Below are positions 1-64,000 of a stretch of 64,000 nt of DNA, one piece after another. The DNA comes from Pseudomonas sp. SST3. GTDB lineage: Bacteria; Pseudomonadota; Gammaproteobacteria; Pseudomonadales; Pseudomonadaceae. The notes under the pieces are model-generated. The model had not been told where the DNA came from. It searched no databases and saw only the letters and a list, made by a program, of their open reading frames with translations. The stretch lies in the NCBI RefSeq assembly GCF_003325755.1, contig NZ_QORI02000001.1:385947-449946 (forward strand). The letters are read 5' to 3'. The position numbers and the translations under genes are program-made. How positions within the stretch are numbered: position 1 is the first letter of the stretch; each line of letters opens with the position of its first letter.

Positions 1-2
1 CC

Positions 3-485
3 CTGGAACAACTTCCCGACTGCAACCGGATAGCCGCAACGCTTGGGCCGATGATCGACGGGCTGGTGCTGGTCGACGAAGAAGACGGCGGGCGCTACGA
101 CAATGTGACTGTCTACGGCATCAGCTGCACCTGGCTATCCAAGGAAATGCAATCCGGCAACGCGTTCGAGATGGTCAAGGGCGGCGGCTTGTCGATCGGC
201 ATCAGCGTGGACCCGGAGCCATCGGACGCGAAGCTGCTTCGGCAGATTGGGATGATCTATGACGATCACAGGGTTGAGGACATCGGCGGATTCGTCGTGG
301 ACCCGAGCAAGCAGTTGGATCCAGCTGCCCAGCTGGGCATCGTCGGCCCGCAGGTGGTTGTCGGCAGAGTCACTGTTATCGCGGCGGCGGGAGGCATTGC
401 GCTGCAGAAGGTCGAGAGCATGCAGGGCATCACCAACGACCAAGCCATTGAAGGTGCGGTTGCCGTTCACAAGATGCTGCGTTGA
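3..485 (+). CDS. Hypothetical protein, 5' end outside window
   Basis: The reading frame is open from base 3, so the gene begins left of the window; the first internal ATG is at 51. About 160 residues are visible, ending at TGA 483-485. The visible part has alternating beta-strand-like and glycine-rich segments, with no transmembrane segment and no motif I recognise. A 98-base gap separates it from the next gene on the same strand. Function is unknown to me. The call as coding rests on frame openness and GC-rich third positions over 480 bases; the overlapping minus-strand frames look like shadows. Confidence 0.6.
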   Translation: MEQLPDCNRIAATLGPMIDGLVLVDEEDGGRYDNVTVYGISCTWLSKEMQSGNAFEMVKGGGLSIGISVDPEPSDAKLLRQIGMIYDDHRVEDIGGFVVDPSKQLDPAAQLGIVGPQVVVGRVTVIAAAGGIALQKVESMQGITNDQAIEGAVAVHKMLR

Positions 486-548
486 GGTCACAGAAACTGA
501 ACTGACAAGGCAATGAAAACACTAAGCGCAGCGACAGCGCAGAACATA

Positions 549-576
549 AAACAGGAAACAGGAAACAGGAAACAGG
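549..576 (+). repeat. Four tandem copies of heptamer AAACAGG
   Basis: Four perfect copies of AAACAGG run head to tail. The last copy runs straight into AGGAG (574-578), the ribosome binding site of the gene starting at 584, so the repeat forms its 5' leader. Copy-number change by slippage would alter promoter-to-RBS distance without touching the reading frame. Confidence 0.85.
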
Positions 577-583
577 AGCGAAC

Positions 584-967
584 ATGTCTTTAGCAACAGG
601 GCTGCAAACGCTTTCCATGGCCGGCGTACTCATGCTGATCAGCCTCAGCGGACAGGCTCAGGAACCGAGCCATCAAACGATGATGTCGAACATGCACACC
701 CAACTGGCCAACTTCGGCGGCTCCATGCACACGACGGCCAAGGTCTGCGGGGACTCCTCAGACGAACAGCTGGCCGAGCAAAAAGAGAAGCAAAGAGCCC
801 TGTCGATCCAGAACGGTATGGACACGGCCGCTTTTGACAAGGCCTTCAACGCCGGTGCAAGCGAGGCGAAAACAAAATGGGCAGCCATCCCGGCGTCTGA
901 ACGTCAGGCCAAATGCGACGAGTTCAAGCAAGAGATGGAAGCGTTAGGCCAGCAGTTCATGCAATGA
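584..967 (+). CDS. Small exported helical protein, unknown function
   Basis: This is a 127-residue protein with a Sec-type signal peptide (hydrophobic stretch around residues 10-23, likely cleavage after AQA near residue 25). The mature part is Met- and Gln-rich, largely helical and charged, with two cysteines (in KVCGD and AKCDE) that could form one disulfide. The start is set by AGGAG five bases upstream, which lies inside the AAACAGG repeat tract. I do not recognise a family; general resemblance is to small periplasmic proteins of unknown function. It stands alone between a same-strand hypothetical gene and a convergent GGDEF gene. Confidence 0.7.
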   Translation: MSLATGLQTLSMAGVLMLISLSGQAQEPSHQTMMSNMHTQLANFGGSMHTTAKVCGDSSDEQLAEQKEKQRALSIQNGMDTAAFDKAFNAGASEAKTKWAAIPASERQAKCDEFKQEMEALGQQFMQ

Positions 968-1026
968 CAGCGCTCGCATAGGCCATCGGTCGCGGCGAGC
1001 GGCGCCGTACCAGCCCAAGGCGCCAC

Positions 1027-2052
1027 TCAGGACACGATCACCTGATTCTTGCCCAGGCGTTTGGCGGTATACATCGCCGCATCGGCACGAGCGAACATTG
1101 CGCTCAGATCCGGATCGCTGGCTCTGATATAGGTCACGCCGAGGCTGATGGTGACACCGAAACGCTGGCCGTCTGGGCTGGTGAAGACCAGTCGCTGAAT
1201 CTCGCGCTGCAGCCGTTCGGCGATCTGCTCAGCGAGGTCAGGCTGGCAGCCGGGTAGCAGCAAAGCGAATTCTTCACCGCCAATGCGACCGAACAGATCG
1301 CCGCGACGCAGTACCGATGAGCCGCACTGGGCTACGCGCTGCAGCACCTGGTCGCCCGTCTGATGCCCATGGGTGTCGTTGATTCGCTTGAAGTCATCGA
1401 TATCCAGCAGCTGAAAAGCCAGCGGACTCGCGTATTGCCGGGCCAGATCGAACTCGCGCTGAGCGCATTCGAAGAAGTAGCGTCGGTTGCTGCTCTGGGT
1501 CAGCACGTCGGTGGTGGCCAGCCGCTGCAGTTCACCTTCGAGCTGCTTCTTTTCCGTGATGTCTTCGGCGATGCCGACGATGATCGGCCCGCGCGAGCTA
1601 TCCTCGCTGCCCGCGATGAAGCACTTGTCGCTGAGCCAGCGCAGTTGCCCGTCGGCACGGATGATGCGGTACTCACGCTCTTCGACGGCGCCCTTGTCCA
1701 GAACCTCGAGCATGCTGCGCTGCGCGTATTCCAGATCATCGGGGTAGATGCTGTTGCGCCATTCGCCGAAATCCGCCAGCAGCAACGCGACGGAGCGGCC
1801 AAACACCTGCTCGTATGCCGGGCTGACGTAGATCATCTGCTGGGCCTTCCAATCAAACGCCCAGAGCACAGCCTTGACCGCACCCATCAGGGTGCTGAAC
1901 AACTGTTCACGCTCGCTCAGGCGCTCGACCTCACCGCGCGCGTGCATGAGAGCCAACAGGGTTTGCGCCTCAGTCGGGGGAAGAATGCCAACCCCCGTAT
2001 CGCTTCGCGACTTCACCACATTCATACCTGCATTCCCAAATGGCGCCGGCAC
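1027..2052 (-). CDS. PAS-GGDEF diguanylate cyclase
   Basis: A 341-residue cytoplasmic protein with no membrane segments. A PAS/PAC sensor domain lies around residues 55-170 and a GGDEF domain around 180-341. The active site is GGEEF at 258-262, a catalytically competent variant, so c-di-GMP synthesis from GTP is expected. An RxxD inhibitory I-site (RRGD, 249-252) sits exactly five residues before it, predicting product inhibition. No EAL domain is present. The first codon used here is GTG; ATG at 2025 is an alternative start. The signal sensed by the PAS domain cannot be told from sequence. It is probably monocistronic. Confidence 0.88.
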   Translation of the reverse strand: MPAPFGNAGMNVVKSRSDTGVGILPPTEAQTLLALMHARGEVERLSEREQLFSTLMGAVKAVLWAFDWKAQQMIYVSPAYEQVFGRSVALLLADFGEWRNSIYPDDLEYAQRSMLEVLDKGAVEEREYRIIRADGQLRWLSDKCFIAGSEDSSRGPIIVGIAEDITEKKQLEGELQRLATTDVLTQSSNRRYFFECAQREFDLARQYASPLAFQLLDIDDFKRINDTHGHQTGDQVLQRVAQCGSSVLRRGDLFGRIGGEEFALLLPGCQPDLAEQIAERLQREIQRLVFTSPDGQRFGVTISLGVTYIRASDPDLSAMFARADAAMYTAKRLGKNQVIVS

Positions 2053-2166
2053 CAGCGGAGGCCCACTAGGGGTTGCTGTCGCGTTAGCACCAGAATGCAG
2101 TTCAGAGAGCGCCGGCTGAGCAAAGTTCCAGCCGGCGCGCCCATCGTGAAACGCGCCGATCGGAGG

Positions 2167-3357
2167 TCAGGCGTGGGCGACGGCCGGCCTCAGCGAGTAG
2201 GTTCTCAGGTGCTCGGCGAACTCGCGCAGCGATTGGATACCGCTGGCTTCGGCTTCCTGCACCCATTGTTTCATCGCGGCGAGCATGTCATGGCCGTTGG
2301 CGCTGGTACGGGTCCATATCTGCTGCAAGGCCAGACGCTGCTCGTAAATGATGCGCAGCGACTGGCTCTGTTCCAGGATCACCGCGATACGCGCCTGTTG
2401 CTCATCCTGCAGCAGGCTTGGTTCACGCGACAGCAGCCGCTTGGCCCGGCGAAACTGATGGCGCATCGAGGCATCGGCGCGCTCCAGTTCCAGGCGCACG
2501 AGCGGCTTGATCACCAGCTTGCGGTACTGCGCCATGATCTGGAAGCGGTTGTTGAGAATCGCCATGGCGCTATCCATGTCCAGCTGACGCTTGGCCGTGA
2601 CGCGGTGGGCGATGGGCGCGGTGCGATTCACTTTCGCCAGGCCAAACAGGCTGAACAGCTTGATCCAGGCCCAGCCCATGTCGAACTCCCACTTGCGCAC
2701 CGACAGCTTGGCCGAGTTCGGATAGGTATGGTGATTGTTGTGCAACTCTTCGCCGCCAATGAGGATGCCCCAGGGCACCAGGTTGGTCGCCGCATCCCGG
2801 CATTCGAAGTTGCGATAACCCACGGCATGTCCCAGCCCGTTGACCACCCCGGCGGCCCAGAGCGGGATCCAGATCATCTGCACCGCCCAGACAGTCAGGC
2901 CGATCACACCGAACAGCGCCAGATCGAGGCCAAGCATCAGGACGATACCCAGATTGGGGAAGCGCGAATACAGATTGCGCTCGATCCAGTCATCCGGGCA
3001 GTTTTTGCCATAGATGCGCAGGGTTTCTTCGTTCTTCGCTTCTTCCATGTACAGCTCGGCGCCGCGCCGCAGAACCGTGCCGAGCCCTTTCTGCACCGGG
3101 CTATGCGGGTCGTCCGGCGTTTCGCATTTAGCGTGGTGCTTGCGGTGGATGGCCGTCCATTCACGGGTGTTCATCGCCGTGGTCAGCCACAGCCAGAAAC
3201 GGAAGAAATGTTTGAGCCCAGCATTCAGCTCAAGCGAACGGTGAGCGGAATAGCGATGTAGATAAACGGTGACCGCAACAATCGTCACGTGAGTCAGTAG
3301 CAAGGTGGCCGCGACCACTTGCCAGGCCGAGAGGTTGAGAAATCCGGTGTACCACAT
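2167..3357 (-). CDS. desA: Membrane fatty acid (acyl) delta-9-type desaturase
   Basis: A 396-residue integral membrane di-iron desaturase. The three histidine boxes are visible: HRYSAH (34-39), HRKHH (71-75) and HNNHH (206-210), with hydrophobic segments between boxes two and three. This family uses O2 and a redox partner to introduce a cis double bond into acyl chains, adjusting membrane fluidity. The frame is open further upstream, but ATG 3357 is chosen because it begins the conserved N-terminus and has GAGG upstream. The C-terminal 120 residues are charged and helical, as in Pseudomonas homologues. It most resembles the DesA type; DesB-like acyl-CoA specificity cannot be excluded. Confidence 0.85.
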   Translation of the reverse strand: MWYTGFLNLSAWQVVAATLLLTHVTIVAVTVYLHRYSAHRSLELNAGLKHFFRFWLWLTTAMNTREWTAIHRKHHAKCETPDDPHSPVQKGLGTVLRRGAELYMEEAKNEETLRIYGKNCPDDWIERNLYSRFPNLGIVLMLGLDLALFGVIGLTVWAVQMIWIPLWAAGVVNGLGHAVGYRNFECRDAATNLVPWGILIGGEELHNNHHTYPNSAKLSVRKWEFDMGWAWIKLFSLFGLAKVNRTAPIAHRVTAKRQLDMDSAMAILNNRFQIMAQYRKLVIKPLVRLELERADASMRHQFRRAKRLLSREPSLLQDEQQARIAVILEQSQSLRIIYEQRLALQQIWTRTSANGHDMLAAMKQWVQEAEASGIQSLREFAEHLRTYSLRPAVAHA

Positions 3358-3844
3358 GTGTAGCAGCCTCGCAGCGAAGAAAAACCCGGGCCGGCAGCGC
3401 CAGCGCCGGACCATTATCTGCCCCTGACGATACATTGCGCGCCCGCCCGTCGCAGCATCGCGACTTTTCGATGGGCGCCGGTGTACGCAGATGCGCACCA
3501 GGCTAATTTACCGCTCGCTCGCCTGGTCGCGGGCCGCTCTAGCTCTGCGCTCGCCGCATGCTCGCCAGCGTTCGTCAGCGGATGGTTTTCGATGCTGACC
3601 AGCCGACCGGCGGCAGACGCTGAGCGAAACGCCTAAGCTGATTGGAGTTGCCTCTGTTCAGCGTCAGATCCAAATGGCACGGCGTCTCGCCCGCGCCAGG
3701 GTAATGGAGCGCAGAATCGCCAGCCGACCTTGGCAACCCCGGGCGCTGGTGCCCGCCAAGCAATTTTTTTCCGAGCAATGCGCCAGCCGACCATCAAACT
3801 GGCAAACTGCTGTTCAAGTGCCGGAGCACTGCCGGAGGTCCCGC
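3358..3844. other. Intergenic region between divergent desaturase and response regulator
   Basis: These 487 bases separate the divergent starts of the desaturase and the first response regulator and must carry both promoters. The only clear signal is GGAGG at 3834-3838, the ribosome binding site of the response regulator. I see no RNA gene or convincing small gene; open frames here are non-conserved extensions of the flanking genes. Confidence 0.5.
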
Positions 3845-4231
3845 ATGACCGAGCTGAAACGGATTCTGCATGTCGAGGACGACCCGTCCATCCAGGCGGT
3901 CGTCAAAGTAGCGCTGGAAGCGATCGGAGGTTATCAAGTGCTGTCCTGCTCGTCCGGCCTGCAGGCACTGGGAGAGGTTGAATGGTTCGCACCGCAGTTT
4001 ATCCTGCTCGATGTGATGATGCCGGGCATGGGCGGTACGGAAACCCTCGCCCGGCTCGGCGAACAGGTCGACCTGGCGCAGGTGCCGGTGGTCTTCATGA
4101 CCGCCAAGGCTCAGCCCGGCGAGCTCGAAAATCTGCGCAAACTCGGCGCACGCGACGTGATCATCAAACCGTTCGATCCGATGCGTCTGGCCAGCCGGAT
4201 CCAAGCAATCTGGGAAGCCGGCGACGCCTAA
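3845..4231 (+). CDS. Single-domain response regulator (REC), first of pair
   Basis: A 128-residue stand-alone receiver domain. The acidic pocket is E11/D12(D13), the phospho-acceptor is D56 in LLDVMMP, and the switch Thr and Lys are T86 and K108. There is no output domain, so it probably works as a phosphorelay shuttle or by protein-protein contact. The start is fixed by GGAGG six bases upstream. It lies 34 bases before the sensor kinase gene and is clearly paralogous to the receiver gene at the far side of that kinase (shared ILHVED, QVLSC, KPFDP blocks), which suggests a local duplication around the kinase. Confidence 0.9.
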   Translation: MTELKRILHVEDDPSIQAVVKVALEAIGGYQVLSCSSGLQALGEVEWFAPQFILLDVMMPGMGGTETLARLGEQVDLAQVPVVFMTAKAQPGELENLRKLGARDVIIKPFDPMRLASRIQAIWEAGDA

Positions 4232-4265
4232 GCCGCCGTCCCCACCTCAACGAGACAGTCAGCAG

Positions 4266-6671
4266 ATGGAGTCATCGAAATCGATGCCGGCGCCTTCCCC
4301 TCCTCCCCGCGAATTGTCCCGGCTCGCCGCCCTGCTGCGCTACGAAATCCTCGATACACCGGACGAGTCCGCCTTCGATGACTTCACTCAGCTGGCGTCG
4401 TATATCTGCGACACCCCGATTGCGCTGATCTCGCTGGTTGATGATCACCGCCAGTGGTTCAAGAGCCGCTTCGGCCTCGATGTCAGCGAAACCCCGCGGG
4501 AGATCTCGTTCTGCACCCATACCATCGAAGGCCAGGGCATTTTCGAGGTCAACGACGCACAACAGGATCAGCGTTTTCAGCAAAATCCGCTGGTGACTGG
4601 CGCCCCTCGCATCCGCTTCTATGCCGGCACGCCACTGACTTCGCCGGATGGCTACAACCTCGGCACGCTCTGCGTAATCGATCATCAGCCGCGCCAGCTC
4701 AGCGATGCGCAGCGCGACGCCCTGGCGAATCTGAGCCGACAGATCATGCGGCTGTTCGAAGAGCGCCTGCAGGGCCACCGCTACGCCGAGCAGGCGGCGC
4801 TGCAGCAGGCCCTGATCAACAGCGCCGGCAGCGCGATGCTGCTGACCACCGCCGACGGGCGGATATCGGGCGTCAACCCGACCGCCGAACGCCTGTTCGG
4901 CTATTCCGAGCAGATGCTGGTCGATCAATCGCTGACCTCGATATTGTTTCCGCCGGACGCCCTCGCCCGTCGCGCGAGCATCCTCAGCGACGAACTGGGC
5001 GAGATCATCGAGCCGGGATTCGCCGTGCTCACCGCACCATTGCTCGAAGGTCGCCGCGAGATGCGCGAGTGGCGTCTGCTGCACCGCACCGGAGAGAGCG
5101 TGCCGGTACTGCTGAATGTGTCGGCAATTCACGACGAACGCGAGCTGCTGCGCGGTTACATTATCAGCGCCTATGACCTGGCCCATCAGGAGCGCTTGCA
5201 GCTGCGTCTGCAACAGATCGCGGCACAGGTTCCCGGCATGTTGTTCCAGTTCTGCTGGCGACCCGACGGAACCAGCTCCTTCCCGTACCTTAGCGAGGGG
5301 GTCGAGGATATCTACGGGCTGAGTGCGGCCGAGATGACGCCAGGCATCGGCCCGGTCTTCGACCGCATTCATCCTTGTGATCGCGAGCCCGTGCTGACAA
5401 GCATCGGCAAGGCCGCCTCGACACTCACACCCTGGTACTTCGAGCACCGTATCGATCACCCCCGCAAGGGCTTGATATGGGTCGAGGCACGCGCCACGCC
5501 GATGCGTCAGGCGGACGGGTCGGTACTCTGGCACGGGCTGGTCACCGACATCACCGACCGCAAGGCCGAGCAGCTGGAACTGGACAAGCAGCAGGAAATG
5601 AACCGACGCCTGCTCGAAGCCCTGTCCGAAGCTGTCGTCGCCTGCGACTCGGAAGGCCAGCTCACCCTGTTCAACCACACCGCCCGGCTCTGGCATGGCG
5701 TCGACGCGCAGCGCCTTACGCCGGAACAGTGGCCGGCCGCCTATCACCTCTGCCAGACCGACGGTGTGACGCCGATGGCCTATGAGGAAGTCCCGCTGAC
5801 GCGTGCCTTGCGTGGCGAGCGCATCCGCAACCTGGAGCTGACCATCGTCAACCAGGGCATGATCCGCCACGTCTCAGCCAATGCCGATCCGATGTATGCC
5901 TCCAACGGCCAGCAGAACGGTGCCGTGGTGGTGCTGCACGACATCACCGAGCGCAAGCAGATCGAGACGCTGCAACGGGATTTCGTCTCCACCGTCAGCC
6001 ATGAGTTGCGCACACCGCTGACCTCCATCACCGCCTCGCTCGGGCTGATCTGCGGCGAGGTGATCGGCGAAGTACCGGAGCACCTGCAGGAGCTGCTGGA
6101 TATTGCCCATCAGAACAGCAAGCGCTTGAGCGCGCTGATCGATGACCTGCTGGATATAGACAAACTCTCGGCTGGCAAGATGCGTTTCGAGCTGCAGCTG
6201 CAGCCACTGCAACCTCTGCTGGAGCAGGCCCTGCGCAGCAACCAGGGTTACGCCGAGAGTTATTCGGTCACCACCGAGCTGATCAGCTGCCCCTCGGTGT
6301 CGATCAGAGTCGATACGATGCGGCTGGAGCAAGTATTGAGCAATCTGCTATCCAACGCAGCCAAATACTCGCCGCCTGGCGAGACCGTCGAGCTGTGGGC
6401 CGAAACGGTCGATGCCCATAAAGTCCGCGTCAGCATTCGCGACAAGGGGCCGGGGATTGCCGATACCTTCCGCGAACGGATATTCAGCAAGTTTGCGCAG
6501 GCGGACGCTTCGGATACGCGCCAGCAAGGCGGTACCGGCCTTGGCCTGGCCATCAGCAAGGAGTTGATCGAGCATATGGACGGACAGATCGGTTTCGATT
6601 CGGCCCCTGGCGCAGGCGCCTGTTTCTGGTTCGAGCTGCCCTGCTATCCGTTACATGAGGCTCAGCCATGA
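4266..6671 (+). CDS. Multi-PAS/GAF sensor histidine kinase
   Basis: An 801-residue soluble kinase with no transmembrane segment. Domains in order: GAF (about 25-170), PAS (about 180-300), PAS/PAC (about 310-430), a third PAS (about 440-565), HisKA with phospho-accepting H579 in SHELRTPL, and HATPase_c (about 685-795) with N, G1 (DKGPGI) and G2 (GGTGLGLAI) boxes. There is no C-terminal receiver, so phosphotransfer goes to separate receivers, most simply the two single-domain regulators encoded on either side. Its stop overlaps the ATG of the downstream regulator by four bases. The cytoplasmic GAF/PAS array suggests an intracellular cue such as redox, light or a ligand; which one is unknown. 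Confidence 0.9.
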   Translation: MESSKSMPAPSPPPRELSRLAALLRYEILDTPDESAFDDFTQLASYICDTPIALISLVDDHRQWFKSRFGLDVSETPREISFCTHTIEGQGIFEVNDAQQDQRFQQNPLVTGAPRIRFYAGTPLTSPDGYNLGTLCVIDHQPRQLSDAQRDALANLSRQIMRLFEERLQGHRYAEQAALQQALINSAGSAMLLTTADGRISGVNPTAERLFGYSEQMLVDQSLTSILFPPDALARRASILSDELGEIIEPGFAVLTAPLLEGRREMREWRLLHRTGESVPVLLNVSAIHDERELLRGYIISAYDLAHQERLQLRLQQIAAQVPGMLFQFCWRPDGTSSFPYLSEGVEDIYGLSAAEMTPGIGPVFDRIHPCDREPVLTSIGKAASTLTPWYFEHRIDHPRKGLIWVEARATPMRQADGSVLWHGLVTDITDRKAEQLELDKQQEMNRRLLEALSEAVVACDSEGQLTLFNHTARLWHGVDAQRLTPEQWPAAYHLCQTDGVTPMAYEEVPLTRALRGERIRNLELTIVNQGMIRHVSANADPMYASNGQQNGAVVVLHDITERKQIETLQRDFVSTVSHELRTPLTSITASLGLICGEVIGEVPEHLQELLDIAHQNSKRLSALIDDLLDIDKLSAGKMRFELQLQPLQPLLEQALRSNQGYAESYSVTTELISCPSVSIRVDTMRLEQVLSNLLSNAAKYSPPGETVELWAETVDAHKVRVSIRDKGPGIADTFRERIFSKFAQADASDTRQQGGTGLGLAISKELIEHMDGQIGFDSAPGAGACFWFELPCYPLHEAQP

Positions 6672-7057
6672 AGCCATTGCAGCGGATCCTTCATGTCGAA
6701 GACGTCCCGTCCATTCGAGTGGTAACGCGGATCGCCCTGGAGAAGCTTGGTGGCTTCCAGGTGCTCAGCTGCGCGTCTGGCCTGGAAGCGCTGGAACAGG
6801 CCCAGCGCTTCGCACCTGACATGATTCTGCTGGATGTAATGCTGCCGCAGATGGGCGGCATCGAATTACTGCGTCAGCTCTCGCTGCAGATTGATCTACG
6901 GCAGACGCCGGTAGTGCTGCTGACCGGACAGCCGAACGAACCCGCCGATGCAGGCGAGCTGCAGCGGCTCGGTGTACGCAAGCTACTGCAGAAACCATTC
7001 GACCCCCTGCAACTGGCGACGCAACTGCAAGAAATCTGGAATTCCGAGCAGCGATGA
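6668..7057 (+). CDS. Single-domain response regulator (REC), second of pair
   Basis: A 129-residue stand-alone receiver domain with E11/D12, phospho-acceptor D56, T86 and K109. The third acidic position of the upstream paralogue is Val here (EDV instead of EDD). The ATG overlaps the kinase stop (ATGA), indicating translational coupling. With the kinase and the upstream receiver it forms a receiver-kinase-receiver operon. Having two competing receivers on one kinase may allow one to act as phosphate sink; that is inference. No DNA-binding or enzymatic output is attached. Confidence 0.9.
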   Translation: MKPLQRILHVEDVPSIRVVTRIALEKLGGFQVLSCASGLEALEQAQRFAPDMILLDVMLPQMGGIELLRQLSLQIDLRQTPVVLLTGQPNEPADAGELQRLGVRKLLQKPFDPLQLATQLQEIWNSEQR

Positions 7058-7317
7058 CAGCGCCAATCTGTGCTACGCAGCGGGTTGCCAAACGCCCTCG
7101 GCGACACTGACGAATTCGCGCAGCGCGCCGACCGCTTGTCGCGAATTCGAGCCGGAGCAGCGCCGACGTCGCTGCTGAAGCTCGCAGGCCTCCGCGTCGT
7201 CTGGCCGGCATTGCTGAACTCGGCTAACCCCTTTTTGGGATCAGCCGCACCGGTAGCCGCTCGGCGCACAAGCTGACCGTCGACGACACCTTTCAGGTTT
7301 GACTTGCCGCTGTCCCT

Positions 7318-8811
7318 TCAAAGCTTTATCCAGGTTGCCTTCAGCTCGGTGTATTTGTCGAAGGCATGCAGTGACTTGTCGCGACCGTTGCCGGATTGCT
7401 TGAAGCCGCCGAACGGCGCGGTCATGTCGCCGCCGTCGTACTGATTGACCCAGACGCTGCCGGCCCGCAGCGCCTTGGCGGTCAGATGGGCCTTGGACAA
7501 ATCGGCAGTCCACACCGCCGCTGCAAGGCCGTACGGGGTGTCGTTGGCGATCGCGACGGCCTCTGCCGCCGTGTCGAACGTAATCACCGACAATACCGGG
7601 CCGAAGATTTCCTCCCGGGCGATCTTCATTGCATTGCTGACACCATCGAAAATAGTCGGCTCGACGTAAAGGCCGCCAGTGTCTTGCAGTGTCCGCTGGC
7701 CACCGATAAGCACCTGAGCGCCATCGTTGCGGCCGGCTTCGATGTAGCCGAGCACGGTATCCAGCTGCTGCGTGTCAACCAGGGCTCCGACATTGGTCGC
7801 CGGGTCCAGCGGATTACCTGGCTTCCAGCCCTTCAGCGCCTCGACCACCAGCGGCAGGAAGCGCTCCTTCACCGCGCTTTCCACCAACAGACGCGAGCCG
7901 GCCGTGCAGACCTCCCCCTGGTTGAAGGCGATGGCGCTGGCAGCCGAGCGGGCTGCAGCTTCGAGATCGGGCGCGTCGGCGAAGACGATGTTCGGGCTCT
8001 TGCCGCCCGCTTCCAACCAGACCCGCTTCATGTTGGATTCGCCAGCGTAGATCATCAGCTGCTTGGCGACCCGCGTGGAGCCGGTGAATACCAGCGTATC
8101 GACGTCCATATGCAGCGCCAGCGCTTTGCCCACGGTGTGTCCGTAACCCGGCAGCACATTGAGCACCCCCGGCGGAATGCCCGCTTCGATGGCCAGTTGC
8201 GCCACACGGATCGCACTCAGTGGCGATTTCTCGGACGGTTTGAGTATCACCGAGTTGCCGGTGGACAACGCCGGACCGAGCTTCCAGCACGCCATCATCA
8301 GCGGGAAGTTCCATGGCACGATGGCCGCCACCACACCGACCGGCTCACGGGTGACCAAGCCCAGCTGATCATGCGGAGTCGCCGCTACTTCGTCGTAGAT
8401 CTTGTCGATAGCCTCACCCGACCAGCGCAACGCATTGGCCGCCCCGGGGATATCGATGCTCAGCGAATCGCCGATGGGCTTGCCCATGTCCAGGGTTTCC
8501 AGCAACGCCAGCTCTTCGGCGTTGGCTTGGAGGAGATTGGCGAAGCGGATCATGACCGCCTTGCGCTTGGCCGGCGCCAGCCGCGACCAGACGCCCGACT
8601 CGAAGGCCATGCGCGCGCTGATCACGGCGCGGTCGGCATCAGCTTCGTCGCAGCTCGCCACTTGCGCCAACACACGCCCATCGACCGGACTGATGCAATC
8701 GAAGCTGGCCGCTGCGCTGGATGCCGTGTATTCGCCCTGAATGAAGGCACGACCTTCGATGCGCAGGTCGCGGGCACGCTGTTGCCAATCGGCGAGAGTC
8801 AGGGTGGTCAT
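7318..8811 (-). CDS. kauB: Aldehyde dehydrogenase, gamma-glutamyl-gamma-aminobutyraldehyde / ketoaminobutyraldehyde type
   Basis: A 497-residue NAD(P)+-dependent aldehyde dehydrogenase with catalytic Cys302 (GEVCTAGS) and general-base Glu in LEAGGKSP; PWNFP and FGGFKQSG family motifs are present. Length and sequence style match Pseudomonas KauB/PuuC, which oxidise aminoaldehydes from arginine, putrescine and other polyamines to the corresponding acids. The start at 8811 is preferred over upstream codons because AGAGGA precedes it at proper spacing and the length becomes the family's. Nearby rpmG-rpmB is the usual Pseudomonas neighbourhood. Exact substrate preference is inferred. Confidence 0.85.
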   Translation of the reverse strand: MTTLTLADWQQRARDLRIEGRAFIQGEYTASSAAASFDCISPVDGRVLAQVASCDEADADRAVISARMAFESGVWSRLAPAKRKAVMIRFANLLQANAEELALLETLDMGKPIGDSLSIDIPGAANALRWSGEAIDKIYDEVAATPHDQLGLVTREPVGVVAAIVPWNFPLMMACWKLGPALSTGNSVILKPSEKSPLSAIRVAQLAIEAGIPPGVLNVLPGYGHTVGKALALHMDVDTLVFTGSTRVAKQLMIYAGESNMKRVWLEAGGKSPNIVFADAPDLEAAARSAASAIAFNQGEVCTAGSRLLVESAVKERFLPLVVEALKGWKPGNPLDPATNVGALVDTQQLDTVLGYIEAGRNDGAQVLIGGQRTLQDTGGLYVEPTIFDGVSNAMKIAREEIFGPVLSVITFDTAAEAVAIANDTPYGLAAAVWTADLSKAHLTAKALRAGSVWVNQYDGGDMTAPFGGFKQSGNGRDKSLHAFDKYTELKATWIKL

Positions 8812-9184
8812 GGGGCGTCCTCTGGTATTGGTCAATAATCAGAAAGGCACCCTAAACCAGCAGCGCCAGGGCTATCAATATTTTTTACGAAATGCCTAAT
8901 TTACGCCTTTTAATGTTCGTTTTTTAAAACATGGCTTCGCCAAACCAGCTATGTGAATAACGTTGCGTACAGCATAGCCGTCAACCTGTACCGTCGGCGC
9001 GGACCGGAGCCAGTGATCTCGCCGCACCGCAGAACTTTTCGAATGCTCCTTTGCCAACCACACATTACGCTTTCGTCAGCTTCGAGCGCATCGAGTCGAC
9101 CCCGCAACAACAGCTGGCAGAACGGTCGCAGCCAGAAACGAAAAAACCCGCCAATTGGCGGGTTTTTCTTCAAGGGCCGATCAA
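8812..9184. other. AT-richer intergenic region upstream of kauB
   Basis: The promoter of the aldehyde dehydrogenase must lie in 8812-8950, which is conspicuously A/T-rich around 8876-8935 (runs of T and A). The other half contains the rpmG terminator hairpin. I see no gene in the stretch. Confidence 0.5.
9142..9167 (-). terminator. Rho-independent terminator after rpmBG
   Basis: The palindrome AAAACCCGCC-AATT-GGCGGGTTTT forms a strong stem flanked by A and T runs. It lies 18 bases past the rpmG stop and would also stop transcription entering from the other side. Confidence 0.85.
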
Positions 9185-9340
9185 TTACTTGATCTTGGCT
9201 TCCTTGTAGATCACGTGCTTACGCACGACAGGATCGTACTTCTTGATTTCGATCTTGTCGGGGGTGGTGCGCTTGTTCTTGTCGGTGGTGTAGAAGTGGC
9301 CGGTACCGGCGCTGGACACCAAACGGATCAGGTCACGCAT
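9185..9340 (-). CDS. rpmG: 50S ribosomal protein L33
   Basis: A 51-residue basic protein beginning [10 protein letters not shown] and ending KEAKIK, the standard proteobacterial L33. It has no zinc-binding cysteine pairs, so it is the zinc-independent form. It lies 11 bases downstream of rpmB in the same operon and is followed by a strong terminator. It is too short for many ORF callers but unmistakable. Confidence 0.97.
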
Positions 9341-9351
9341 GATAGTTCTCC

Positions 9352-9588
9352 TTAAACCTTTTCGCCGCGAGCGCGGATTTCAGCCAGAACGGCGTCGATG
9401 CCGCGCTTGTCGATAACGCGCATGCCCTTGGCGGTCAGGCGCAGACGTACGAAGCGGTTTTCGGACTCGACCCAGAAGCGATGATGCTGCAGGTTCGGCA
9501 GAAAACGACGACGGGTTTTGTTGTTCGCGTGGGAAATGTTGTTCCCGGTTACCGGACCCTTACCGGTAACTTGACAGACTCTCGACAT
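9352..9588 (-). CDS. rpmB: 50S ribosomal protein L28
   Basis: A 78-residue L28 with the hallmark N-terminus [20 protein letters not shown] and RRFLPNLQ blocks. It is the promoter-proximal gene of the rpmB-rpmG operon. The length is the standard for gammaproteobacteria. It carries a single Cys rather than zinc-binding pairs. Confidence 0.98.
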
Positions 9589-10201
9589 GCCTCAGCCCTC
9601 TAAAACCACATGCCCAACCCGGCATGGGTTGGCCGCTTGAATTCAATTGTCTTTTTGGCGCTCAGCGCCACGTTTCGTTGGGGTCTTACCGGCTACGCGG
9701 CAAGCGAAGAAACCGGGCCCCTAGAAAAGAGCGCTGCTTTATATCAGAAAGCCCCCCTAGCAACAAGCATGGCGTGACTTTTCCTTGCCGGCCGCTTTGG
9801 GCGCAAACCCCGGCAAGAGCAGGCCTGGAGCAAGCATTCATGGATTCGCCGTTCGTCGCCTGACACCCCGCGATCAATCAGCTTATATAGCCGAAGCGGC
9901 GCCGTTGCGATGCCATCTTTGAGCGTTGCCGTCCGGCCATCATTGCGGGTTACGAATAACGAGCAGTGACCTTAATAGCCCGCTGATACTTACCTTATCG
10001 GTGCGCCACTCTTCAAAAATCGAATTATAGTTTTACTGTGCGGAATGCAGGATCGTTTTTTTCAGCTACCATGGAATAAATCTTCACAGCAATGCAGGCG
10101 ATGCCAAGCCTAAGGGTGCCCCGTAGCCGCACTGCCTGCCATCAGGGCGATCTGCTATCGTTCGCCCCCGCTGCCCCATTACCAGACAGACCGATATCAC
10201 C
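9589..10201. other. Intergenic region between rpmB and IclR regulator
   Basis: A stretch of 613 bases between divergent genes. The rpmB promoter should lie just right of 9588. The segment 9990-10075 is A/T-rich and plausibly holds the promoter of the IclR gene. Short open frames on both strands show no family resemblance and no good start signals. I find no tRNA, riboswitch or terminator I can support. Confidence 0.45.
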
Positions 10202-10984
10202 ATGAGCGACGCTGAAGACATCGAGAACCCAAAGGACCGCAAATTCGTCGAGGCCTTATCTCGCGGGCTGGATGTACTGCGCGCCTTCACCCATGGCTCG
10301 GTGGTGATGGGCAATCAGGATATCGCACGCATCACCGGGTTACCGAAGCCTACGGTGTCGCGTATGACCTACACCTTGACCAAGCTCGGCTACCTCAGCT
10401 ACTCGCAGCAGCTCGAGAAATATCAGCTCGACTCCGGCGTGCTGGCGCTGGGTTATGCCTACGTTTCCAACCTGCGCGTGCGCCAGCTGGCCAAACCGTA
10501 CATGGACGAGTTCGCTCGTCGCACCAATACCTCCGTCGGCCTGACCTGCCGCGATCGGCTATCGATGATCTACGTGGAGAACTGCCGCCCCGCCGAAGTA
10601 TCGACGCTGCGCATGGATGTGGGTGTGCGTCTGCCACTGGCTACCACCGCCGCTGGCCGTGCCTTTCTGGCCGCCACTCCGGAAAAGGAGCGCGAGCACC
10701 TGATGGCCGCGTTGGAAACCAAATACGGCGACGACTGGCCGACGATGAAACGGTCGCTAGAAGAGTCTTTCGATGAGTTCAGTCAGCACGGCTTTTGCCT
10801 GTCACTTGGTGATTGGGATCGCAACGTGAAGGCCGCCGGCGTGCCGCTTCGCCTGGCCGATGGCAGCATCATGGCGCTAACCTGCGGGGCGCCGTCGTTC
10901 CAGCTCAGTGAAGAAACCCTCCGGGGCTCGCTGGCGCACCAGCTGGAAATGCTCGCCCGGGACATCGAGAGTCTCGGCGTCTAA
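10202..10984 (+). CDS. IclR-family transcriptional regulator
   Basis: A 260-residue regulator with a winged helix-turn-helix at about residues 15-75 (recognition helix GLPKPTVSRMTYTL) and an IclR effector-binding GAF-like domain from about 85 to 255. IclR proteins control catabolic operons for aromatic and organic acids and respond to pathway intermediates. Nearby acyl-CoA dehydrogenase and enoyl-CoA hydratase genes suggest it may regulate a fatty-acid or acyl-CoA pathway, but no direct operator evidence is visible. The next gene converges on it with a 12-base gap. Confidence 0.9.
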   Translation: MSDAEDIENPKDRKFVEALSRGLDVLRAFTHGSVVMGNQDIARITGLPKPTVSRMTYTLTKLGYLSYSQQLEKYQLDSGVLALGYAYVSNLRVRQLAKPYMDEFARRTNTSVGLTCRDRLSMIYVENCRPAEVSTLRMDVGVRLPLATTAAGRAFLAATPEKEREHLMAALETKYGDDWPTMKRSLEESFDEFSQHGFCLSLGDWDRNVKAAGVPLRLADGSIMALTCGAPSFQLSEETLRGSLAHQLEMLARDIESLGV

Positions 10985-10996
10985 TCTAAGCCTTGG

Positions 10997-11578
10997 TTAC
11001 TGGGCTTTGACGCTCGCCCAGGCGATCTCGGCCAGCAGCTCGCGGCAATCGGCCAGCGGTGTACGCGAGCGCCCCGCCAGCCAGTTGCGCGCCATGTCGT
11101 GACAGGGCCCGATCACCACCGCTAAAAAGCAGTCCCCAGGCATGCGGCGAAACGCGCCGCTGTCGCGATGGCGGCGCAGAATCGCAGCGACACGCTCTCC
11201 GTGGGTTCGATTGACCTCCTTCAGCCGCTCGCCCATCTCCCCCGCCTCGACCCGGCCACGGTTATGCAGCACGAAGCGCGCCCAGTCCGGGTTCGCCACC
11301 ACCCAATCGATATAGCTAGTGACGAACAGCTTGACGCAGGCTTCGGCATCCAGCGTCTCGATCAATCCGGCCTCCAGCAACGTGGCGTATTCGCCAATGC
11401 CTTCCAAATAGAGCGCAGCGATGATCCGCTCGCGATTGCCGAAATGGTGGTACAGGCTGCCAATGCTGGCGCCAGAACGGTCACGGATCATCTCGATCGT
11501 GGTGGCTTCAACCCCGTATTCGGTAAAACAGGCAAGCGCGGCCTGAAGAATGTCTTGCTTGCGGCTACTGCGGGCCAT
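10997..11578 (-). CDS. TetR/AcrR-family transcriptional repressor
   Basis: A 193-residue TetR protein. The DNA-binding three-helix domain is at residues 8-52 (recognition region GASIGSLYHHFGNRE), followed by a helical ligand-binding domain. It is divergent from the alpha/beta hydrolase gene across a 92-base gap that contains a dyad-symmetric site, the usual arrangement for TetR autoregulation plus control of the divergent gene. The ligand is unknown; a lipid or ester substrate of the hydrolase is a reasonable guess. Confidence 0.9.
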   Translation of the reverse strand: MARSSRKQDILQAALACFTEYGVEATTIEMIRDRSGASIGSLYHHFGNRERIIAALYLEGIGEYATLLEAGLIETLDAEACVKLFVTSYIDWVVANPDWARFVLHNRGRVEAGEMGERLKEVNRTHGERVAAILRRHRDSGAFRRMPGDCFLAVVIGPCHDMARNWLAGRSRTPLADCRELLAEIAWASVKAQ

Positions 11579-11590
11579 CCGGCCTCCGAA

Positions 11591-11618
11591 TAGAATACTT
11601 TTCTAGAATTAAATTCTA
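11591..11618. promoter_or_regulatory. Candidate TetR operator
   Basis: A 28-base dyad: TAGAAT at 11591-11596, TCTAGA exactly at the centre (11602-11607) and ATTCTA at 11613-11618. It begins 13 bases from the TetR start codon and lies between the two divergent genes, so a bound repressor could block both promoters. Symmetry is seen; binding is inferred. Confidence 0.55.
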
Positions 11619-11670
11619 CTGCTCGTATACTGCACCGATCCAGGCAATATAAAAAGACCGGAGAACAGGC

Positions 11671-12579
11671 ATGGCGACGATACAGGCTGAAGCACTCTCG
11701 ATCGACAACGGTAACGGCCATCAGCTCGCTAGCTGCTGGTACAAGCCCGCTGGCACACCACGCGGCGCCGTGCTGATCGCCCCGGCTATGGCTGTGAAAC
11801 AAGATTTTTACGGCCATTTCGCCAGTTGGCTCGCCGAGCGCGGATTTCTGGTGGTGACCTTCGACTATCTCGGCATGGGCCAGTCACGTCATATTCCTTT
11901 ACGCCAGCTCGATGTAGATATCCTCGACTGGGCCCGCCACGATTGCAGTGCCGTGCTGGCAAAGGTCGCGGAAGCGGCCGGAGAGCTACCGTTGTATTGG
12001 ATTGGGCACAGCGTCGGCGCGCAGATCTTGCCGCTAGTCAAAGGTCACGAGCGGCTCACCCGCATCGTCACCATCGCCGCGGGCAGCGGCTACTGGCGCG
12101 AAAACAGTCCACAGATCAGACGCCAGGCATGGTTGCTCTGGCATGGGCTGGCCCCGCTGCTAACGTCTCTGTTCGGCTACTTTCCCGGCGGACGCATCGG
12201 CGCGGTCGGCGATCTGCCGGCCGGGGTCATCCGCCAATGGCGTCGCTGGTGCCTGCATCCCGAGTATCTGGTCGGCGTCGAAGGCGAGTCGATGCAACGC
12301 GCCTTCGCATCCGTGCAGACGCCGATGACCTCGCTCTCCTTCACTGATGACGAAATGATGTCGGCGCGCAATACGGAATCGCTGCATGGCTTCTATACCC
12401 GCGCGCCGAAGAGCATGCACCGCATCGCCCCAGGTGAAGTCGGCGCGGATCGCATCGGTCACTTCGGCTTCTTCCGCCGAGCCTTCGCGCCAACGCTCTG
12501 GTCGAATTATCTGCTGCCGAAGCTGGAGCAATGCCAGCAAGACCAGCCTGATGCACTGACCACAGCGAGGTTGGCATAG
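11671..12579 (+). CDS. Alpha/beta-hydrolase family protein
   Basis: A 302-residue serine hydrolase. The nucleophile elbow is GHSVG with Ser114, and an early FDYLGMGQS block and an APAMAVKQDFY oxyanion-region block are visible. The catalytic His is probably in the RIGHFGFF segment near residue 268. No signal peptide, so it is cytoplasmic. It resembles the poorly characterised group annotated as alpha/beta hydrolase or serine aminopeptidase S33-like. It is divergently transcribed from the TetR gene, which probably represses it. An ester, lactone or lipid substrate is likely; which one is not determinable. Confidence 0.85.
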   Translation: MATIQAEALSIDNGNGHQLASCWYKPAGTPRGAVLIAPAMAVKQDFYGHFASWLAERGFLVVTFDYLGMGQSRHIPLRQLDVDILDWARHDCSAVLAKVAEAAGELPLYWIGHSVGAQILPLVKGHERLTRIVTIAAGSGYWRENSPQIRRQAWLLWHGLAPLLTSLFGYFPGGRIGAVGDLPAGVIRQWRRWCLHPEYLVGVEGESMQRAFASVQTPMTSLSFTDDEMMSARNTESLHGFYTRAPKSMHRIAPGEVGADRIGHFGFFRRAFAPTLWSNYLLPKLEQCQQDQPDALTTARLA

Positions 12580-12620
12580 GGGTACAAGCTGGCCGGCGGG
12601 AGCTTTCTTTCTTCGCCGCA

Positions 12621-12639
12621 GGGTGGGCTTCAGCCCACC
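12621..12639. repeat. Palindromic intergenic repeat GGGTGGGCTTCAGCCCACC
   Basis: The hairpin-forming sequence GGTGGGCTTCAGCCCACC recurs at 29797-29817 with the same GGGTGGGCTTCAGCCCACC core. Both copies are intergenic, as expected of a REP-like element family. Confidence 0.6.
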
Positions 12640-12697
12640 GCCAATGCTGAAGCGAACGCCGCCCGGCCCGCCCGACAAAAGCATACCTAGAAAGCAA

Positions 12698-12718
12698 AAC
12701 CGGGCCATAGGCCCGGTT
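12698..12718 (-). terminator. Terminator of the acyl-CoA dehydrogenase operon
   Basis: A perfect nine-base stem (AACCGGGCC / GGCCCGGTT) with a three-base loop sits 20 bases past the last stop of the minus-strand operon. On that strand it is followed by TTTTGCTTT. It may serve the convergent hydrolase gene as well. Confidence 0.75.
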
Positions 12719-12738
12719 GCTGTGCTGCGATCAAACGA

Positions 12739-13881
12739 TCACGCCACCTGCATCAAGTTCGCATAGGCCTTCAGATGATGATCATCATCACCGAACTGGT
12801 GGGCGATCATCACCAGGCGCTTGGCGTGGTGGGCGAGGTTGTATTCCCAGGTCATGCCGATGCCGCCATGCAGCTGGATGGCTTCCTCTGCCACCTTGCG
12901 GGCGGCGCGGGCGCAGATGTACTTGGCGGCGGCGATGATGCGGCTGCGCTCGTCGTTGTCTTCGCCGTCGGCAAAGGTCGCCGCGAGGATCGCCATGCTG
13001 GTGGCCTGCTCCAGCTCGGTCTGCATGTCCACCATGCGGTGCTGCAGCACTTGGAACTTGCCGATCGGCACGCCGAACTGCTTGCGCGTCTTCAGGTAGT
13101 CGAGGGTCAGCTTGCAGGCTTCGTCCATGCTGCCCAAGGCGTCGGCACACTGAGCAGCGATGGCGCGGCCCTGCTGGTAACGCAGCGCCGGGAGCGTATT
13201 GCCGATTTCGCCGAGCGCCGCATCTGCGCCTAGCTGCACGTTGTCTAGGAACAGCTCGCAGCCCTTGCGCCCGTCGATGGTCGGGTAGACGCGGCGGCTC
13301 ACGCCTTGGGCGTTCGGATCGACGAGGAACAGGCTGATACCGGTTTCGTCGCGGCTATCGCCTGCGGTACGCGCGGAGACGATGATCTGCCCGGCGCTGT
13401 GCCCGCCGATCACCACGGCCTTGCGTCCGGACAGGCGATAACCGCCGTCCACCGCTTCAGCCTTGGTCTGTACATCGTTGAGGTTGTAATGACTCTGCGC
13501 CTCGTCGAGCGCCACCGCCAATTGCAGCGAGCCGGCCGCCACCTGCGGCAGCAGATCCTCTTTCTGCGCGTCGCTGCCCAGCTGGTTGAACAATCCGCCG
13601 CCAAATATAACCGATTGCAGATAGGGCTCCAGCGTCAGGCCACGGCCCAGCTCGGTCATCACCAACATGGTTTCCACACCGCCGCCGCCAAAGCCGCCGA
13701 TCTCCTCGGCAAACGGCACGGCGGTCAGGCCCAGCTCTCCCAGCTGGCCCCAGAACTCGGCGGAGAAGCCCAGTTCCGACTCGCTGAATTTCTCGCGCTG
13801 CTCGAACGGGTAGGCGTCGCGCACCAGACGCGCCGCGGTATCTTGCAGCATTTGCTGCTCTTCAGTCAGTTTGAAGTCCAT
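12739..13881 (-). CDS. Acyl-CoA dehydrogenase family protein (second subunit)
   Basis: A 380-residue flavin-dependent acyl-CoA dehydrogenase fold: helical N-domain (MDFKLTEEQQMLQDT start), beta middle domain and helical C-domain (KTRKQFGVPIGKFQVLQH, ELHGGIGMT-like IQLHGGIGMTWEYNLAHH). It would oxidise acyl-CoA to 2-enoyl-CoA, passing electrons to ETF. The usual catalytic Glu region near the C-terminus is replaced by GGIGMTWE, so it may be a subunit partner of the adjacent dehydrogenase, as in heteromeric ACAD pairs of steroid and aromatic degradation. It is 12 bases downstream of that gene, same operon. Confidence 0.85.
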   Translation of the reverse strand: MDFKLTEEQQMLQDTAARLVRDAYPFEQREKFSESELGFSAEFWGQLGELGLTAVPFAEEIGGFGGGGVETMLVMTELGRGLTLEPYLQSVIFGGGLFNQLGSDAQKEDLLPQVAAGSLQLAVALDEAQSHYNLNDVQTKAEAVDGGYRLSGRKAVVIGGHSAGQIIVSARTAGDSRDETGISLFLVDPNAQGVSRRVYPTIDGRKGCELFLDNVQLGADAALGEIGNTLPALRYQQGRAIAAQCADALGSMDEACKLTLDYLKTRKQFGVPIGKFQVLQHRMVDMQTELEQATSMAILAATFADGEDNDERSRIIAAAKYICARAARKVAEEAIQLHGGIGMTWEYNLAHHAKRLVMIAHQFGDDDHHLKAYANLMQVA

Positions 13882-13893
13882 TGCGGTGCCCCC

Positions 13894-15090
13894 TTACAGC
13901 TCGAGAATCATCTTCGAGACGATGTTCTTCTGGATTTCGTTGGAGCCGCCGAAAATCGACAGCTTGCGCATGTTGAAGTAGTCGCCAGCCAGCGACGCGC
14001 TGTAGTCGGCGTGCAGCAGCTCGCCTTCATAGTCCAGCTGCAGTTCTTCATCGAGGAACGGCAACGCATAAGGGCCGATGACCTTGCGCAGCAGGCTGGT
14101 GATGGCCTGGCGGATCTCGGTGCCCTTGACCTTGAGGATCGAGGACTCCGCTCCCGGCACGCCGCCCTCCTTCGCCGCGGCAAGAGTGCGCAGCGTGCTC
14201 ATTTCAATGGCCATCAGCTGCATCTCGACTTCCGCAACCTGGGCGCGGAACAGCGGGTCTTCCAGCATCGACTTGCCGTCGCAAACTTCCTTCATGGCGA
14301 TGCGCTTCAGATGCGCCAGCGCCGCCTTCGAGGCGCCGATACCGGCGAGGCCGGTGCGCTCGTGGGTCAGCAGGTACTTGGCGCAGGTCCAGCCCTGGTT
14401 TTCCTCGCCGACGAGGTTTTCCACCGGCACCCGGACGTTGTCGAAGAAAACTTCGTTGACCTCGTGGTCGCCGTCGAGGGTGATGATCGGCCGCACGCTG
14501 ATGCCCGGCGTGCTCATGTCGATCAACAGGAAGCTGATGCCGCGCTGCTGCTGGGCTTCAGGATCGGTGCGCACCAGGCAGAAGATCATGTTGGCGTGCT
14601 GCCCGAGGGTGGTCCAGGTCTTCTGGCCGTTGACCACGTAGTGATCACCGTCGCGCACGGCGCGGGTCTTCAGACTCGCCAGGTCGGAACCGGCGCCCGG
14701 CTCGGAATAGCCCTGGCACCACCAATCTTCGCCGGAAAGAATGCGCGGCAGGTAATAGTCCTTCTGCTGCTGGGTGCCGAACTTGATGATCACCGGCGCA
14801 ACCATGTTGACGCCGAAGGGCACGCTACGCGGCGCACCAAAGGCAGCGCATTCTTCGTCGAAGATATGCTTTTCCACCGGGCCCCAAGTGGTGCCGCCCA
14901 GCTCCACCGGCCAGCCCGGTGCGTACCAGCCACGCTTGACCAGAATCTGCTGCCAGCGCTCATGGTCCTGTTTGGACATGTGCTTGCCGAGCTTGACCTT
15001 GGCGGCGATGTCCGCGGGCAGCTCGTTTGTCAGGAAGGCGCGCACTTCATCGCGGAAGGCGAGCTCTTCGGCCGTGTAGTTGACGTTCAT
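13894..15090 (-). CDS. Acyl-CoA dehydrogenase
   Basis: A 398-residue acyl-CoA dehydrogenase with the FAD/substrate signatures QGYSEPGAGSDLAS and WTTLGQHA in the middle domain and KHSIFGGSNEIQ-like LSIFGGSNEIQKNI at the C-terminus. The start at 15090 (MNVNYTAEEL) is chosen over the longer open frame because GAGGA lies upstream and the family begins there. It forms a pair with the downstream acyl-CoA dehydrogenase and follows the bifunctional hydratase/dehydrogenase gene by 43 bases. Together they cover the first three steps of a beta-oxidation-type cycle; no thiolase is in the cluster. Confidence 0.9.
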   Translation of the reverse strand: MNVNYTAEELAFRDEVRAFLTNELPADIAAKVKLGKHMSKQDHERWQQILVKRGWYAPGWPVELGGTTWGPVEKHIFDEECAAFGAPRSVPFGVNMVAPVIIKFGTQQQKDYYLPRILSGEDWWCQGYSEPGAGSDLASLKTRAVRDGDHYVVNGQKTWTTLGQHANMIFCLVRTDPEAQQQRGISFLLIDMSTPGISVRPIITLDGDHEVNEVFFDNVRVPVENLVGEENQGWTCAKYLLTHERTGLAGIGASKAALAHLKRIAMKEVCDGKSMLEDPLFRAQVAEVEMQLMAIEMSTLRTLAAAKEGGVPGAESSILKVKGTEIRQAITSLLRKVIGPYALPFLDEELQLDYEGELLHADYSASLAGDYFNMRKLSIFGGSNEIQKNIVSKMILEL

Positions 15091-15133
15091 GGGAAGGTCC
15101 TCATGGTGCGTTCGGATTGCAGGCGGGTCGCGC

Positions 15134-17239
<2,106 letters not shown>

Positions 17240-17540
17240 GGCAGGCCTCCGCTTGTGAAAATGATGATTGGATTTGTTATTTCACGGAATCAAGTTTCGC
17301 ACAGCAGAATAGTCGACTCATTTCTGCATGTCGAGAGACTGGCAACAATCCTCTCGACTGGCAAGCGCCACCACCTCACCCAAATACACCGGGCGTCGCT
17401 TTTCGGCTGTTTTCGCGCCAGATCGGTGCGCCAGCCGGTATCGCCACGCCAAGGCGACCCGTAGACGACACCACAGCGGCTTTATAGGCTCAACGACCAG
17501 AGGGTTCATTGGCGAACGGGATAGCGAGCCATAAACAAAA

Positions 17541-17572
17541 AGGAGCCAGCCCCAAGACAGGCACTGGCTCCT
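17541..17572 (-). terminator. Terminator downstream of gabD
   Basis: The stem AGGAGCCAG / CTGGCTCCT has a 14-base loop and is followed on the minus strand by TTTTTGTTT; it sits 17 bases past the gabD stop. The rest of the 349-base gap 17240-17588 should hold the promoter of the hydratase/dehydrogenase operon near 17250-17330. I see nothing else in it. Confidence 0.8.
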
Positions 17573-17588
17573 CGTGATGCCGCGTGGC

Positions 17589-19037
17589 TTACAGCCCCAG
17601 GCAGAGGTACTTGATCTCCAGGTAATCCTCGATGCCGTACTTCGACCCTTCACGCCCCAGGCCGGAGGACTTCACCCCGCCGAACGGCGCCACCTCGGTG
17701 GAAATCATGCCGGTGTTGACGCCGACCATTCCCGACTCGATCGCCTCGGCTACTCGGAAGACCCGGCCCAGGTCACGCGCATAGAAGTACGCCGCCAGCC
17801 CGAACTCGGTGTCGTTGGCCAGCGCGATGCCTTCGGCCTCGTCCTTGAAGCAGAACAGTGGCGCCAGCGGGCCGAAGGTCTCTTCCTTGGCCACCTTGGC
17901 GTCATGCGGCACATTGACCATCAGCGTCGGCTCGAAATAGCTACCGCCGAGGCTGTGCGCCTTGCCTCCGGTAACCACCTGGGCGCCGCTGGCGACGGCA
18001 TCCTCGATGTGTTCCTTGACCTTGGCGGCCGCCCGTTCATCGATCAACGGACCGATGTCGACGCCTTCATCGAGGCCATTGCCGACCTTCAGCTTCGCCA
18101 CTGCCGCCTGGAATTTCTCGGCGAAAGCGTCGTACACACCCTCCTGAACATAGATACGGTTGACGCAAACACAGGTCTGCCCGGCATTGCGGTACTTGGA
18201 CTGCATGGCACCCTTGACCGCCTCGTCCAGGTCGGCGTCATCGAAGACCAGGAACGGCGCGTTGCCGCCCAGCTCCAGCGACACCTTCTTGATCCCTGGC
18301 GCGCACTGAGCCATGAGCTTGGCGCCCACTTCGGTGGAGCCGGTGAAGCTGATCTTGCGCACGGTCGGGTTGGCGGTCAGCTCGTTGCCGATGTCGCCGG
18401 CCGAGCCGGTGATGACACTGAACACGCCCTTGGGAATGCCGGCACGCTCGGCCAGTTCGGCCAACGCCAAGGCAGAGAATGGAGTCTGGCTGGCCGGCTT
18501 GACCACCATGGTGCAACCCGCCGCGAGTGCCGGCGCGGCCTTACGGGTGATCATCGCCGCCGGAAAGTTCCACGGCGTGATGGCCGCCGTGACACCGATC
18601 GGCTGTTTGATGACGATGATCCGCTTGTCTTTCTGGTGCCCCGGAATCGTGTCGCCATAGACGCGCTTGGCTTCCTCGGCGAACCACTCGATGAACGACG
18701 CGGCATAGGCAATCTCACCCTTGGATTCAGCCAGCGGCTTGCCCTGCTCCAGCGTCATCAGCCGACCCAAGTCGTCCTGGTTCTCCATCATCAGCTCGAA
18801 CCAGCGGCGCAGCTTCTGCGAACGCTCCTTGGCCGTCAGGTCACGCCAGGCCGGCAGCGCGCGCTCGGCCGCCTCGATGGCACGTCGGGTCTCAGCGCCA
18901 CCCATCTTCGGCACGGTGCCGAGAATCTCGTTGCTGGCCGGGTTGTTGACCTTGATGGTCTGGCCGCTGTCCGCGTCCTGCCAGGCTCCGTCGATATAAG
19001 CCTGCTGGCGGAACAGCCAAGTGTCTTTGAGTTGCAT
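17589..19037 (-). CDS. gabD: NAD(P)-dependent succinate-semialdehyde dehydrogenase
   Basis: A 482-residue aldehyde dehydrogenase, exactly the length of GabD, with catalytic Cys289 (GQTCVCVN), general-base Glu in LELGGNAP and the PWNFPAAMI and GRMGRE-like SSGLGREGS motifs. GabD oxidises succinate semialdehyde to succinate in 4-aminobutyrate and related catabolism. The start at 19037 has AAGGAG seven bases upstream; the longer open frame upstream lacks family resemblance. There is no adjacent gabT aminotransferase, so it is a stand-alone copy. A glutarate-semialdehyde dehydrogenase role (DavD) is a close alternative. Confidence 0.87.
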   Translation of the reverse strand: MQLKDTWLFRQQAYIDGAWQDADSGQTIKVNNPASNEILGTVPKMGGAETRRAIEAAERALPAWRDLTAKERSQKLRRWFELMMENQDDLGRLMTLEQGKPLAESKGEIAYAASFIEWFAEEAKRVYGDTIPGHQKDKRIIVIKQPIGVTAAITPWNFPAAMITRKAAPALAAGCTMVVKPASQTPFSALALAELAERAGIPKGVFSVITGSAGDIGNELTANPTVRKISFTGSTEVGAKLMAQCAPGIKKVSLELGGNAPFLVFDDADLDEAVKGAMQSKYRNAGQTCVCVNRIYVQEGVYDAFAEKFQAAVAKLKVGNGLDEGVDIGPLIDERAAAKVKEHIEDAVASGAQVVTGGKAHSLGGSYFEPTLMVNVPHDAKVAKEETFGPLAPLFCFKDEAEGIALANDTEFGLAAYFYARDLGRVFRVAEAIESGMVGVNTGMISTEVAPFGGVKSSGLGREGSKYGIEDYLEIKYLCLGL

Positions 19038-19369
19038 GGCAGTCTCCTTCGAGCCGGCGCGCGGCGCCGGGAAATGGACAAGGCCGTCTGGCCGGTAGAT
19101 AGCGGACGAGCCGCACTGTGCATCCCTCGACATCCGTAGAACAGGAAGCGACCACCGGGTTCCAGGCGTGGAGCGATGCGTTTGAAATCTCAAACACATG
19201 CTAGGGCCGGCTACCGATTCCAGGCAACACCATGTTCAAAAAAACTAACGCTTCATAGGCTTGCCTGATAAGCGTAGGCCGCGGCGGCGCTCGAATGCGC
19301 TTTGCGCACCCCAGCCGCCGAAGCGCCATGGACGATCGCCGGCGAGATGCGTATGATTGCGCCCGCGCC

Positions 19370-19446
19370 GCACCAGTAGCTCAGCTGGATAGAGTACTGC
19401 CCTCCGAAGGCAGGGGTCGTGGGTTCGAATCCCGCCTGGTGCGCCA
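19370..19446 (+). tRNA. tRNA-Arg(CCG)
   Basis: A 77-base cloverleaf with 7-bp acceptor stem GCACCAG / CTGGTGC, discriminator G and encoded CCA. The D-loop region is AGCTCAGCTGGAT, the anticodon stem-loop CTGCC-CTCCGAA-GGCAG gives anticodon CCG (reads CGG), and the T-arm is GGTTCGAATCC. The preceding 332 bases (19038-19369) hold the gabD and tRNA promoters and nothing else I can support. A horizontally acquired restriction-modification island starts about 170 bases after its 3' end, so it is a plausible integration site. Confidence 0.97.
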
Positions 19447-19517
19447 TATAAATCAGCACGTTACGCCTAATTATCTGTTTTCAACCAGGACGGTGACAGC
19501 AGGGCGACAACACTTGC

Positions 19518-19562
19518 TAAGCAAAGCCCCCCCTTGAGTAATTAAGGGGGGCCTTTTGCTTA
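19518..19562. terminator. Strong hairpin terminator after tRNA-Arg
   Basis: A long stem, TAAGCAAAG-CCCCCCTT paired with AAGGGGGG-CCTTTTGCTTA around a GAGTAATT loop. It lies about 70 bases past the tRNA and ends with a T-rich arm, matching a tRNA transcript terminator. It also insulates the island methyltransferase genes from read-through. Confidence 0.75.
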
Positions 19563-19592
19563 GAGTAGCCTCGGGAACGCGCACAATTGAGA

Positions 19593-19639
19593 ACAGGGAA
19601 CCTGTCCGTCAGCTAAAAGATGTGTTATATAAGACATCT
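19593..19639 (+). promoter_or_regulatory. Two palindromes at the methyltransferase start (candidate autoregulatory operators)
   Basis: Two dyads lie directly before the first methyltransferase. ACAGG-GAA-CCTGT (19593-19605) is perfect. A 22-base palindrome with arms AGATGT and ACATCT around GTTATATAAG (19618-19639) is symmetric at 20 of 22 positions. The second ends one base before ATG 19641, contains a -10-like TTATAT and leaves no room for a normal ribosome binding site. The encoded protein has an N-terminal helix-turn-helix, so self-repression at this site is an obvious hypothesis. Confidence 0.5.
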
Positions 19640-19640
19640 T

Positions 19641-21161
19641 ATGAAATCATCCGCCATTCAAAAATTGCGCCTTCTACTGGGCGAAACCCAAGCCCAATTC
19701 GGAGCACGATTCCAAGTGAGCCAGATCACGGTTAGTTATTGGGAAACCGGTCGCTCTATGCCTGCGGGACGGCGGCTGAACGAGGTTACCGCTTTGGCGT
19801 CAACCGCCCTACCCGCCAAGCCAAAATCGACGCCCTTTCGCCCCATTCAGTACCTTGGAAGCAAGCAGCGCCTAGCCGAAACGATCGTTAATGTTCTCGA
19901 AGAGATATCTCCGAAACAAACACGGGTTGGGGATTTGTTCGCGGGAAGTGGGGTAGTAAGTGCATTAGCAGGAGCCGAGCGGCCCGTAACAGCAGTCGAT
20001 ATACAAACCTACTCGAAGATTCTTTCCACGGCCGCCCTGCTTGAACAGGCAGAAAAATTCGCGCATATGACTGGCGCCGAATTCAAAGAACGATTTGCTA
20101 GCGCATCCGACCTCCTTGAAGAAGCCTTGACCCCTCTACTTGCCTTTGAGCGCGAAGCTGAGGCCGAGGCTATCAAAGGCAATCCAGAGTTGCTGGTCCA
20201 AATTATTGAGTTTGGGTCAATCGCTGTATACGAGCAGCGCCCGTTAACAGGCATGCCCGCCACCCTTGGAAAGCTCATAAAAAATGCGATAAGTGCACTA
20301 GCCAACATTCGCGCCTCATCAGCTGAGATTACTGCTACACGTTATTTTGGCGGGCCCTATTTTTCTTATAGGCAAGCAATTGCCTTAGACGCAATCTACA
20401 TCGCGACACACTCGGATTCCGGCGGCTCGCAGAACATTGCCGCATTAGCAGCCATCATCAGTACAGCCAGCGTGATAGTCAATACAGTAGGGAAGCAGTT
20501 CGCCCAGCCGATGAAACTGAAGAAAGCGGACGGCCGAATCCCACCACTCCTGCTCCAAAGGGCCTTACGGGACCGCAGTATTGATACCTTGGAAGTGTTT
20601 CAAGAGTGGGCAACTCGTTGGCAAACACATGCTCTGAGCGGCAATTTCGATCATGATATCGTGCAGGGTGATGTAGTCGACTTTGTCGTTAACGATCAAT
20701 CCTGCGGAGCCTTTTACGCCGATCCGCCCTACACAATTGATCATTACTCGAGGTTCTACCACGTACTGGAAACCCTCTCTCGTCGAGACTCACCTCGTTT
20801 AGACGAGATGAAAAAAAAGGGAGAGGTTTCAGTAATGCGCGGCATTTATCGTCATGGCCGCTATCAATCCCCGTTTTGCGTTCCCTCAAAAGCGCAAGCG
20901 GTGTTCGAGCAGCTGTTCGCTGCAGCTGGACAAAAAGCTGTGCCACTAGTGATGTCATATTCACCATTTGATGAAGAAGAGAGCCATCGCCCACGGCTCC
21001 TTACATTGGATGCGCTCATCTCGACGGCGGAGCGTCATTTTCGGCAGGTGTCGGTTCAAGAGATAGACGAACACAGCCACAGGAAACTGAACGCAAAAGC
21101 AGCCAACATGAGCGTCCGCAGTGATGCGGAGCGACTTATTGTTTGCGAAGTGACCAACTAA
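19641..21161 (+). CDS. HTH-fused D12-class DNA adenine methyltransferase
   Basis: About 506 residues from ATG 19641. An XRE-type helix-turn-helix occupies residues 5-55 (ETQAQFGARFQVSQITVSYWE). Next comes a D12-class N6-adenine methyltransferase: YLGSK near 71-75, AdoMet motif I FAGSGVV (100-106) and catalytic DPPY (361-364). It would methylate adenine in a specific DNA site, protecting it from the island nuclease. The N-terminal HTH is reminiscent of methyltransferases that repress their own genes. Base use is more AT-rich than the flanking chromosome. The stop overlaps the start of the second methyltransferase by one base (TAATG). ATG 19620 is an alternative start but lies inside the palindrome. 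Confidence 0.85.
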   Translation: MKSSAIQKLRLLLGETQAQFGARFQVSQITVSYWETGRSMPAGRRLNEVTALASTALPAKPKSTPFRPIQYLGSKQRLAETIVNVLEEISPKQTRVGDLFAGSGVVSALAGAERPVTAVDIQTYSKILSTAALLEQAEKFAHMTGAEFKERFASASDLLEEALTPLLAFEREAEAEAIKGNPELLVQIIEFGSIAVYEQRPLTGMPATLGKLIKNAISALANIRASSAEITATRYFGGPYFSYRQAIALDAIYIATHSDSGGSQNIAALAAIISTASVIVNTVGKQFAQPMKLKKADGRIPPLLLQRALRDRSIDTLEVFQEWATRWQTHALSGNFDHDIVQGDVVDFVVNDQSCGAFYADPPYTIDHYSRFYHVLETLSRRDSPRLDEMKKKGEVSVMRGIYRHGRYQSPFCVPSKAQAVFEQLFAAAGQKAVPLVMSYSPFDEEESHRPRLLTLDALISTAERHFRQVSVQEIDEHSHRKLNAKAANMSVRSDAERLIVCEVTN

Positions 21162-22546
21162 TGGAAAAATACCTCGGCAACAAATCTTCTCTACTACCGC
21201 TAATTGATCGATTCTTTGAGGACCGGATTCCCGGCGCGACGCAACTTTCGGATGTGTTCGCAGGGACAAATAACGTTTCTCGATACTTCCGCTCACGGGG
21301 ATGGGCAACGGCAGCCTGTGACGCGAATCGCTTCAGCTATGTGCTCGCGCAAGCATATCTCTGCACCAACGCCATACCCATGTTTCAAAGCGTTCGCACC
21401 GCCAACAAAGATGCCTTCCGGCTGACTAGATTACAGAGTGAATTAAGTCGTTCGATTGCGAAGTTCGGTTCGCTATACCTTCCAAATCATTCTGCAGACC
21501 AGGTTTTCCAGGATCTAAAACACCTAGCAAATGTGCTGGCAAACCTGCAGAACATAGGGGAGAACAACACCAAACCCGGTGTAATCAGCGAATGCTTCAC
21601 GCAATGGGGTTCACGGGCCGCGTATGCCAGTCGCCGCGGAAGCGAAGGCTTCAGAAACTACTTTTCTAAGGAAAACGCGCTCTTTCTCGATGGGGTGCTA
21701 TCCACACTTCGCGCATGGTGGCGGGAAGCACGCCTCACCCGGAATGAACTATTTCTACTCCTCACCAGTGTGATCGAAGAGGTCACCATCACCGCTAACG
21801 TCAATGGTACGTTCCATGACTTCAATCGTGATCGCTTGTGGCCCAATGCCAACCAGGCATTCCTGCTGCGGCTGCCGCTAGTATCTTGCTCAAGCCCAGT
21901 AGCAGAAGTGGCAAATGCCAACGCTGTTGACGCCGCCTCTGCCTTTGCCAAGCACGATATTTGCTATCTCGATCCCCCCTACAATTTCCGCCAATACAGC
22001 GCCTACTACCACCTCCTGAACTTCATCGCTGCGTATCCGTTCCTGGAGGACATCGAGTTATATGTCGCTGGCCTAACGCATGTCCGGGGCCAACACCCAG
22101 AGGACGACTTCACCAGCGATTTCTGCTTCAAGACTCGTTTTATCGATAGTCTCCGAAAACTAATCGAATCTACCGACGCAGCGCACGTCGTATTGAGTTA
22201 TTACGGCGGACGAAATCATTGGAACCACTGGGCATCGGTCGAGGAACCGACCGACCAAGGGCTTCGTGAGCTCAAAACCCTGTTTGAGGACACAGGCCTA
22301 TTCTCACGATGCGAGGTCGTTCCAGCGCTTGAGGTTAGGAAGAACTACCAAAGCCGAGTGGGCGAGCAAAAAGAACTAGTTAACGAATACCTATTCCACG
22401 GCGTACGACGCGCACAATCAGGCTCTCAGCTAAGGCCTCCCGCACCATTAGCCGCCAATGTCCGATGGGGGCTGATCGATGAATTCTGTCACACGGCCCC
22501 GCTGAGACAGGATGAAATCGATCAGGTCGCACGTACTGCTGGATGA
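21161..22546 (+). CDS. Second D12-class DNA adenine methyltransferase
   Basis: About 461 residues. It opens with MEKYLGNKS, the D12-class signature, then has AdoMet motif I FAGTNNV (33-39) and DPPY (271-274); the sequence between is diverged from its neighbour and carries its own target-recognition region. ATG 21161 is chosen because it couples to the upstream stop as TAATG; ATG 21143 is the alternative. Two different adenine methyltransferases in one operon usually mean an asymmetric recognition site with one enzyme per strand, as in type IIS systems. The last 99 bases overlap the convergent nuclease gene tail to tail. Confidence 0.85.
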   Translation: MEKYLGNKSSLLPLIDRFFEDRIPGATQLSDVFAGTNNVSRYFRSRGWATAACDANRFSYVLAQAYLCTNAIPMFQSVRTANKDAFRLTRLQSELSRSIAKFGSLYLPNHSADQVFQDLKHLANVLANLQNIGENNTKPGVISECFTQWGSRAAYASRRGSEGFRNYFSKENALFLDGVLSTLRAWWREARLTRNELFLLLTSVIEEVTITANVNGTFHDFNRDRLWPNANQAFLLRLPLVSCSSPVAEVANANAVDAASAFAKHDICYLDPPYNFRQYSAYYHLLNFIAAYPFLEDIELYVAGLTHVRGQHPEDDFTSDFCFKTRFIDSLRKLIESTDAAHVVLSYYGGRNHWNHWASVEEPTDQGLRELKTLFEDTGLFSRCEVVPALEVRKNYQSRVGEQKELVNEYLFHGVRRAQSGSQLRPPAPLAANVRWGLIDEFCHTAPLRQDEIDQVARTAG

Positions 22547-23848
22547 GATTGTCGGGTAACTAGAAAAAAGATGAGTCGGCTCAACCCCCCAAGCTTCAAT
22601 CTTAGGAAATTGGCGATGGGCCCCTTCAATAGTCGAATAACCAAGGAACGTGGGCTGATCTGCGCCGGGGAAAGGCACGAGAAAAACAGATAGCACGCTT
22701 GCCTCTGGAGTCCGTAGGGAATCTATATAGTAGAGCTGCTTTACGATATCCGGCCCACCAGGACGAGCAATTGGGAACCTGTAGTAATACTTTGCGTCGA
22801 CGATGAGACGCCAGGCACCTCGAACTACGACCATATCTGGAATCTGTTTGTGGTCGTATCGGGCCTTTTGCCCGGCAGGACTGCTACACCACCATACAGG
22901 TTGACCAATCGAAGAAATCGGATCGACTTGACTGTCGGCGCCGATGGCCATACGACAAGCATCTTCCCAGACCGAATAGAATGAGGTCGTACCGTAGATT
23001 TGTGGGTTTGACACCGCGCCGGCTAGCCTTGAACTTAGGAGCTCTCTGAGCAATTTTAGAAGCCGGAGAGCATCGGTTCGATAAACACCTCGCTGCTCAA
23101 GAGCCAAGAGGCGATCCAAGTACGCTCGCCGATCTTCCGGAATTGGCCACTGCGGCACAAGAAGTCCAGCCGCCTCCTCGGCGTGCTCGACAACAGCGGG
23201 TGTGACCAATTCGTAGCGCTCTTGCAAGCGGCGAAGTATCCCCACCTGAAGCGCACTTATTTCGTTGAGTACACCCTCCCTCCGCTCGGCTATTACAGAT
23301 GGATAGATTGCGGCCCCCTGAATAAGAACCGGAAAGCACTTGGCGATTGTCCTGGCCCAATGTGGGCGCCCTTGATCACTAACCCGAACCTGTTCCCTTC
23401 GATACAAACCGTGAGAATAGAACCACTCCTGGAGACTTAAAAGTGCGTCGTATTCCCTCAGAACCTCACTATTCCCATATTCAGGATCCAGCTGCTTGTC
23501 GACCGTTGGCCGTCGAAATGCGCTGCGCTCAAAATAATTTCGAAGGATGCGAATAGTCCCGGACAAATCGAAACCATTACCACCACCAAATTTTGGACAT
23601 GCGAATAACAGAAAATTTGGGAAAACAACGATACCCACAAAAGCCAGAACCAGCCGACCTCCATCGGTTGGTCGCAAGATTCGCGCGCTTATCAAGTAAT
23701 CAAGACAGGAGTTTTCCGACTCCAGCTTGGCAGACCACTCGCTCCACGTTAGCGAATCACCCTCAACGAGATTAATAACACTCATTTCAAATCTGACTTT
23801 CAGCTTCTTCGGCGGCGCTAGTAGATGCACCCGCATCAGATAAATCAT
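22448..23848 (-). CDS. LlaJI/McrC-like restriction endonuclease subunit
   Basis: Up to 466 residues; ATG codons at 23836 and 23785 are alternative starts and no strong ribosome binding site decides. A PD-(D/E)XK nuclease core is visible near the C-terminus: P337-D338, then D351-A-K353 on the following strand (RLIVDAKYY). The segments LREYDALLSLQEWFYSHGLYRREQ and FYSVWEDAC resemble the LlaJI nuclease and McrC-like families, which work with a McrB-type motor. It lies 33 bases downstream of the McrB-like gene, same strand, so the two form one restriction operon opposed to the methyltransferase operon. Predicted role: DNA cleavage subunit. Family call is from motif recognition, not a search. Confidence 0.7.
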   Translation of the reverse strand: MIYLMRVHLLAPPKKLKVRFEMSVINLVEGDSLTWSEWSAKLESENSCLDYLISARILRPTDGGRLVLAFVGIVVFPNFLLFACPKFGGGNGFDLSGTIRILRNYFERSAFRRPTVDKQLDPEYGNSEVLREYDALLSLQEWFYSHGLYRREQVRVSDQGRPHWARTIAKCFPVLIQGAAIYPSVIAERREGVLNEISALQVGILRRLQERYELVTPAVVEHAEEAAGLLVPQWPIPEDRRAYLDRLLALEQRGVYRTDALRLLKLLRELLSSRLAGAVSNPQIYGTTSFYSVWEDACRMAIGADSQVDPISSIGQPVWWCSSPAGQKARYDHKQIPDMVVVRGAWRLIVDAKYYYRFPIARPGGPDIVKQLYYIDSLRTPEASVLSVFLVPFPGADQPTFLGYSTIEGAHRQFPKIEAWGVEPTHLFSSYPTISSSSTCDLIDFILSQRGRVTEFIDQPPSDIGG

Positions 23849-23881
23849 TCGTTTGATTTATGATCTCAGGCATTTTTAACT

Positions 23882-25612
23882 TTAGCGGCGCACCAACGCC
23901 ACCAGCCCAGATCGCTGGGACTGCGAGAAGCTTTTTGCTAGGAAGAGAGACTCTTGTCGGAATCTAAGGACATCGTCCCACAGGTATAAAAACAACTTTT
24001 CGAGTACAGCATCTGGACTCGCAAGTTGTTTTTCCGTCAGAAAATAAGGGCCGATTAACTTATCTTCATGAATTCCCAAGCCGATGAGAAACTCGTTGAT
24101 AGCGGCACGGAAGACATCCCAGTCGTAGTCGCGACCACCATAACGAACCACCGAAATGTTCGCTGGGTACAAGCAAGGCTCGGTGTACCCCTTGTAGACA
24201 TAGCTCCAGCGGCGGCGAAACGCCGTATCCAACGGAAAAACTCCTTGGTCAGCACTGTTCATAGTCGCCCACAAATAGAGATTCGCTGGCAGCCTTATTG
24301 TGGCTATTTCAAGTTGATACGATGCGAAGAACGCTCGTTGTTCGGGGGTTGCTTCGATCTCGTAACGACTAGCACCCGACTCATCTCGATCTAACAACTG
24401 CAGCACATCACCCAGAATAGCAGCGGCGTTTCCTCGATTGATCTCTTCGATCAGCACCACGACAGTCTCATTCGGGCAGCGAAGCGCGCGCAATAAACCC
24501 CGCATCAGAGGACCGGGCACATATCGATAGTCAATAAATGGCTTGCCTCGACTTCCCGGCGCTCCGTCAGCTTCCTGTAGAGCGTTCAACTCGTCAATTT
24601 GTTCATATACAGGCTGAGGCTTGAAGGCGCCGACAAAATCGAAAAAAGACGACTCAGGATGAAACTGCGTCCTGATCACATGATCTGCAGCTTGCGTCAA
24701 GCGATCCAAGTAATAGCTTTTTCCCGACCCAGGACAGCCGGTTACGATAAGTTGATGAGGGTGCTGAAGCGAGGCGAGGCTAGGCGACTTTGGAATCAGA
24801 GTTGAGGAATTCTCTCCTCCTGAGCGCAGCGTCAGTTGGCGGTCTAATCGAGGTAGCGTCTGCCGTAAAACCAGCCTTAGGCGTTTGTATGCATTCAGAA
24901 ACCCTCTGATTCTATTTCTGACGTCTATCTGGATCTGACTAGCAGCATCCTTGTATTTCGAAGCGGCGACCTCGATGGGCGCTACTGGCTGCTGCTTATC
25001 GGTAACCTGCACTTTAGCGAATGCACCTTCGAACTCCTGTCGCTCTTCGGCATTTAGCCTAAAATAGCGTCCGATTTCCCAGCCGTTCGAATTAATCTGG
25101 AACAAAAGTAGAAGTTTACTGCTATCTGAAAGCACCTTGTCGATTTCGCCTTCCGGCACGTAGTCGAAAAAAGTCTGTGCGCCATACCAAGCCTCCTTAA
25201 AAGGATCGCTCACAGGGAAACCACCAGCGAGCCGGCTAGCTAATTCACTAACTACTTCATATTCGGCTTCATCACCACCAGTACCCTGCCAAAAAGCTGG
25301 AGCATCTGCAGGCGTCAGCTGATGCTTAAGATAGGCGTCTGCGAGGGAAGTGATCGCTGGATTTTCTGCCGAGCCGTCAACCAGTCCTTGGTTGTGCAGC
25401 GAGTTGAAGTATCGACTCCTCGTGACGGCGTTATCAGAGAGGACACCGTTGTCACGAATACCACGCAGGCTATTGACGATCTGTTGCGTGCTTTTAAGCT
25501 CAGAGCTGTAAAGAGAGAGTGGCTGTAATTTCGGGGTATTCTTGCGCGTCAAAGATAGTTTGAAATCCAACACCTTCGTCAGAGCAAGCTGTTCTACATC
25601 TGTAAGCGGCAT
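23882..25612 (-). CDS. McrB-like AAA+ GTPase restriction subunit
   Basis: A 576-residue protein. The N-terminal 280 residues are probably a specificity or DNA-recognition region with no motif I recognise. The AAA+ domain has Walker A GCPGSGKS (292-299), Walker B LIEE (389-390 the acidic pair) followed by INRGNAAAILGDV, and MNSAD (451-455) at the position of the McrB NTAD GTPase signature. McrB-family motors hydrolyse GTP, translocate DNA and activate a McrC-type nuclease, here the downstream gene. AAGGAG lies upstream of the ATG. Type IV McrBC cuts modified DNA; association with two cognate methyltransferases points instead to a LlaJI-like type II arrangement that cuts unmodified sites. Confidence 0.8.
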   Translation of the reverse strand: MPLTDVEQLALTKVLDFKLSLTRKNTPKLQPLSLYSSELKSTQQIVNSLRGIRDNGVLSDNAVTRSRYFNSLHNQGLVDGSAENPAITSLADAYLKHQLTPADAPAFWQGTGGDEAEYEVVSELASRLAGGFPVSDPFKEAWYGAQTFFDYVPEGEIDKVLSDSSKLLLLFQINSNGWEIGRYFRLNAEERQEFEGAFAKVQVTDKQQPVAPIEVAASKYKDAASQIQIDVRNRIRGFLNAYKRLRLVLRQTLPRLDRQLTLRSGGENSSTLIPKSPSLASLQHPHQLIVTGCPGSGKSYYLDRLTQAADHVIRTQFHPESSFFDFVGAFKPQPVYEQIDELNALQEADGAPGSRGKPFIDYRYVPGPLMRGLLRALRCPNETVVVLIEEINRGNAAAILGDVLQLLDRDESGASRYEIEATPEQRAFFASYQLEIATIRLPANLYLWATMNSADQGVFPLDTAFRRRWSYVYKGYTEPCLYPANISVVRYGGRDYDWDVFRAAINEFLIGLGIHEDKLIGPYFLTEKQLASPDAVLEKLFLYLWDDVLRFRQESLFLAKSFSQSQRSGLVALVRR

Positions 25613-25751
25613 CCCCCCAAACTCCTTGGTTAGTCCTTCCTGTGATCGATATTAACGCGCTTATGCCCGCAACGACCCTATCGCGGCACCTTGCACGACC
25701 CAACGAACATTGGCAATAGACATAGCACCGCCCCAGGAATGAACCGATCGG

Positions 25752-25917
25752 TGGACTTGCCCCGACCAAACCGGACACTAACTCCCCGTTAAATTGATGC
25801 TGCTGCCAAGGGCCTAAATTCCCTCGGCGAGCGGTATTTCAAGGCGCTGTGCGGATGCTGCTCGTTGTAATGCTCAAAGGCGATCGTCAGGTTGCGCAAG
25901 GCTGTCTCTCGGTTTGA
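25752..25917 (-). mobile_element. IS3-family insertion sequence remnant (3' end of transposase)
   Basis: Codons 25917 down to the stop at 25789 encode 42 residues including [19 protein letters not shown], the C-terminal signature of IS3/IS2-group OrfB transposases. About 26 bases past the stop, TGGACTTGCCCC (25752-25763) resembles an IS2-group terminal inverted repeat, marking the element's end. Everything upstream in the transposase is gone, and the broken edge joins directly to a truncated regulator gene. It marks the right border of the restriction island. Confidence 0.75.
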
Positions 25918-25951
25918 TTAACTCGTCAGACGACTAGGCAGCCTGGGCTCC

Positions 25952-27580
25952 ATGGTCATCCTGGCGTTCGATACCTATGAGGTTTTCCGGCTTCTCGATG
26001 CCTGGCTGCGGCAGGTGTTCGTACCGATGTTGTCGGGCAATGTACGGGGGCTTTTCTTCGGTCGGGAAAGCTCACTCGACAGCTGGTACGCCTCGCCAGG
26101 ATGGGGGCAACTGCTGTGCTCTGTCCCGCTGACGCCATTGAATGCGCCCGATACCAACGAGCTCCTGCTGAGTCTTGGCGTCACGGGCGAGAAGGCAGCT
26201 CTCATCGCTCGAGCCACCCATGGCCACCCATTGGCGCTGAAGCTCGCCGCCGCCGGTCTTCGTGAGGCGCAGCCCGGTTATCTCCCTACGGATGCGTCGG
26301 TTCAGCATGCGCTGGATGAGCTGACGCGCCTGTTTCTCGAGGATGTCAGCGATCCGGTCACCCGGCGTGTACTGGAGGGCGCCTCCGTCACCCGACGGAC
26401 CACGGTTTCGTTATTGCGAAGCATGTTTCCGGAGCTCGCGCCTCAGGATGCTTACGAGCGCCTGCGCAAGCTGCCGTTTGCCGGCTGCGTCAGTGATGGG
26501 CTGGTCATCCACGACGCCGTTCGAGATGCCATCGCCAGTTCGCTGCATGCCAGCGACCCCAGCCGTCACCTCGCGTATCGGCAGGCCGCCTGGCGACAAC
26601 TGGTCACCGAGGCTGAATCTGCAAGCAGTGGAGATCTCTGGCGCTATACCGCCGACATGCTTTACCTGATCGAGAATCCGGTCGTGCGCGAAGCGTTTTT
26701 TCCGCGGCATGCCACCTCGCTCAGCGTGGAAGCGGCGCAACCAGTCGATAACGGTGCATTAACAGCGATTATTCGTGCCCACGAGGGCGGCCTGGCCGCC
26801 CAGACGCTACTGCAATGGTGGCGCCGCCTGCCGCAAAGCTTTTCGATCGTGCGCAACGGGGGCGGCGGGATAACCGGGTTGTACTGCAGACTGCGCTCGG
26901 ATCTGGTCGAACCTGCCTGGCTCCGGGACGATCCCGTAACCGCCCAATGGCACAGCCATCTGACCAACAGCCCGATGAACAAGGGTGACATTGCGCTTTT
27001 CTGTCGACGCTGGCTGAGCCTCGATGAGGCTGATTCGCCGGGCGAAGTACAAGCGGCGGTGTGGCTTGACCTCAAGCGCGCCTACATGGAGCTGCGACCA
27101 CGGCTGCGGCGGGTTTATCTCACCGTGCGCGACCTTGCAGCTTATGCCTCGGTTGCCCAGCGGCTGGGTTTCGAGGTGCTGACAGACCGTGAGGTGGAGC
27201 TTGATGGTCATCGATACCACAGCGCGGTGCTCGACTTCGGCCCCAGCTCGGTCGACGGCTGGCTGTCGGAACTCGCTGCCGCAGAGCTTGGTATGCAACG
27301 CACTTGCGACCTTCTCGATGTCGAGGCACGGGAATTGGCGCTCGACGAACGCCGCGTTGCGCTGACACCGCTGGAGTTCGGCGTCATGCATCACCTCGTG
27401 ACGCGCGAGGGTAAGGTGGTGTCGCGCAGTGAGCTGCTGCACGATGTCTGGGACACCCAATACGAAGGCGGCAGCAACGTCGTGGATGCCGTGGTGCATA
27501 CCTTGCGCCGCAAGCTTGGCACGCAGTCTGGCCGAATCGAGACGGTATCCGGGGTGGGCTACCGATTGAAATCTCGCTGA
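25952..27580 (+). pseudogene. 5'-truncated ATPase with C-terminal winged-helix regulator domain
   Basis: The open frame starts after TAA 25919-25921 at the IS remnant border. Its first residues, VILAFDTYE, look like a Walker B strand of a STAND/NB-ARC-type ATPase, so the P-loop and everything before it are missing. A helical region and a GNAT-like segment (RRVYLTVRD..YASVAQRLGFEVL) follow. The last 100 residues are an OmpR/PhoB-type winged helix (LTPLEFGVMHHLVTREGKVVSRSELLHDVW). The intact parent would be a large ATP-dependent transcription regulator of more than 700 residues. Whether the remaining 542 codons are still translated is unknown. Confidence 0.75.
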
Positions 27581-27875
27581 TGGCCCCGCCTGGCAAAATA
27601 ACGATATAGCCAGGTTAGCGCTGCCTGTTACTGACCTCGGCCACTCTGCCAGCACACGGGACGGGGCGAGGCCGCCAGCCCCTTCGCGGGCACCAGGACG
27701 ACAGGGCACTGCGCTCCTTCCGGGGCCACGCCGGGACTGGTACACACGTCTCGCACAAATTTCAGCGAGACGAGAAGGCCTTGTCCTGCACCTTGACGAG
27801 GCTCACGGACGTTATGCTGGCCGCCGACGCGAGACGCTAGCGCGCTCGATAAACACGCCATAACGAGGAACGCAG

Positions 27876-28244
27876 ATGATCGACTTCAACAACAAGGGCT
27901 TCTTCAAGCTGAAGCAGAACGACGAGTATGCGGAGCGGGTCAGGTCCCTGCTGGTGGACGGCGAGCAGGTCATCGACGCCTACAAATCGATGCGTGACGG
28001 CGTGGTGTTTACTACCAAGCGAATCATCGCGGTCAACGTGCAGGGCCTCACCGGGAGCAAGAAGGACTTCACCTCCCTGCCCTACAAGAACATCGTCGCC
28101 TATTCGGTAGAAACGTCCGGAACCTTCGATCTGGACTCCGAACTGGAGATTTATTTTTCTTCGTTGGGCCAAGTGAAGTTCGAATTCACCGGCAAGACTT
28201 CAATCGTGGAAATATCGAAACAGATTTCCAAGCATCTTCTCTGA
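27876..28244 (+). CDS. Bacterial PH-domain protein
   Basis: A 122-residue soluble protein with the bacterial pleckstrin-homology fold expected over residues 15-120 (GEQVIDAYKSMRDGVVFTTKRIIAVN, LPYKNIVAYSVETSG, ending in a helix EISKQISKHLL). GAGGAA lies upstream of the ATG. Proteins of this family are common, oligomeric in structural studies and without an established function. It stands alone. Confidence 0.8.
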   Translation: MIDFNNKGFFKLKQNDEYAERVRSLLVDGEQVIDAYKSMRDGVVFTTKRIIAVNVQGLTGSKKDFTSLPYKNIVAYSVETSGTFDLDSELEIYFSSLGQVKFEFTGKTSIVEISKQISKHLL

Positions 28245-28275
28245 GCCAACCGGGCGACGGCATTCTCACAGCGCT

Positions 28276-28420
28276 TTAATTGGAGCGTTGCGGGTTCCAC
28301 ACCACTTCCCAGAGGTGCCCATCCGGGTCGTGGAAATACCGGAATAGCCGCCCCGGAAGGCGTCATGTGGCGGCTTTATAATGGCGGCCCCTCCGCATCC
28401 GCGATGGCCACAGCATCGCT
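28276..28420 (-). pseudogene. Glyoxalase/VOC-family gene remnant
   Basis: The minus strand encodes two adjacent pieces of a VOC-superfamily C-terminus in different frames: AAIIKPPHDAFRGGYSGI, then FHDPDGHLWEVVWNPQRSN and a stop at 28276. A frameshift near 28345 separates them, and the N-terminal half is missing. It explains the otherwise empty gap between the PH-domain gene and the beta-lactamase. Confidence 0.7.
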
Positions 28421-28515
28421 GAAAGGCTCTGCGCGGCGCCTGGCAAACTGCGCTTCTGCAAGCGATTGCAGGATGGTAGCGTTCAAACCGTTCGGGAAAA
28501 AATCGAGGTTCCACG

Positions 28516-29679
28516 ATGCACCTGTCCAGGAAATGTCGCGCCCGGTTGGCTGTCGTCGCCTTCCTGGCGACCTTCAGCCATCTGGTCATGGCCGATGCGG
28601 AATTTACCGACATTGACGCGACGGTAGCGGACGCCGCCCAGACCCTGATGACGCAACAGGCTATTCCGGGTCTGGCCATCGCCATCACGGCGCAGGGCAA
28701 GCAGCGCTTCTACGAATACGGGGTCGCCTCGAAAGCGACGCAGCAGCCCGTTACGCGCGACACCCTGTTCGAGATCGGCTCGGTCAGCAAAACCCTTACC
28801 GCCACTCTGGTGGCTTATGCCGGCGCCCAGGGAAAGCTCTCGCTGACCGACAGCCCCAGTCGCCATCTGCCCGCTCTTGAAGGCAGCGAACTGGATCAGA
28901 TCTCCCTTATCGATCTCGCCACGCATAGCGTCAGCGGCTTTCCCTTACAGCTGCCCGATGAAGTTCGTAACGAGCAGCAGCTGACCGATTACTTCAGAGC
29001 CTGGCGACCCCAGTACCCACCGCACACCCGCCGTACCTACGCCAACCCCAGCATGGGTCTGCTTGGAATGGTCGCTGCGAAGAGCCTGGGGCTTCCCTAC
29101 GCCGATGCCTTGCAGACGCAGCTGCTGCCGAAGCTCGGCATGCGCAACACCTTCATCGACGTGCCTTCAAGCGAGATGGCCCGCTATGCACAGGGCTACA
29201 ATAAAAACGGCGACCCGGTCAGGCTGAACCCCGCACTACTGGCGGACGAAGCCTACGGCGTGAAAACCACCAGCCAGGATCTGCTTCGCTTTATCGAGAC
29301 GCAGCTCAGCATCGCCGAGACGGATGATTCGGTCAGGCAGGCCATGGCCGCGACCCGAACCGGCTACTACCGGGTGGGCGCCATGACACAGGCGCTGGTG
29401 TGGGAGCAGTACGACTATCCGGTAGCGCTGGGAGATCTGCTGGCCGGCAACAGCAGCAGGATGGTGCTCGAAAGCCAGCCCGCGCAGCCGATCTCCCCGC
29501 CTCTGCAACCGCAGGCCGATATCTGGATCAACAAAACCGGCTCCACCAACGGCTTCGGTGCCTATGTGGCCTTCATACCGGCCAAGCAGCTGGGAATCGT
29601 CATTCTGGCTAACCGGTACTACCCCAACGAGGCGCGGGTGAAGCTCGCTTATCGCATCCTGAAGCAGTTTGACGAATAA
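28516..29679 (+). CDS. ampC: Class C (AmpC-type) beta-lactamase
   Basis: A 387-residue serine beta-lactamase. The signal peptide runs to about residue 26 (LVMA-DAEF), placing the enzyme in the periplasm. Active-site motifs are all intact: S89-V-S-K92 (nucleophile motif SxxK), Y175-A-N177 and K340-T-G342. HSVSGFPLQLP and the KTGSTNGFGAYVAFIP tail are typical of class C enzymes, which hydrolyse penicillins and cephalosporins. There is no ampR-type LysR gene divergent from it (the nearby LysR gene is mdcR), so induction, if any, is not by the usual adjacent regulator. It is probably the intrinsic enzyme of this lineage. Confidence 0.9.
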   Translation: MHLSRKCRARLAVVAFLATFSHLVMADAEFTDIDATVADAAQTLMTQQAIPGLAIAITAQGKQRFYEYGVASKATQQPVTRDTLFEIGSVSKTLTATLVAYAGAQGKLSLTDSPSRHLPALEGSELDQISLIDLATHSVSGFPLQLPDEVRNEQQLTDYFRAWRPQYPPHTRRTYANPSMGLLGMVAAKSLGLPYADALQTQLLPKLGMRNTFIDVPSSEMARYAQGYNKNGDPVRLNPALLADEAYGVKTTSQDLLRFIETQLSIAETDDSVRQAMAATRTGYYRVGAMTQALVWEQYDYPVALGDLLAGNSSRMVLESQPAQPISPPLQPQADIWINKTGSTNGFGAYVAFIPAKQLGIVILANRYYPNEARVKLAYRILKQFDE

Positions 29680-29794
29680 CCAGATGGCTGGCGGGCCTTA
29701 GGGACCGCAGGCCGTCGACACGCGGGTGGTGGGCTGAAGTGGAGCGCCGCCTGCCCCGCCCTATACCCTTACTAAATGGCTATCGCACCAGCTC

Positions 29795-29817
29795 GTAGGG
29801 TGGGCTTCAGCCCACCG
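29795..29817. repeat. Second copy of palindromic GGGTGGGCTTCAGCCCACC repeat
   Basis: GTAGGGTGGGCTTCAGCCCACC is the same palindrome as at 12621-12639, again between genes, here after the beta-lactamase gene. Confidence 0.6.
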
Positions 29818-29905
29818 GGCTGCGATCTGTCGCGACATGGACATCGGGCTCTGCTCTGATCAACGAGGCAGAGCGAGCGCGGCGCAACCATCAACCAAGC
29901 CCGAG

Positions 29906-30226
29906 CTACCCGTCTGCCTCCACTCCATGGGTGGCATCCGATGAGGCGGTCCGTTCAGCTGGCCCGGGCTCCGGTTGCGAAGACTGGCAGTCTTCCGTGC
30001 GAATACCCAAGGCCATCAGCAGCGTCTCGGTTACTTCCATGAATGAATATCCGTCGGCCCATATCTGCGTTTTACCGTTCAGCCTGTTATCCATTTCTTC
30101 CATATCCTGAGCTGGAGCGTCCGCCCAGCTGTCGTTCGGGTTGTCGTAGGCCTTGCCGAGTGGCAACACATAACCACAGCACCGAACGTGCCATCGTTCT
30201 TTCGAATAATTTCCGTTGTTTTTCAA
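29906..30226 (-). CDS. Hypothetical small acidic protein
   Basis: An open frame of up to 106 codons with GC-rich third positions and an amino-acid composition that looks natural (EEMDNRLNGKTQIWADGYSFMEVTETLL), but the first codon is TTG, no clear ribosome binding site is present, and I recognise no family. An internal ATG at about 30103 would give a short protein of 65 residues. It could equally be a chance frame in the 750-base region between ampC and mdcR, or a gene fragment. Confidence 0.3.
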   Translation of the reverse strand: MKNNGNYSKERWHVRCCGYVLPLGKAYDNPNDSWADAPAQDMEEMDNRLNGKTQIWADGYSFMEVTETLLMALGIRTEDCQSSQPEPGPAERTASSDATHGVEADG

Positions 30227-30260
30227 TCACTTACACATACTCGATATATGCACTTCATGC

Positions 30261-30287
30261 AACATGCATGGCGAGCGCTTGCATGTT
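30261..30287. promoter_or_regulatory. Inverted repeat upstream of mdcR
   Basis: AACATGCA (30261-30268) and TGCATGTT (30280-30287) are perfect inverted arms around an 11-base spacer, about 150 bases before the mdcR start. It could be a regulator site. No function can be assigned from sequence alone. Confidence 0.35.
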
Positions 30288-30433
30288 CATGCGATGTGCA
30301 CGCCAAGCGCTTTCGGCCAGGCTCGACGAATCGCGTCGCCGACTAGCGCATCACGCGAACAGCGCAACCGATTCCCGAGCCCGAAGCCGCTTTGCCTTAG
30401 GCATAATCGACTCCCTTGTCCGAGCCCTCGCCC

Positions 30434-31354
30434 ATGCAAATCGACGAAGAACTCACCCTGAAAAAGCTGGAGGTCTTTCTAGCTTTCATGCGCAGCGGAA
30501 ACCTGAGCAAGGCAGCCGCCGACCTGAACACCAGTAATGTCAGCGTGCACCGCGCGATCCATTCACTGGAAAGTGCGCTGCGCTGCCCGCTGTTCAAGCA
30601 TGAGGGGCGCAATCTGATTCCGCTGGAAAGCGCTTATGTGCTGGAAGAAAAGGCGCAGAAGCTGGTGCAGGACGTGCTCGAGACGGTGCGGCAGACCCGC
30701 GAGGCGGCGGGGTTCTCAGCCGAGCGGTTCAAACTCGGGGCGCTCTATTCGCTGACGGTTAAAACCGTCCCGCAGTTGATCATGGGCCTGAAGCTGCGCC
30801 GCAGCGAACTCAACATAGACCTCATCCTCGGCTCCAATATCGACCTCTTCTACAAGCTGAAAAACATGGAGCTGGATGCCATCCTTGTGTCACTGAACGA
30901 GAGCGTCAGCAATGACCAAGACTGTGCGCAGCTGCCGCTGTTCGCCGATGACATCTTTCTCGCTGCACCGGCCGATTCGCCGTTCGCGCAACAGGCGGAA
31001 GTCGACCTGAGCGAGCTTCGCGACGCCACTTTCATTACTCTGACGCAAGGCTTCGCGACGCACCAGGACGGTAATCGGGTGTTCCAGCAGGCCGGCTTCG
31101 AGCCCAAGGTCGCGATGCAGGTAAATGACATCTTCACCTTGCTGAGCATGGTCAATTCAGGCGTGGGGTATGCGTTGCTGCCGGGACGGGTGGGGATGGT
31201 CTACGAGTCGCGGGTCAAACTGGTCCCGCTGCAGGCGCGTTACCACCTGCAGCAGCATATCGGGGTGGTGTTTCTGAAGGCCAAGGAGCGCGATCCCAAC
31301 CTGCTCGCGCTCCTCGCCGAATGCCGCATGTACAGCCTCAAGAATCCAAGCTGA
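30434..31354 (+). CDS. mdcR: LysR-type regulator of malonate utilisation
   Basis: A 306-residue LysR protein: winged helix-turn-helix at residues 8-66 (FMRSGNLSKAAADLNTSNVSVHRAI) and periplasmic-binding-protein-like effector domain from about 90. It converges on madM at the end of the malonate cluster, where mdcR is normally found, and the sequence fits that group. Its predicted role is malonate-responsive activation of mdc and mad genes. ATG 30434 is preferred to the TTG at 30416. The effector is inferred from context. Confidence 0.85.
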   Translation: MQIDEELTLKKLEVFLAFMRSGNLSKAAADLNTSNVSVHRAIHSLESALRCPLFKHEGRNLIPLESAYVLEEKAQKLVQDVLETVRQTREAAGFSAERFKLGALYSLTVKTVPQLIMGLKLRRSELNIDLILGSNIDLFYKLKNMELDAILVSLNESVSNDQDCAQLPLFADDIFLAAPADSPFAQQAEVDLSELRDATFITLTQGFATHQDGNRVFQQAGFEPKVAMQVNDIFTLLSMVNSGVGYALLPGRVGMVYESRVKLVPLQARYHLQQHIGVVFLKAKERDPNLLALLAECRMYSLKNPS

Positions 31355-31402
31355 AACGCGGGAGGACGGAAAACGGCAACGCCTTTTCCACCTCCATGGC
31401 TG

Positions 31403-32167
31403 TCAACCCAGCAGCCCGCGCATGATGAAGAACAGCAGTGACGGGCCGAGCAGACAGCCCAGCGCGGTATAAAACGCAGCCGTCAGGCAGCCGTAAGGCA
31501 CCAGCTTGGCATCGGTCGCCGCCAAGCCGCCGGCCACACCGCTGGAAGTACCTATCAGCCCGCCGAAGATCACCGCCGCGCGCGGATTGTTCAAACCGAT
31601 CATCGGAGCGAAGAACGGCGTCGCGATCATCACCAGGATCGCCTTGACCAGACCGGCCGCGATGGACAGCGCCATGACTTCGGAACTGGCACCGATCGCC
31701 GCGCCTGTCACCGGACCAACAATGTAGGTCACCGCGCCGGTGCCGATGGTGGTCAGGCTGACCGCATCGGTATAGCCGAAGGCCATGGCCACCGAGACGC
31801 CCGCAATAAACGACGAGAACACGCCGACGAACAGGGCCAGCACACCGACCATCCCAGCGCGCTTGAGCTCTTCGATGCTGACGCCGAAACCGGTGGCGAC
31901 GATGGCGAAGTCTCTGAGCATGGAGCCACCGAGCAAACCGATGCCGGAGAACAGGGCAATGTCGACCAGACCCTTCTGCCCGCCGGTCACCACACCGCCG
32001 ATATAAGACAGCAACAAGCCGATCAGGATGGCCACCGCCGAACCGTGCAGACGACCCTTGGTGAGCTTGTCGGACAGCCAGTAGGAGAACCACATGGTGG
32101 CGCCGATGATGGCGAAGCCGCTGATCAGACCGTAGCCGGAGACAACCTTGAGTAGAGATTCGTACAT
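31403..32167 (-). CDS. madM: Malonate transporter subunit MadM
   Basis: A 254-residue, strongly hydrophobic protein with about eight membrane segments and glycine-rich loops (FGGLIGTSSGVAGGLAATDAKL). MadM works with the small subunit MadL as a sodium-linked malonate importer in the inner membrane. The gene starts three bases after madL and is last in the minus-strand malonate operon. The order madL-madM at the end of mdc is standard in pseudomonads. Confidence 0.92.
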   Translation of the reverse strand: MYESLLKVVSGYGLISGFAIIGATMWFSYWLSDKLTKGRLHGSAVAILIGLLLSYIGGVVTGGQKGLVDIALFSGIGLLGGSMLRDFAIVATGFGVSIEELKRAGMVGVLALFVGVFSSFIAGVSVAMAFGYTDAVSLTTIGTGAVTYIVGPVTGAAIGASSEVMALSIAAGLVKAILVMIATPFFAPMIGLNNPRAAVIFGGLIGTSSGVAGGLAATDAKLVPYGCLTAAFYTALGCLLGPSLLFFIMRGLLG

Positions 32168-32170
32168 GGC

Positions 32171-32569
32171 TCAGCCCTCGGTAGTCAGTGGTTTGGCTTC
32201 ATCGGCTTCAAGCTTTTTTCGGCCGATCCGATCGAGCACTGGTACCAGGGCAAAGGCGATGGCGACCGCGGCGATGCCGGCGAGGATGGCCATCGGGCCG
32301 CCGCTCAGCGCGCCATAGACGTTCTGCTGCGCCGCCATGGCGACCACGATTGGGATATACACGGCACTCCAGAATTTGATGCCCTGCTCCGAATCCATCG
32401 TGAACAGGCCACGCGTCTTGAGATAGCTGCCAAGCAGGATCAGCAGCACCATGGCGATGCCGACGCCGCCGACGTTGGCTGGGACGCCGATGAGTTTGCC
32501 GAGCAATTCACCGACGAAGATGCCCGTCAGGGTGCACAAGGCCAGGAAGGCCACACCGAAAATAATCAT
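32171..32569 (-). CDS. madL: Malonate transporter subunit MadL
   Basis: A 132-residue membrane protein with four hydrophobic segments (start MIIFGVAFLALCTLTGIFVG). It is the small partner of MadM. AAGGA lies seven bases upstream of the ATG. A 126-base gap separates it from mdcH, leaving room for a secondary promoter for the two transport genes. Confidence 0.92.
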   Translation of the reverse strand: MIIFGVAFLALCTLTGIFVGELLGKLIGVPANVGGVGIAMVLLILLGSYLKTRGLFTMDSEQGIKFWSAVYIPIVVAMAAQQNVYGALSGGPMAILAGIAAVAIAFALVPVLDRIGRKKLEADEAKPLTTEG

Positions 32570-32695
32570 TGTTATTGTCCTTTTGGGTTGCGCTCAGGCC
32601 CGGCGGTGCCGGCTCCAACGCGCATGTGTTGTCGAGGTCGTTGTTTTTATCCATCGAACAGTGGCGAGTACGGCTCGCTCTGATTTGCACGCGAT

Positions 32696-33631
32696 TTATC
32701 GGCTCTGGCTGCCCTCCTGACGCAGCAAGGCGTCCAGTGTGTCCAACCGGGCGCCCTCAAAGGCGATCAGCGTACCTTGTTCAAAAACCCGCCGCGCCAG
32801 CCCTGTCAGTACCGAGCCGGGGGGCATTTCGATATGCAAGCGCACGCCGCGCTCGTAGGCGGTGCGCAGGGTGCCGTGCCAGTCGACGACGCGACACATG
32901 TTGAAGGCGAGGTCGTCACGCAGCCGCTCAGGATCAGCGATGGGTCGGGCTGTGGTGCTGCTCAGATAGCGAATGCGAGGCGCGCGAAGCGGAATACTGG
33001 CGAAGGCTTCGGCTAGTTGGGCCGCGGGTGTTTGCAACAAGGCGTTGTGGGACGGCACGCTCACCGCGAGGCGCTTGGCGCACGACGCGCCCAATGCCTT
33101 CGCTCGTTGGGCGACAGCTGCCATGGCAGCGTCCGCGCCGGCGACAACGATCTGGTTGTCGGCATTGATATTTGCAAGATGCACCGGTGTGATTTCGTCA
33201 TGCACCTCGGCCAACAGCCGCTCGACCGAGCCCAGATCCAATCCGATCACGGCAGTCATGCCGAAGCCTTCGGGGTAGGCGTTCTGCATCAGTTCGCCGC
33301 GCAGCGCGACCAGCCGGACGGCGTCGCGGTAGTCGAGCGAACCGGCAACCACGGCCGCGGCGTAGGCGCCGATGGACAGTCCTGCCACGTAGTCCGGCGA
33401 CTCCCCTCCTCGCATCAACAATCGGGCACCGGCGACGCCTGCAATCAACAGGCAGAGCTGTACCGCGCGAGTCGACATCAGCGCCGCTTCGCTATCCAGC
33501 GCCAACGCATCCTCGTCCAGTACCTGTCCTGCCTGTTGCAAGCAGTCGAGCACCTCGGGCTCTTGCGGCAGGCGATGCAGCATGCCGGGCTTCTGCGCAC
33601 CCTGACCGGGAAACGCGAACAGGCTGCTCAT
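32696..33631 (-). CDS. mdcH: Malonate decarboxylase subunit epsilon (malonyl-CoA:ACP acyltransferase)
   Basis: A 311-residue acyltransferase-fold protein with N-terminal AFPGQGAQ and nucleophile Ser86 in GLSIGAY. MdcH charges the MdcC carrier protein by transferring malonyl/acetyl groups during activation of malonate decarboxylase. Its ATG overlaps the mdcG stop by four bases. C-terminal PPGSVLTGLARRVF is typical of the family. Confidence 0.93.
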   Translation of the reverse strand: MSSLFAFPGQGAQKPGMLHRLPQEPEVLDCLQQAGQVLDEDALALDSEAALMSTRAVQLCLLIAGVAGARLLMRGGESPDYVAGLSIGAYAAAVVAGSLDYRDAVRLVALRGELMQNAYPEGFGMTAVIGLDLGSVERLLAEVHDEITPVHLANINADNQIVVAGADAAMAAVAQRAKALGASCAKRLAVSVPSHNALLQTPAAQLAEAFASIPLRAPRIRYLSSTTARPIADPERLRDDLAFNMCRVVDWHGTLRTAYERGVRLHIEMPPGSVLTGLARRVFEQGTLIAFEGARLDTLDALLRQEGSQSR

Positions 33632-34260
33632 GCCGCCAGCTCTGCCTGATCCAGGGGATTACCCCAAGGATTACCGACCAGCCGCGCACCACTGGAACAT
33701 TTCAGCAGTACGCGGCTCGCATCGCCTGCCCATTCGCGCAGCGCGACGGCGCCGGACGGCGTTTCCAGCTGCATGTCGACCCGGCACTGCCTGCCGTCTA
33801 GCAATTGTTGCAGCGCCCGCGCTTCGCGACGCGGGAGTGCGGTCGGGCTGCGCAGCAGCAGATCGAGATCGCTATTGGCATGGGCGACCGCTAGCCCGGT
33901 GGCGAGTTGATAGGCCACCGAACCGGTCACGCCCCAGCTGCGCCCCAGGTCATCGAGAATGGGCTTGATCGCCGCCAGCGCCTTTAAAGCCGGAAGCTCG
34001 CTGGGCGGCAGCGCCTCGATCAAGTGCTCGGGGCTCACGCAACGCAGCACGCTACTCACGTCCATGATCGAGGCGTAGCGCTGATCGCGGCTGGCGCCAC
34101 GCACGCCCACCGCGACCTGACCGCTCATCACCACGGCCCGACGAACCACCACCGGTTGGCCGGCGGTGAGCACTTGTCGCGTCCACTCCGGTGCATCAGC
34201 GGGGAGCTGCGCTGGGGTCATGCCCCAGAGCAGGTCATGGGGGCGTGGAGTCTCGTGCAT
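33628..34260 (-). CDS. mdcG: Malonate decarboxylase holo-ACP synthase (phosphoribosyl-dephospho-CoA transferase)
   Basis: A 210-residue nucleotidyltransferase-like enzyme. The HANSDLDLLLRSP segment carries the paired acidic residues expected for metal binding. MdcG attaches the 2'-(5''-phosphoribosyl)-3'-dephospho-CoA prosthetic group made by MdcB to MdcC. The start MHETPRPHDLLW is typical, and the gene overlaps mdcH by four bases. Confidence 0.93.
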   Translation of the reverse strand: MHETPRPHDLLWGMTPAQLPADAPEWTRQVLTAGQPVVVRRAVVMSGQVAVGVRGASRDQRYASIMDVSSVLRCVSPEHLIEALPPSELPALKALAAIKPILDDLGRSWGVTGSVAYQLATGLAVAHANSDLDLLLRSPTALPRREARALQQLLDGRQCRVDMQLETPSGAVALREWAGDASRVLLKCSSGARLVGNPWGNPLDQAELAA

Positions 34261-34330
34261 CTACAGCCTCCTCATGGGCAGGTCGTTGATGGCCCGCGCG
34301 GGTTTGGTTGCCGGGCCGCCAGTGGCGGCG

Positions 34331-34356
34331 GTTCGCGACCAAGGTCGCTCCTACGA
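34331..34356. repeat. REP-like element between mdcE and mdcG
   Basis: TTCGCGACCAAGGTCGCTCC followed by TACGA reads on the minus strand as GTAGGAGCGACCTTGGTCGC, the form of a widespread Pseudomonas REP sequence with an internal GCGACC / GGTCGC hairpin. It lies in the 117-base gap inside the mdc operon, where it may stabilise or attenuate the transcript. Confidence 0.65.
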
Positions 34357-34377
34357 TGGCTTGCCGTACGCTTTTGC

Positions 34378-35163
34378 TCACCACTGTGTGCGCAGCATCT
34401 CGCGGACTCGTGACGACGCCTCGCGATTCGGCGCGCCGAGGCGGCCGCGCAGATCGGTGCTGCTGCCGATATCCTCGACCGCCTTTCTCAGGCAATCGCG
34501 AACTCGTTGCAGGTCGTCCGCCGCGGGCTGTTCGATGTTCGCCACCGACAGGGTTCCCCAGAGCAGGCCGAGGGTGGCGTAGTTGTCGATGTCGTAAGCC
34601 ATTGGCGGCACGGACTCGGCCAGGGCTTCGAGCTCCTCGACGCTGCGCAGGGTGATGCGGGCGGCGGCGGCCTTACCCATGGCGTGCACCATCACACCCG
34701 GATCGCGCAGGGCGATGATCCGCTGGGCCTGGTAGCCGTGAGCGAGAAAGGCGCCGGACATGGCCTTGCCCACCAGCAGCGCGATCACCGGATGCCCGGC
34801 CAGCCGCGCACGGGCATAGCTGTCCACCGCGCCGGCCAGCGCCTGGTGAATCCCTAAGGCTTCTTCGCGGCGGCCGTAGGCCTGACTCGGCACGTCGACC
34901 ACGGCGACCAACACGCGCTTGTCGCCGTGGTCGCGGTCGGCTTCGATGACTTCATCGACGGCCTTGCCCAGACCCCAGCCTTCGAGCAGGCCGACTTCGC
35001 CATTGCGCGCGCGCGGGAAGGGATTCTCGGCGTCCGGCACCACGGCGATATAGCGGGCGGCGCGCTCACCGAGCGTGCCGTCGACCACCTTCACCGAGGC
35101 CGGATAGCCCGCCAGTGCCTGGCCACCGGCCAGGGCTTGCAACCAGTTCAGTCCACGGCTCAT
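34378..35163 (-). CDS. mdcE: Malonate decarboxylase subunit gamma
   Basis: A 261-residue carboxyltransferase-like (crotonase-fold) subunit with VPDAENPFPRARNGEVGLLEG and VGKAMSGAFLAHG blocks. MdcD and MdcE together decarboxylate malonyl-S-ACP to acetyl-S-ACP. The start overlaps the mdcD stop by four bases. Confidence 0.93.
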   Translation of the reverse strand: MSRGLNWLQALAGGQALAGYPASVKVVDGTLGERAARYIAVVPDAENPFPRARNGEVGLLEGWGLGKAVDEVIEADRDHGDKRVLVAVVDVPSQAYGRREEALGIHQALAGAVDSYARARLAGHPVIALLVGKAMSGAFLAHGYQAQRIIALRDPGVMVHAMGKAAAARITLRSVEELEALAESVPPMAYDIDNYATLGLLWGTLSVANIEQPAADDLQRVRDCLRKAVEDIGSSTDLRGRLGAPNREASSRVREMLRTQW

Positions 35164-36026
35164 TGAGCATCTCCTTCATAGAGGGCACGCACGGCGGCGG
35201 CATCAAGCTGCGTGCGGGTGTCGACATCGGCCAAGCGTTGCAGAAACCAGGCATAGCGGCGGCTGCGCGGCTGCAGCGGCTTGCCGAGGGCGAACAGTTC
35301 GTGCAGTTGCGCGCGGATGGCGTCGGTGTCATCGGCCACGTAGGCATCCACCAGACCCGAGGCGTAGCGTTGCTCGCCACCGGTCAGGCTCCAGATGAAC
35401 GGGCGGTCACGCGAGTCGTATTCGTCCAGCCCGGCTTCCTGTTCGATGACTTGCGGGCCGTTGAGGCCGATGCGCGCCTCGCGGGTGGCGACCAGGTAGC
35501 TGCACAAGCCGGCAGCGATGGACATGCCGCCAAAGCAACCGACTGAGCCTGCGACCACACCGATCACCGGCTGGTATTCACGCAGCTCGACGATGGCCGC
35601 CTGAATTTCGGCGATGGCGGCCAGGCCCAGGTTGGCCTCCTGCAGACGTACACCGCCGGTTTCCAGCAGCAGCACGGCGCGAGTCGGAATGCCATTGCGG
35701 TTGTCTTCGATGGCTAGCTCCAGGGCGCCGGCGATCTTGGCGCCGCCGACTTCGCCCATGCTGCCGCCCTGGAAGGCGCCTTCGATAGCGGCGATCACCG
35801 CCGGCTGGCCGTTGATGGTTCCTTTCGCGACCACCACGCCGTCGTCGGCCTGGGTGACGATGCCCTGCTTCGGCAGCCAGGGCGAGGTGACGCGATCGAA
35901 CGGATCGAGCAATTCGCGGAAGCTGCCCTCATCCAGCAGCGCGCGGGCGCGCTGGCGGGCGCCGAGTTCGACGAAGCTGCGCGACTGAAGTAAACGGGCC
36001 ACGTTGTTAGCAGACGAATCAGTCAT
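35160..36026 (-). CDS. mdcD: Malonate decarboxylase subunit beta
   Basis: A 288-residue carboxyltransferase-like subunit related to acetyl-CoA carboxylase beta chains (SVGCFGGMSIAAGLCSYLV, ARIGLNGPQVIEQEAGLDEYDSRDR). It pairs with MdcE to form the decarboxylase active site. Its ATG lies inside the 3' end of mdcC (eight-base overlap). Confidence 0.94.
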   Translation of the reverse strand: MTDSSANNVARLLQSRSFVELGARQRARALLDEGSFRELLDPFDRVTSPWLPKQGIVTQADDGVVVAKGTINGQPAVIAAIEGAFQGGSMGEVGGAKIAGALELAIEDNRNGIPTRAVLLLETGGVRLQEANLGLAAIAEIQAAIVELREYQPVIGVVAGSVGCFGGMSIAAGLCSYLVATREARIGLNGPQVIEQEAGLDEYDSRDRPFIWSLTGGEQRYASGLVDAYVADDTDAIRAQLHELFALGKPLQPRSRRYAWFLQRLADVDTRTQLDAAAVRALYEGDAQ

Positions 36027-36318
36027 GGCCGACTTCCTCCAGTCCCTGCTCCAGACGCAGACGCACTACGCCGGGGGTGGCCCCAAAATCGTGAATGTCG
36101 ATATTCAAGGCTGGCGGTGTCTGCTCGCGGAACATCCGCTCGAACAGCTGCTGCCAGCGCTGCTCGGCGCCGTTTACCGAGGTGACCACCTGGATCGCCA
36201 GCTTGCCGGCCTGCCCGGGCTCGAGCAGCACTTCAAGATCGCCCGAGCCGACCACTCCGACCAGGGCCTTGCCGCGGGCGGGTTGCCCAGCGGCGAATTC
36301 GAAAGACAGGGTTTCCAT
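36019..36318 (-). CDS. mdcC: Malonate decarboxylase acyl carrier protein (subunit delta)
   Basis: A 99-residue carrier from ATG 36318. The prosthetic-group serine is expected to be Ser25 in VGSGDLEVL. MdcC carries acetyl and malonyl thioesters between MdcA and MdcD/E. The ATG is two bases past the mdcB stop, so translation is probably coupled. Confidence 0.93.
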   Translation of the reverse strand: METLSFEFAAGQPARGKALVGVVGSGDLEVLLEPGQAGKLAIQVVTSVNGAEQRWQQLFERMFREQTPPALNIDIHDFGATPGVVRLRLEQGLEEVGHD

Positions 36319-36320
36319 GA

Positions 36321-37193
36321 TCAATTGCTCCCAATCGAGGCCGGCGCAGCAGGCGTCAGGCGGTCGAGGAAAAGGGTGGCGGCCAAGAGATCGGCGGCGC
36401 CGCCCGGCGAGGCGTTGAGGGCGAGCATGTCGCGATCCAGCTCACGCAGCTGACGGCGACCGGCGAGGCTGGCGGCGCCGCCAGCGTCGAGCACGGCGCG
36501 GGCACCGGCCTGCATGCGGGTCAGTCCCTGGAGCCCGGCACGGTGCAGCACGCAGGTGTCGGTCAGCCCATTCATGATCGCCAGCAGCGCATCGAGCCGG
36601 GCGTTCTGCTCGCCTACCCCGTCGCGCCGGCTGGCCAGCAGTTGTGGCAGGCCCTGCTCGATAACCGCCGGAAAGCCGTGCTGCGCCTGTTCGCGGGCGC
36701 CGAGCACACCGTAGGTGCGACAGACGCGAGCGCCATGGCTATCGGAGTTAGCCGACGCGAGAGGATCGCTCAACCGGGCCAGTGCCGCCGCGGTATCAGC
36801 GATACGTCGAGCATCGGATGTGGTTTCGAGCACCGCCGCCGCAGTGAGCAGCCCTAGCGCCCAAATCGCGCCGCGATGCGTATTCACGCCGCTGGTGACG
36901 CGGAGCATTTCGGCTTCGCCGTCCCGGCCGAGTTGCCCAAGGCTTTCGCGCAATGGCTGGCCGACCTCACCAATTGTTTGCGCCGCTTCAGCCATTGCCT
37001 TGAAGGCCGGCCACAGCGCATTGGCAGAAGCGTGCATCAGGCCCAGGTGCAGGTCGCTGTGGGCACCGCTGCCGCGCCGGTCTACCAGACCCGGCTTGGG
37101 TGATAGGTCGGCTTCATCAATCAGCGCTTGTACCGCCAGGTCCGCCAGCCGCTCGGCAAGCGAGGGCTGTTGTCTCGCAATCAGTGCGCTCAT
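36321..37193 (-). CDS. mdcB: Triphosphoribosyl-dephospho-CoA synthase
   Basis: A 290-residue CitG/MdcB-family enzyme making the prosthetic-group precursor from ATP and dephospho-CoA. The ATP-binding motif region [18 protein letters not shown] is intact near the N-terminus, and [15 protein letters not shown] follows. ATG 37193 overlaps the mdcA stop by one base (TAATG); the longer upstream frame is not conserved. Confidence 0.92.
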
Positions 37194-38860
37194 TACCAGC
37201 TCCTGAATTTCGCAGGCGGGTTGTAGAGCCCACCAGACCACTCGACCAGCTCGGCGATGCTCTTGGCTGCGAGTAGTTCGCGGCTGGCGTCGTTGCGACG
37301 AATGCCAAGGTCCTCCGGCAGCGCGATCAGCCCTTCGCGACGCATGCGCTCGGTATCTTTCGGGTTATGGCGCAAGCCGATGCTGGTGACGCCCGCCACC
37401 GCGGCGATCATGGCCTGACGCTCTTCCAGCGAACGCGCCTTGTACAGGTAGGCGATGCCTTCCTCGGTGAGCAGGTGGGTAACGTCGTCGCCATAGATCA
37501 TGATCGGCGCCAGCGGCATGCCGCTCTTCTTCGCCACGTCCACCGCATCGAGCTGCTCGACGAAGGTGGGTTTGCCGCCTTCCTGGAACGTCTCGACCAT
37601 CTGCACCACCAGCTTCTTGCCGCGCTCGAGCATGGTCACCGGGGCTTCGCCGCCGGGCATGGCCATGTCCAACCAGGCAGGGGTCGGATGGCGGCGACCA
37701 CGCGGGTCGTGGCCCATATTCGGCGCACCGCCGAAACCGGCCAGACGACCCCGGGTCACGGTGGAGGAATGACCATCGCCATCGACCTGCAGCGTGGCGC
37801 CGATGAACAGGTCCACCGCGTACTGCCCGGCCAGCTGGCACATCATGCGGTTCGAACGCATCGAGCCGTCGCGGCCGGTGAAGAACACGTCCGGGCGCTG
37901 GGCGATGTAGTTCTCCATACCCAGTTCGGTGCCGAAGCAGTGCACGCTCTCGACCCAGCCGGTCTCGATCGCCGGGATTAGCGTCGGGTGCGGGTTGAGC
38001 GTCCAGTTGCGGCAGATCTTGCCTTTCAGACCGAGGGATTCGCCGTAGGTCGGCAGAATCAGCTCGATGGCAGCGGTGTTGAAGCCGATGCCATGATTGA
38101 GCGACTGGACGTTGTGTTTCTCGTAGATGCCGCGGATCGCCATCATCGCCATTAACACGTGCACCGGCTTGATGTGGCGCGGGTCGCGGGTGAACAGCGG
38201 CTCGATATAGAACGGCTTGTCGGCCACCACCACGAAATCGACCCAGCTGGCGGGGATGTCCACACGCGGCAGCTCGTCGACAATTTCGTTGACCTGGAAG
38301 ATGACGATGCCGTCGGAGAAGGCGGTGGGCTCAACCAGCGCCGGAGTATCTTCAGTGCTGGGGCCAGTGTAGATGTTGCCGTGACGGTCGGCCTGAAAGC
38401 CGGCCACCAGCGCGACATTGGGGATCAGGTCTACCAGCAGGCGCGAATACAGTTCGATATAGGTATGAATGGCACCGACTTCCAGCAGGCCGTCTTCGAG
38501 CAGCTGGCTGATGCGCAGGCTCTGCGGGCCGGCGAAGGAGAAGTCGAGCTTGCGGGCGATCTGCCGTTCGAACAGATCCAGGTGCTCGGCGCGGCTGACG
38601 CTCGGCATGATCATGTGCAGGTCATGCAGCTTGCCGGGATCGACCTGAGCCAGGGATCGCGAGAGAAAGTCCGCCTGCTTCTGGTTGTTGCCTTCGAGTA
38701 CCACCCGATCACCCGGCGCGATCAGCGCTTCGAGCGCCGCGACAATCTTGTCGCTCGGCAGGACCACGCCGTCCGCAAGACTGCGCACCTGGTCGAGACG
38801 CCGGGCTTTTTCAGCGCGACGACGCGACCACTGCGGCGGTGGGGATATTGTTGTTGTCAT
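37193..38860 (-). CDS. mdcA: Malonate decarboxylase subunit alpha (acetyl-S-ACP:malonate ACP transferase)
   Basis: A 555-residue CoA-transferase-like subunit that exchanges acetyl for malonyl on the carrier protein, the entry step of malonate decarboxylation. It is the first gene of mdcABCDEGH-madLM. GGAG lies six bases before ATG 38860; the 21 extra upstream codons of the open frame are not conserved. C-terminal [10 protein letters not shown] is the family ending. A palindrome in its promoter region may be a regulator site. Confidence 0.94.
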
Positions 38861-38903
38861 GCTGACTCCACAGGTTTCCGCTTTGTGGAGCGCACAGTAG
38901 AGA

Positions 38904-38921
38904 GATGACCGAACGGTCATC
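38904..38921. promoter_or_regulatory. Palindrome in the mdcA promoter region
   Basis: GATGACCG-AA-CGGTCATC is symmetric at 16 of 18 positions and lies 44-61 bases upstream of mdcA. Candidate binding site for MdcR or another repressor; binding is inferred. Confidence 0.45.
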
Positions 38922-38978
38922 AATCAAGCGCAGAGACGCTTCGTTACGCTGAGGTTAACGATTCAGCAGAACCGGGCG

Positions 38979-39416
38979 CTACAGCCACCCGAGGGTAACG
39001 CTGGCAAGCAGCAGATAGCGGCCGCCCTTGGCCAGGGTCACCAGCAGCAAAAAGCTCCAAAGGGGTTCTCGCAGGGTGCCCGCGATGACGGTCAGCGGGT
39101 CGCCGATGATCGGCACCCAGCTCAGCAGCAGCGACCAACGCCCGTAGCGGTGGTAGCTGCGCTGCGCCTTTTCCAGTTGCCGCTCGCTGGCCGGAAACCA
39201 GCGTTTATGACGCAGCCGCTCGATGGAACGGCCGAGCAGCCAGTTGACCAGCGAGCCCAGCACGTTGCCGAGCGTGGCGACCCACAGCAAGGTCACCGGA
39301 GAGAGGCTACCGCCAAGTAGCAACCCGACCAGCGCTGCTTCCGATTGCGCCGGTACCAGTGTGGCGGCGGCAAAAGCCGCGGCGAACAGGCCGAAATAAG
39401 CGGTCAGATCGGCCAT
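38979..39416 (-). CDS. YqaA-like DedA-family membrane protein
   Basis: A 145-residue inner-membrane protein with about four hydrophobic segments and the short DedA/VTT-type layout (start MADLTAYFGLFAAAF; WVPIIGDPLTVIAGTLREP is the conserved re-entrant region). The family contributes to membrane homeostasis, possibly lipid scrambling. ATG 39416 is chosen over a 22-codon extension. It is close to the mdcA 5' end but probably independent. Confidence 0.85.
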   Translation of the reverse strand: MADLTAYFGLFAAAFAAATLVPAQSEAALVGLLLGGSLSPVTLLWVATLGNVLGSLVNWLLGRSIERLRHKRWFPASERQLEKAQRSYHRYGRWSLLLSWVPIIGDPLTVIAGTLREPLWSFLLLVTLAKGGRYLLLASVTLGWL

Positions 39417-39515
39417 GGTTTCTGCAGGCTTAATAAATGAACGGCACTGAGCGCCAGAACGCGGCCAAGACCGCTGGCGCAACTCGGAATTCTGGCGAAC
39501 CGTATGGTCCTGATG

Positions 39516-39758
39516 TCAGCGCCCCGGCTGTGGGCGAAAGCCCGGCACCGCAGCGGGGCGATCCATTCGGCCTGCCGGTTGCGTGCAGTTGAGGTCGCGA
39601 AACGGCTGGCCGTTGAGCAGTTCCCAACCGTGTCCAGGTGGGGTCTGCCGGCAAATGACGGTGCCGTCAGCCTTGCTCTGCCACTGGTAATAGGGTGCAG
39701 GGCCCGCAGCTGCCAATAGCGGTAGGGAGAGACTGAAGGCAAGAAGAAGGAAACGCAT
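39516..39758 (-). CDS. Small exported protein
   Basis: An 80-residue protein with a clear signal peptide (MRFLLLAFSLSLPLLAAAG). The mature part YYQWQSKADGTVICRQTPPGHGWELL has two cysteines, weakly reminiscent of the DUF4124-type periplasmic proteins. Function is unknown. ATG 39758 is preferred because the signal sequence starts there. Confidence 0.7.
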   Translation of the reverse strand: MRFLLLAFSLSLPLLAAAGPAPYYQWQSKADGTVICRQTPPGHGWELLNGQPFRDLNCTQPAGRMDRPAAVPGFRPQPGR

Positions 39759-39889
39759 GGTCGGGCTTCGGCAGTGGGCTGGGGCCACTTTAGCCGGATC
39801 GTCGTGTGGCGCAAGCACCGTCCGACAATAGTCGGCTAAAGCCTGTAGCCAAGTGCGACGTTAGCCTTGCTGGCGGGCGGACGACCGGC

Positions 39890-40318
39890 TCAGTACCAGA
39901 CCTTCGCCGCCTCGCGCATGAAGATTTCTACCGTCTTCGGCCCGACGCCTTCGAACTCGGCCAACCGCTTTTCCAGCTCTTTGCGGCTTTCGCTCTGCGC
40001 ATGGATGTTGCCGAGCTTGCCGTCGTATTCGCTGCTGAGCTTGTTGCACAGTTTCAGCAGGCGCTCGGCTGTCGATTCGTCATAGCGTACGTAATGCGCC
40101 TCGCCGAGCATGTCCACCAGTTCCTGCCAACTGCAGTTGCAGAGTTTGCGCGGCGTGTCGCGCTGATGCTTGTCGACGATGACCCGATAGGCCTCGGCAG
40201 CAATGTCCTGCTGGATGCGCTTGCCGAACAGGAAGCTGGCGATAAACCACTTGAAAAGCTCGTCCCCGCCCTTCTCGATGTCGATACCCAGATCTTTCGC
40301 GCTGATTTCACTTGCCAT
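39890..40318 (-). CDS. Helix-hairpin-helix DNA-repair-like protein
   Basis: A 142-residue soluble protein. Its C-terminus has an HhH motif (LAEFEGVGPKTVEIFMREAAKVWY), the DNA-binding element of HhH-GPD glycosylases such as endonuclease III. There is no iron-sulfur cluster ligand set and the protein is shorter than a full glycosylase, so catalysis is uncertain. ATG 40318 gives the conserved start; the 79-codon extension lies in the intergenic region. Confidence 0.75.
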   Translation of the reverse strand: MASEISAKDLGIDIEKGGDELFKWFIASFLFGKRIQQDIAAEAYRVIVDKHQRDTPRKLCNCSWQELVDMLGEAHYVRYDESTAERLLKLCNKLSSEYDGKLGNIHAQSESRKELEKRLAEFEGVGPKTVEIFMREAAKVWY

Positions 40319-40688
40319 GGTGCACCTCGCTGAATGCTCTCCACTTATGCGACGCCGCGGTGCACGCCGGGTTTCGCGCGGGAAAAACGCGCAATAAGCG
40401 GAAATCCGCCGACCGCCACGTGACGATCGGCAGTTTTCTGCCCATGCGCGATTCGAAAGCCAGCTGGAATCGCGTACTAGGGCCATGAGTAGTGATGGCA
40501 CGGCTCGTGCTATGCCAGTATTGCCCGATGCGATCAAAGACAAGAAAAGCCGCACAGCGCCCTCCTGCTTTCACTGCGAAAGCCTACCCGTGCCTCCGTC
40601 TTTTCTTGTCCGCTTGCAGCTCTACGGCTGCGACTGATCGTCTATCTTCAGTTCTGCGAAACCAATAACAACGAAACGGAGAAACACA
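40319..40688. other. Intergenic region before the TRAP transporter operon
   Basis: A stretch of 370 bases between divergent genes. GGAGAA at 40677-40682 is the ribosome binding site of the TAXI solute-binding gene; its promoter should lie in 40560-40660. I see no gene or RNA here. Confidence 0.45.
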
Positions 40689-41642
40689 ATGAGATTGACC
40701 AAACGATTCAGCCTGCTTGCTGCCGCAGCGGCCTTTACCGCCAGCACCGCCGCGGTTGCCGCGCCGACCTTCATCAATGTTCTGACGGGCGGCACCAGCG
40801 GCGTGTACTACCCGATCGGTGTGGCGATCTCCCAGCTGTACAGCAAAGGCATCGAGGGCTCGAAAACATCCGTGCAGGCAACCAAGGCCTCGGTCGAAAA
40901 CCTCAATCTGCTTCAGGCCGGTCGCGGTGAGCTGGGCTTCGCCCTCGGTGATTCGGTGGCCGATGGCTGGAACGGTGTAGAAGACGCCGGTTTCAAAGCC
41001 CCGCTGAAGAAGCTGCGCGCCATCGGCGGCAGCTACCCGAACTACATCCAGATCGTCGCCAGCAAGGAATCCGGCATCAAGACGCTGGCCGACCTGAAAG
41101 GCAAATCGCTCTCCGTTGGCGCACCTAAATCCGGTACCGAGCTCAACGCGCGCGCCATTCTCAAGGCGGCCGGCCTGAGCTATGAAGACATGGGCAAGGT
41201 CGAATATCTACCGTTCGCCGAGTCGGTCGAGCTGATCAAGAACCGCCAGCTCGACGCCACGCTGCAGTCCGCCGGCCTGGGCATGGCGGCCATCCGCGAC
41301 TTGGCCTCGACCATGGAGCTGAACTACGTCGAGATTCCGGAAGATGTCGTCGCCAAGATCAACAACGACGCCTATCAGGCCGCGAAGATCCCGGCAGGCA
41401 CCTATGACGGCCAGGAAGCGGACGTCCCAACCGTCGCCATCACCAACATCCTCGTGACCCACGAAGGTGTCTCCGACGACGTCGCGTACCAGATGACCAA
41501 GCTGCTGTTCGAAAACCTCGACCAGCTGAGCAAAGCCCATTCGGCTGCGAAGGACATCAAGCTGGAAACGGCCACCAAGGCGCTGCCGATCCCGTTGCAT
41601 CCGGGTGCCGAGCGTTACTACAAAGAAGCCGGCGCGCTCTGA
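40689..41642 (+). CDS. TAXI-family TRAP transporter solute-binding protein
   Basis: A 317-residue periplasmic protein with a signal peptide (to about residue 24, AAVA-AP) and the TAXI hallmarks TGGTSGVYYPIGVAISQLY near the N-terminus and SVGAPKSGTELNARAIL in the middle. TAXI proteins deliver organic acids or amino acids to fused TRAP membrane proteins. It is upstream of the fused permease with a 173-base gap. The substrate is unknown; the proximity of malonate genes may be coincidental. Confidence 0.92.
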   Translation: MRLTKRFSLLAAAAAFTASTAAVAAPTFINVLTGGTSGVYYPIGVAISQLYSKGIEGSKTSVQATKASVENLNLLQAGRGELGFALGDSVADGWNGVEDAGFKAPLKKLRAIGGSYPNYIQIVASKESGIKTLADLKGKSLSVGAPKSGTELNARAILKAAGLSYEDMGKVEYLPFAESVELIKNRQLDATLQSAGLGMAAIRDLASTMELNYVEIPEDVVAKINNDAYQAAKIPAGTYDGQEADVPTVAITNILVTHEGVSDDVAYQMTKLLFENLDQLSKAHSAAKDIKLETATKALPIPLHPGAERYYKEAGAL

Positions 41643-41815
41643 GTACACTCGGAGCGGCACCCGCCGCTCCGACTCCCGGCTCGCGAGCGCACCCGCGTTC
41701 GCGGCTGGAATTCCCCGACCAACCTTCTGCAGAGATGCTAGTAAAACCAGCGTGTTTCCACGGCAGGTTTTGTTAGCAGCTCTACGCGACCACGCTTTTC
41801 AGCTCGAGGCACTTC

Positions 41816-43849
41816 ATGAGCGAACTACAACAAGAACAGGGCTTGGCTGGCAGCCCTGCCGGATGGCCCAAGACACTGTTCTATGTCGCCCTGCTGTTTT
41901 CCATCTATCAGATCGTCATGGCGGCGTTTCACCCGGTATCGAGCCAGGTTCTACGTGCCGGGCATGTCGGTTTCCTGTTGATGGTGGTGTACCTGAGCAT
42001 TCCCGCCGCCGGCAAGGGTCGCCCCTGGCAGCCCCTGGCATGGGTGCTGGCGCTAGCCGGCATGGGCACGGCGTTTTATCAGTGGTACTTCGAGGGCGAT
42101 CTGATCCAGCGTTCGGGTGATCTGACGACCTTCGACTTCATCGTCGGGGTGACGCTGATCGTCCTGGTCTTCGAAGCCGCCCGGCGGGTGATGGGCGTCG
42201 CATTGCCGATCATCTGCGGACTGTTTCTCGCCTATGGCCTGCTCGGACAGTATCTGCCGGGCGACCTGGCGCATCGTGGCTATGGCCTGGATCAGCTGAT
42301 CAACCAGCTCGCCTTTGGCACCGAAGGTCTGTATGGCACGCCGACCTACGTATCGGCCACTTACATCTTCCTGTTTATCCTGTTCGGCGCCTTCCTCGAG
42401 CAGGCGGGCATGATCAAACTCTTCACTGACTTCGCCATGGGCCTGTTCGGCCACAAACTCGGCGGCCCCGCCAAGGTTTCGGTGGTGTCCTCGGCCTTGA
42501 TGGGCACCATCACTGGCTCGGGCGTAGCCAACGTGGTGACAACCGGCCAATTCACCATTCCGCTGATGAAACGCTTTGGCTACCGCGCGGCATTTGCCGG
42601 AGGGGTCGAGGCGACGTCCAGCATGGGTAGCCAGATGATGCCGCCGGTGATGGGCGCCGTGGCCTTCATCATGGCCGAGACGATCAATGTGCCCTTCGTG
42701 GAGGTGGCCAAGGCCGCACTGATTCCGGCGTTGCTGTACTTCGGCTCGACGTTCTGGATGGTCCACCTGGAAGCCAAGCGCGCTGACCTCAAAGGCCTGC
42801 CGAAAGAGCAGTGCCCAAGCGCCTGGGCAGCCGTGAAGGAGCGCTGGTTCCTGCTGATTCCCTTGGTAGTGCTGGTCTGGCTGCTGTTCTCCGGACGCAC
42901 GCCGATGTTTGCCGGCATCATCGGTCTGGCGCTGACCGCCATCGTTATCCTGGGCTCGGCAATCATTCTGAAGGTGTCCTCGTTTGGCTTGAGAATCGCC
43001 TTCTGGATTGCCCTGGGGCTGCTCTGCGCGGCGTTTTTCCAGCTGGGCATCGGCGTCATCTTCGGGGTCATCGGCGTACTCGTGGCGGCCTGCTGGTTCG
43101 TCAAAGGCGGCCGCGAAACCTTGGTGATCTGCCTGCATGCGCTGGTCGAAGGCGCCCGCCATGCCGTACCCGTGGGTATTGCCTGTGCGCTGGTCGGCGT
43201 GATCATCGGTGTGGTGTCGCTGACTGGCGTGGCGTCGACCTTTGCCGGCTACATCCTGGCGGTGGGCGAGGACAACCTGTTCCTGTCCCTGCTGCTGACG
43301 ATGCTGACCTGCCTGGTACTCGGCATGGGTATCCCGACGATCCCCAACTACATCATCACCAGCTCGATCGCTGCGCCTGCATTGCTTGACCTCGGCGTGC
43401 CGCTGATCGTTTCGCACATGTTCGTCTTCTACTTCGGCATCCTCGCCGATCTCACACCACCGGTGGCGCTGGCCTGCTTCGCCGCTGCGCCCATTGCCAA
43501 GGAGACTGGGCTGAAGATCAGCATGTGGGCCATACGGATCGCAATCGCCGGATTCGTGGTGCCCTTCATGGCGGTCTACAACCCAGCGCTGATGCTGCAG
43601 GGCGACAGCCTGTGGATGACGGCATACATGCTGATCAAGGCAGCCTTCGCGATCGGTCTATGGGGTATCGCTTCGATCGGCTACCTCCAGCGGCCGCTGG
43701 CCTGGTGGGAACGCCTGCTCGGCTTTGCAGCCGGCGCGACATTGATTGTGGCCATGCCGATCACCGATGAAATCGGCTTCGGTATCGGCATTCTGCTGCT
43801 GGCCCAACACATCGTGCGGGCACGCCGCGCAGGGCCGGTACTGGCGTGA
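41816..43849 (+). CDS. TRAP transporter fused DctQM-type permease
   Basis: A 677-residue membrane protein fusing the small (about four helices, residues 20-160) and large (about 12 helices) TRAP subunits, as usual for TAXI systems. Large-subunit motifs include ATSSMGSQMMPPVMGAVAFIMAE and GMGIPTIPNYIITSSIAAPAL. It is a sodium-driven secondary importer working with the upstream binding protein. GAGG precedes the ATG; the stop overlaps the next gene's GTG (GTGA). Confidence 0.94.
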   Translation: MSELQQEQGLAGSPAGWPKTLFYVALLFSIYQIVMAAFHPVSSQVLRAGHVGFLLMVVYLSIPAAGKGRPWQPLAWVLALAGMGTAFYQWYFEGDLIQRSGDLTTFDFIVGVTLIVLVFEAARRVMGVALPIICGLFLAYGLLGQYLPGDLAHRGYGLDQLINQLAFGTEGLYGTPTYVSATYIFLFILFGAFLEQAGMIKLFTDFAMGLFGHKLGGPAKVSVVSSALMGTITGSGVANVVTTGQFTIPLMKRFGYRAAFAGGVEATSSMGSQMMPPVMGAVAFIMAETINVPFVEVAKAALIPALLYFGSTFWMVHLEAKRADLKGLPKEQCPSAWAAVKERWFLLIPLVVLVWLLFSGRTPMFAGIIGLALTAIVILGSAIILKVSSFGLRIAFWIALGLLCAAFFQLGIGVIFGVIGVLVAACWFVKGGRETLVICLHALVEGARHAVPVGIACALVGVIIGVVSLTGVASTFAGYILAVGEDNLFLSLLLTMLTCLVLGMGIPTIPNYIITSSIAAPALLDLGVPLIVSHMFVFYFGILADLTPPVALACFAAAPIAKETGLKISMWAIRIAIAGFVVPFMAVYNPALMLQGDSLWMTAYMLIKAAFAIGLWGIASIGYLQRPLAWWERLLGFAAGATLIVAMPITDEIGFGIGILLLAQHIVRARRAGPVLA

Positions 43850-44247
43850 TCGGATTGTGTCTGGGTTTGGCCGGGGTGGTATGGGCGCAGGTGCCTACTA
43901 CTGATTTCACCCTGGCCTGGACCCACACAATCGAGAAGATCCGCTGGGAGGAAGATTACCGCGTGATGCCGGACGGACTGCTGCTCGGCGAAGCGCGGGT
44001 CAAGGGTTCAGGTGCCGGGATGGAAATCCCGGATGATGCCCAACTGCGTAACGGGGCCTGGCACTACCAGCGCCAGATGCCGCCGTTACAACCGCTGCGC
44101 GTGGGGCGAACCCCCGAAGCAGGGGATTACCAACTGTGCTTTGACCAGCGTTGCCACGCGATGAGCGAATGGCTCGGCCCACCAAAAGCGGACCAGCCCG
44201 CGCTGGAGCTTTGGAGTTGCGCCGCGCCCGCGGACGGCTCCTCCTGA
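43846..44247 (+). CDS. DUF1850 protein of the TAXI-TRAP operon
   Basis: A 133-residue protein with a short hydrophobic N-terminus (MIGLCLGLAGVVWAQ), then a beta-rich domain with WTHTIEKIRWEEDYRV and LCFDQRCHAMSEWLG, the DUF1850 pattern. The start is GTG overlapping the permease stop, so it is translationally coupled. DUF1850 genes regularly follow TAXI-TRAP genes; their job is unknown, perhaps assembly or periplasmic assistance. Confidence 0.85.
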   Translation: MIGLCLGLAGVVWAQVPTTDFTLAWTHTIEKIRWEEDYRVMPDGLLLGEARVKGSGAGMEIPDDAQLRNGAWHYQRQMPPLQPLRVGRTPEAGDYQLCFDQRCHAMSEWLGPPKADQPALELWSCAAPADGSS

Positions 44248-44307
44248 TTCGGCACCTTCGCAGCCCTGTCTCCATAGCTAGGCGGCGTAGGGGCTGCGAC
44301 GGCCGCT

Positions 44308-44333
44308 GGTGGATCGGTGAAGCGTGATCCACC
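44308..44333. repeat. Hairpin repeat after the TRAP operon
   Basis: GGTGGATC and GATCCACC flank the 10-base GGTGAAGCGT. The sequence reads like another intergenic hairpin element (TGGATCACGCTTCACC on the minus strand). It may also help terminate the convergent transcripts. Confidence 0.45.
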
Positions 44334-44366
44334 CTACTTAGGCGACGCCGGTCAGGCGTGTGTCGA

Positions 44367-45551
44367 TCAACTCGTTTCCACCAACGTACCCCGCCGCACG
44401 AGCGTCGAGCGCCGTGCTCGCAATTTGCGCCACCAGATCACCACGCCGGTCACCGACAGCACCGCAATCGCCACGCCTAACACGGCAATCAGGATACGCC
44501 CCGGCAGGCCGAGGATTCGGCCGCCATGGATTGCAGGCTGCAACATGTGGAACTGCTCGCCTAGCGTGCCCTGCCCCGGGATCTCCTGGCCCAGTAACTG
44601 CGTGCCGTCGCTGCCATGGAAGAACAGCCAGGCGTTGCCCTGGTTGCTGTCGTGGTCACCGAAGCCAGCGCCGTAGAAGTTGTATTCGAAGCTGTAGTAC
44701 AGCTCGCCGATGGGCTCACTCAGCCCCAGGTCCGCGGCGTGCTGCATGGCGTAGTCGTAAGCCTGGTGGAAATCGTACCGGGTCACGCCGAGTTCTTCCT
44801 TGGGCAGCTTGCCTCTGGCCTCGTAGACGCTCGGAGCAACGGGTGAAAGTAACGAAACCACTGGCTTGAACACCTGTTCAGGCAGGTTCATCGCGATGCT
44901 GCTGACCGCCACCGGGGTTAGCAATAACCACAGCCAGAGTCCGCTGGCACGATGCACGTCATGGTTGAGTCGCTGTCGCTTGATCTTCCAGGCCGTCCAC
45001 CATTTGCTGAAGAATGGCCGCCCGCGCGGGAAGGTCAACAGCAGCGAGATGAAGCAATCCAGGGTCCAGAAGATCGCGACGATACCCATCAGCCAAAGCC
45101 CCCAATTTCTGGGCAGCGACAGGTTGTAGTGGAATTCGAGCATGAACGGCACGAAGTTCTGCCGCGAAAAACAGCACTCGCCCCAGTAGCGCGTGCCGAC
45201 CGGCTCGCCGGTGACCACGTCGAGGTAGTGCACCACCGGCCGCTCGTCATAGGGTTTTCCGGTTTCAGGGTCGTTGCGCGGCACCAGTGCCATCAGCGCG
45301 GCATGGCCCGGCTCGTCGGGAAATTCCATGTACCAGACCTGCATGCGCGGATTGGCCTGCTGCAGCCGCTCCACCAACGTGCCCGGCGCCAGCACGGGCC
45401 CTTGGCTGGTGGTGTGGTAGAACTCCGGGTTCAGCCACTCGTCCAGCTCGTGATGAAAGGCGAGGATGCTGCCGGTAATACCGGCGAGGAACAGGAACAG
45501 CGCGGTGGCCAGGCCAATGTAGCGGTGCAGAAGAACGAGGATCGGGCGCAT
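44367..45551 (-). CDS. PepSY-associated transmembrane protein (iron uptake type)
   Basis: A 394-residue inner-membrane protein: N-terminal membrane helix with HRYIGLATALFLFLAGITGSILAFHHELDEWLNP, periplasmic PepSY domain, two further membrane helices, and a final helix before the basic C-terminus. This family (PiuB/FoxB-like) lies beside siderophore receptors and is thought to be a ferrisiderophore reductase or to help iron release in the periplasm. It is downstream of the TonB receptor on the same strand, with a terminator between them. Confidence 0.85.
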   Translation of the reverse strand: MRPILVLLHRYIGLATALFLFLAGITGSILAFHHELDEWLNPEFYHTTSQGPVLAPGTLVERLQQANPRMQVWYMEFPDEPGHAALMALVPRNDPETGKPYDERPVVHYLDVVTGEPVGTRYWGECCFSRQNFVPFMLEFHYNLSLPRNWGLWLMGIVAIFWTLDCFISLLLTFPRGRPFFSKWWTAWKIKRQRLNHDVHRASGLWLWLLLTPVAVSSIAMNLPEQVFKPVVSLLSPVAPSVYEARGKLPKEELGVTRYDFHQAYDYAMQHAADLGLSEPIGELYYSFEYNFYGAGFGDHDSNQGNAWLFFHGSDGTQLLGQEIPGQGTLGEQFHMLQPAIHGGRILGLPGRILIAVLGVAIAVLSVTGVVIWWRKLRARRSTLVRRGTLVETS

Positions 45552-45581
45552 CGTCGGTTACCGTTTTTTAAAATGCAAAAA

Positions 45582-45607
45582 GCCGCCGATCCATAGCGAT
45601 CGGCGGC
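45582..45607 (-). terminator. Terminator after the TonB receptor gene
   Basis: A perfect ten-base stem GCCGCCGATC / GATCGGCGGC with a six-base loop, followed on the minus strand by TTTTTGCATTTT. It sits between the receptor stop and the PepSY gene start, so the latter may depend on read-through or its own promoter. Confidence 0.85.
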
Positions 45608-45618
45608 AGCGTCACGGA

Positions 45619-48102
45619 TCAGAAGTCGTAGGTCAGGGTCGCCATGACGTTGCGCTCCTCGCCGTAGTAGCACTGGCTCAGGCTGTTGCATGCGGCCACG
45701 TACTCCTCATCGGTGAGGTTGTTGAGATTCAGACGCACGCCGACGCCCTGCAAGCCCATACGCGCCATGTCGTAGCCGAGCATGGCGTCATACAGCGTGT
45801 ACGACGGTATGCGCAGTGTGTTCTCCGCATCGGCCCAGCTCCTGCCGAAATAGCGCGCGCCACCGCCGACCTGCAGCCCTGCCAGAGGGCCCTGATCGAA
45901 GGTGTAATCGGTCCACAACGAGGCCATGTTGCGCGCGACTGCGTTGGGCGTATTGCCACGATTGTTCACGCCTGCGGCGCCGGTGAAGTCCTTGGAATAC
46001 TCCACGTCCATGTAGGTGTAACTGGCAATGACGTTGACCTGTTCGAGCGGCCGCAGACGGGCTTCCATTTCCACGCCTTTGGACGTGAGCTCGCCCACTG
46101 CGCGGTAGAAATTTTCGTTGGAATCCTTGTTCGCCAGGTTCGACTGTTTCAGATCGAAGTAGGAAATGGTGTAGAGATCGTCGGTGCCGAGCGGCTGGTA
46201 CTTCAGCCCTACCTCGTACTGTTCGCCCTCGGTCGGGTCCAGCAGGGCAATGTCGTAGACCCCTGGCGATACCTCGTTATAGGCCGCGGTGGCGTTCGGA
46301 TTGAAGGACTCCGAGTAACTGACGTAGGGAGACAGGCCGTTATCGAAGGCATAGAGCACACCGACCCGGCCGGTGAACTGCTCCAGCTTGGCGCTATCGG
46401 CCTGGTCACCATAGGACGCATCGTTCGTATGGTCGAAGGAGACATCCACCCAATCCTGGCGCATGCCCAACGAGAAGCGCCAGTTGCCCAGACTGATCAG
46501 ATCCTGCACATAGAGGCCGGTCTGCTCCAGCTCACGGGTCTCGTCGTACTGGTGATGGAACGTCGGGCTACCTGCCCCGACTGCACCGGTGTAGGGGTTG
46601 ATCGCAGGCAGCCCATAACCCGCGTCGTAGTCGACCTTGGCCTTGCGCCGCTGGTAGTCGAGACCAGTTACCAGCGTGTGGCTGAGGGCACCGGTATCGA
46701 AGAGAAACTGCAACTGGTTGTCGATGGTCCACGCGTGCAGCGCCTCGTCGGCACCGGTGTAGTAGCGCACCAGCTCGTCGGCCGTGGCGTAGCCGTATTG
46801 GTAGGCCTGCCCGGATTTCACGGTGGAGTCGAGGTACTGGAAGTTCTGCCGGGCGGACACGGTATCGTTGAAGCGGTGTTCCAGCTGGTAGCCGAGCATC
46901 TGCTGGTCTCGTTCGAACTTCTCGTAGTTATCGTCGCCTTCGAAGAAGCTGCGCGAGATGCGCTGACCGTTATGCGAGGTCACCGTGCCGTCAGCCGGCA
47001 GGCCGCCGTGGTAGCCGCTTTCGGGATCTTTCTGCAGCATCGCCAGCAAGGTCAGGCGAGTGTCCGCGGTGAAGTCGATGCTCACCGACGGCATCACCGC
47101 GTAGCGCTGCTCCTCGATACCATCGACCTGGTTATTGGCATCCTTGACCACGCCCGCAAGGCGATAGGCGATCCGCTCATCCTCCAGCGGGCCGGTGAAA
47201 TCGAACGCGGCCTGCTCGTAGTCGTGGCTGCCATAGGAGAACTGCAGCTGGCGGCGGGTTTCGTGCTGCGGTTTCTTGGTGGTCATCGCCACCAGGCCGC
47301 CGGGCAGGCTGCGTCCATAGAGTACCGATGACGGCCCCTTGAGGATGTCGATACGCTCGACGAAATAGGGGTCGACCTGCAGGCTGCTGTAGGTACCGCT
47401 ATCGCCCAGGAGCTTCTGGCCGTCGAGGTAGAGGTTATCCACCGATCCGTCGGTAATGCCGCGCATGGCGACATAGTCATAACGCGTCGTCGCACCGTAA
47501 GGCGCGCTCATCAAGCCAGGCGTGTAGCGGACCGCCTGAGCGATGGAGCGTGAGCCTTGATCCTCGATCTGCTGGCGCGTTACCACCGAAACGGTCTGAG
47601 AGGTCTCTGCCAGCGGCATGCTGGTCTTGGTCGCCACGCTGCTATGGGTAGCGCTGTAGCCCTCCATCTCGCCCAGCGCATTGCCCAGGGCAAAGCCCTC
47701 GACCACCATCGGCTTCAATTCCACAGTGCCGGTTTGCTCCGGGCGCGGTGCTAACGAGTAGGTGCCGCGCGCGTCGCGCGCCGCCTGCAGTCCGCTGTCC
47801 TGTAACAGCGTTTCGAAGCCTTCCTCAATGCCGTATTGACCTTGCAGGCCGCTCGATTGACGCCCCTCGAGCAGGCTGCCATCAACCGACAACATAACCC
47901 CCGCCTCGCCGGCAAAGCGGCTAAGCGCACTGGACAGCGGACCCGCCGGAATATCGTAACCACGCACAGCCTGCTGACTGGCGGACTGCGCCAAGGCCAC
48001 CGGCGGCGTAGCAAGCGTGACAAGGGGCAGACAGAACATAGCGGCGCGAATGGCATGGGCGAGCGTACTGGAACGGCGGAGCGGAAGAGCATTGAGATGC
48101 AT
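45619..48102 (-). CDS. TonB-dependent siderophore receptor with signalling (STN) domain
   Basis: An 827-residue outer-membrane receptor. Signal peptide to about residue 38 (ALAQ), then STN signalling domain (about 45-115, RGYDIPAGPLSSALSRFAGEAGVML), plug (about 155-275) and 22-strand barrel ending in ATLTYDF with terminal Phe. The N-terminal STN domain means it signals to the FecR-like protein encoded next. The STN-plug-barrel plus PepSY neighbour fits hydroxamate-type siderophore receptors such as FoxA/FpvA-like; which siderophore is not determinable. Confidence 0.93.
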   Translation of the reverse strand: MHLNALPLRRSSTLAHAIRAAMFCLPLVTLATPPVALAQSASQQAVRGYDIPAGPLSSALSRFAGEAGVMLSVDGSLLEGRQSSGLQGQYGIEEGFETLLQDSGLQAARDARGTYSLAPRPEQTGTVELKPMVVEGFALGNALGEMEGYSATHSSVATKTSMPLAETSQTVSVVTRQQIEDQGSRSIAQAVRYTPGLMSAPYGATTRYDYVAMRGITDGSVDNLYLDGQKLLGDSGTYSSLQVDPYFVERIDILKGPSSVLYGRSLPGGLVAMTTKKPQHETRRQLQFSYGSHDYEQAAFDFTGPLEDERIAYRLAGVVKDANNQVDGIEEQRYAVMPSVSIDFTADTRLTLLAMLQKDPESGYHGGLPADGTVTSHNGQRISRSFFEGDDNYEKFERDQQMLGYQLEHRFNDTVSARQNFQYLDSTVKSGQAYQYGYATADELVRYYTGADEALHAWTIDNQLQFLFDTGALSHTLVTGLDYQRRKAKVDYDAGYGLPAINPYTGAVGAGSPTFHHQYDETRELEQTGLYVQDLISLGNWRFSLGMRQDWVDVSFDHTNDASYGDQADSAKLEQFTGRVGVLYAFDNGLSPYVSYSESFNPNATAAYNEVSPGVYDIALLDPTEGEQYEVGLKYQPLGTDDLYTISYFDLKQSNLANKDSNENFYRAVGELTSKGVEMEARLRPLEQVNVIASYTYMDVEYSKDFTGAAGVNNRGNTPNAVARNMASLWTDYTFDQGPLAGLQVGGGARYFGRSWADAENTLRIPSYTLYDAMLGYDMARMGLQGVGVRLNLNNLTDEEYVAACNSLSQCYYGEERNVMATLTYDF

Positions 48103-48205
48103 GAGTCATCCTTTTTGCGCGGCAAAATCGTGATCGTTGCCGTTATGCCCGCCGACATTGCCAAAAAGGGAACTGCAGATAAGAACTTTTTACATTCGTG
48201 TTTAA

Positions 48206-49159
48206 TCAGGCGGTCGTCTGCAATGGCTCGAGGCTCACCCACCAGGGAAGCCGACGATTGATACGCAGCGACAGCGTGCTCGCCAGCGCTTCCAATACCC
48301 GCTCGGTATCCGCCAATGGATAGGCGCCCACTACACGCAGACCCGCCACTCGCGGATCGCAACCGAGATAGCCCTGGCGATAGCGCGCCAACTCCGCGAC
48401 AAAATCGTCGAGGCGCAGGTTATCGGCCAGCAGCACGCCGCCGGCCCAGGCTTGCCGACCCGATTGGACAGGTTGTCCGGGCTCGATGCGATGACTGTCG
48501 AAGGCAATCTGTTGCCCCCGCGTGACGGTACCTGAACTGCCACGCTCGGCCAGCTGGATCTCGATGGTCCCGTCGAACACGCTGAGCTGAGTGCTACCGT
48601 CACGCTGCAGCACCGAGAATCTCGCGGCATCACGCGCCAGCAGGATGCCCTCGGCGGTACGCAGCATCAGCGGACGTCGATCGGCAACCGTCTGCAGTAA
48701 CAGCTCACCGCGGAACAGCGAGACCTTGCGAGTCCGGTCTTCAAAGGCGATGTCCACGGCGCTATCGGTGTTCAACCACAGCCGTGAGCCGTCATCCAGA
48801 CGCCAATCGCGCACCTCACCAACAGCCGTGCGCTGGTCCGCCGTCCAGCTTCGCCACGGCATTGCACCCGCGGCCAGCGCCAGCGCGCCTCCACCGCAGA
48901 GGATCGACAGGGTCTTCAGTGCCTGCCGGCGATTCGCCTGCCTGGGTTGCAACAGGGCCGTAGCCGCTGGGCTGAACCGATCACCGGCCAAGGGTTCGAG
49001 CCGTCCGCTGATATGCTCGACCCGTTGCCAGGCGCGGGCATGCTCGGGTGCCGCCAGCCAGGCACGCCAGGCTTCTCGGTCAGCCTCGCTGGCCGATTCG
49101 GATTGCAGCACCGCGAACCACCGGGCCGCAGCCTGCAGCACCTGATAGTCGAGGCTCAT
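48206..49159 (-). CDS. FecR-family anti-sigma/transducer protein
   Basis: A 317-residue protein with an N-terminal cytoplasmic anti-sigma domain (DUF4880-like, VLQAAARWFAVLQSESASEADREAWRAWLA), one membrane helix around residue 80-98, and a periplasmic FecR domain (WRLDDGSRLWLNTDSAVDIAF, then STN-interacting C-terminus). It relays occupation of the TonB receptor to the ECF sigma factor. Its ATG overlaps the sigma-factor stop by four bases. Confidence 0.93.
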   Translation of the reverse strand: MSLDYQVLQAAARWFAVLQSESASEADREAWRAWLAAPEHARAWQRVEHISGRLEPLAGDRFSPAATALLQPRQANRRQALKTLSILCGGGALALAAGAMPWRSWTADQRTAVGEVRDWRLDDGSRLWLNTDSAVDIAFEDRTRKVSLFRGELLLQTVADRRPLMLRTAEGILLARDAARFSVLQRDGSTQLSVFDGTIEIQLAERGSSGTVTRGQQIAFDSHRIEPGQPVQSGRQAWAGGVLLADNLRLDDFVAELARYRQGYLGCDPRVAGLRVVGAYPLADTERVLEALASTLSLRINRRLPWWVSLEPLQTTA

Positions 49160-49674
49160 GCCTCGTCCTCGGCCAGCATCAGGCAGTGCAGCATGGCCTG
49201 CGCCATGTATTTTTTTACCATCCGCTCGGACACCCCGAGCTCGACGGCGATGGCTGCGTAGGTCATCCCGTGCAGCTGTGACAGCAGAAATGCACGACGC
49301 ACCTTGATCGGCAGGCGCGCCAGCATCGCATCGACCTGCACCAGCGTTTCGACGACTAGCGCTTGCGATTCTGGCGACGGCATCACGGCTTCGGGCTGCA
49401 GCATGAGCGCATCCAGATAGGCCTGCTCGATCCGCTTGCGGCGCCAGTGATTGATCAGCAGCCCCCTGGCGATGGTATGCAGGTAGGCGCGGGGTTCGCG
49501 AATGGCGTCCAGCCGATGGTCCTTGGTCAATACGCGGACAAAGGTGTCCTGCGCCAGGTCGGCGGCCTTCTGGCTACAACCGAGCTGGCGACGCAACCAG
49601 CCGTTCAGCCAGCTCTGATGATCCACATAGAGTCGATGCACCAGCTGCTGCCGGACCATACCCTGGGTCGCCAT
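49156..49674 (-). CDS. FecI-like ECF sigma factor
   Basis: A 172-residue ECF sigma factor with region 2 (AADLAQDTFVRVL, residues 35-50) and region 4 helix-turn-helix (GMTYAAIAVELGVSERMVKKYMAQA). It directs transcription of the receptor gene when the siderophore binds. It is the first gene of the signalling set. Upstream, GAGAA at 49695 and TTCTC at 49714 bracket a degenerate dyad that could be a Fur box, weakly supported. Confidence 0.93.
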   Translation of the reverse strand: MATQGMVRQQLVHRLYVDHQSWLNGWLRRQLGCSQKAADLAQDTFVRVLTKDHRLDAIREPRAYLHTIARGLLINHWRRKRIEQAYLDALMLQPEAVMPSPESQALVVETLVQVDAMLARLPIKVRRAFLLSQLHGMTYAAIAVELGVSERMVKKYMAQAMLHCLMLAEDEA

Positions 49675-49823
49675 GGACGTTGTCCTTCACCGTAGAGAAC
49701 GTAATGCTAACGCTTCTCAACAACACAATCCATTCCCAGCGACGACGGTGTTTATCGGTCTCATTCGGCCTTTTGCCCGGCCTCGGCTAGGCTCATCTCA
49801 AGACAGTTTTTCGGAGGCTGCAC

Positions 49824-50348
49824 ATGAAACACATCGCAAGGCTGAGTGCCGCCGTCCTGCTGCTAGCTGTATCGGCGGTCCAGGCGGAAGAAATGCTGCC
49901 TGGGCTATGGGAGTTTTCCAGCGACGACATCGAGGTGAACGGCATGCAAATGCCGGGCGTCGCGGAGATGGTCGAACAGATGAAGAGCCTCCCGCCCGAG
50001 CAGAAAAAGATGATGGAGGAAATGCTCGCGGCACAGGGTGTCGAGCTGGGTGCCAGCGGGATGCGTATCTGCCTTAGCGAGGCGCAGGTGAAATCACGAA
50101 AACTGCCGTTTCAGGACGAGCCCGGATGCAGCCAGAAAATAATCGAAAAGTCCGATAACCGTTGGTCGTTCACGTTCCAATGTCCTGATGCCAAGGGCCA
50201 GGGCGAGACTCGGCTGATCAGCGAGCGCGAGGTGGCTAGCGTGATCGAAAGCGAATACCAGGTCGGCACGCAGCAGGGCAGCAGTCGCATGCAGTCTCAC
50301 GGCAAATGGTTGAGCGAGGATTGCGGGTCGCTCAGACCAAGGAGCTAG
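49824..50348 (+). CDS. DUF3617 periplasmic protein
   Basis: A 174-residue protein with a signal peptide (cut after VQA near residue 22), then the DUF3617 pattern: LPGLWEFSSDDIEVNGMQMPG, MRICLSEAQ, C-x-QKIIEKSDNRWSFTFQCP. Conserved cysteines suggest two disulfides. Function of the family is unknown. Confidence 0.85.
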   Translation: MKHIARLSAAVLLLAVSAVQAEEMLPGLWEFSSDDIEVNGMQMPGVAEMVEQMKSLPPEQKKMMEEMLAAQGVELGASGMRICLSEAQVKSRKLPFQDEPGCSQKIIEKSDNRWSFTFQCPDAKGQGETRLISEREVASVIESEYQVGTQQGSSRMQSHGKWLSEDCGSLRPRS

Positions 50349-50394
50349 CGCAACGTTTCACGTGGAACGCCCGAAAATACTGGCCCAGCGGCCA

Positions 50395-50748
50395 TTACTC
50401 GATAATCCACTCGCCGTCACTGGTCTGCTCGCAGGCGGGCTGGAGAAAACGCGCGTCACTGGCGACGCCGTAGTAGTGAATATCCTGCCGATAGGGCATG
50501 TTCGAGACCTGGGCGTTGCGACAGATACCAAAGGCTCCGGTGGGGCACTGATCGACGAAGGCGACTTCCACCTTCTGGTCTTTGAGCTGGGGCTGGCAGA
50601 AGCCTGATCGGAACAGCTCGGCAGGAATCGTGCGGTTCTGCTGACAGACTTTCACCTCGATCCGTTCGTCCTGGCTGTGGATAACGCAGCCCTCCGCCCA
50701 CACCTGGCCGGCTACCCCGAAAAACAACAGAAAGCATAATGAACGCAT
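50395..50748 (-). CDS. Small Cys-rich exported protein
   Basis: A 117-residue protein with a signal peptide (MRSLCFLLFFGVAGQVWA). The mature part has six cysteines (GCVIHS, KVCQQN, GFCQPQ, DQCPTG, GICRNA, PACEQT), consistent with disulfide-bonded periplasmic folding. No family recognised. It converges on the DUF3617 gene. Confidence 0.75.
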   Translation of the reverse strand: MRSLCFLLFFGVAGQVWAEGCVIHSQDERIEVKVCQQNRTIPAELFRSGFCQPQLKDQKVEVAFVDQCPTGAFGICRNAQVSNMPYRQDIHYYGVASDARFLQPACEQTSDGEWIIE

Positions 50749-50838
50749 CGGATGGCACCTTGATCTATCCGTCGCGACTCTAGCATGCAGGCCTAAAAAC
50801 CGCTTTCAACCTGCTCATCGAATGCGCACTATCCCTAA

Positions 50839-51810
50839 ATGCTTACCCAAATACCTACTCACCTGATCTGCGGCCCGCTCGGCGCCGGCAAGACCAGCCT
50901 TATTCGCTCGCTGCTGGCGCAGAAGCCCGTGGGTGAGCGCTGGGCCGTGCTGATCAACGAGTTCGGCCAGATAGGACTCGACGCCGCCCTGCTGAGCACT
51001 GACGAAACAGGTATCAGCCTGGCCGAAGTGGCCGGCGGCTGTCTGTGTTGCGTCAATGGCGTGCCGTTTCAGATCGGCCTGAGCCGCTTGCTGCGCAAGA
51101 CCAAACCGGACCGACTGCTGATCGAACCGTCCGGACTGGGTCATCCAGCCGAGCTGATGGCGCAACTCGGCGCACCGCCATGGCAAGGCGTGCTCGCGCT
51201 GCAGCCTTGCGTGATCGTGCTCGATGCAGCGGCACTTGCGCGGGGCGATCCATTGCCGTCGAGCCAGCAGCAAGCGTTAGGACACAGTGGCTTGGCACTG
51301 CTGAACAAGAGCGAAAAGCTGAATCAGGTGGAGCGTCAGCGCATCATTGCGCGGTTGCCGCCATTGACCCTGCGCTGGACGCAGCAAGGTTACTTGCCGA
51401 TCGCCGAGTTGCCGGGCATCGACCAGCATGCCGGACTCGGTGACGTCCAGTTACCTATGCCCGACGCGCCTGCTTCGTCCGAGCTATCCGGTGCTGTCTG
51501 GCTCGATCCGCAACAGCCCTTCTGCCAGAGCCAGGGCAGCGCAGACGGTTGGAGCATCGGCTGGCGCTGGCATCCAAGCCAGCGTTTCAACCTTCCACAC
51601 GTTGTGCAGTGGCTAGGCAGCCTGAGCTGGCGCCGCGCGAAGCTGGTGTTGCACGGCGCCGACGGCTGGCGCTCGGCCAACGCCCTGGCTGGAGAGGCGC
51701 TGGCGTTCAAGGCCAGCGAATGGCGAAAGGATTCGAGGGTCGAACTGATTTTCGATAAACCACAGAACGAAGAGCAGTTGAAGGCGGGCATGCGTGCCTG
51801 CCGTCTGTAA
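50839..51810 (+). CDS. COG0523 (CobW/YjiA) GTPase, probable metal chaperone
   Basis: A 323-residue G3E-family GTPase. Walker A GPLGAGKT (12-19), INEFGQIGLD switch region, the metal-binding CxCC motif (C68-L-C70-C71) and NKSE nucleotide-specificity region (NKxD variant) are visible, and a CobW C-terminal domain follows. Such proteins deliver zinc or another metal to client proteins. No Zur-like site is evident. It is not clearly in an operon; the convergent DUF3301 gene ends eight bases away. Confidence 0.9.
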   Translation: MLTQIPTHLICGPLGAGKTSLIRSLLAQKPVGERWAVLINEFGQIGLDAALLSTDETGISLAEVAGGCLCCVNGVPFQIGLSRLLRKTKPDRLLIEPSGLGHPAELMAQLGAPPWQGVLALQPCVIVLDAAALARGDPLPSSQQQALGHSGLALLNKSEKLNQVERQRIIARLPPLTLRWTQQGYLPIAELPGIDQHAGLGDVQLPMPDAPASSELSGAVWLDPQQPFCQSQGSADGWSIGWRWHPSQRFNLPHVVQWLGSLSWRRAKLVLHGADGWRSANALAGEALAFKASEWRKDSRVELIFDKPQNEEQLKAGMRACRL

Positions 51811-51818
51811 CGCATAGT

Positions 51819-52193
51819 TCAATCGTCGCGCCGCCGCCAATCGTCGATCTGGATGACCTGCCCTGAGTCTGGCGGTGCGCGAAAGGGATGCGCGTCCATC
51901 TCGATTGGCCCCGGCCGAGTGCCGAACATGACAATGCTGCCCTGATGACGCTGCTCCCCGGTCACGGTGAATTCGAAGCCATAGACCCGCGCGAAGCGGC
52001 GTTGCCCACGCGCATCGCGGATCAGCCCCAACCGACGAAACGCGACGTTACCGTCGAGCAGTTCGACATCCATCTTCTGGCAATGCCGCCGCACCGATGC
52101 CAGCGCGCGCTCGCGGATGCCGTGGGAATGCCAAAGCCAGGCGGCCGCAGTCATCAGCAGCAGAAAAATGAACAGATTGCCGAGCGTTACCAT
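51819..52193 (-). CDS. DUF3301 membrane-anchored protein
   Basis: About 124 residues from ATG 52193. An N-terminal membrane helix (LFIFLLLMTAAAWLW) is followed by RRHCQKMDVELLDGNVAFRRLGLIRD and RFARVYGFEFTVTGEQRHQGSIVM, the DUF3301 pattern. The short extension up to 52235 is not conserved. Function unknown. Confidence 0.82.
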   Translation of the reverse strand: MVTLGNLFIFLLLMTAAAWLWHSHGIRERALASVRRHCQKMDVELLDGNVAFRRLGLIRDARGQRRFARVYGFEFTVTGEQRHQGSIVMFGTRPGPIEMDAHPFRAPPDSGQVIQIDDWRRRDD

Positions 52194-52272
52194 AGGCGTT
52201 GCGCCCCGCGGAGGCCCGCTGAGGCCGATAGACATTGATGCAGTGCCGCCGGCCCGCCGCTGACCAGGCCGC

Positions 52273-52680
52273 TCAACTTTCCAGCCAGACGTCGCGCACC
52301 CAGTGCCACACCGTTTCCCAGCTCTGGTCGGTCATTTCATGCTCCTCGCCGTCGAACAACATGACCTCCCCCTCCAGATCGACCACGTAGTAGTCAGGGC
52401 CGTCCTGACAGATCGGCAGCAGGTCGCGCTCGACACCGGCATCCCAGGCATTCGCGGCCACTTCCGGCAGATAGGTATGCGACTGCGGATCGGCGGCCGT
52501 AACCGGCTCCAGGCGGCCATAGACAACGTCACTGACCGTCAGCAGGAATTCGCGTAAGCCAAACGGCAGGTTGATCAGCAACTCTTCCTCAACCTCCACC
52601 AGGCGATCATCGTCCGGCAATTCCAGTGGAACCGGTACCGGTTCGTTGAGTTCACGCAGTTGCTCGATTACTTCTTCCAC
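52273..52680 (-). CDS. SMI1/KNR4 (SUKH)-like protein
   Basis: A 135-residue acidic protein. LRELNEPVPVPLELPDDDRLVEVEEELLINLPFGLREFLLTVSDV and the later DLLPICQDGPDYYVVDLEGEVMLF fit the SUKH fold, which includes immunity proteins of contact-dependent and polymorphic toxin systems as well as housekeeping forms. No toxin gene is adjacent, so a housekeeping role is as likely. Confidence 0.75.
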   Translation of the reverse strand: MEEVIEQLRELNEPVPVPLELPDDDRLVEVEEELLINLPFGLREFLLTVSDVVYGRLEPVTAADPQSHTYLPEVAANAWDAGVERDLLPICQDGPDYYVVDLEGEVMLFDGEEHEMTDQSWETVWHWVRDVWLES

Positions 52681-53439
52681 GACAGTCCCCTCTTCTGCAG
52701 TCGCCAGGAATGCGCCGTTTATACAAGCCCTTGCATTGGCTAGCCAGTACCAGTCGTGCGAAGGCGATTGTCGCTCGAAAGAACCGGCGTGTACGGCAGC
52801 GGTCTTGCCGGCTATGCCTCATCTCCGCGACGAATACCCTTTCGCCTTGGGATTAGCCTTCTGCCACGCCGCCCGGTGTGTCTGCGTAAGAAAGGTTGTC
52901 ACAACCTCCCTTGATTTGAGCGATCACCAGGGGGAAAGCTACAAGATGAGATTCGGTAAAGGCTGTCACAAGACTCACCATTTCATAAAATGACAAACTT
53001 TTCCGAACAATAAAGGTTGTCACAGCGAACGGTCACACGCAGAGGAATCGGCATGCGGTCTAAAGAGCCCCAGTCGCTTACGATAGTACCTTTTCATTCC
53101 AACATCTCTGCCTTACCTATCATCATGAAACTGGCAGCAGTGCCAACTTCGTCGATCACCGCACGCCGCTGGTCTCACCCCTTGTTAAGGGTATGTCCGG
53201 TTAACAACCGCGTGATTCAGCACAGGGTATCCTTAGTGTCACGATGGAGGGTGGGCGAGCCACCGTGGTTTAACGCTATGAGTACTGGCGGCTATGGCGT
53301 TTTGATCGTTAGCGATGGATCTCACTTCCCTAGGATGGCTACGCCTTCCCTTAACTGAACCAACCATGCTGTCTACGACTCATCAACTGCCGGTGCTAGG
53401 GTAAACGATGGTGTACATGAACACAGGTGGAGGTCGCCA
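52681..53439. other. Long intergenic stretch with three direct repeats
   Basis: A stretch of 759 bases with no gene I can support, at the left edge of the accessory region. It holds three copies of AAAGG(T/C)TGTCACA. The open frame 53017-53358 has no good start signal or family resemblance. GGAGG at 53430-53434 is the ribosome binding site of the next gene. Confidence 0.45.
52891..53024 (+). repeat. Three direct repeats of AAAGG(T/C)TGTCACA
   Basis: Copies lie at 52891-52903, 52958-52970 and 53012-53024; the first and third are identical and the second differs at one base. The first copy extends to GGTTGTCACAACC, a 13-base palindrome around a central C. Spacing (67 and 54 bases) is not helical-phase regular. 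They may be iteron-like protein sites or fossil element ends. Confidence 0.6.
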
Positions 53440-53754
53440 ATGAAGATCACAGCTATGGTCCAGACTGAATCGGTTAGCGACGTTCTGTGCGACGTTTGCG
53501 GAGACAGCACGCGTATTGAAGGGTATGGATTGCAATATGGCACTCTTCGTGCTGGTTGGGGTTATGGCTCGACCCATGACGGCGAGCGCTATGAGGTCCA
53601 TCTCTGCGAGCCATGCTTTTTCAGGACGATTTCGGGCCTTAGACGAGAGCGCATGGTGAACTTCATGTTCAGCGACGAGGACCAGGATCTCAGTGATTTC
53701 GGACGCGTAGCCCGGGATGATTTTTTCAATGACGGCGGTAATTCGACGTCCTGA
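53440..53754 (+). CDS. Small zinc-ribbon-like hypothetical protein
   Basis: A 104-residue protein with two Cys pairs, CDVC (near residue 12-15) and HLCEPC (near 51-56), typical of a zinc ribbon, and an acidic C-terminus. GGAGG precedes the ATG at good spacing. Similar small proteins occur in Pseudomonas accessory regions but I know no function. Confidence 0.65.
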   Translation: MKITAMVQTESVSDVLCDVCGDSTRIEGYGLQYGTLRAGWGYGSTHDGERYEVHLCEPCFFRTISGLRRERMVNFMFSDEDQDLSDFGRVARDDFFNDGGNSTS

Positions 53755-53940
53755 GTTCCGACTGGTCCAGAATCTGAGGGTTTGCCAGTAGCTCCCTTAG
53801 AACGGTGGCACCAACGTCGGTGAACCAAGGCGTCGTTCATTACACCAGGACTCATACTGGACAACATTAGGAATATACGAAGGCGAGATTTCCGGCATCC
53901 GGATAAGGTCAACAGCGCCGATCGGCTTTAGTGGTGCGTA

Positions 53941-54705
53941 TTAAGCCGGAGGGAAAGCGGCTTTCAAAAGCGCTGGCAGGACCTCGGACGCACTGCCAAT
54001 CAACATCAGCTCGTTGGCACTGTCGAGGGAGACATCCACAAGATTGACATGGATCACGGTAGCTCCCGCCGCGAGTGCTATTTCCGGGATGTCCGCTGCA
54101 GGCGTAACAATGCCGGAGGTACCTACAGAGACCAGTACTTGACACGTGTTCACCATCTCTATGGCCGCCTTCCAGGGAGCCCTGGGTAGATCTTCTTTGA
54201 ACCAGACGACGGCGGGCCGCAGTTTCCCATTGCAGCGTCTGCAACGAGGTGGCTCTACCTCCTGTCCATCACCATGCACCACTAGCTGCTCTTCACTCAG
54301 CTCGGCAGGCCGATGGCAGGCGAAGCATTTCGGCTGCGCAAGGCTTCCATGTAGATGAACCACACCCACTGACCCAGCGCGCTCGTGAAGATCATCAATG
54401 TTTTGAGTTACTACGGATACCTGTCTGCCTGTGGCTGCAAGTCGCGACGGCACTAGATGAGCTGCATTCGGTTGGGCTTGTGTAGTTTGATACCTTCTCC
54501 ACAAATACCATCCCCATACCAATGCAGGGTTGGCACGGAACGCCTCCGCGGTCTCCAATCGCTGGGGATCGTACCTTGCCCAAAGCCCGGTAAGCTTGTC
54601 ACGGAAGGTGGGAATACCGCTCTCGGCGGAAATACCTGCGCCGGTGAAGAACACCACGCTGCGGGCGGATTGCAAGGCGATGGATGCGCGCTGCATGTCG
54701 CTCAT
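53941..54705 (-). CDS. Sirtuin-type NAD+-dependent protein deacylase
   Basis: A 254-residue class III sirtuin. NAD-binding GAGISAESGIPTFR (22-35), TQNIDDLHERAG (100-111), catalytic His119 in HLHG and zinc ligands C127, C130, C155, C158 are all present. Tyr67 and Arg70 (Y-x-x-R) match the motif that lets CobB/SIRT5-type enzymes remove succinyl and malonyl groups, so acyl-lysine deacylation is likely. It is CobB-like but sits in a mosaic accessory region with AT-richer neighbours, so it may be a second copy acquired by transfer. The next gene on the strand is BPSL0761-like. Confidence 0.88.
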   Translation of the reverse strand: MSDMQRASIALQSARSVVFFTGAGISAESGIPTFRDKLTGLWARYDPQRLETAEAFRANPALVWGWYLWRRYQTTQAQPNAAHLVPSRLAATGRQVSVVTQNIDDLHERAGSVGVVHLHGSLAQPKCFACHRPAELSEEQLVVHGDGQEVEPPRCRRCNGKLRPAVVWFKEDLPRAPWKAAIEMVNTCQVLVSVGTSGIVTPAADIPEIALAAGATVIHVNLVDVSLDSANELMLIGSASEVLPALLKAAFPPA

Positions 54706-54755
54706 GAGTGATCTGCCTGATGATGCTTTGTAGCCGATGATAGTCAGAGCCGGTG

Positions 54756-54983
54756 TTAGAACTCGATGGTCGAGCTAAAAACCGGCCCAAGGCATCCTGC
54801 AGCTGCAACAGAGCTTTCTTCGATCCTGCCAGCCTGGCGCATGTCACTGGTGCTTGGAAAGTGTCGAAGTAGAAATTTGGCATCTTTTCTAATTTTGTCG
54901 GGTAGCGCGGAATCTCTCGACAATTCGACTAGAAACTCCCGCGTCTGAATCACGGCCCGGGTTCGCTCATTTGGCATGGTCAT
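54756..54983 (-). CDS. BPSL0761-family small protein
   Basis: A 75-residue protein with the conserved MPNERTRAVIQTREFLVELSRD and KDAKFLLRHFPS blocks of the BPSL0761 family, of unknown function, common in Burkholderia and Pseudomonas. ATG 54983 (MTMPNE) is the likely start, 50 bases upstream of the sirtuin gene on the same strand. Confidence 0.75.
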   Translation of the reverse strand: MTMPNERTRAVIQTREFLVELSRDSALPDKIRKDAKFLLRHFPSTSDMRQAGRIEESSVAAAGCLGPVFSSTIEF

Positions 54984-55473
54984 AATGAAGTCCAAGGTGA
55001 TGAATGTCCGTGGGCCTCGGCGAACCCCGAAAATCAGTTTATACCTTTCTAGGCGCGCAAGTTGACTCTCGCTATCGACCGTGACCGAAGCTGTAACCTT
55101 GGCCCCAACCTAAGCCTGGCCGCGCCCATGAACGAGGTAAGGAACGGGCGGGTTAGAAGACAACCGGGGTGGTCAGGCAGAAGCGTGCGTTGTAAAAGGA
55201 GCCTCTCATTACACTTCACTTGTTCGGCGCAGCGGAGGTGGCTAGTTCCATCAGTTCTCGGCCAAGCGTCTTGCGACATCCGGCTGGCTGTCTCAATTAA
55301 GCCCCCTCGCTGAATCACATAACGCGGAGGGGCACGCTAATGGCGAGCTGGTGCGTGGTCGACACTGGTTCTGAGCAGAGCAATACTACATACCCGTGCA
55401 CCTCTCAATGCTGAGCGCAGTGTGGATCAAGTGGAGCCAACGTCTTTTTATGTCGCATTTGGAGGAGTCCGCT
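54984..55473. other. Intergenic region with a hairpin
   Basis: A stretch of 490 bases between divergent genes. The only structure I see is GCCCCCTCGC paired imperfectly with GCGGAGGGGC at about 55301-55332. GGAGGAG at 55461-55467 belongs to the next gene. No recognisable gene or RNA. Confidence 0.45.
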
Positions 55474-55947
55474 ATGGTTGCTTCCGGCACGCGTGTCGAT
55501 AGGGTGGTGCTCGCCGTCCGCAAGCCTACGGAGTACCTCCTCCGTAGGGACCCTGCACTGCTCAGCCCGGTTATGGTCTATAAACTGACTGCCGAGGGCT
55601 TCGAGATAAAAGATGTGCAAGACATGATTTCGATTTCCGATCTCTACTCGGCGGAGAAGATCCTGAGCCGCATCGTTGGCAAATCCACTAGGACGATCCA
55701 ACGACAGAGCAATGGTAATCAAACTGTGCGTCTCAGTTCCCTGCAGAGCGCCGTGGCCTTTCAATACGCGACGGTTCTGGAGCGCGCGACCAAAGTGTTC
55801 GGTACTCAAAAGCTAGCCGAAAATTGGCTGGGTCGGCCCTGCGGATATTTCGATGGAGAAATACCATTAGACGTTGTCGGCAATCCTGTGGGGTTTCAAG
55901 TAGTAAACGACTACCTAGAGCGCATTGAGTACGGGGTTTATCAGTAG
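55474..55947 (+). CDS. ParS/Xre-type antitoxin (MbcA/ParS toxin-binding domain), no RES toxin beside it
   Basis: A 157-residue protein. A helix-turn-helix core at about 40-90 (SISDLYSAEKILSRIVGKSTRTIQRQ) is followed by the toxin-binding domain (RATKVFGTQKLAENWLGRPCGYFDGEIPLDVV). In ParST/XreRES systems this antitoxin neutralises a RES-domain toxin that degrades NAD+ or ADP-ribosylates a target. The start ATG 55474 has GGAGGAG six bases before it; the upstream 26 codons are dropped. No RES-like gene follows or precedes it. It may be an orphan or an anti-toxin acting on another locus. Confidence 0.8.
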   Translation: MVASGTRVDRVVLAVRKPTEYLLRRDPALLSPVMVYKLTAEGFEIKDVQDMISISDLYSAEKILSRIVGKSTRTIQRQSNGNQTVRLSSLQSAVAFQYATVLERATKVFGTQKLAENWLGRPCGYFDGEIPLDVVGNPVGFQVVNDYLERIEYGVYQ

Positions 55948-56059
55948 GGTTCATTGCGCGGTCGGGCTCAAGCCACACACTGCACGTCGGGACCTTTTGC
56001 CTGACGGCTGGAGGGTGCGTCACTTTTTCTACCTGATTTGGGCGATTTGAAGGGTATTC

Positions 56060-56734
56060 ATGTCTGTCGCAAAAGCTATCTCGAACAGAGTGAAGCACAT
56101 GCGAAAAGGGCGGCCTTTTTCGCGCAAGGTTTTCGTGCAGGTAGGTTCTAGAGCTGCGGTTGATAAGGCGCTTACAAGCCTAGTCAAAGCAGGTCTTCTG
56201 GAGCGTGTAGCCCGCGGCATATATATGCGCCCAAAGATGAGCGGATACACCGGTCGCAGAGTGCGCCCCAATCTGCTGGACATTATGATGGTTCGTGCCA
56301 AGGCAAACGGCGAGACAATCCAGATACACGGAGCGGAGGCTGTTAGGAGATTGGGCCTCAGCACCCAAATGCAGGTCGTGCCGACCTACTACACCAGCGG
56401 TACGACCCGCGAGATAAAAGTTGGCAACGCGGTGGTTCGCCTCCAGCATGTCTCCAGCGCGCACCTCCAGCATGCCGGAACGAAGCTAGGAGCGGTTCTC
56501 ATCGCTCTCTATTACTTAGGGAAAAAGGGATTGTCCGCCCAGGTAGTTTCCAAGATCACCGATACTATGAGCACAGAAGACTTGCATAAGCTCAAAGCTT
56601 GCAGAATGCCGGTATGGATGCGGTCGGCATTGCTGGTCGGGGTTAAAGCGACGCCGCCCCATGCTTCGGCCGCCCCGAAAGCGATCAACCTCAATGCAAA
56701 CATTTGCCATCTTCAGAAATCCGTTGAGCGTTAG
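56060..56734 (+). CDS. DUF6088 / AbiEi-like antitoxin, no toxin beside it
   Basis: A 224-residue protein with an N-terminal winged-helix (FSRKVFVQVGSRAAVDKALTSLVKAGLLERVARGIY) and an AbiEi-like domain after it (ETIQIHGAEAVRRLGLSTQMQVVPTYYTSG). AbiEi-like proteins repress and counter a nucleotidyltransferase toxin (AbiEii), which normally follows. Here an IS110 remnant follows instead, so the toxin was lost or never present. The 112-base gap to the upstream antitoxin gene makes co-transcription possible. Confidence 0.75.
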   Translation: MSVAKAISNRVKHMRKGRPFSRKVFVQVGSRAAVDKALTSLVKAGLLERVARGIYMRPKMSGYTGRRVRPNLLDIMMVRAKANGETIQIHGAEAVRRLGLSTQMQVVPTYYTSGTTREIKVGNAVVRLQHVSSAHLQHAGTKLGAVLIALYYLGKKGLSAQVVSKITDTMSTEDLHKLKACRMPVWMRSALLVGVKATPPHASAAPKAINLNANICHLQKSVER

Positions 56735-56903
56735 CAGTAAGCAACTATTTACGATGGGCGTCTATCAGCCAATTGCCGTCATTCGTTACTGGCTGCTAAC
56801 GGCCATAAGCAATGGATGGACTCCCCCTCGCCTCGGCATCTGAGTGCCAGACTGGAGGTGCGAACCACAGTTAACAGCGAGAGGGAGTCCACACACGAAG
56901 CTT

Positions 56904-57440
56904 ATGCGCATTGGGGTCGACTTGGCCAAGAACGTGTTTCAGGTACATGGAGTCGACTGCCATGAGAAACCGATTTGGCGGCAGCGCTTATAGCGAGAGC
57001 ATTGGTTGCAAACACTGCTGGCGAAGACTGAACCATGTTGCGAGATCGGCATGGAAAATTGTGATGGTGCTCACCATTGGGCGCGGCAACTTGAGGCCCG
57101 TTGATTACCGGGTCAAGCTAATTGCATTTCAGTTCGTCAAATCTTATGTCAAAAGCAACAAGAACGACGCCAACGATGTCGAGGCAATCTGTGAGGCGGT
57201 GAGCCGTCCCAGCATGCGTTTTGTATCGATCAAAACGGTTGAGCAGTAGCACATTCAGGCGACGCATCGCATTCGTTCTGTCCTGATAGAACAGCGCACG
57301 GCCAAGGCCAATCATATTCGTGGGTTGGTCTCTTAATACGGCCTTATAGCGCCAGAGGAGTTGCTGTCGCTACGTCGCGCAATGCCTTAGGCGTACAGAG
57401 CTCTTTCAGTACGCAGCCTTGGCAGGGACTGTCAGATTTT
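56904..57440 (+). pseudogene. IS110-family transposase, broken
   Basis: Begins MRIGVDLAKNVFQVHGVDCHEK, the DEDD-type N-terminus of IS110 transposases, then stops. VKSYVKSNKNDANDVEAICEAVSRPSMRFV continues the family sequence in another frame, followed by ATHRIRSVLIEQRTAKANHIRG and EELLSLRR pieces between stop codons. The C-terminal catalytic serine region is missing. Upstream, TGGACTCCCCCTCGC (56818-56832) and GCGAGAGGGAGTCCA (56877-56891) are inverted, probably the element's end region. It is inactive. Confidence 0.8.
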
Positions 57441-57670
57441 TTGTGTTCGGGCCGTTAAGGCCTGTCGCCCTGTCAGGCGGGAAGCAACGTACTTTGGCCT
57501 CGATCCTCACCTTGAATGAAGCGCTTCATGGTTGACCCTTGCGATGGAATTCTCAAAATCATAGCAAGGGTTCGACCAGACGTTTTCACACCCTCTGGGC
57601 CGACAGCTGTTTTTGCGATACCGGTTCGCGGTCAGCGGCTGCCGCTGCCGCTGCCGCTGCGAGAATCCAA

Positions 57671-57865
57671 CTAAGAGACGAATTGACCAACCTTCCGCTT
57701 AATTTTCAGGGCGATACAGTCCTGATCCTTCTCAATTATCAAATCATCGCCCTGCACCCAACCAAGCGCTTCGAGGAGCTCCGATGGAAGCTCCACCATT
57801 AAGTCTCCTGAACCGTCTCCAGGATCTTGGCATACAACTTGCCACCGATCTGATTTAGTAGCCAT
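57671..57865 (-). CDS. AbrB/MazE-like antitoxin-type protein
   Basis: A 64-residue protein from ATG 57865. GDLMVELPSELLEALGWVQGDDLIIEKDQDCIALKIKR is the swapped-hairpin AbrB/SpoVT/MazE DNA-binding fold. It lacks a MazF-type toxin gene on either side: the region downstream is the broken IS110. The upstream 36 codons of the frame are not conserved. A CCGCTG hexamer tract follows the gene at about 57640-57660 and could reflect decay or slippage. Confidence 0.72.
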   Translation of the reverse strand: MATKSDRWQVVCQDPGDGSGDLMVELPSELLEALGWVQGDDLIIEKDQDCIALKIKRKVGQFVS

Positions 57866-58515
57866 CGCACTGCTCTTAGGTTTTTGAGCAGTCAGTATGG
57901 CAGTCTCAGCACAGTAGGTGATAGAAGCTCGCGGTCGTCGGGCTGCCTCGAGGACTGTCTGCTTTCGGCCCAAGCGGTGTAAAAACTCCGGTCGAAAACT
58001 GAAGTGCGCAGTTCTACGTCAATTCTGAAAGAGCAGCGCTGCTCACATACCAAGAATTTACGTACGAACGCGATTTAAAGGATGCTTTTTTCATCAGCCG
58101 AGCTGGTCTTGGAGTTCTTACGCAGCCTCAGCCGGTTTCTGCCTGTCGCCACTGACCGATATCGGGCCAAGAGCTGCCTTTCGGAACCGATTGAAATCGA
58201 CCCAAAGCTGCCGGTGGCGACAGGCAGAATCCGCCCAGAAACGGGTGGTAACTCCTTGAAAATACGAAAAATAAATCAGCCCCTTTCTCCACTGAGAATC
58301 GCCACCAAATCGCGGCCCGTTGCTATGTTCCAACCGGAGCGAAACGCGTCGACTCACTGCGCTACAACGTGTAAGGAGCGCCGAATTCTGTCAATGTGAG
58401 CGCCTAGCGGTTTTTGGGTACTCATATTTGAAAGACTGAGGCTGCTCATGCAATGCACGGTTAGAAACATAAAACTCTAAAACCAAGAAATATTCCGGAA
58501 TCTGATAGGGACATT
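57866..58515. other. Intergenic region with inverted and family repeats
   Basis: A stretch of 650 bases without a gene I can support. It holds the 16-base inverted repeat described separately and copies of a sequence family related to GACCGA(C/T)TGnnATCGGCCCAAA. The AT content rises sharply from about 58400, the promoter region of the next operon. Confidence 0.5.
58137..58229. repeat. 16-bp perfect inverted repeat with internal family repeat
   Basis: TTCTGCCTGTCGCCAC (58137-58152) and its exact reverse complement (58214-58229) bracket 61 bases. Inside, GACCGATATCGGGCCAA and CCGATTGAAATCGACCCAAA are variants of one motif. A related inverted copy is at 60843-60880, beyond the NA37-RelA/SpoT pair. 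Confidence 0.7.
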
Positions 58516-59592
58516 ATGAGTAAGTTTGAATTCGAAGCGCTCACCATTGAGCGGATGATAGCGCATACGATTTTCCCTCGAACAAAAGATGGACTATTGG
58601 TTGATCCTCAACTGTCCAATGACTTAATTCCGCTGGATGTCGACTCTAGGGATCTGGTGCAAATTAGAGTGACGGATGCCTTAGGCAGCGCATCTCATGG
58701 GATAGAGGTTAATGTCGAAAAGTCAGATGACGGTTCATTCATGCAAAAAGCCGCTGCGATTATCAGAACGAATGATTTTGATTTTGTAGCTAAATCCAAA
58801 GTAATTGCGAGTGACCTAGCTAACGTCCAAACTAATCCCAAATGGCCTGGTGGGGTATTGATCGTATTAACTGGCAAGGTCGGCAAAAATCAAAGCCCGT
58901 ATGCTGCAGTTATTAAAGCTGAAACTGATAAAGGCTTTAATATTGAAGAGGTAAACGGCTCCGTCAGCTTGACACTTATTAAGAAAATGCTCTTGTCTCA
59001 AACACAGCGCCTGTACAAGATTGGGATCGTTGTTGAGATCTCTTATCAGGCTCCGGTGAAAAACCTTTATTCGCCGGAGAATTACAGATATTTTTTGTTT
59101 GATCACCTGCTCACCAGTACCGAAACAAAATCCGCAGCTGCGTATTTCTATAATGCTTTTTTGGGCATGAATATCCTAGGCTCTTCTAAGTATCAGACTC
59201 GGAAGTTTTATGAGGCGACCAAGACATTCATTAACGCACTTCCAATAAGCACTTCAGAGCGCGGTACTTTATTGGAGGCGCTACGCTCTGATCTGCGCAG
59301 CAATAAAGGGACTATGTCGATTGCTACATTTGCGGAAGAACACCTCCCTATGGAGCAAAGAGAAGAGTACAAGAAAACGATGTCCGCAACCGGGCTGCCT
59401 GACACGGCGATGATAAAAGATCTTGCTTACATTAAAGCGAAACTACGTCGGCCTCGTAGAATTGATTTCAGTACGGGTATCAAAATTCAGGTTCCAGCAG
59501 ATGTTGACTTTGGCGAGCATGTCAAAGTGGAACATCAAGCCGGAGGCTATACACAAGTTCGAATAAAGGGCGTAGTCGAAGGGCAAGAGTAA
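58516..59592 (+). CDS. Nucleoid-associated NdpA/YejK-like (NA37) protein
   Basis: A 358-residue soluble protein, AT-rich compared with the chromosome. Segments YAAVIKAETDKGFNIEEVNG, LYKIGIVVEI, FLGMNI, a helical ALRSDLRSN-KGTMSIATFAEEHLPMEQREEY, and the C-terminal RRIDFSTGIKIQVPADVDF..VRIKG match the layout of the 37-kDa nucleoid-associated family. Family members bind DNA or nucleoid; plasmid and accessory versions have unknown jobs. The gene ends TAATG with the next one, so the two are co-translated. Assignment is by pattern, without a search; an unrelated antitoxin or sensor with the same layout cannot be excluded. Confidence 0.62.
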   Translation: MSKFEFEALTIERMIAHTIFPRTKDGLLVDPQLSNDLIPLDVDSRDLVQIRVTDALGSASHGIEVNVEKSDDGSFMQKAAAIIRTNDFDFVAKSKVIASDLANVQTNPKWPGGVLIVLTGKVGKNQSPYAAVIKAETDKGFNIEEVNGSVSLTLIKKMLLSQTQRLYKIGIVVEISYQAPVKNLYSPENYRYFLFDHLLTSTETKSAAAYFYNAFLGMNILGSSKYQTRKFYEATKTFINALPISTSERGTLLEALRSDLRSNKGTMSIATFAEEHLPMEQREEYKKTMSATGLPDTAMIKDLAYIKAKLRRPRRIDFSTGIKIQVPADVDFGEHVKVEHQAGGYTQVRIKGVVEGQE

Positions 59593-60557
59593 TGGAACTC
59601 GAGGAATTTAGAGATCGACTGACAGATGCCCAGCCTAGCTTGCGAGGATGGGGGGACTTTGTACGTGAAACCGTTAAAGCGATCTCTAAAGCCGAAAGCA
59701 TAACTCTTCAAATACTGAGCAGTAGAGTCAAAGAAATAGACTCTGCGATTGGCAAGCTGTCGAGAAAGCCTTACAAGAATCCAATGTCCGATATGACAGA
59801 CCTCGTGGGTGTTCGAGCTGTTTGCCTGCTTAGTCCGGACGTTGAAAAGCTGTGTTCTTCGTTGGTATCACATCCAGTATGGAAAATCCAGAAATCTCGG
59901 GATACCTCTAAGGAGTATGAGCAAGCTCCAGAAAAATTTGGTTACCAATCCCATCATTTTGAAGTGCGTGCTAAAGTTGACCTTAATGCTGATGGGGTTT
60001 TCATCCCCGCAGATACGTGTTGTGAGCTTCAAGTAAGAACCTTGATGCAGCACGCTTATGCGGAGGTAGTACATGATAGTATTTACAAAAGCGCTTGGGG
60101 AGCTCCTAGTAGAGCGATCAGGTTTGTTTCAAGTAGTGCGGCCCTGATAGAGACGGCGGATCATCTTTTTTGTGAAACCATGAATGTTTTAGAATTGGAG
60201 ACTAAGTCCCGTGGCGAGCTGCTAGAGCAGCTTACGGGGCTTTACGATTCGAAAATAAACATCAAGGGGTTCAAAGATCAAAAATTCAACATGATGGTTT
60301 TGGAAGAGCTTAAAGATCTCATTGATGATGAGACCGTTCCAAAGCTTTCAGCGTTTCTAGATGAGCGGAATTACATTCCTGGCAGGATAAGTGATAGGGT
60401 CAGCTCTGACGCATTCTGGTCTCAGCCAGTTTCAATGCTGGCATATTTTCTAGTGCATGATCATTCATATCGGGTAAAAGATGCGTGGCCATTCTCTGAG
60501 TCTGAGGACGCGTTAGCTATGGTTTACAGTGATCTGGGGAAAAAGTTTGCAAACTAA
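59592..60557 (+). CDS. RelA/SpoT-domain protein (toxSAS-like candidate)
   Basis: A 321-residue protein. The (p)ppGpp-synthetase fold spans about 20-170: DLVGVR with D70 and R75 (metal and nucleotide contacts), G-loop Tyr118 in FGYQSHHF, and ELQVRT with E145 and Q147. There is no HD hydrolase domain. The C-terminal 150 residues are helical and without a motif I know. Small alarmone synthetases of this kind include growth-arrest toxins (toxSAS, CapRel-type) that pyrophosphorylate tRNA or make (pp)pApp. It is coupled to the upstream NA37-like gene by TAATG. Housekeeping alarmone synthesis is possible but the mobile-looking context argues otherwise. Confidence 0.78.
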   Translation: MELEEFRDRLTDAQPSLRGWGDFVRETVKAISKAESITLQILSSRVKEIDSAIGKLSRKPYKNPMSDMTDLVGVRAVCLLSPDVEKLCSSLVSHPVWKIQKSRDTSKEYEQAPEKFGYQSHHFEVRAKVDLNADGVFIPADTCCELQVRTLMQHAYAEVVHDSIYKSAWGAPSRAIRFVSSSAALIETADHLFCETMNVLELETKSRGELLEQLTGLYDSKINIKGFKDQKFNMMVLEELKDLIDDETVPKLSAFLDERNYIPGRISDRVSSDAFWSQPVSMLAYFLVHDHSYRVKDAWPFSESEDALAMVYSDLGKKFAN

Positions 60558-60671
60558 GAAGCTTTGCTTTTGCCTTCAAGTTTGAAAATCCTTCTCAGAT
60601 ACATTCGGCGCATATTTCATCATATTGTCGATTTGAATCTCGAATCTATTTGTTCGTTTCGTCTCCCGAGC

Positions 60672-60878
60672 CTAAGTAATCAAAGCTAGCTCTAACGCCT
60701 GATCGTAAGCGCCCCCGTAAATTCTGCGTGTGGCGGCCACTAGGTCTGATTTGGCAATACTTGGCTCCGCTGCAGAGAGCACTTGGTAATACCGTGCAAC
60801 CTTCTGATGCGGGGCATTTAATGGAAAAGGGGAAGCTAGGACAGACCGTCGCCTTTTGGGCCGATAGCAGTCGGTCAC
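60672..60878 (-). CDS. Short hypothetical frame, possible gene remnant
   Basis: A 68-codon frame beginning with GTG inside the family repeat. Its end (VARYYQVLSAAEPSIAKSDLVAATRRIYGGAYDQALELALIT) has a protein-like helical composition, so it may be the 3' end of a lost gene. No family recognised and no ribosome binding site seen. Confidence 0.25.
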   Translation of the reverse strand: MTDCYRPKRRRSVLASPFPLNAPHQKVARYYQVLSAAEPSIAKSDLVAATRRIYGGAYDQALELALIT

Positions 60879-60880
60879 GA
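60843..60880 (-). repeat. Related copy of family repeat, inverted
   Basis: The minus strand reads GACCGACTGCTATCGGCCCA followed by AAAGGCGACGGTC. It matches the motif at 58185-58217 at about 22 of 30 positions and lies on the opposite side and strand of the NA37-RelA/SpoT pair. Confidence 0.5.
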
Positions 60881-61095
60881 CGAACCGTTAAGCAGTTCGG
60901 CCCGTGCCGGGGTGGTTTAAATTCCGTCCTCAAGACCTACCTTACAAAAAAGTAATCATTAACTAAGTCTCTTGTCAGGAGGCAATCCGTATATTGAGAG
61001 GTCAGAGGAAACGAGGCGAACCTTGAGCGCCTCGCCGGTATGGTTGCCAAATGTAGTCACTCACGAGCCGACACTAGCTGTAATAGGAGCTTCCG

Positions 61096-63474
61096 ATGCC
61101 CCCCGATCACAATGCACCCCAGCCTGCCAGCGCTCAGGACCCCAAAATGGTCCGGGACCCAGTCTGCGGAATGCAGGTCAAGGAGGACAGCCAGTACTAC
61201 GAGCTGTATGAAGGGAACACTTTCCGATTTTGCAGTCAGGGTTGCCTTCAGAAGTTTCACGCCAATCCTGCGCAATATTTCGAAGCGCCGCATGGCGCTA
61301 GTGCTACGCACACGCATACGCATACGCATACGCATACAGTTTCTAGCCAGCAAGCCCCTGCTGGCGATGCGACTACCGAATACACCTGTCCGATGCATCC
61401 AGAGATTCGTCAAATGGGGCCAGGTGATTGCCCAATTTGCGGGATGTCGCTGGAGCCGTTGATCCCCGAGCTTGATGAGGAAGAGAACCCAGAACTGAAG
61501 GACTTTTCGAAGCGATTCTGGTGGTCACTGCCACTGACCGTCGCGGTGACATTGTTGGCCATGGCGGGACATGCGATACCGTTGTTCCACGGGGAGAGTC
61601 AGAATTTGATTGAACTGGCTCTCACGACACCGGTTGTATTGTGGGCAGGCTGGCCGTTTTTTAAGCGCGGTATCGCCTCAGTTAAAAATCGCAGCCCCAA
61701 CATGTGGACATTGATTGGGTTAGGTACGGGAGCTGCGTATCTCTACAGCGTTGTGGCAACTGTCTTACCGAGCATATTTCCTGAGTCCTTTTCTGTTGGC
61801 GGCCGAATAGGCGTCTACTACGAAGCCGCTGCGGTCATTATCTCTCTGACGCTCTTAGGGCAGCTGCTCGAGCTGAAGGCACGCTCGCAGACCTCTTCCG
61901 CGATCAAGTCCCTGCTTGGTCTATCGCCCAAAACAGCTCGCCGTATCGCCCAAGATGGCACCGAGGAGGACATTCCGCTCACGCATGTTCACGAGGGCGA
62001 CCAACTGCGCGTACGTCCCGGCGAAAAGGTACCGGTGGATGGAGAGGTAGTAGAAGGCGAGAGCGCCGTGGATGAGTCCATGCTTACAGGTGAGCCCGTC
62101 CCGGTGACGAAGCGAGCAGGCGACACGCTCATCGGCGCGACGCTGAATACGAGCGGCTCGCTTGTCATGCGAGCCACTAAAGTCGGTTCCGGCACGATGC
62201 TTTCACAGATCGTCCAGATGGTCGCCAATGCGCAAAGATCAAAAGCACCGATGCAAAGAATGGCAGACAGGGTGGCAGGCTATTTCGTGCTCACGGTCAT
62301 CTGCATTGCCTTGCTTACGTTCTTTGCATGGGGCTTTTTCGGGCCCGAGCAGGGCTGGGTGTTTGGTCTGATCAACGCGGTTGCGGTTCTCATTATTGCT
62401 TGTCCTTGTGCGCTTGGCTTGGCAACGCCTATGTCGATCATGGTTGCGACGGGTAAAGCGGCTGGAAGTGGCGTTCTTTTTAGAGATGCAGGCGCCATCG
62501 AGAATGTTCGTAAGGTAGACACGCTGATCGTCGATAAAACAGGAACCTTGACTGAGGGCCGACCTGTCTTTGATCGGGCAATAGGCGCTACGCCATTTGA
62601 TGCTCAAGAAGTCATCCGCTTATCTGCCAGCCTGGATCAGGGCAGTGAGCATCCACTAGCCGACGCAATCGTAAGCCACGCGAGGAGCGAAGGTATCCAG
62701 CTTGTGAAGCCAGAGACGTTCGAGTCTGGATCAGGGATCGGAGTCCGTGGCCTTGTCGAAGGCAAGCAGCTGCAGCTTGGCAACACCGCGCTTATGGAAG
62801 AAGCGGGTGTGAGCGTCGAGCCTTTGAAAGATCAGGCAGAAAAGCTGCGCGAGAGCGGTACCAGCATTATTTACCTGGCTGTTGACGGGGCGCTTGCCGG
62901 CTTGCTGGCTGTATCAGATCCGATCAAACCCACCTCAAAAGAAGCCGTAGCTCGGCTCCAGGCCGAGGGCGTGCAAGTCATCATGGCAACCGGCGACGGG
63001 CATACGACCGCCCGAGCGGTGGCTCGTGAGCTTTCAATTGAGGAAGTGCATGGTGAGGTAAAGCCGCAGGACAAGGAGGCGCTTGTGGTTAAGCTCCAAG
63101 CCCTCGGTAAGGTAGTCGCCATGGCAGGCGACGGAATCAATGACGCTCCGGCACTCGCCCGGGCTGATGTGGGCATAGCAATGGGCACGGGGACCGACGT
63201 TGCGATGAACAGCGCCCAAGTTACGCTGGTTAAAGGTGACCTGATGGGGATACTGCGCGCGCGGGCGCTTTCGGTGGCAACAGTCCGCAATATGCGACAG
63301 AACCTGCTGTTTGCCTTTATGTACAACGGACTTAGTATTCCAATTGCAGCGGGCCTGCTCTATCCATTCTTTGGGCTGTTGTTGTCTCCGATGATCGCTG
63401 CTTTGGCCATGAGTCTCAGCTCGGCATCAGTAGTCTTTAATGCGCTCCGGCTCCGTCAGGCACATGTCGTTTGA
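61096..63474 (+). CDS. copA: Copper-exporting P1B-type ATPase with YHS and His-repeat N-terminus
   Basis: A 792-residue heavy-metal ATPase. N-terminal YHS domain ([18 protein letters not shown], about 18-60), a Thr-His repeat (residues 71-80), heavy-metal-binding [17 protein letters not shown] segment, then membrane helices, the actuator TGEPVPV loop, the transmembrane metal motif ACPCALG, phosphorylation DKTGTLTEG and the [10 protein letters not shown] hinge. CPC predicts Cu(I) (or Ag) export to the periplasm. There is no N-terminal classic CxxC HMA domain. The ATG has GGAG seven bases upstream. The Thr-His stretch is encoded by a perfect hexamer repeat. Confidence 0.93.
61306..61335 (+). 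repeat. Coding hexamer repeat ACGCA(C/T) x5
   Basis: Five units, ACGCAC then four ACGCAT, code Thr-His five times in the copper ATPase N-terminus. Perfect tandem copies of a six-base unit can gain or lose whole units in frame. Confidence 0.9.
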
Positions 63475-63553
63475 CCGCTTTCCTACCAAGGCTTGCGTCA
63501 GAGCGACCGTTTGCCTCATTGATCAGTTACGCGTTGACCGTTAGGCTTCTAAT

Positions 63554-63931
63554 ATGAAGTACTCCATTCGATCCTTGCTTATTCTGCTGCTAGTGCTTGC
63601 GCTTCCGATCAACGGAATGGCGCAATTGCTCATGCCGGCAGGATCCTCGGCGCATCACTTGATGCCTGATATGGAAGGCATGGGCGCCATGGGGACCAGC
63701 CACGCTCTGATGGTCGGCACAGACGGCACTGAGCCGGAATGCTGTGAGGCGCACGAGGAAGGGAATATGACCGTCTGCAAGACGGGGCAGGAATGCAAGA
63801 CCGCCAGCCTCCTTCAGATTGTCGCTTCGAAAGCGCAGGTTATCCCTTCTGCCAAGCCTGTACCTGCACCCTATAACGACCAAGTCCCATCCGGCCTTCT
63901 TGACGCCGTCTGGCATCCACCCCGCGTCTGA
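63554..63931 (+). CDS. Small exported Met/His/Cys-rich protein beside copper ATPase
   Basis: A 125-residue protein with a signal peptide (SIRSLLILLLVLALPINGMAQ). The mature part has Met- and His-rich SAHHLMPDMEGMGAMGTSHALM and cysteines ECCEAHEE, TVCKTG, QECK, residues that often bind copper. Its position 79 bases after the copper ATPase suggests a periplasmic copper-handling role; that is inference. I do not recognise a named family. Confidence 0.7.
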   Translation: MKYSIRSLLILLLVLALPINGMAQLLMPAGSSAHHLMPDMEGMGAMGTSHALMVGTDGTEPECCEAHEEGNMTVCKTGQECKTASLLQIVASKAQVIPSAKPVPAPYNDQVPSGLLDAVWHPPRV

Positions 63932-63953
63932 TTCCTATCGAATTCTAGGAACC

Positions 63954-63973
63954 GCCCGAATGTGAATTCGGGC
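63954..63973. terminator. Hairpin after the copper-associated gene
   Basis: GCCCGAAT-GTGA-ATTCGGGC is a perfect eight-base stem 22 bases past the stop codon. No T-run follows, so it may terminate weakly or be a structural element. Confidence 0.45.
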
Positions 63974-64000
63974 CGGCTACCGCGCGCCTTTGGCTCGCAT

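What the first reader, a model, noticed from the sequence alone, without database searches (positions are those of the whole stretch)
19593..25612. Candidate LlaJI-like restriction-modification island with a McrBC-type motor and two adenine methyltransferases
Seen: two overlapping D12-class methyltransferase genes (DPPY and FAGxxxV motifs) face a convergent pair encoding a PD-(D/E)XK nuclease (PD338, D351-A-K353) and a McrB-like AAA+ protein (Walker A 292-299, MNSAD 451-455). Known: LlaJI pairs a McrB-like GTPase and a nuclease with two methyltransferases, but its methyltransferases are m5C enzymes. Inference: this locus is an N6-adenine version of that architecture, which would be type II-like restriction by a translocating GTPase. 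I am not aware of a characterised member with this methyltransferase class.
Basis: partly seen in the sequence, partly recalled or inferred. Interest (0 to 1): 0.78.

Follow-up and report, generated by a model that had tools for sequence, protein, structure and literature searches.

The report
Adenine-methylating LlaJI-type restriction-modification island
Four genes beside a tRNA gene look like an anti-phage restriction system in which two enzymes tag the host's own DNA on adenine and a motor-nuclease pair cuts untagged DNA; it is a distinct, probably self-regulated version of a known but little-studied kind.

Summary
The nuclease is RE_LlaJI (PF09563, 79.9 bits), its partner a McrB-like AAA+ protein, and both methyltransferases are D12-class (N6-adenine). 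Best reading: a McrBC-like Type II restriction-modification system of the LlaI/BsuMI/LlaJI group. The same four-gene layout occurs in five other loci, and NCBI names its parts on an E. coli plasmid. New here: (1) D12-pair systems form one well-supported clade; (2) six methyltransferase arrangements lie beside LlaJI-type nucleases; (3) the first methyltransferase carries an HTH domain, and a palindrome AGATGT-N10-ACATCT overlapping a -10-like box lies at its start in 5 of 6 loci, suggesting autoregulation; (4) the motor's N-terminal domain is predicted helical with a winged helix, not a B3 barrel. A reading-frame shift near the end of the window's motor gene leaves its activity in this host uncertain. 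New variant of a known kind.

The parts
19370..19446 (+). tRNA-Arg (CCG) at the left edge of the low-G+C island
   Evidence: ARAGORN; G+C profile
19618..19639 (+). operator-like palindrome AGATGT-N10-ACATCT with a -10-like TATAAG in the spacer, ending 1 nt before the likely M1 start
19620..21161 (+). M1: D12 N6-adenine-class DNA methyltransferase with an N-terminal HTH domain; likely start 19641
   Evidence: Pfam; start inferred from the palindrome and relatives
21161..22546 (+). M2: D12 N6-adenine-class DNA methyltransferase, overlaps M1 by one base
22448..22546 (.). tail-to-tail overlap of M2 and R2 (99 bp); an overlap of 24-126 bp is present in 6 of 6 D12-pair loci
22448..23848 (-). R2: LlaJI-family PD-(D/E)XK nuclease; likely start 23785
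   Evidence: Pfam; alignments; model; fold searches
23882..25612 (-). R1: McrB-like AAA+ protein with an N-terminal helical/winged-helix domain; its frame departs from that of relatives near 23.92 kb, so about 45 C-terminal residues are lost
25752..25911 (.). remnant of an IS3-family insertion sequence at the right edge
   Evidence: 89% over 160 bases to IS3 family transposase genes on Pseudomonas plasmids
25922..27580 (+). ATPase/winged-helix regulator gene lacking its first 99 codons

Best explanation
A McrBC-like Type II restriction-modification system of the LlaI/BsuMI/LlaJI group with N6-adenine protection. M1 and M2 each methylate adenine in one strand of a (probably asymmetric) site. 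R1 recognises the unmodified site through its N-terminal winged-helix/helical domain, forms an AAA+ ring that recruits R2, and R2 cuts foreign DNA with its PD-(D/E)XK centre. M1's HTH domain binds the palindrome over its own promoter and represses the M1-M2 operon, probably made as a leaderless mRNA. Shown here: gene content, family membership, motifs, shared layout, conservation of the palindrome, predicted folds. Inferred: adenine specificity from the D12 class, asymmetric target from two methyltransferases, cutting of unmodified DNA and ring assembly from relatives, autorepression from HTH plus palindrome.
Against: R1's frame departs from relatives for about its last 45 residues, so restriction may be impaired in this host unless it is a sequencing error. 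No activity, methylation-motif or GTPase data exist here; LlaJI itself showed no GTPase or cleavage in vitro (PMC1459862). A D12 match does not by itself prove adenine specificity. The plasmid locus L007 lacks the full palindrome: it has two ACATCT half-sites, one of them in a one-mismatch palindrome with an 8-nt spacer. With one mismatch and spacers of 8-12 the motif also turns up at 6 unrelated places in the loci held. R1's N-terminal fold was matched to no solved structure.
Confidence: 0.85

Rival explanations
1. Decayed system: the methyltransferases work but restriction is dead in this host because the end of R1 is frame-shifted, leaving an orphan modification pair. (A statement about this host; it can hold together with the best explanation of the family.)
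For: Of 5 relatives compared, 3 continue in another frame of the window (P0177 44 residues at 48%, E 9.5e-6; P0178 39 at 51%, E 1.3e-5; P0202 49 at 33%, E 0.002); P0187 weakly (E 0.29), P0181 not. Right edge scarred by an IS3 remnant and a truncated neighbour.
Against: R2, M1, M2 and the R1 AAA+ core are open; the lost tail is variable among the 11 aligned proteins apart from a short block; the shift could be an assembly error.
Confidence: 0.3
2. Modification-dependent (Type IV-like) McrBC-type nuclease that happens to sit beside methyltransferases.
For: McrB-like motor and McrC-like nuclease fold.
Against: R2's only Pfam match is RE_LlaJI; D12 methyltransferases adjoin in all 6 loci of the R1 clade; LlaI, BsuMI and LlaJI are described as cutting unmethylated DNA (passage of PMC2614495).
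Confidence: 0.05
3. The palindrome is shared ancestry or a chance repeat, and M1 does not regulate itself.
For: The loci are related; a perfect 6+10+6 repeat arose in 303 of 20000 mononucleotide shuffles of 60-nt stretches around it; the flank comparison is ungapped and anchored on the palindrome, which lowers flank conservation; the loose motif also occurs elsewhere.
Against: Arms invariant in 5 of 5 at the same place, 0-3 nt before the ATG in 4 of 5 (19 nt in L001); half-sites upstream of M1 in the distant plasmid copy.
Confidence: 0.1

Closest known systems
LlaI (Lactococcus, pTR2030)
   Same: D12 methylase, McrB-like AAA protein and LlaJI-family nuclease; phage resistance reported (passage)
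   Different: Restriction needs three genes in an operon with the methylase gene (reference title seen); one methylase protein; AAA protein 337 aa, without the N-terminal domain; in plasmid L008 the methylase gene is in pieces. Here two methyltransferase genes, two restriction genes, convergent
LlaJI (Lactococcus, pNP40)
   Same: Two methyltransferases, McrB-like R1 with an extra N-terminal part, RE_LlaJI nuclease R2
   Different: Methyltransferases annotated as C5-cytosine and all four genes co-oriented; target GACGC (PMC1459862)
D12-pair locus of E. coli plasmid pTE_T100_3 (NZ_MW574942.1)
   Same: Same four genes in the same convergent order; R1 36% identical over 97%, M2 42% over 91%
   Different: Plasmid-borne; full palindrome absent; no experiment on it found
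BsuMI YdiS-YdjA (integrative model 9a5m)
   Same: Closest PDB entry for both R1 and R2
   Different: The YdiS chain has 343 residues and aligns to R1 258-576, so it lacks R1's N-terminal domain; three restriction ORFs (PMC1459862); cytosine methyltransferases (recalled)
PcaI (PMC8989522)
   Same: Methyltransferase plus McrBC-like pair restricting unmethylated DNA (passages)
   Different: Dcm-like cytosine methyltransferase, CCNGG
M.SsoII (HTH-type regulatory methyltransferase)
   Same: N-terminal region of the methyltransferase regulates transcription of its system (start of abstract of PMC3978073 in the listing)
   Different: C5-cytosine class, different restriction enzyme type

Membership tests
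McrBC-like Type II R-M (LlaI/BsuMI/LlaJI group) | RE_LlaJI (PF09563) nuclease with PD-(D/E)XK centre | tested here: met
   79.9 bits, cut-off 23.6; D338, D351, K353 invariant in 54 of 54 aligned
McrBC-like Type II R-M (LlaI/BsuMI/LlaJI group) | adjacent McrB-like AAA+ protein | tested here: met
   (the NCBIfam McrB equivalog model matches far below its cut-off, 38 of 637 bits)
McrBC-like Type II R-M (LlaI/BsuMI/LlaJI group) | methyltransferase genes next to the restriction genes | tested here: met
   two D12 genes, same in 5 other loci
McrBC-like Type II R-M (LlaI/BsuMI/LlaJI group) | cuts unmodified DNA, blocked by own methylation | not testable with these tools
   needs phage plating or a cleavage assay
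LlaJI proper | two C5-cytosine methyltransferases | tested here: not met
   both are PF02086, no PF00145 match; pNP40 M1.LlaJI is PF00145, both annotated as cytosine methyltransferases
LlaJI proper | recognition of GACGC | not testable with these tools
   no methylome
LlaI proper | one methylase protein and three restriction ORFs | tested here: not met
   two separate D12 genes and two restriction genes
B3-type LlaJI.R1 (H. pylori) | N-terminal B3 (beta-barrel) DNA-binding domain | tested here: not met
   in the predicted model residues 1-252 are helices plus two 3-residue strands, block pLDDT 91-98; a prediction, not a structure; that B3 is a beta barrel is recalled
McrBC Type IV | stand-alone, no cognate methyltransferase | tested here: not met
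   two methyltransferase genes adjoin
McrBC Type IV | methylation-dependent cutting and GTP-driven translocation | not testable with these tools
   motifs present, no assay

The most novel reading that the evidence does not exclude
A regulatory and specificity subtype of McrBC-like Type II restriction: a winged-helix-guided motor blocked by N6-methyladenine, whose HTH-methyltransferase reads a palindrome over its own leaderless promoter. Because the palindrome arms (AGATGT/ACATCT) hold adenines in a GATG/CATC context like the target of the D12 enzyme M.FokI (GGATG, recalled), the operator may itself be a methylation target, coupling expression to methylation state, with the tail-to-tail M2/R2 overlap seen in all six loci as a second brake.
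Probability: 0.1. Interest if true: 0.62.

Novelty: new variant of a known kind. Interest (0 to 1): 0.42.

Why it matters
LlaJI-type systems join a McrBC-like motor to ordinary self/non-self methylation, but how they cut has stayed open: purified LlaJI gave no activity (PMC1459862). A Gram-negative clade with an expected 6mA mark, readable by long-read sequencing, would be a convenient experimental entry point. The survey (23 loci, biased towards the window's kin) suggests that the methyltransferase class is exchangeable around one motor-nuclease pair, so the motor may only need a mark that blocks its site-reading domain.

Tried and rejected
Whole genome of the window: not held; the host was not identified. 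A scan of viral contigs with the nuclease alignment confirmed no relative among 26 candidate stretches. No match to the plasmid locus L007 in the E. coli genomes by megablast. Control of R1-R2 by M1 was dropped: in the 250 nt upstream of the R1 frames of the 6 loci no palindrome was found; one AGATGT half-site lies about 30 nt before R1 of L007, and one in the window lies inside the R1 coding sequence. With one mismatch and spacers of 8-12 the motif has 14 matches in the loci held: 7 at or near M1 starts (L003 and L040 being one contig, and L007 included) and 7 elsewhere, at 6 distinct sites (L005 and L015 show the same one; the others are in L011, L012 twice, L021, L041), so only the exact form is distinctive. 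Four C5-type loci with HTH-fused methyltransferases gave no comparable palindrome: L010 and L039 none, L033 and L034 short unrelated repeats. That fused and paired D12 methyltransferases were acquired independently is not established: holding them as one clade is not rejected (AU p 0.068, 0.083, 0.113). The fourth genome with the pattern (G822) has none of the system's proteins in the 3 kb held. Integration at the tRNA: the four genes fill the stretch, so there is no room for an integrase gene, and no copy of the tRNA end is among the repeats of 19300-26200; mode of entry unknown. PADLOC had no model for R2.

Literature: the primary LlaI paper and the H. pylori LlaJI.R1 paper are not held; their content comes from passages or reference titles in other papers, or is marked recalled. 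Statements that something was not found in print rest, in an open-licence library without preprints. REBASE could not be searched. Seen of each paper: PMC1459862 abstract, passages and sections 5 and 11; passages only of PMC8989522, PMC12707154, PMC3990576, PMC7680126, PMC3874153, PMC11779793, PMC2614495, PMC4190342, PMC5417603, PMC12006667; listing only of PMC3978073.
Full report
Observation. The four genes lie in a low-G+C stretch (51-53% from 20 to 26 kb against roughly 56-65% in 1-19 and 26-31 kb) between a tRNA-Arg gene (19370-19446) and a scar made of an IS3-family remnant (25752-25911) and a regulator gene lacking the first 99 codons of a 99%-identical intact protein. Pfam shows two D12 methyltransferases, a RE_LlaJI nuclease and an AAA_5 protein. 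The AAA protein is McrB-like by sequence (far below that model's cut-off) and by fold.

Relatives and layout. One scan of named genome contigs confirmed 6 loci; four of them carry the same unit (Janthinobacterium, Herbaspirillum, a Burkholderiales MAG, Cupriavidus), as does E. coli plasmid pTE_T100_3. With the window that makes 6 D12-pair loci, each with R1-R2 facing M2-M1 and with M2 and R2 overlapping tail to tail by 24-126 bp. The plasmid's annotation already names the parts 'LlaJI family restriction endonuclease', 'AAA family ATPase' and 'DNA adenine methylase'.

Survey of methyltransferase class. Cognate pairing is inferred from adjacency. The set is biased towards the window's kin: among the 10 loci drawn by family searches of 398, 249 and 343 genomes other than the search centres, 2 have the D12 pair (G002 and G697, both also found). 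Genomes with a match were 3 of 398, 3 of 249 and 7 of 343, centres included; only the centre itself in the class search (1 of 369) and in three genus searches (1 of 34, 1 of 60, 1 of 40). So the distribution is sporadic, as expected of a mobile system.

Tree. In the R1 tree of 23 rows the 6 D12-pair loci form one clade (100/99), within which the E. coli plasmid branches first. LlaI's motor falls elsewhere, but on a long branch, and a common clade of all D12 systems is not rejected (p 0.068).

Control element. M1 carries an N-terminal HTH in 6 of 6 loci (below the Pfam cut-off in L001 and L002). At its start lies AGATGTG.T....A..ACATCT. The arms are identical in 5 of 5 non-plasmid loci; the DNA around them is far less conserved (mean majority fraction 0.53 upstream and 0.55 downstream against 1.0 for the arms, in an ungapped alignment anchored on the palindrome). 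A TATAAT-like box sits in the spacer (exact in L002 and L004, near in the window and L001, weak in L003; my reading), and the candidate ATG follows after 0, 0, 1, 3 and 19 nt, which suggests a leaderless mRNA and repression by M1 (inference). The exact form AGATGT-N10-ACATCT occurs 6 times in 466,589 bases of 42 sequences (41 loci, some overlapping, and the window), each at an M1 start; L003 and L040 are the same contig. In 343 genomes the refined pattern occurs in 4, three of them D12-pair loci from which it was drawn; the reversed control occurs in none. Finding those three is by construction; the rarity elsewhere is the result. Against this: with one mismatch and spacers of 8-12 the motif also occurs at 6 unrelated sites in the loci held, and plasmid copy L007 has two ACATCT half-sites, one in a one-mismatch palindrome with an 8-nt spacer, instead of the full element. 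No palindrome lies upstream of R1; one half-site does in L007.

Integrity. In the window R1's frame leaves that of its relatives near 23.92 kb. Of 5 relatives compared, P0177 (44 residues at 48%, E 9.5e-6), P0178 (39 at 51%, E 1.3e-5) and P0202 (49 at 33%, E 0.002) continue in another frame, P0187 weakly (E 0.29) and P0181 not; about 45 C-terminal residues are lost. This tail is variable in the alignment of 11 proteins apart from a short W..G.G.PL block. Whether it is a mutation or an assembly error cannot be told here.

Prior knowledge. LlaI, BsuMI and LlaJI were grouped in 2008 as McrBC-related Type II systems that cut unmethylated DNA and carry a pair of Type IIS methyltransferases (PMC2614495, passage). 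LlaI is said to confer phage resistance (PMC5417603, passage). Its methylase is called a 'type II A methylase' in a reference title seen in PMC4190342, a phage-borne protein annotated 'LlaI methylase' matches D12 with 178 bits, and pieces related to it precede the LlaI-type restriction genes in L008. The adenine version of the architecture is therefore known. The separate-gene, convergent, HTH-carrying clade described here was not met in what I saw.

Verdict. A real restriction-modification island, ordinary in principle, with a distinct and testable regulatory and specificity arrangement. New variant of a known kind.

Noticed in passing
window 58516-60557 +: A 37-kD nucleoid-associated (NA37) protein gene overlaps by one base a RelA/SpoT-domain gene (PADLOC candidate PDC-S33, E 2e-19) in a 45-46% G+C stretch: a possible two-gene defence or toxin-antitoxin module.
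   Followed up: partly
window 56060-56734 +: AbiEi-like antitoxin (PADLOC PDLC02226, E 4e-54) with no ORF over 112 aa between it and 58516 that could be an intact AbiEii partner.
   Followed up: partly
window 55396-55947 +: Protein with an Xre/MbcA/ParS antitoxin C-terminal domain; no toxin partner was looked for beyond the ORF list.
   Followed up: no
window 25922-27580 +: ATPase/winged-helix regulator without its first 99 codons next to an IS3 remnant; a 99%-identical intact protein (P0056, 651 aa) exists.
   Followed up: yes
L036 3275-9252, L037 3525-7072 and L038 5977-11116: LlaJI-type loci lying beside an Eco57I-type plus a C5 methyltransferase, an N6_N4 methyltransferase alone, and a C5 plus N6_N4 pair: arrangements beyond those of LlaI and LlaJI.
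   Followed up: partly
L010, L033, L034 and L039: C5 methyltransferases of other LlaJI-type loci also carry N-terminal HTH domains, some below the Pfam cut-off, so HTH fusion recurs across methyltransferase classes.
   Followed up: partly
L021 3438: A one-mismatch form of the palindrome (8-nt spacer) lies between an HTH regulator gene and the fused D12 methylase gene of the Lactobacillus amylovorus plasmid; it may be chance.
   Followed up: no
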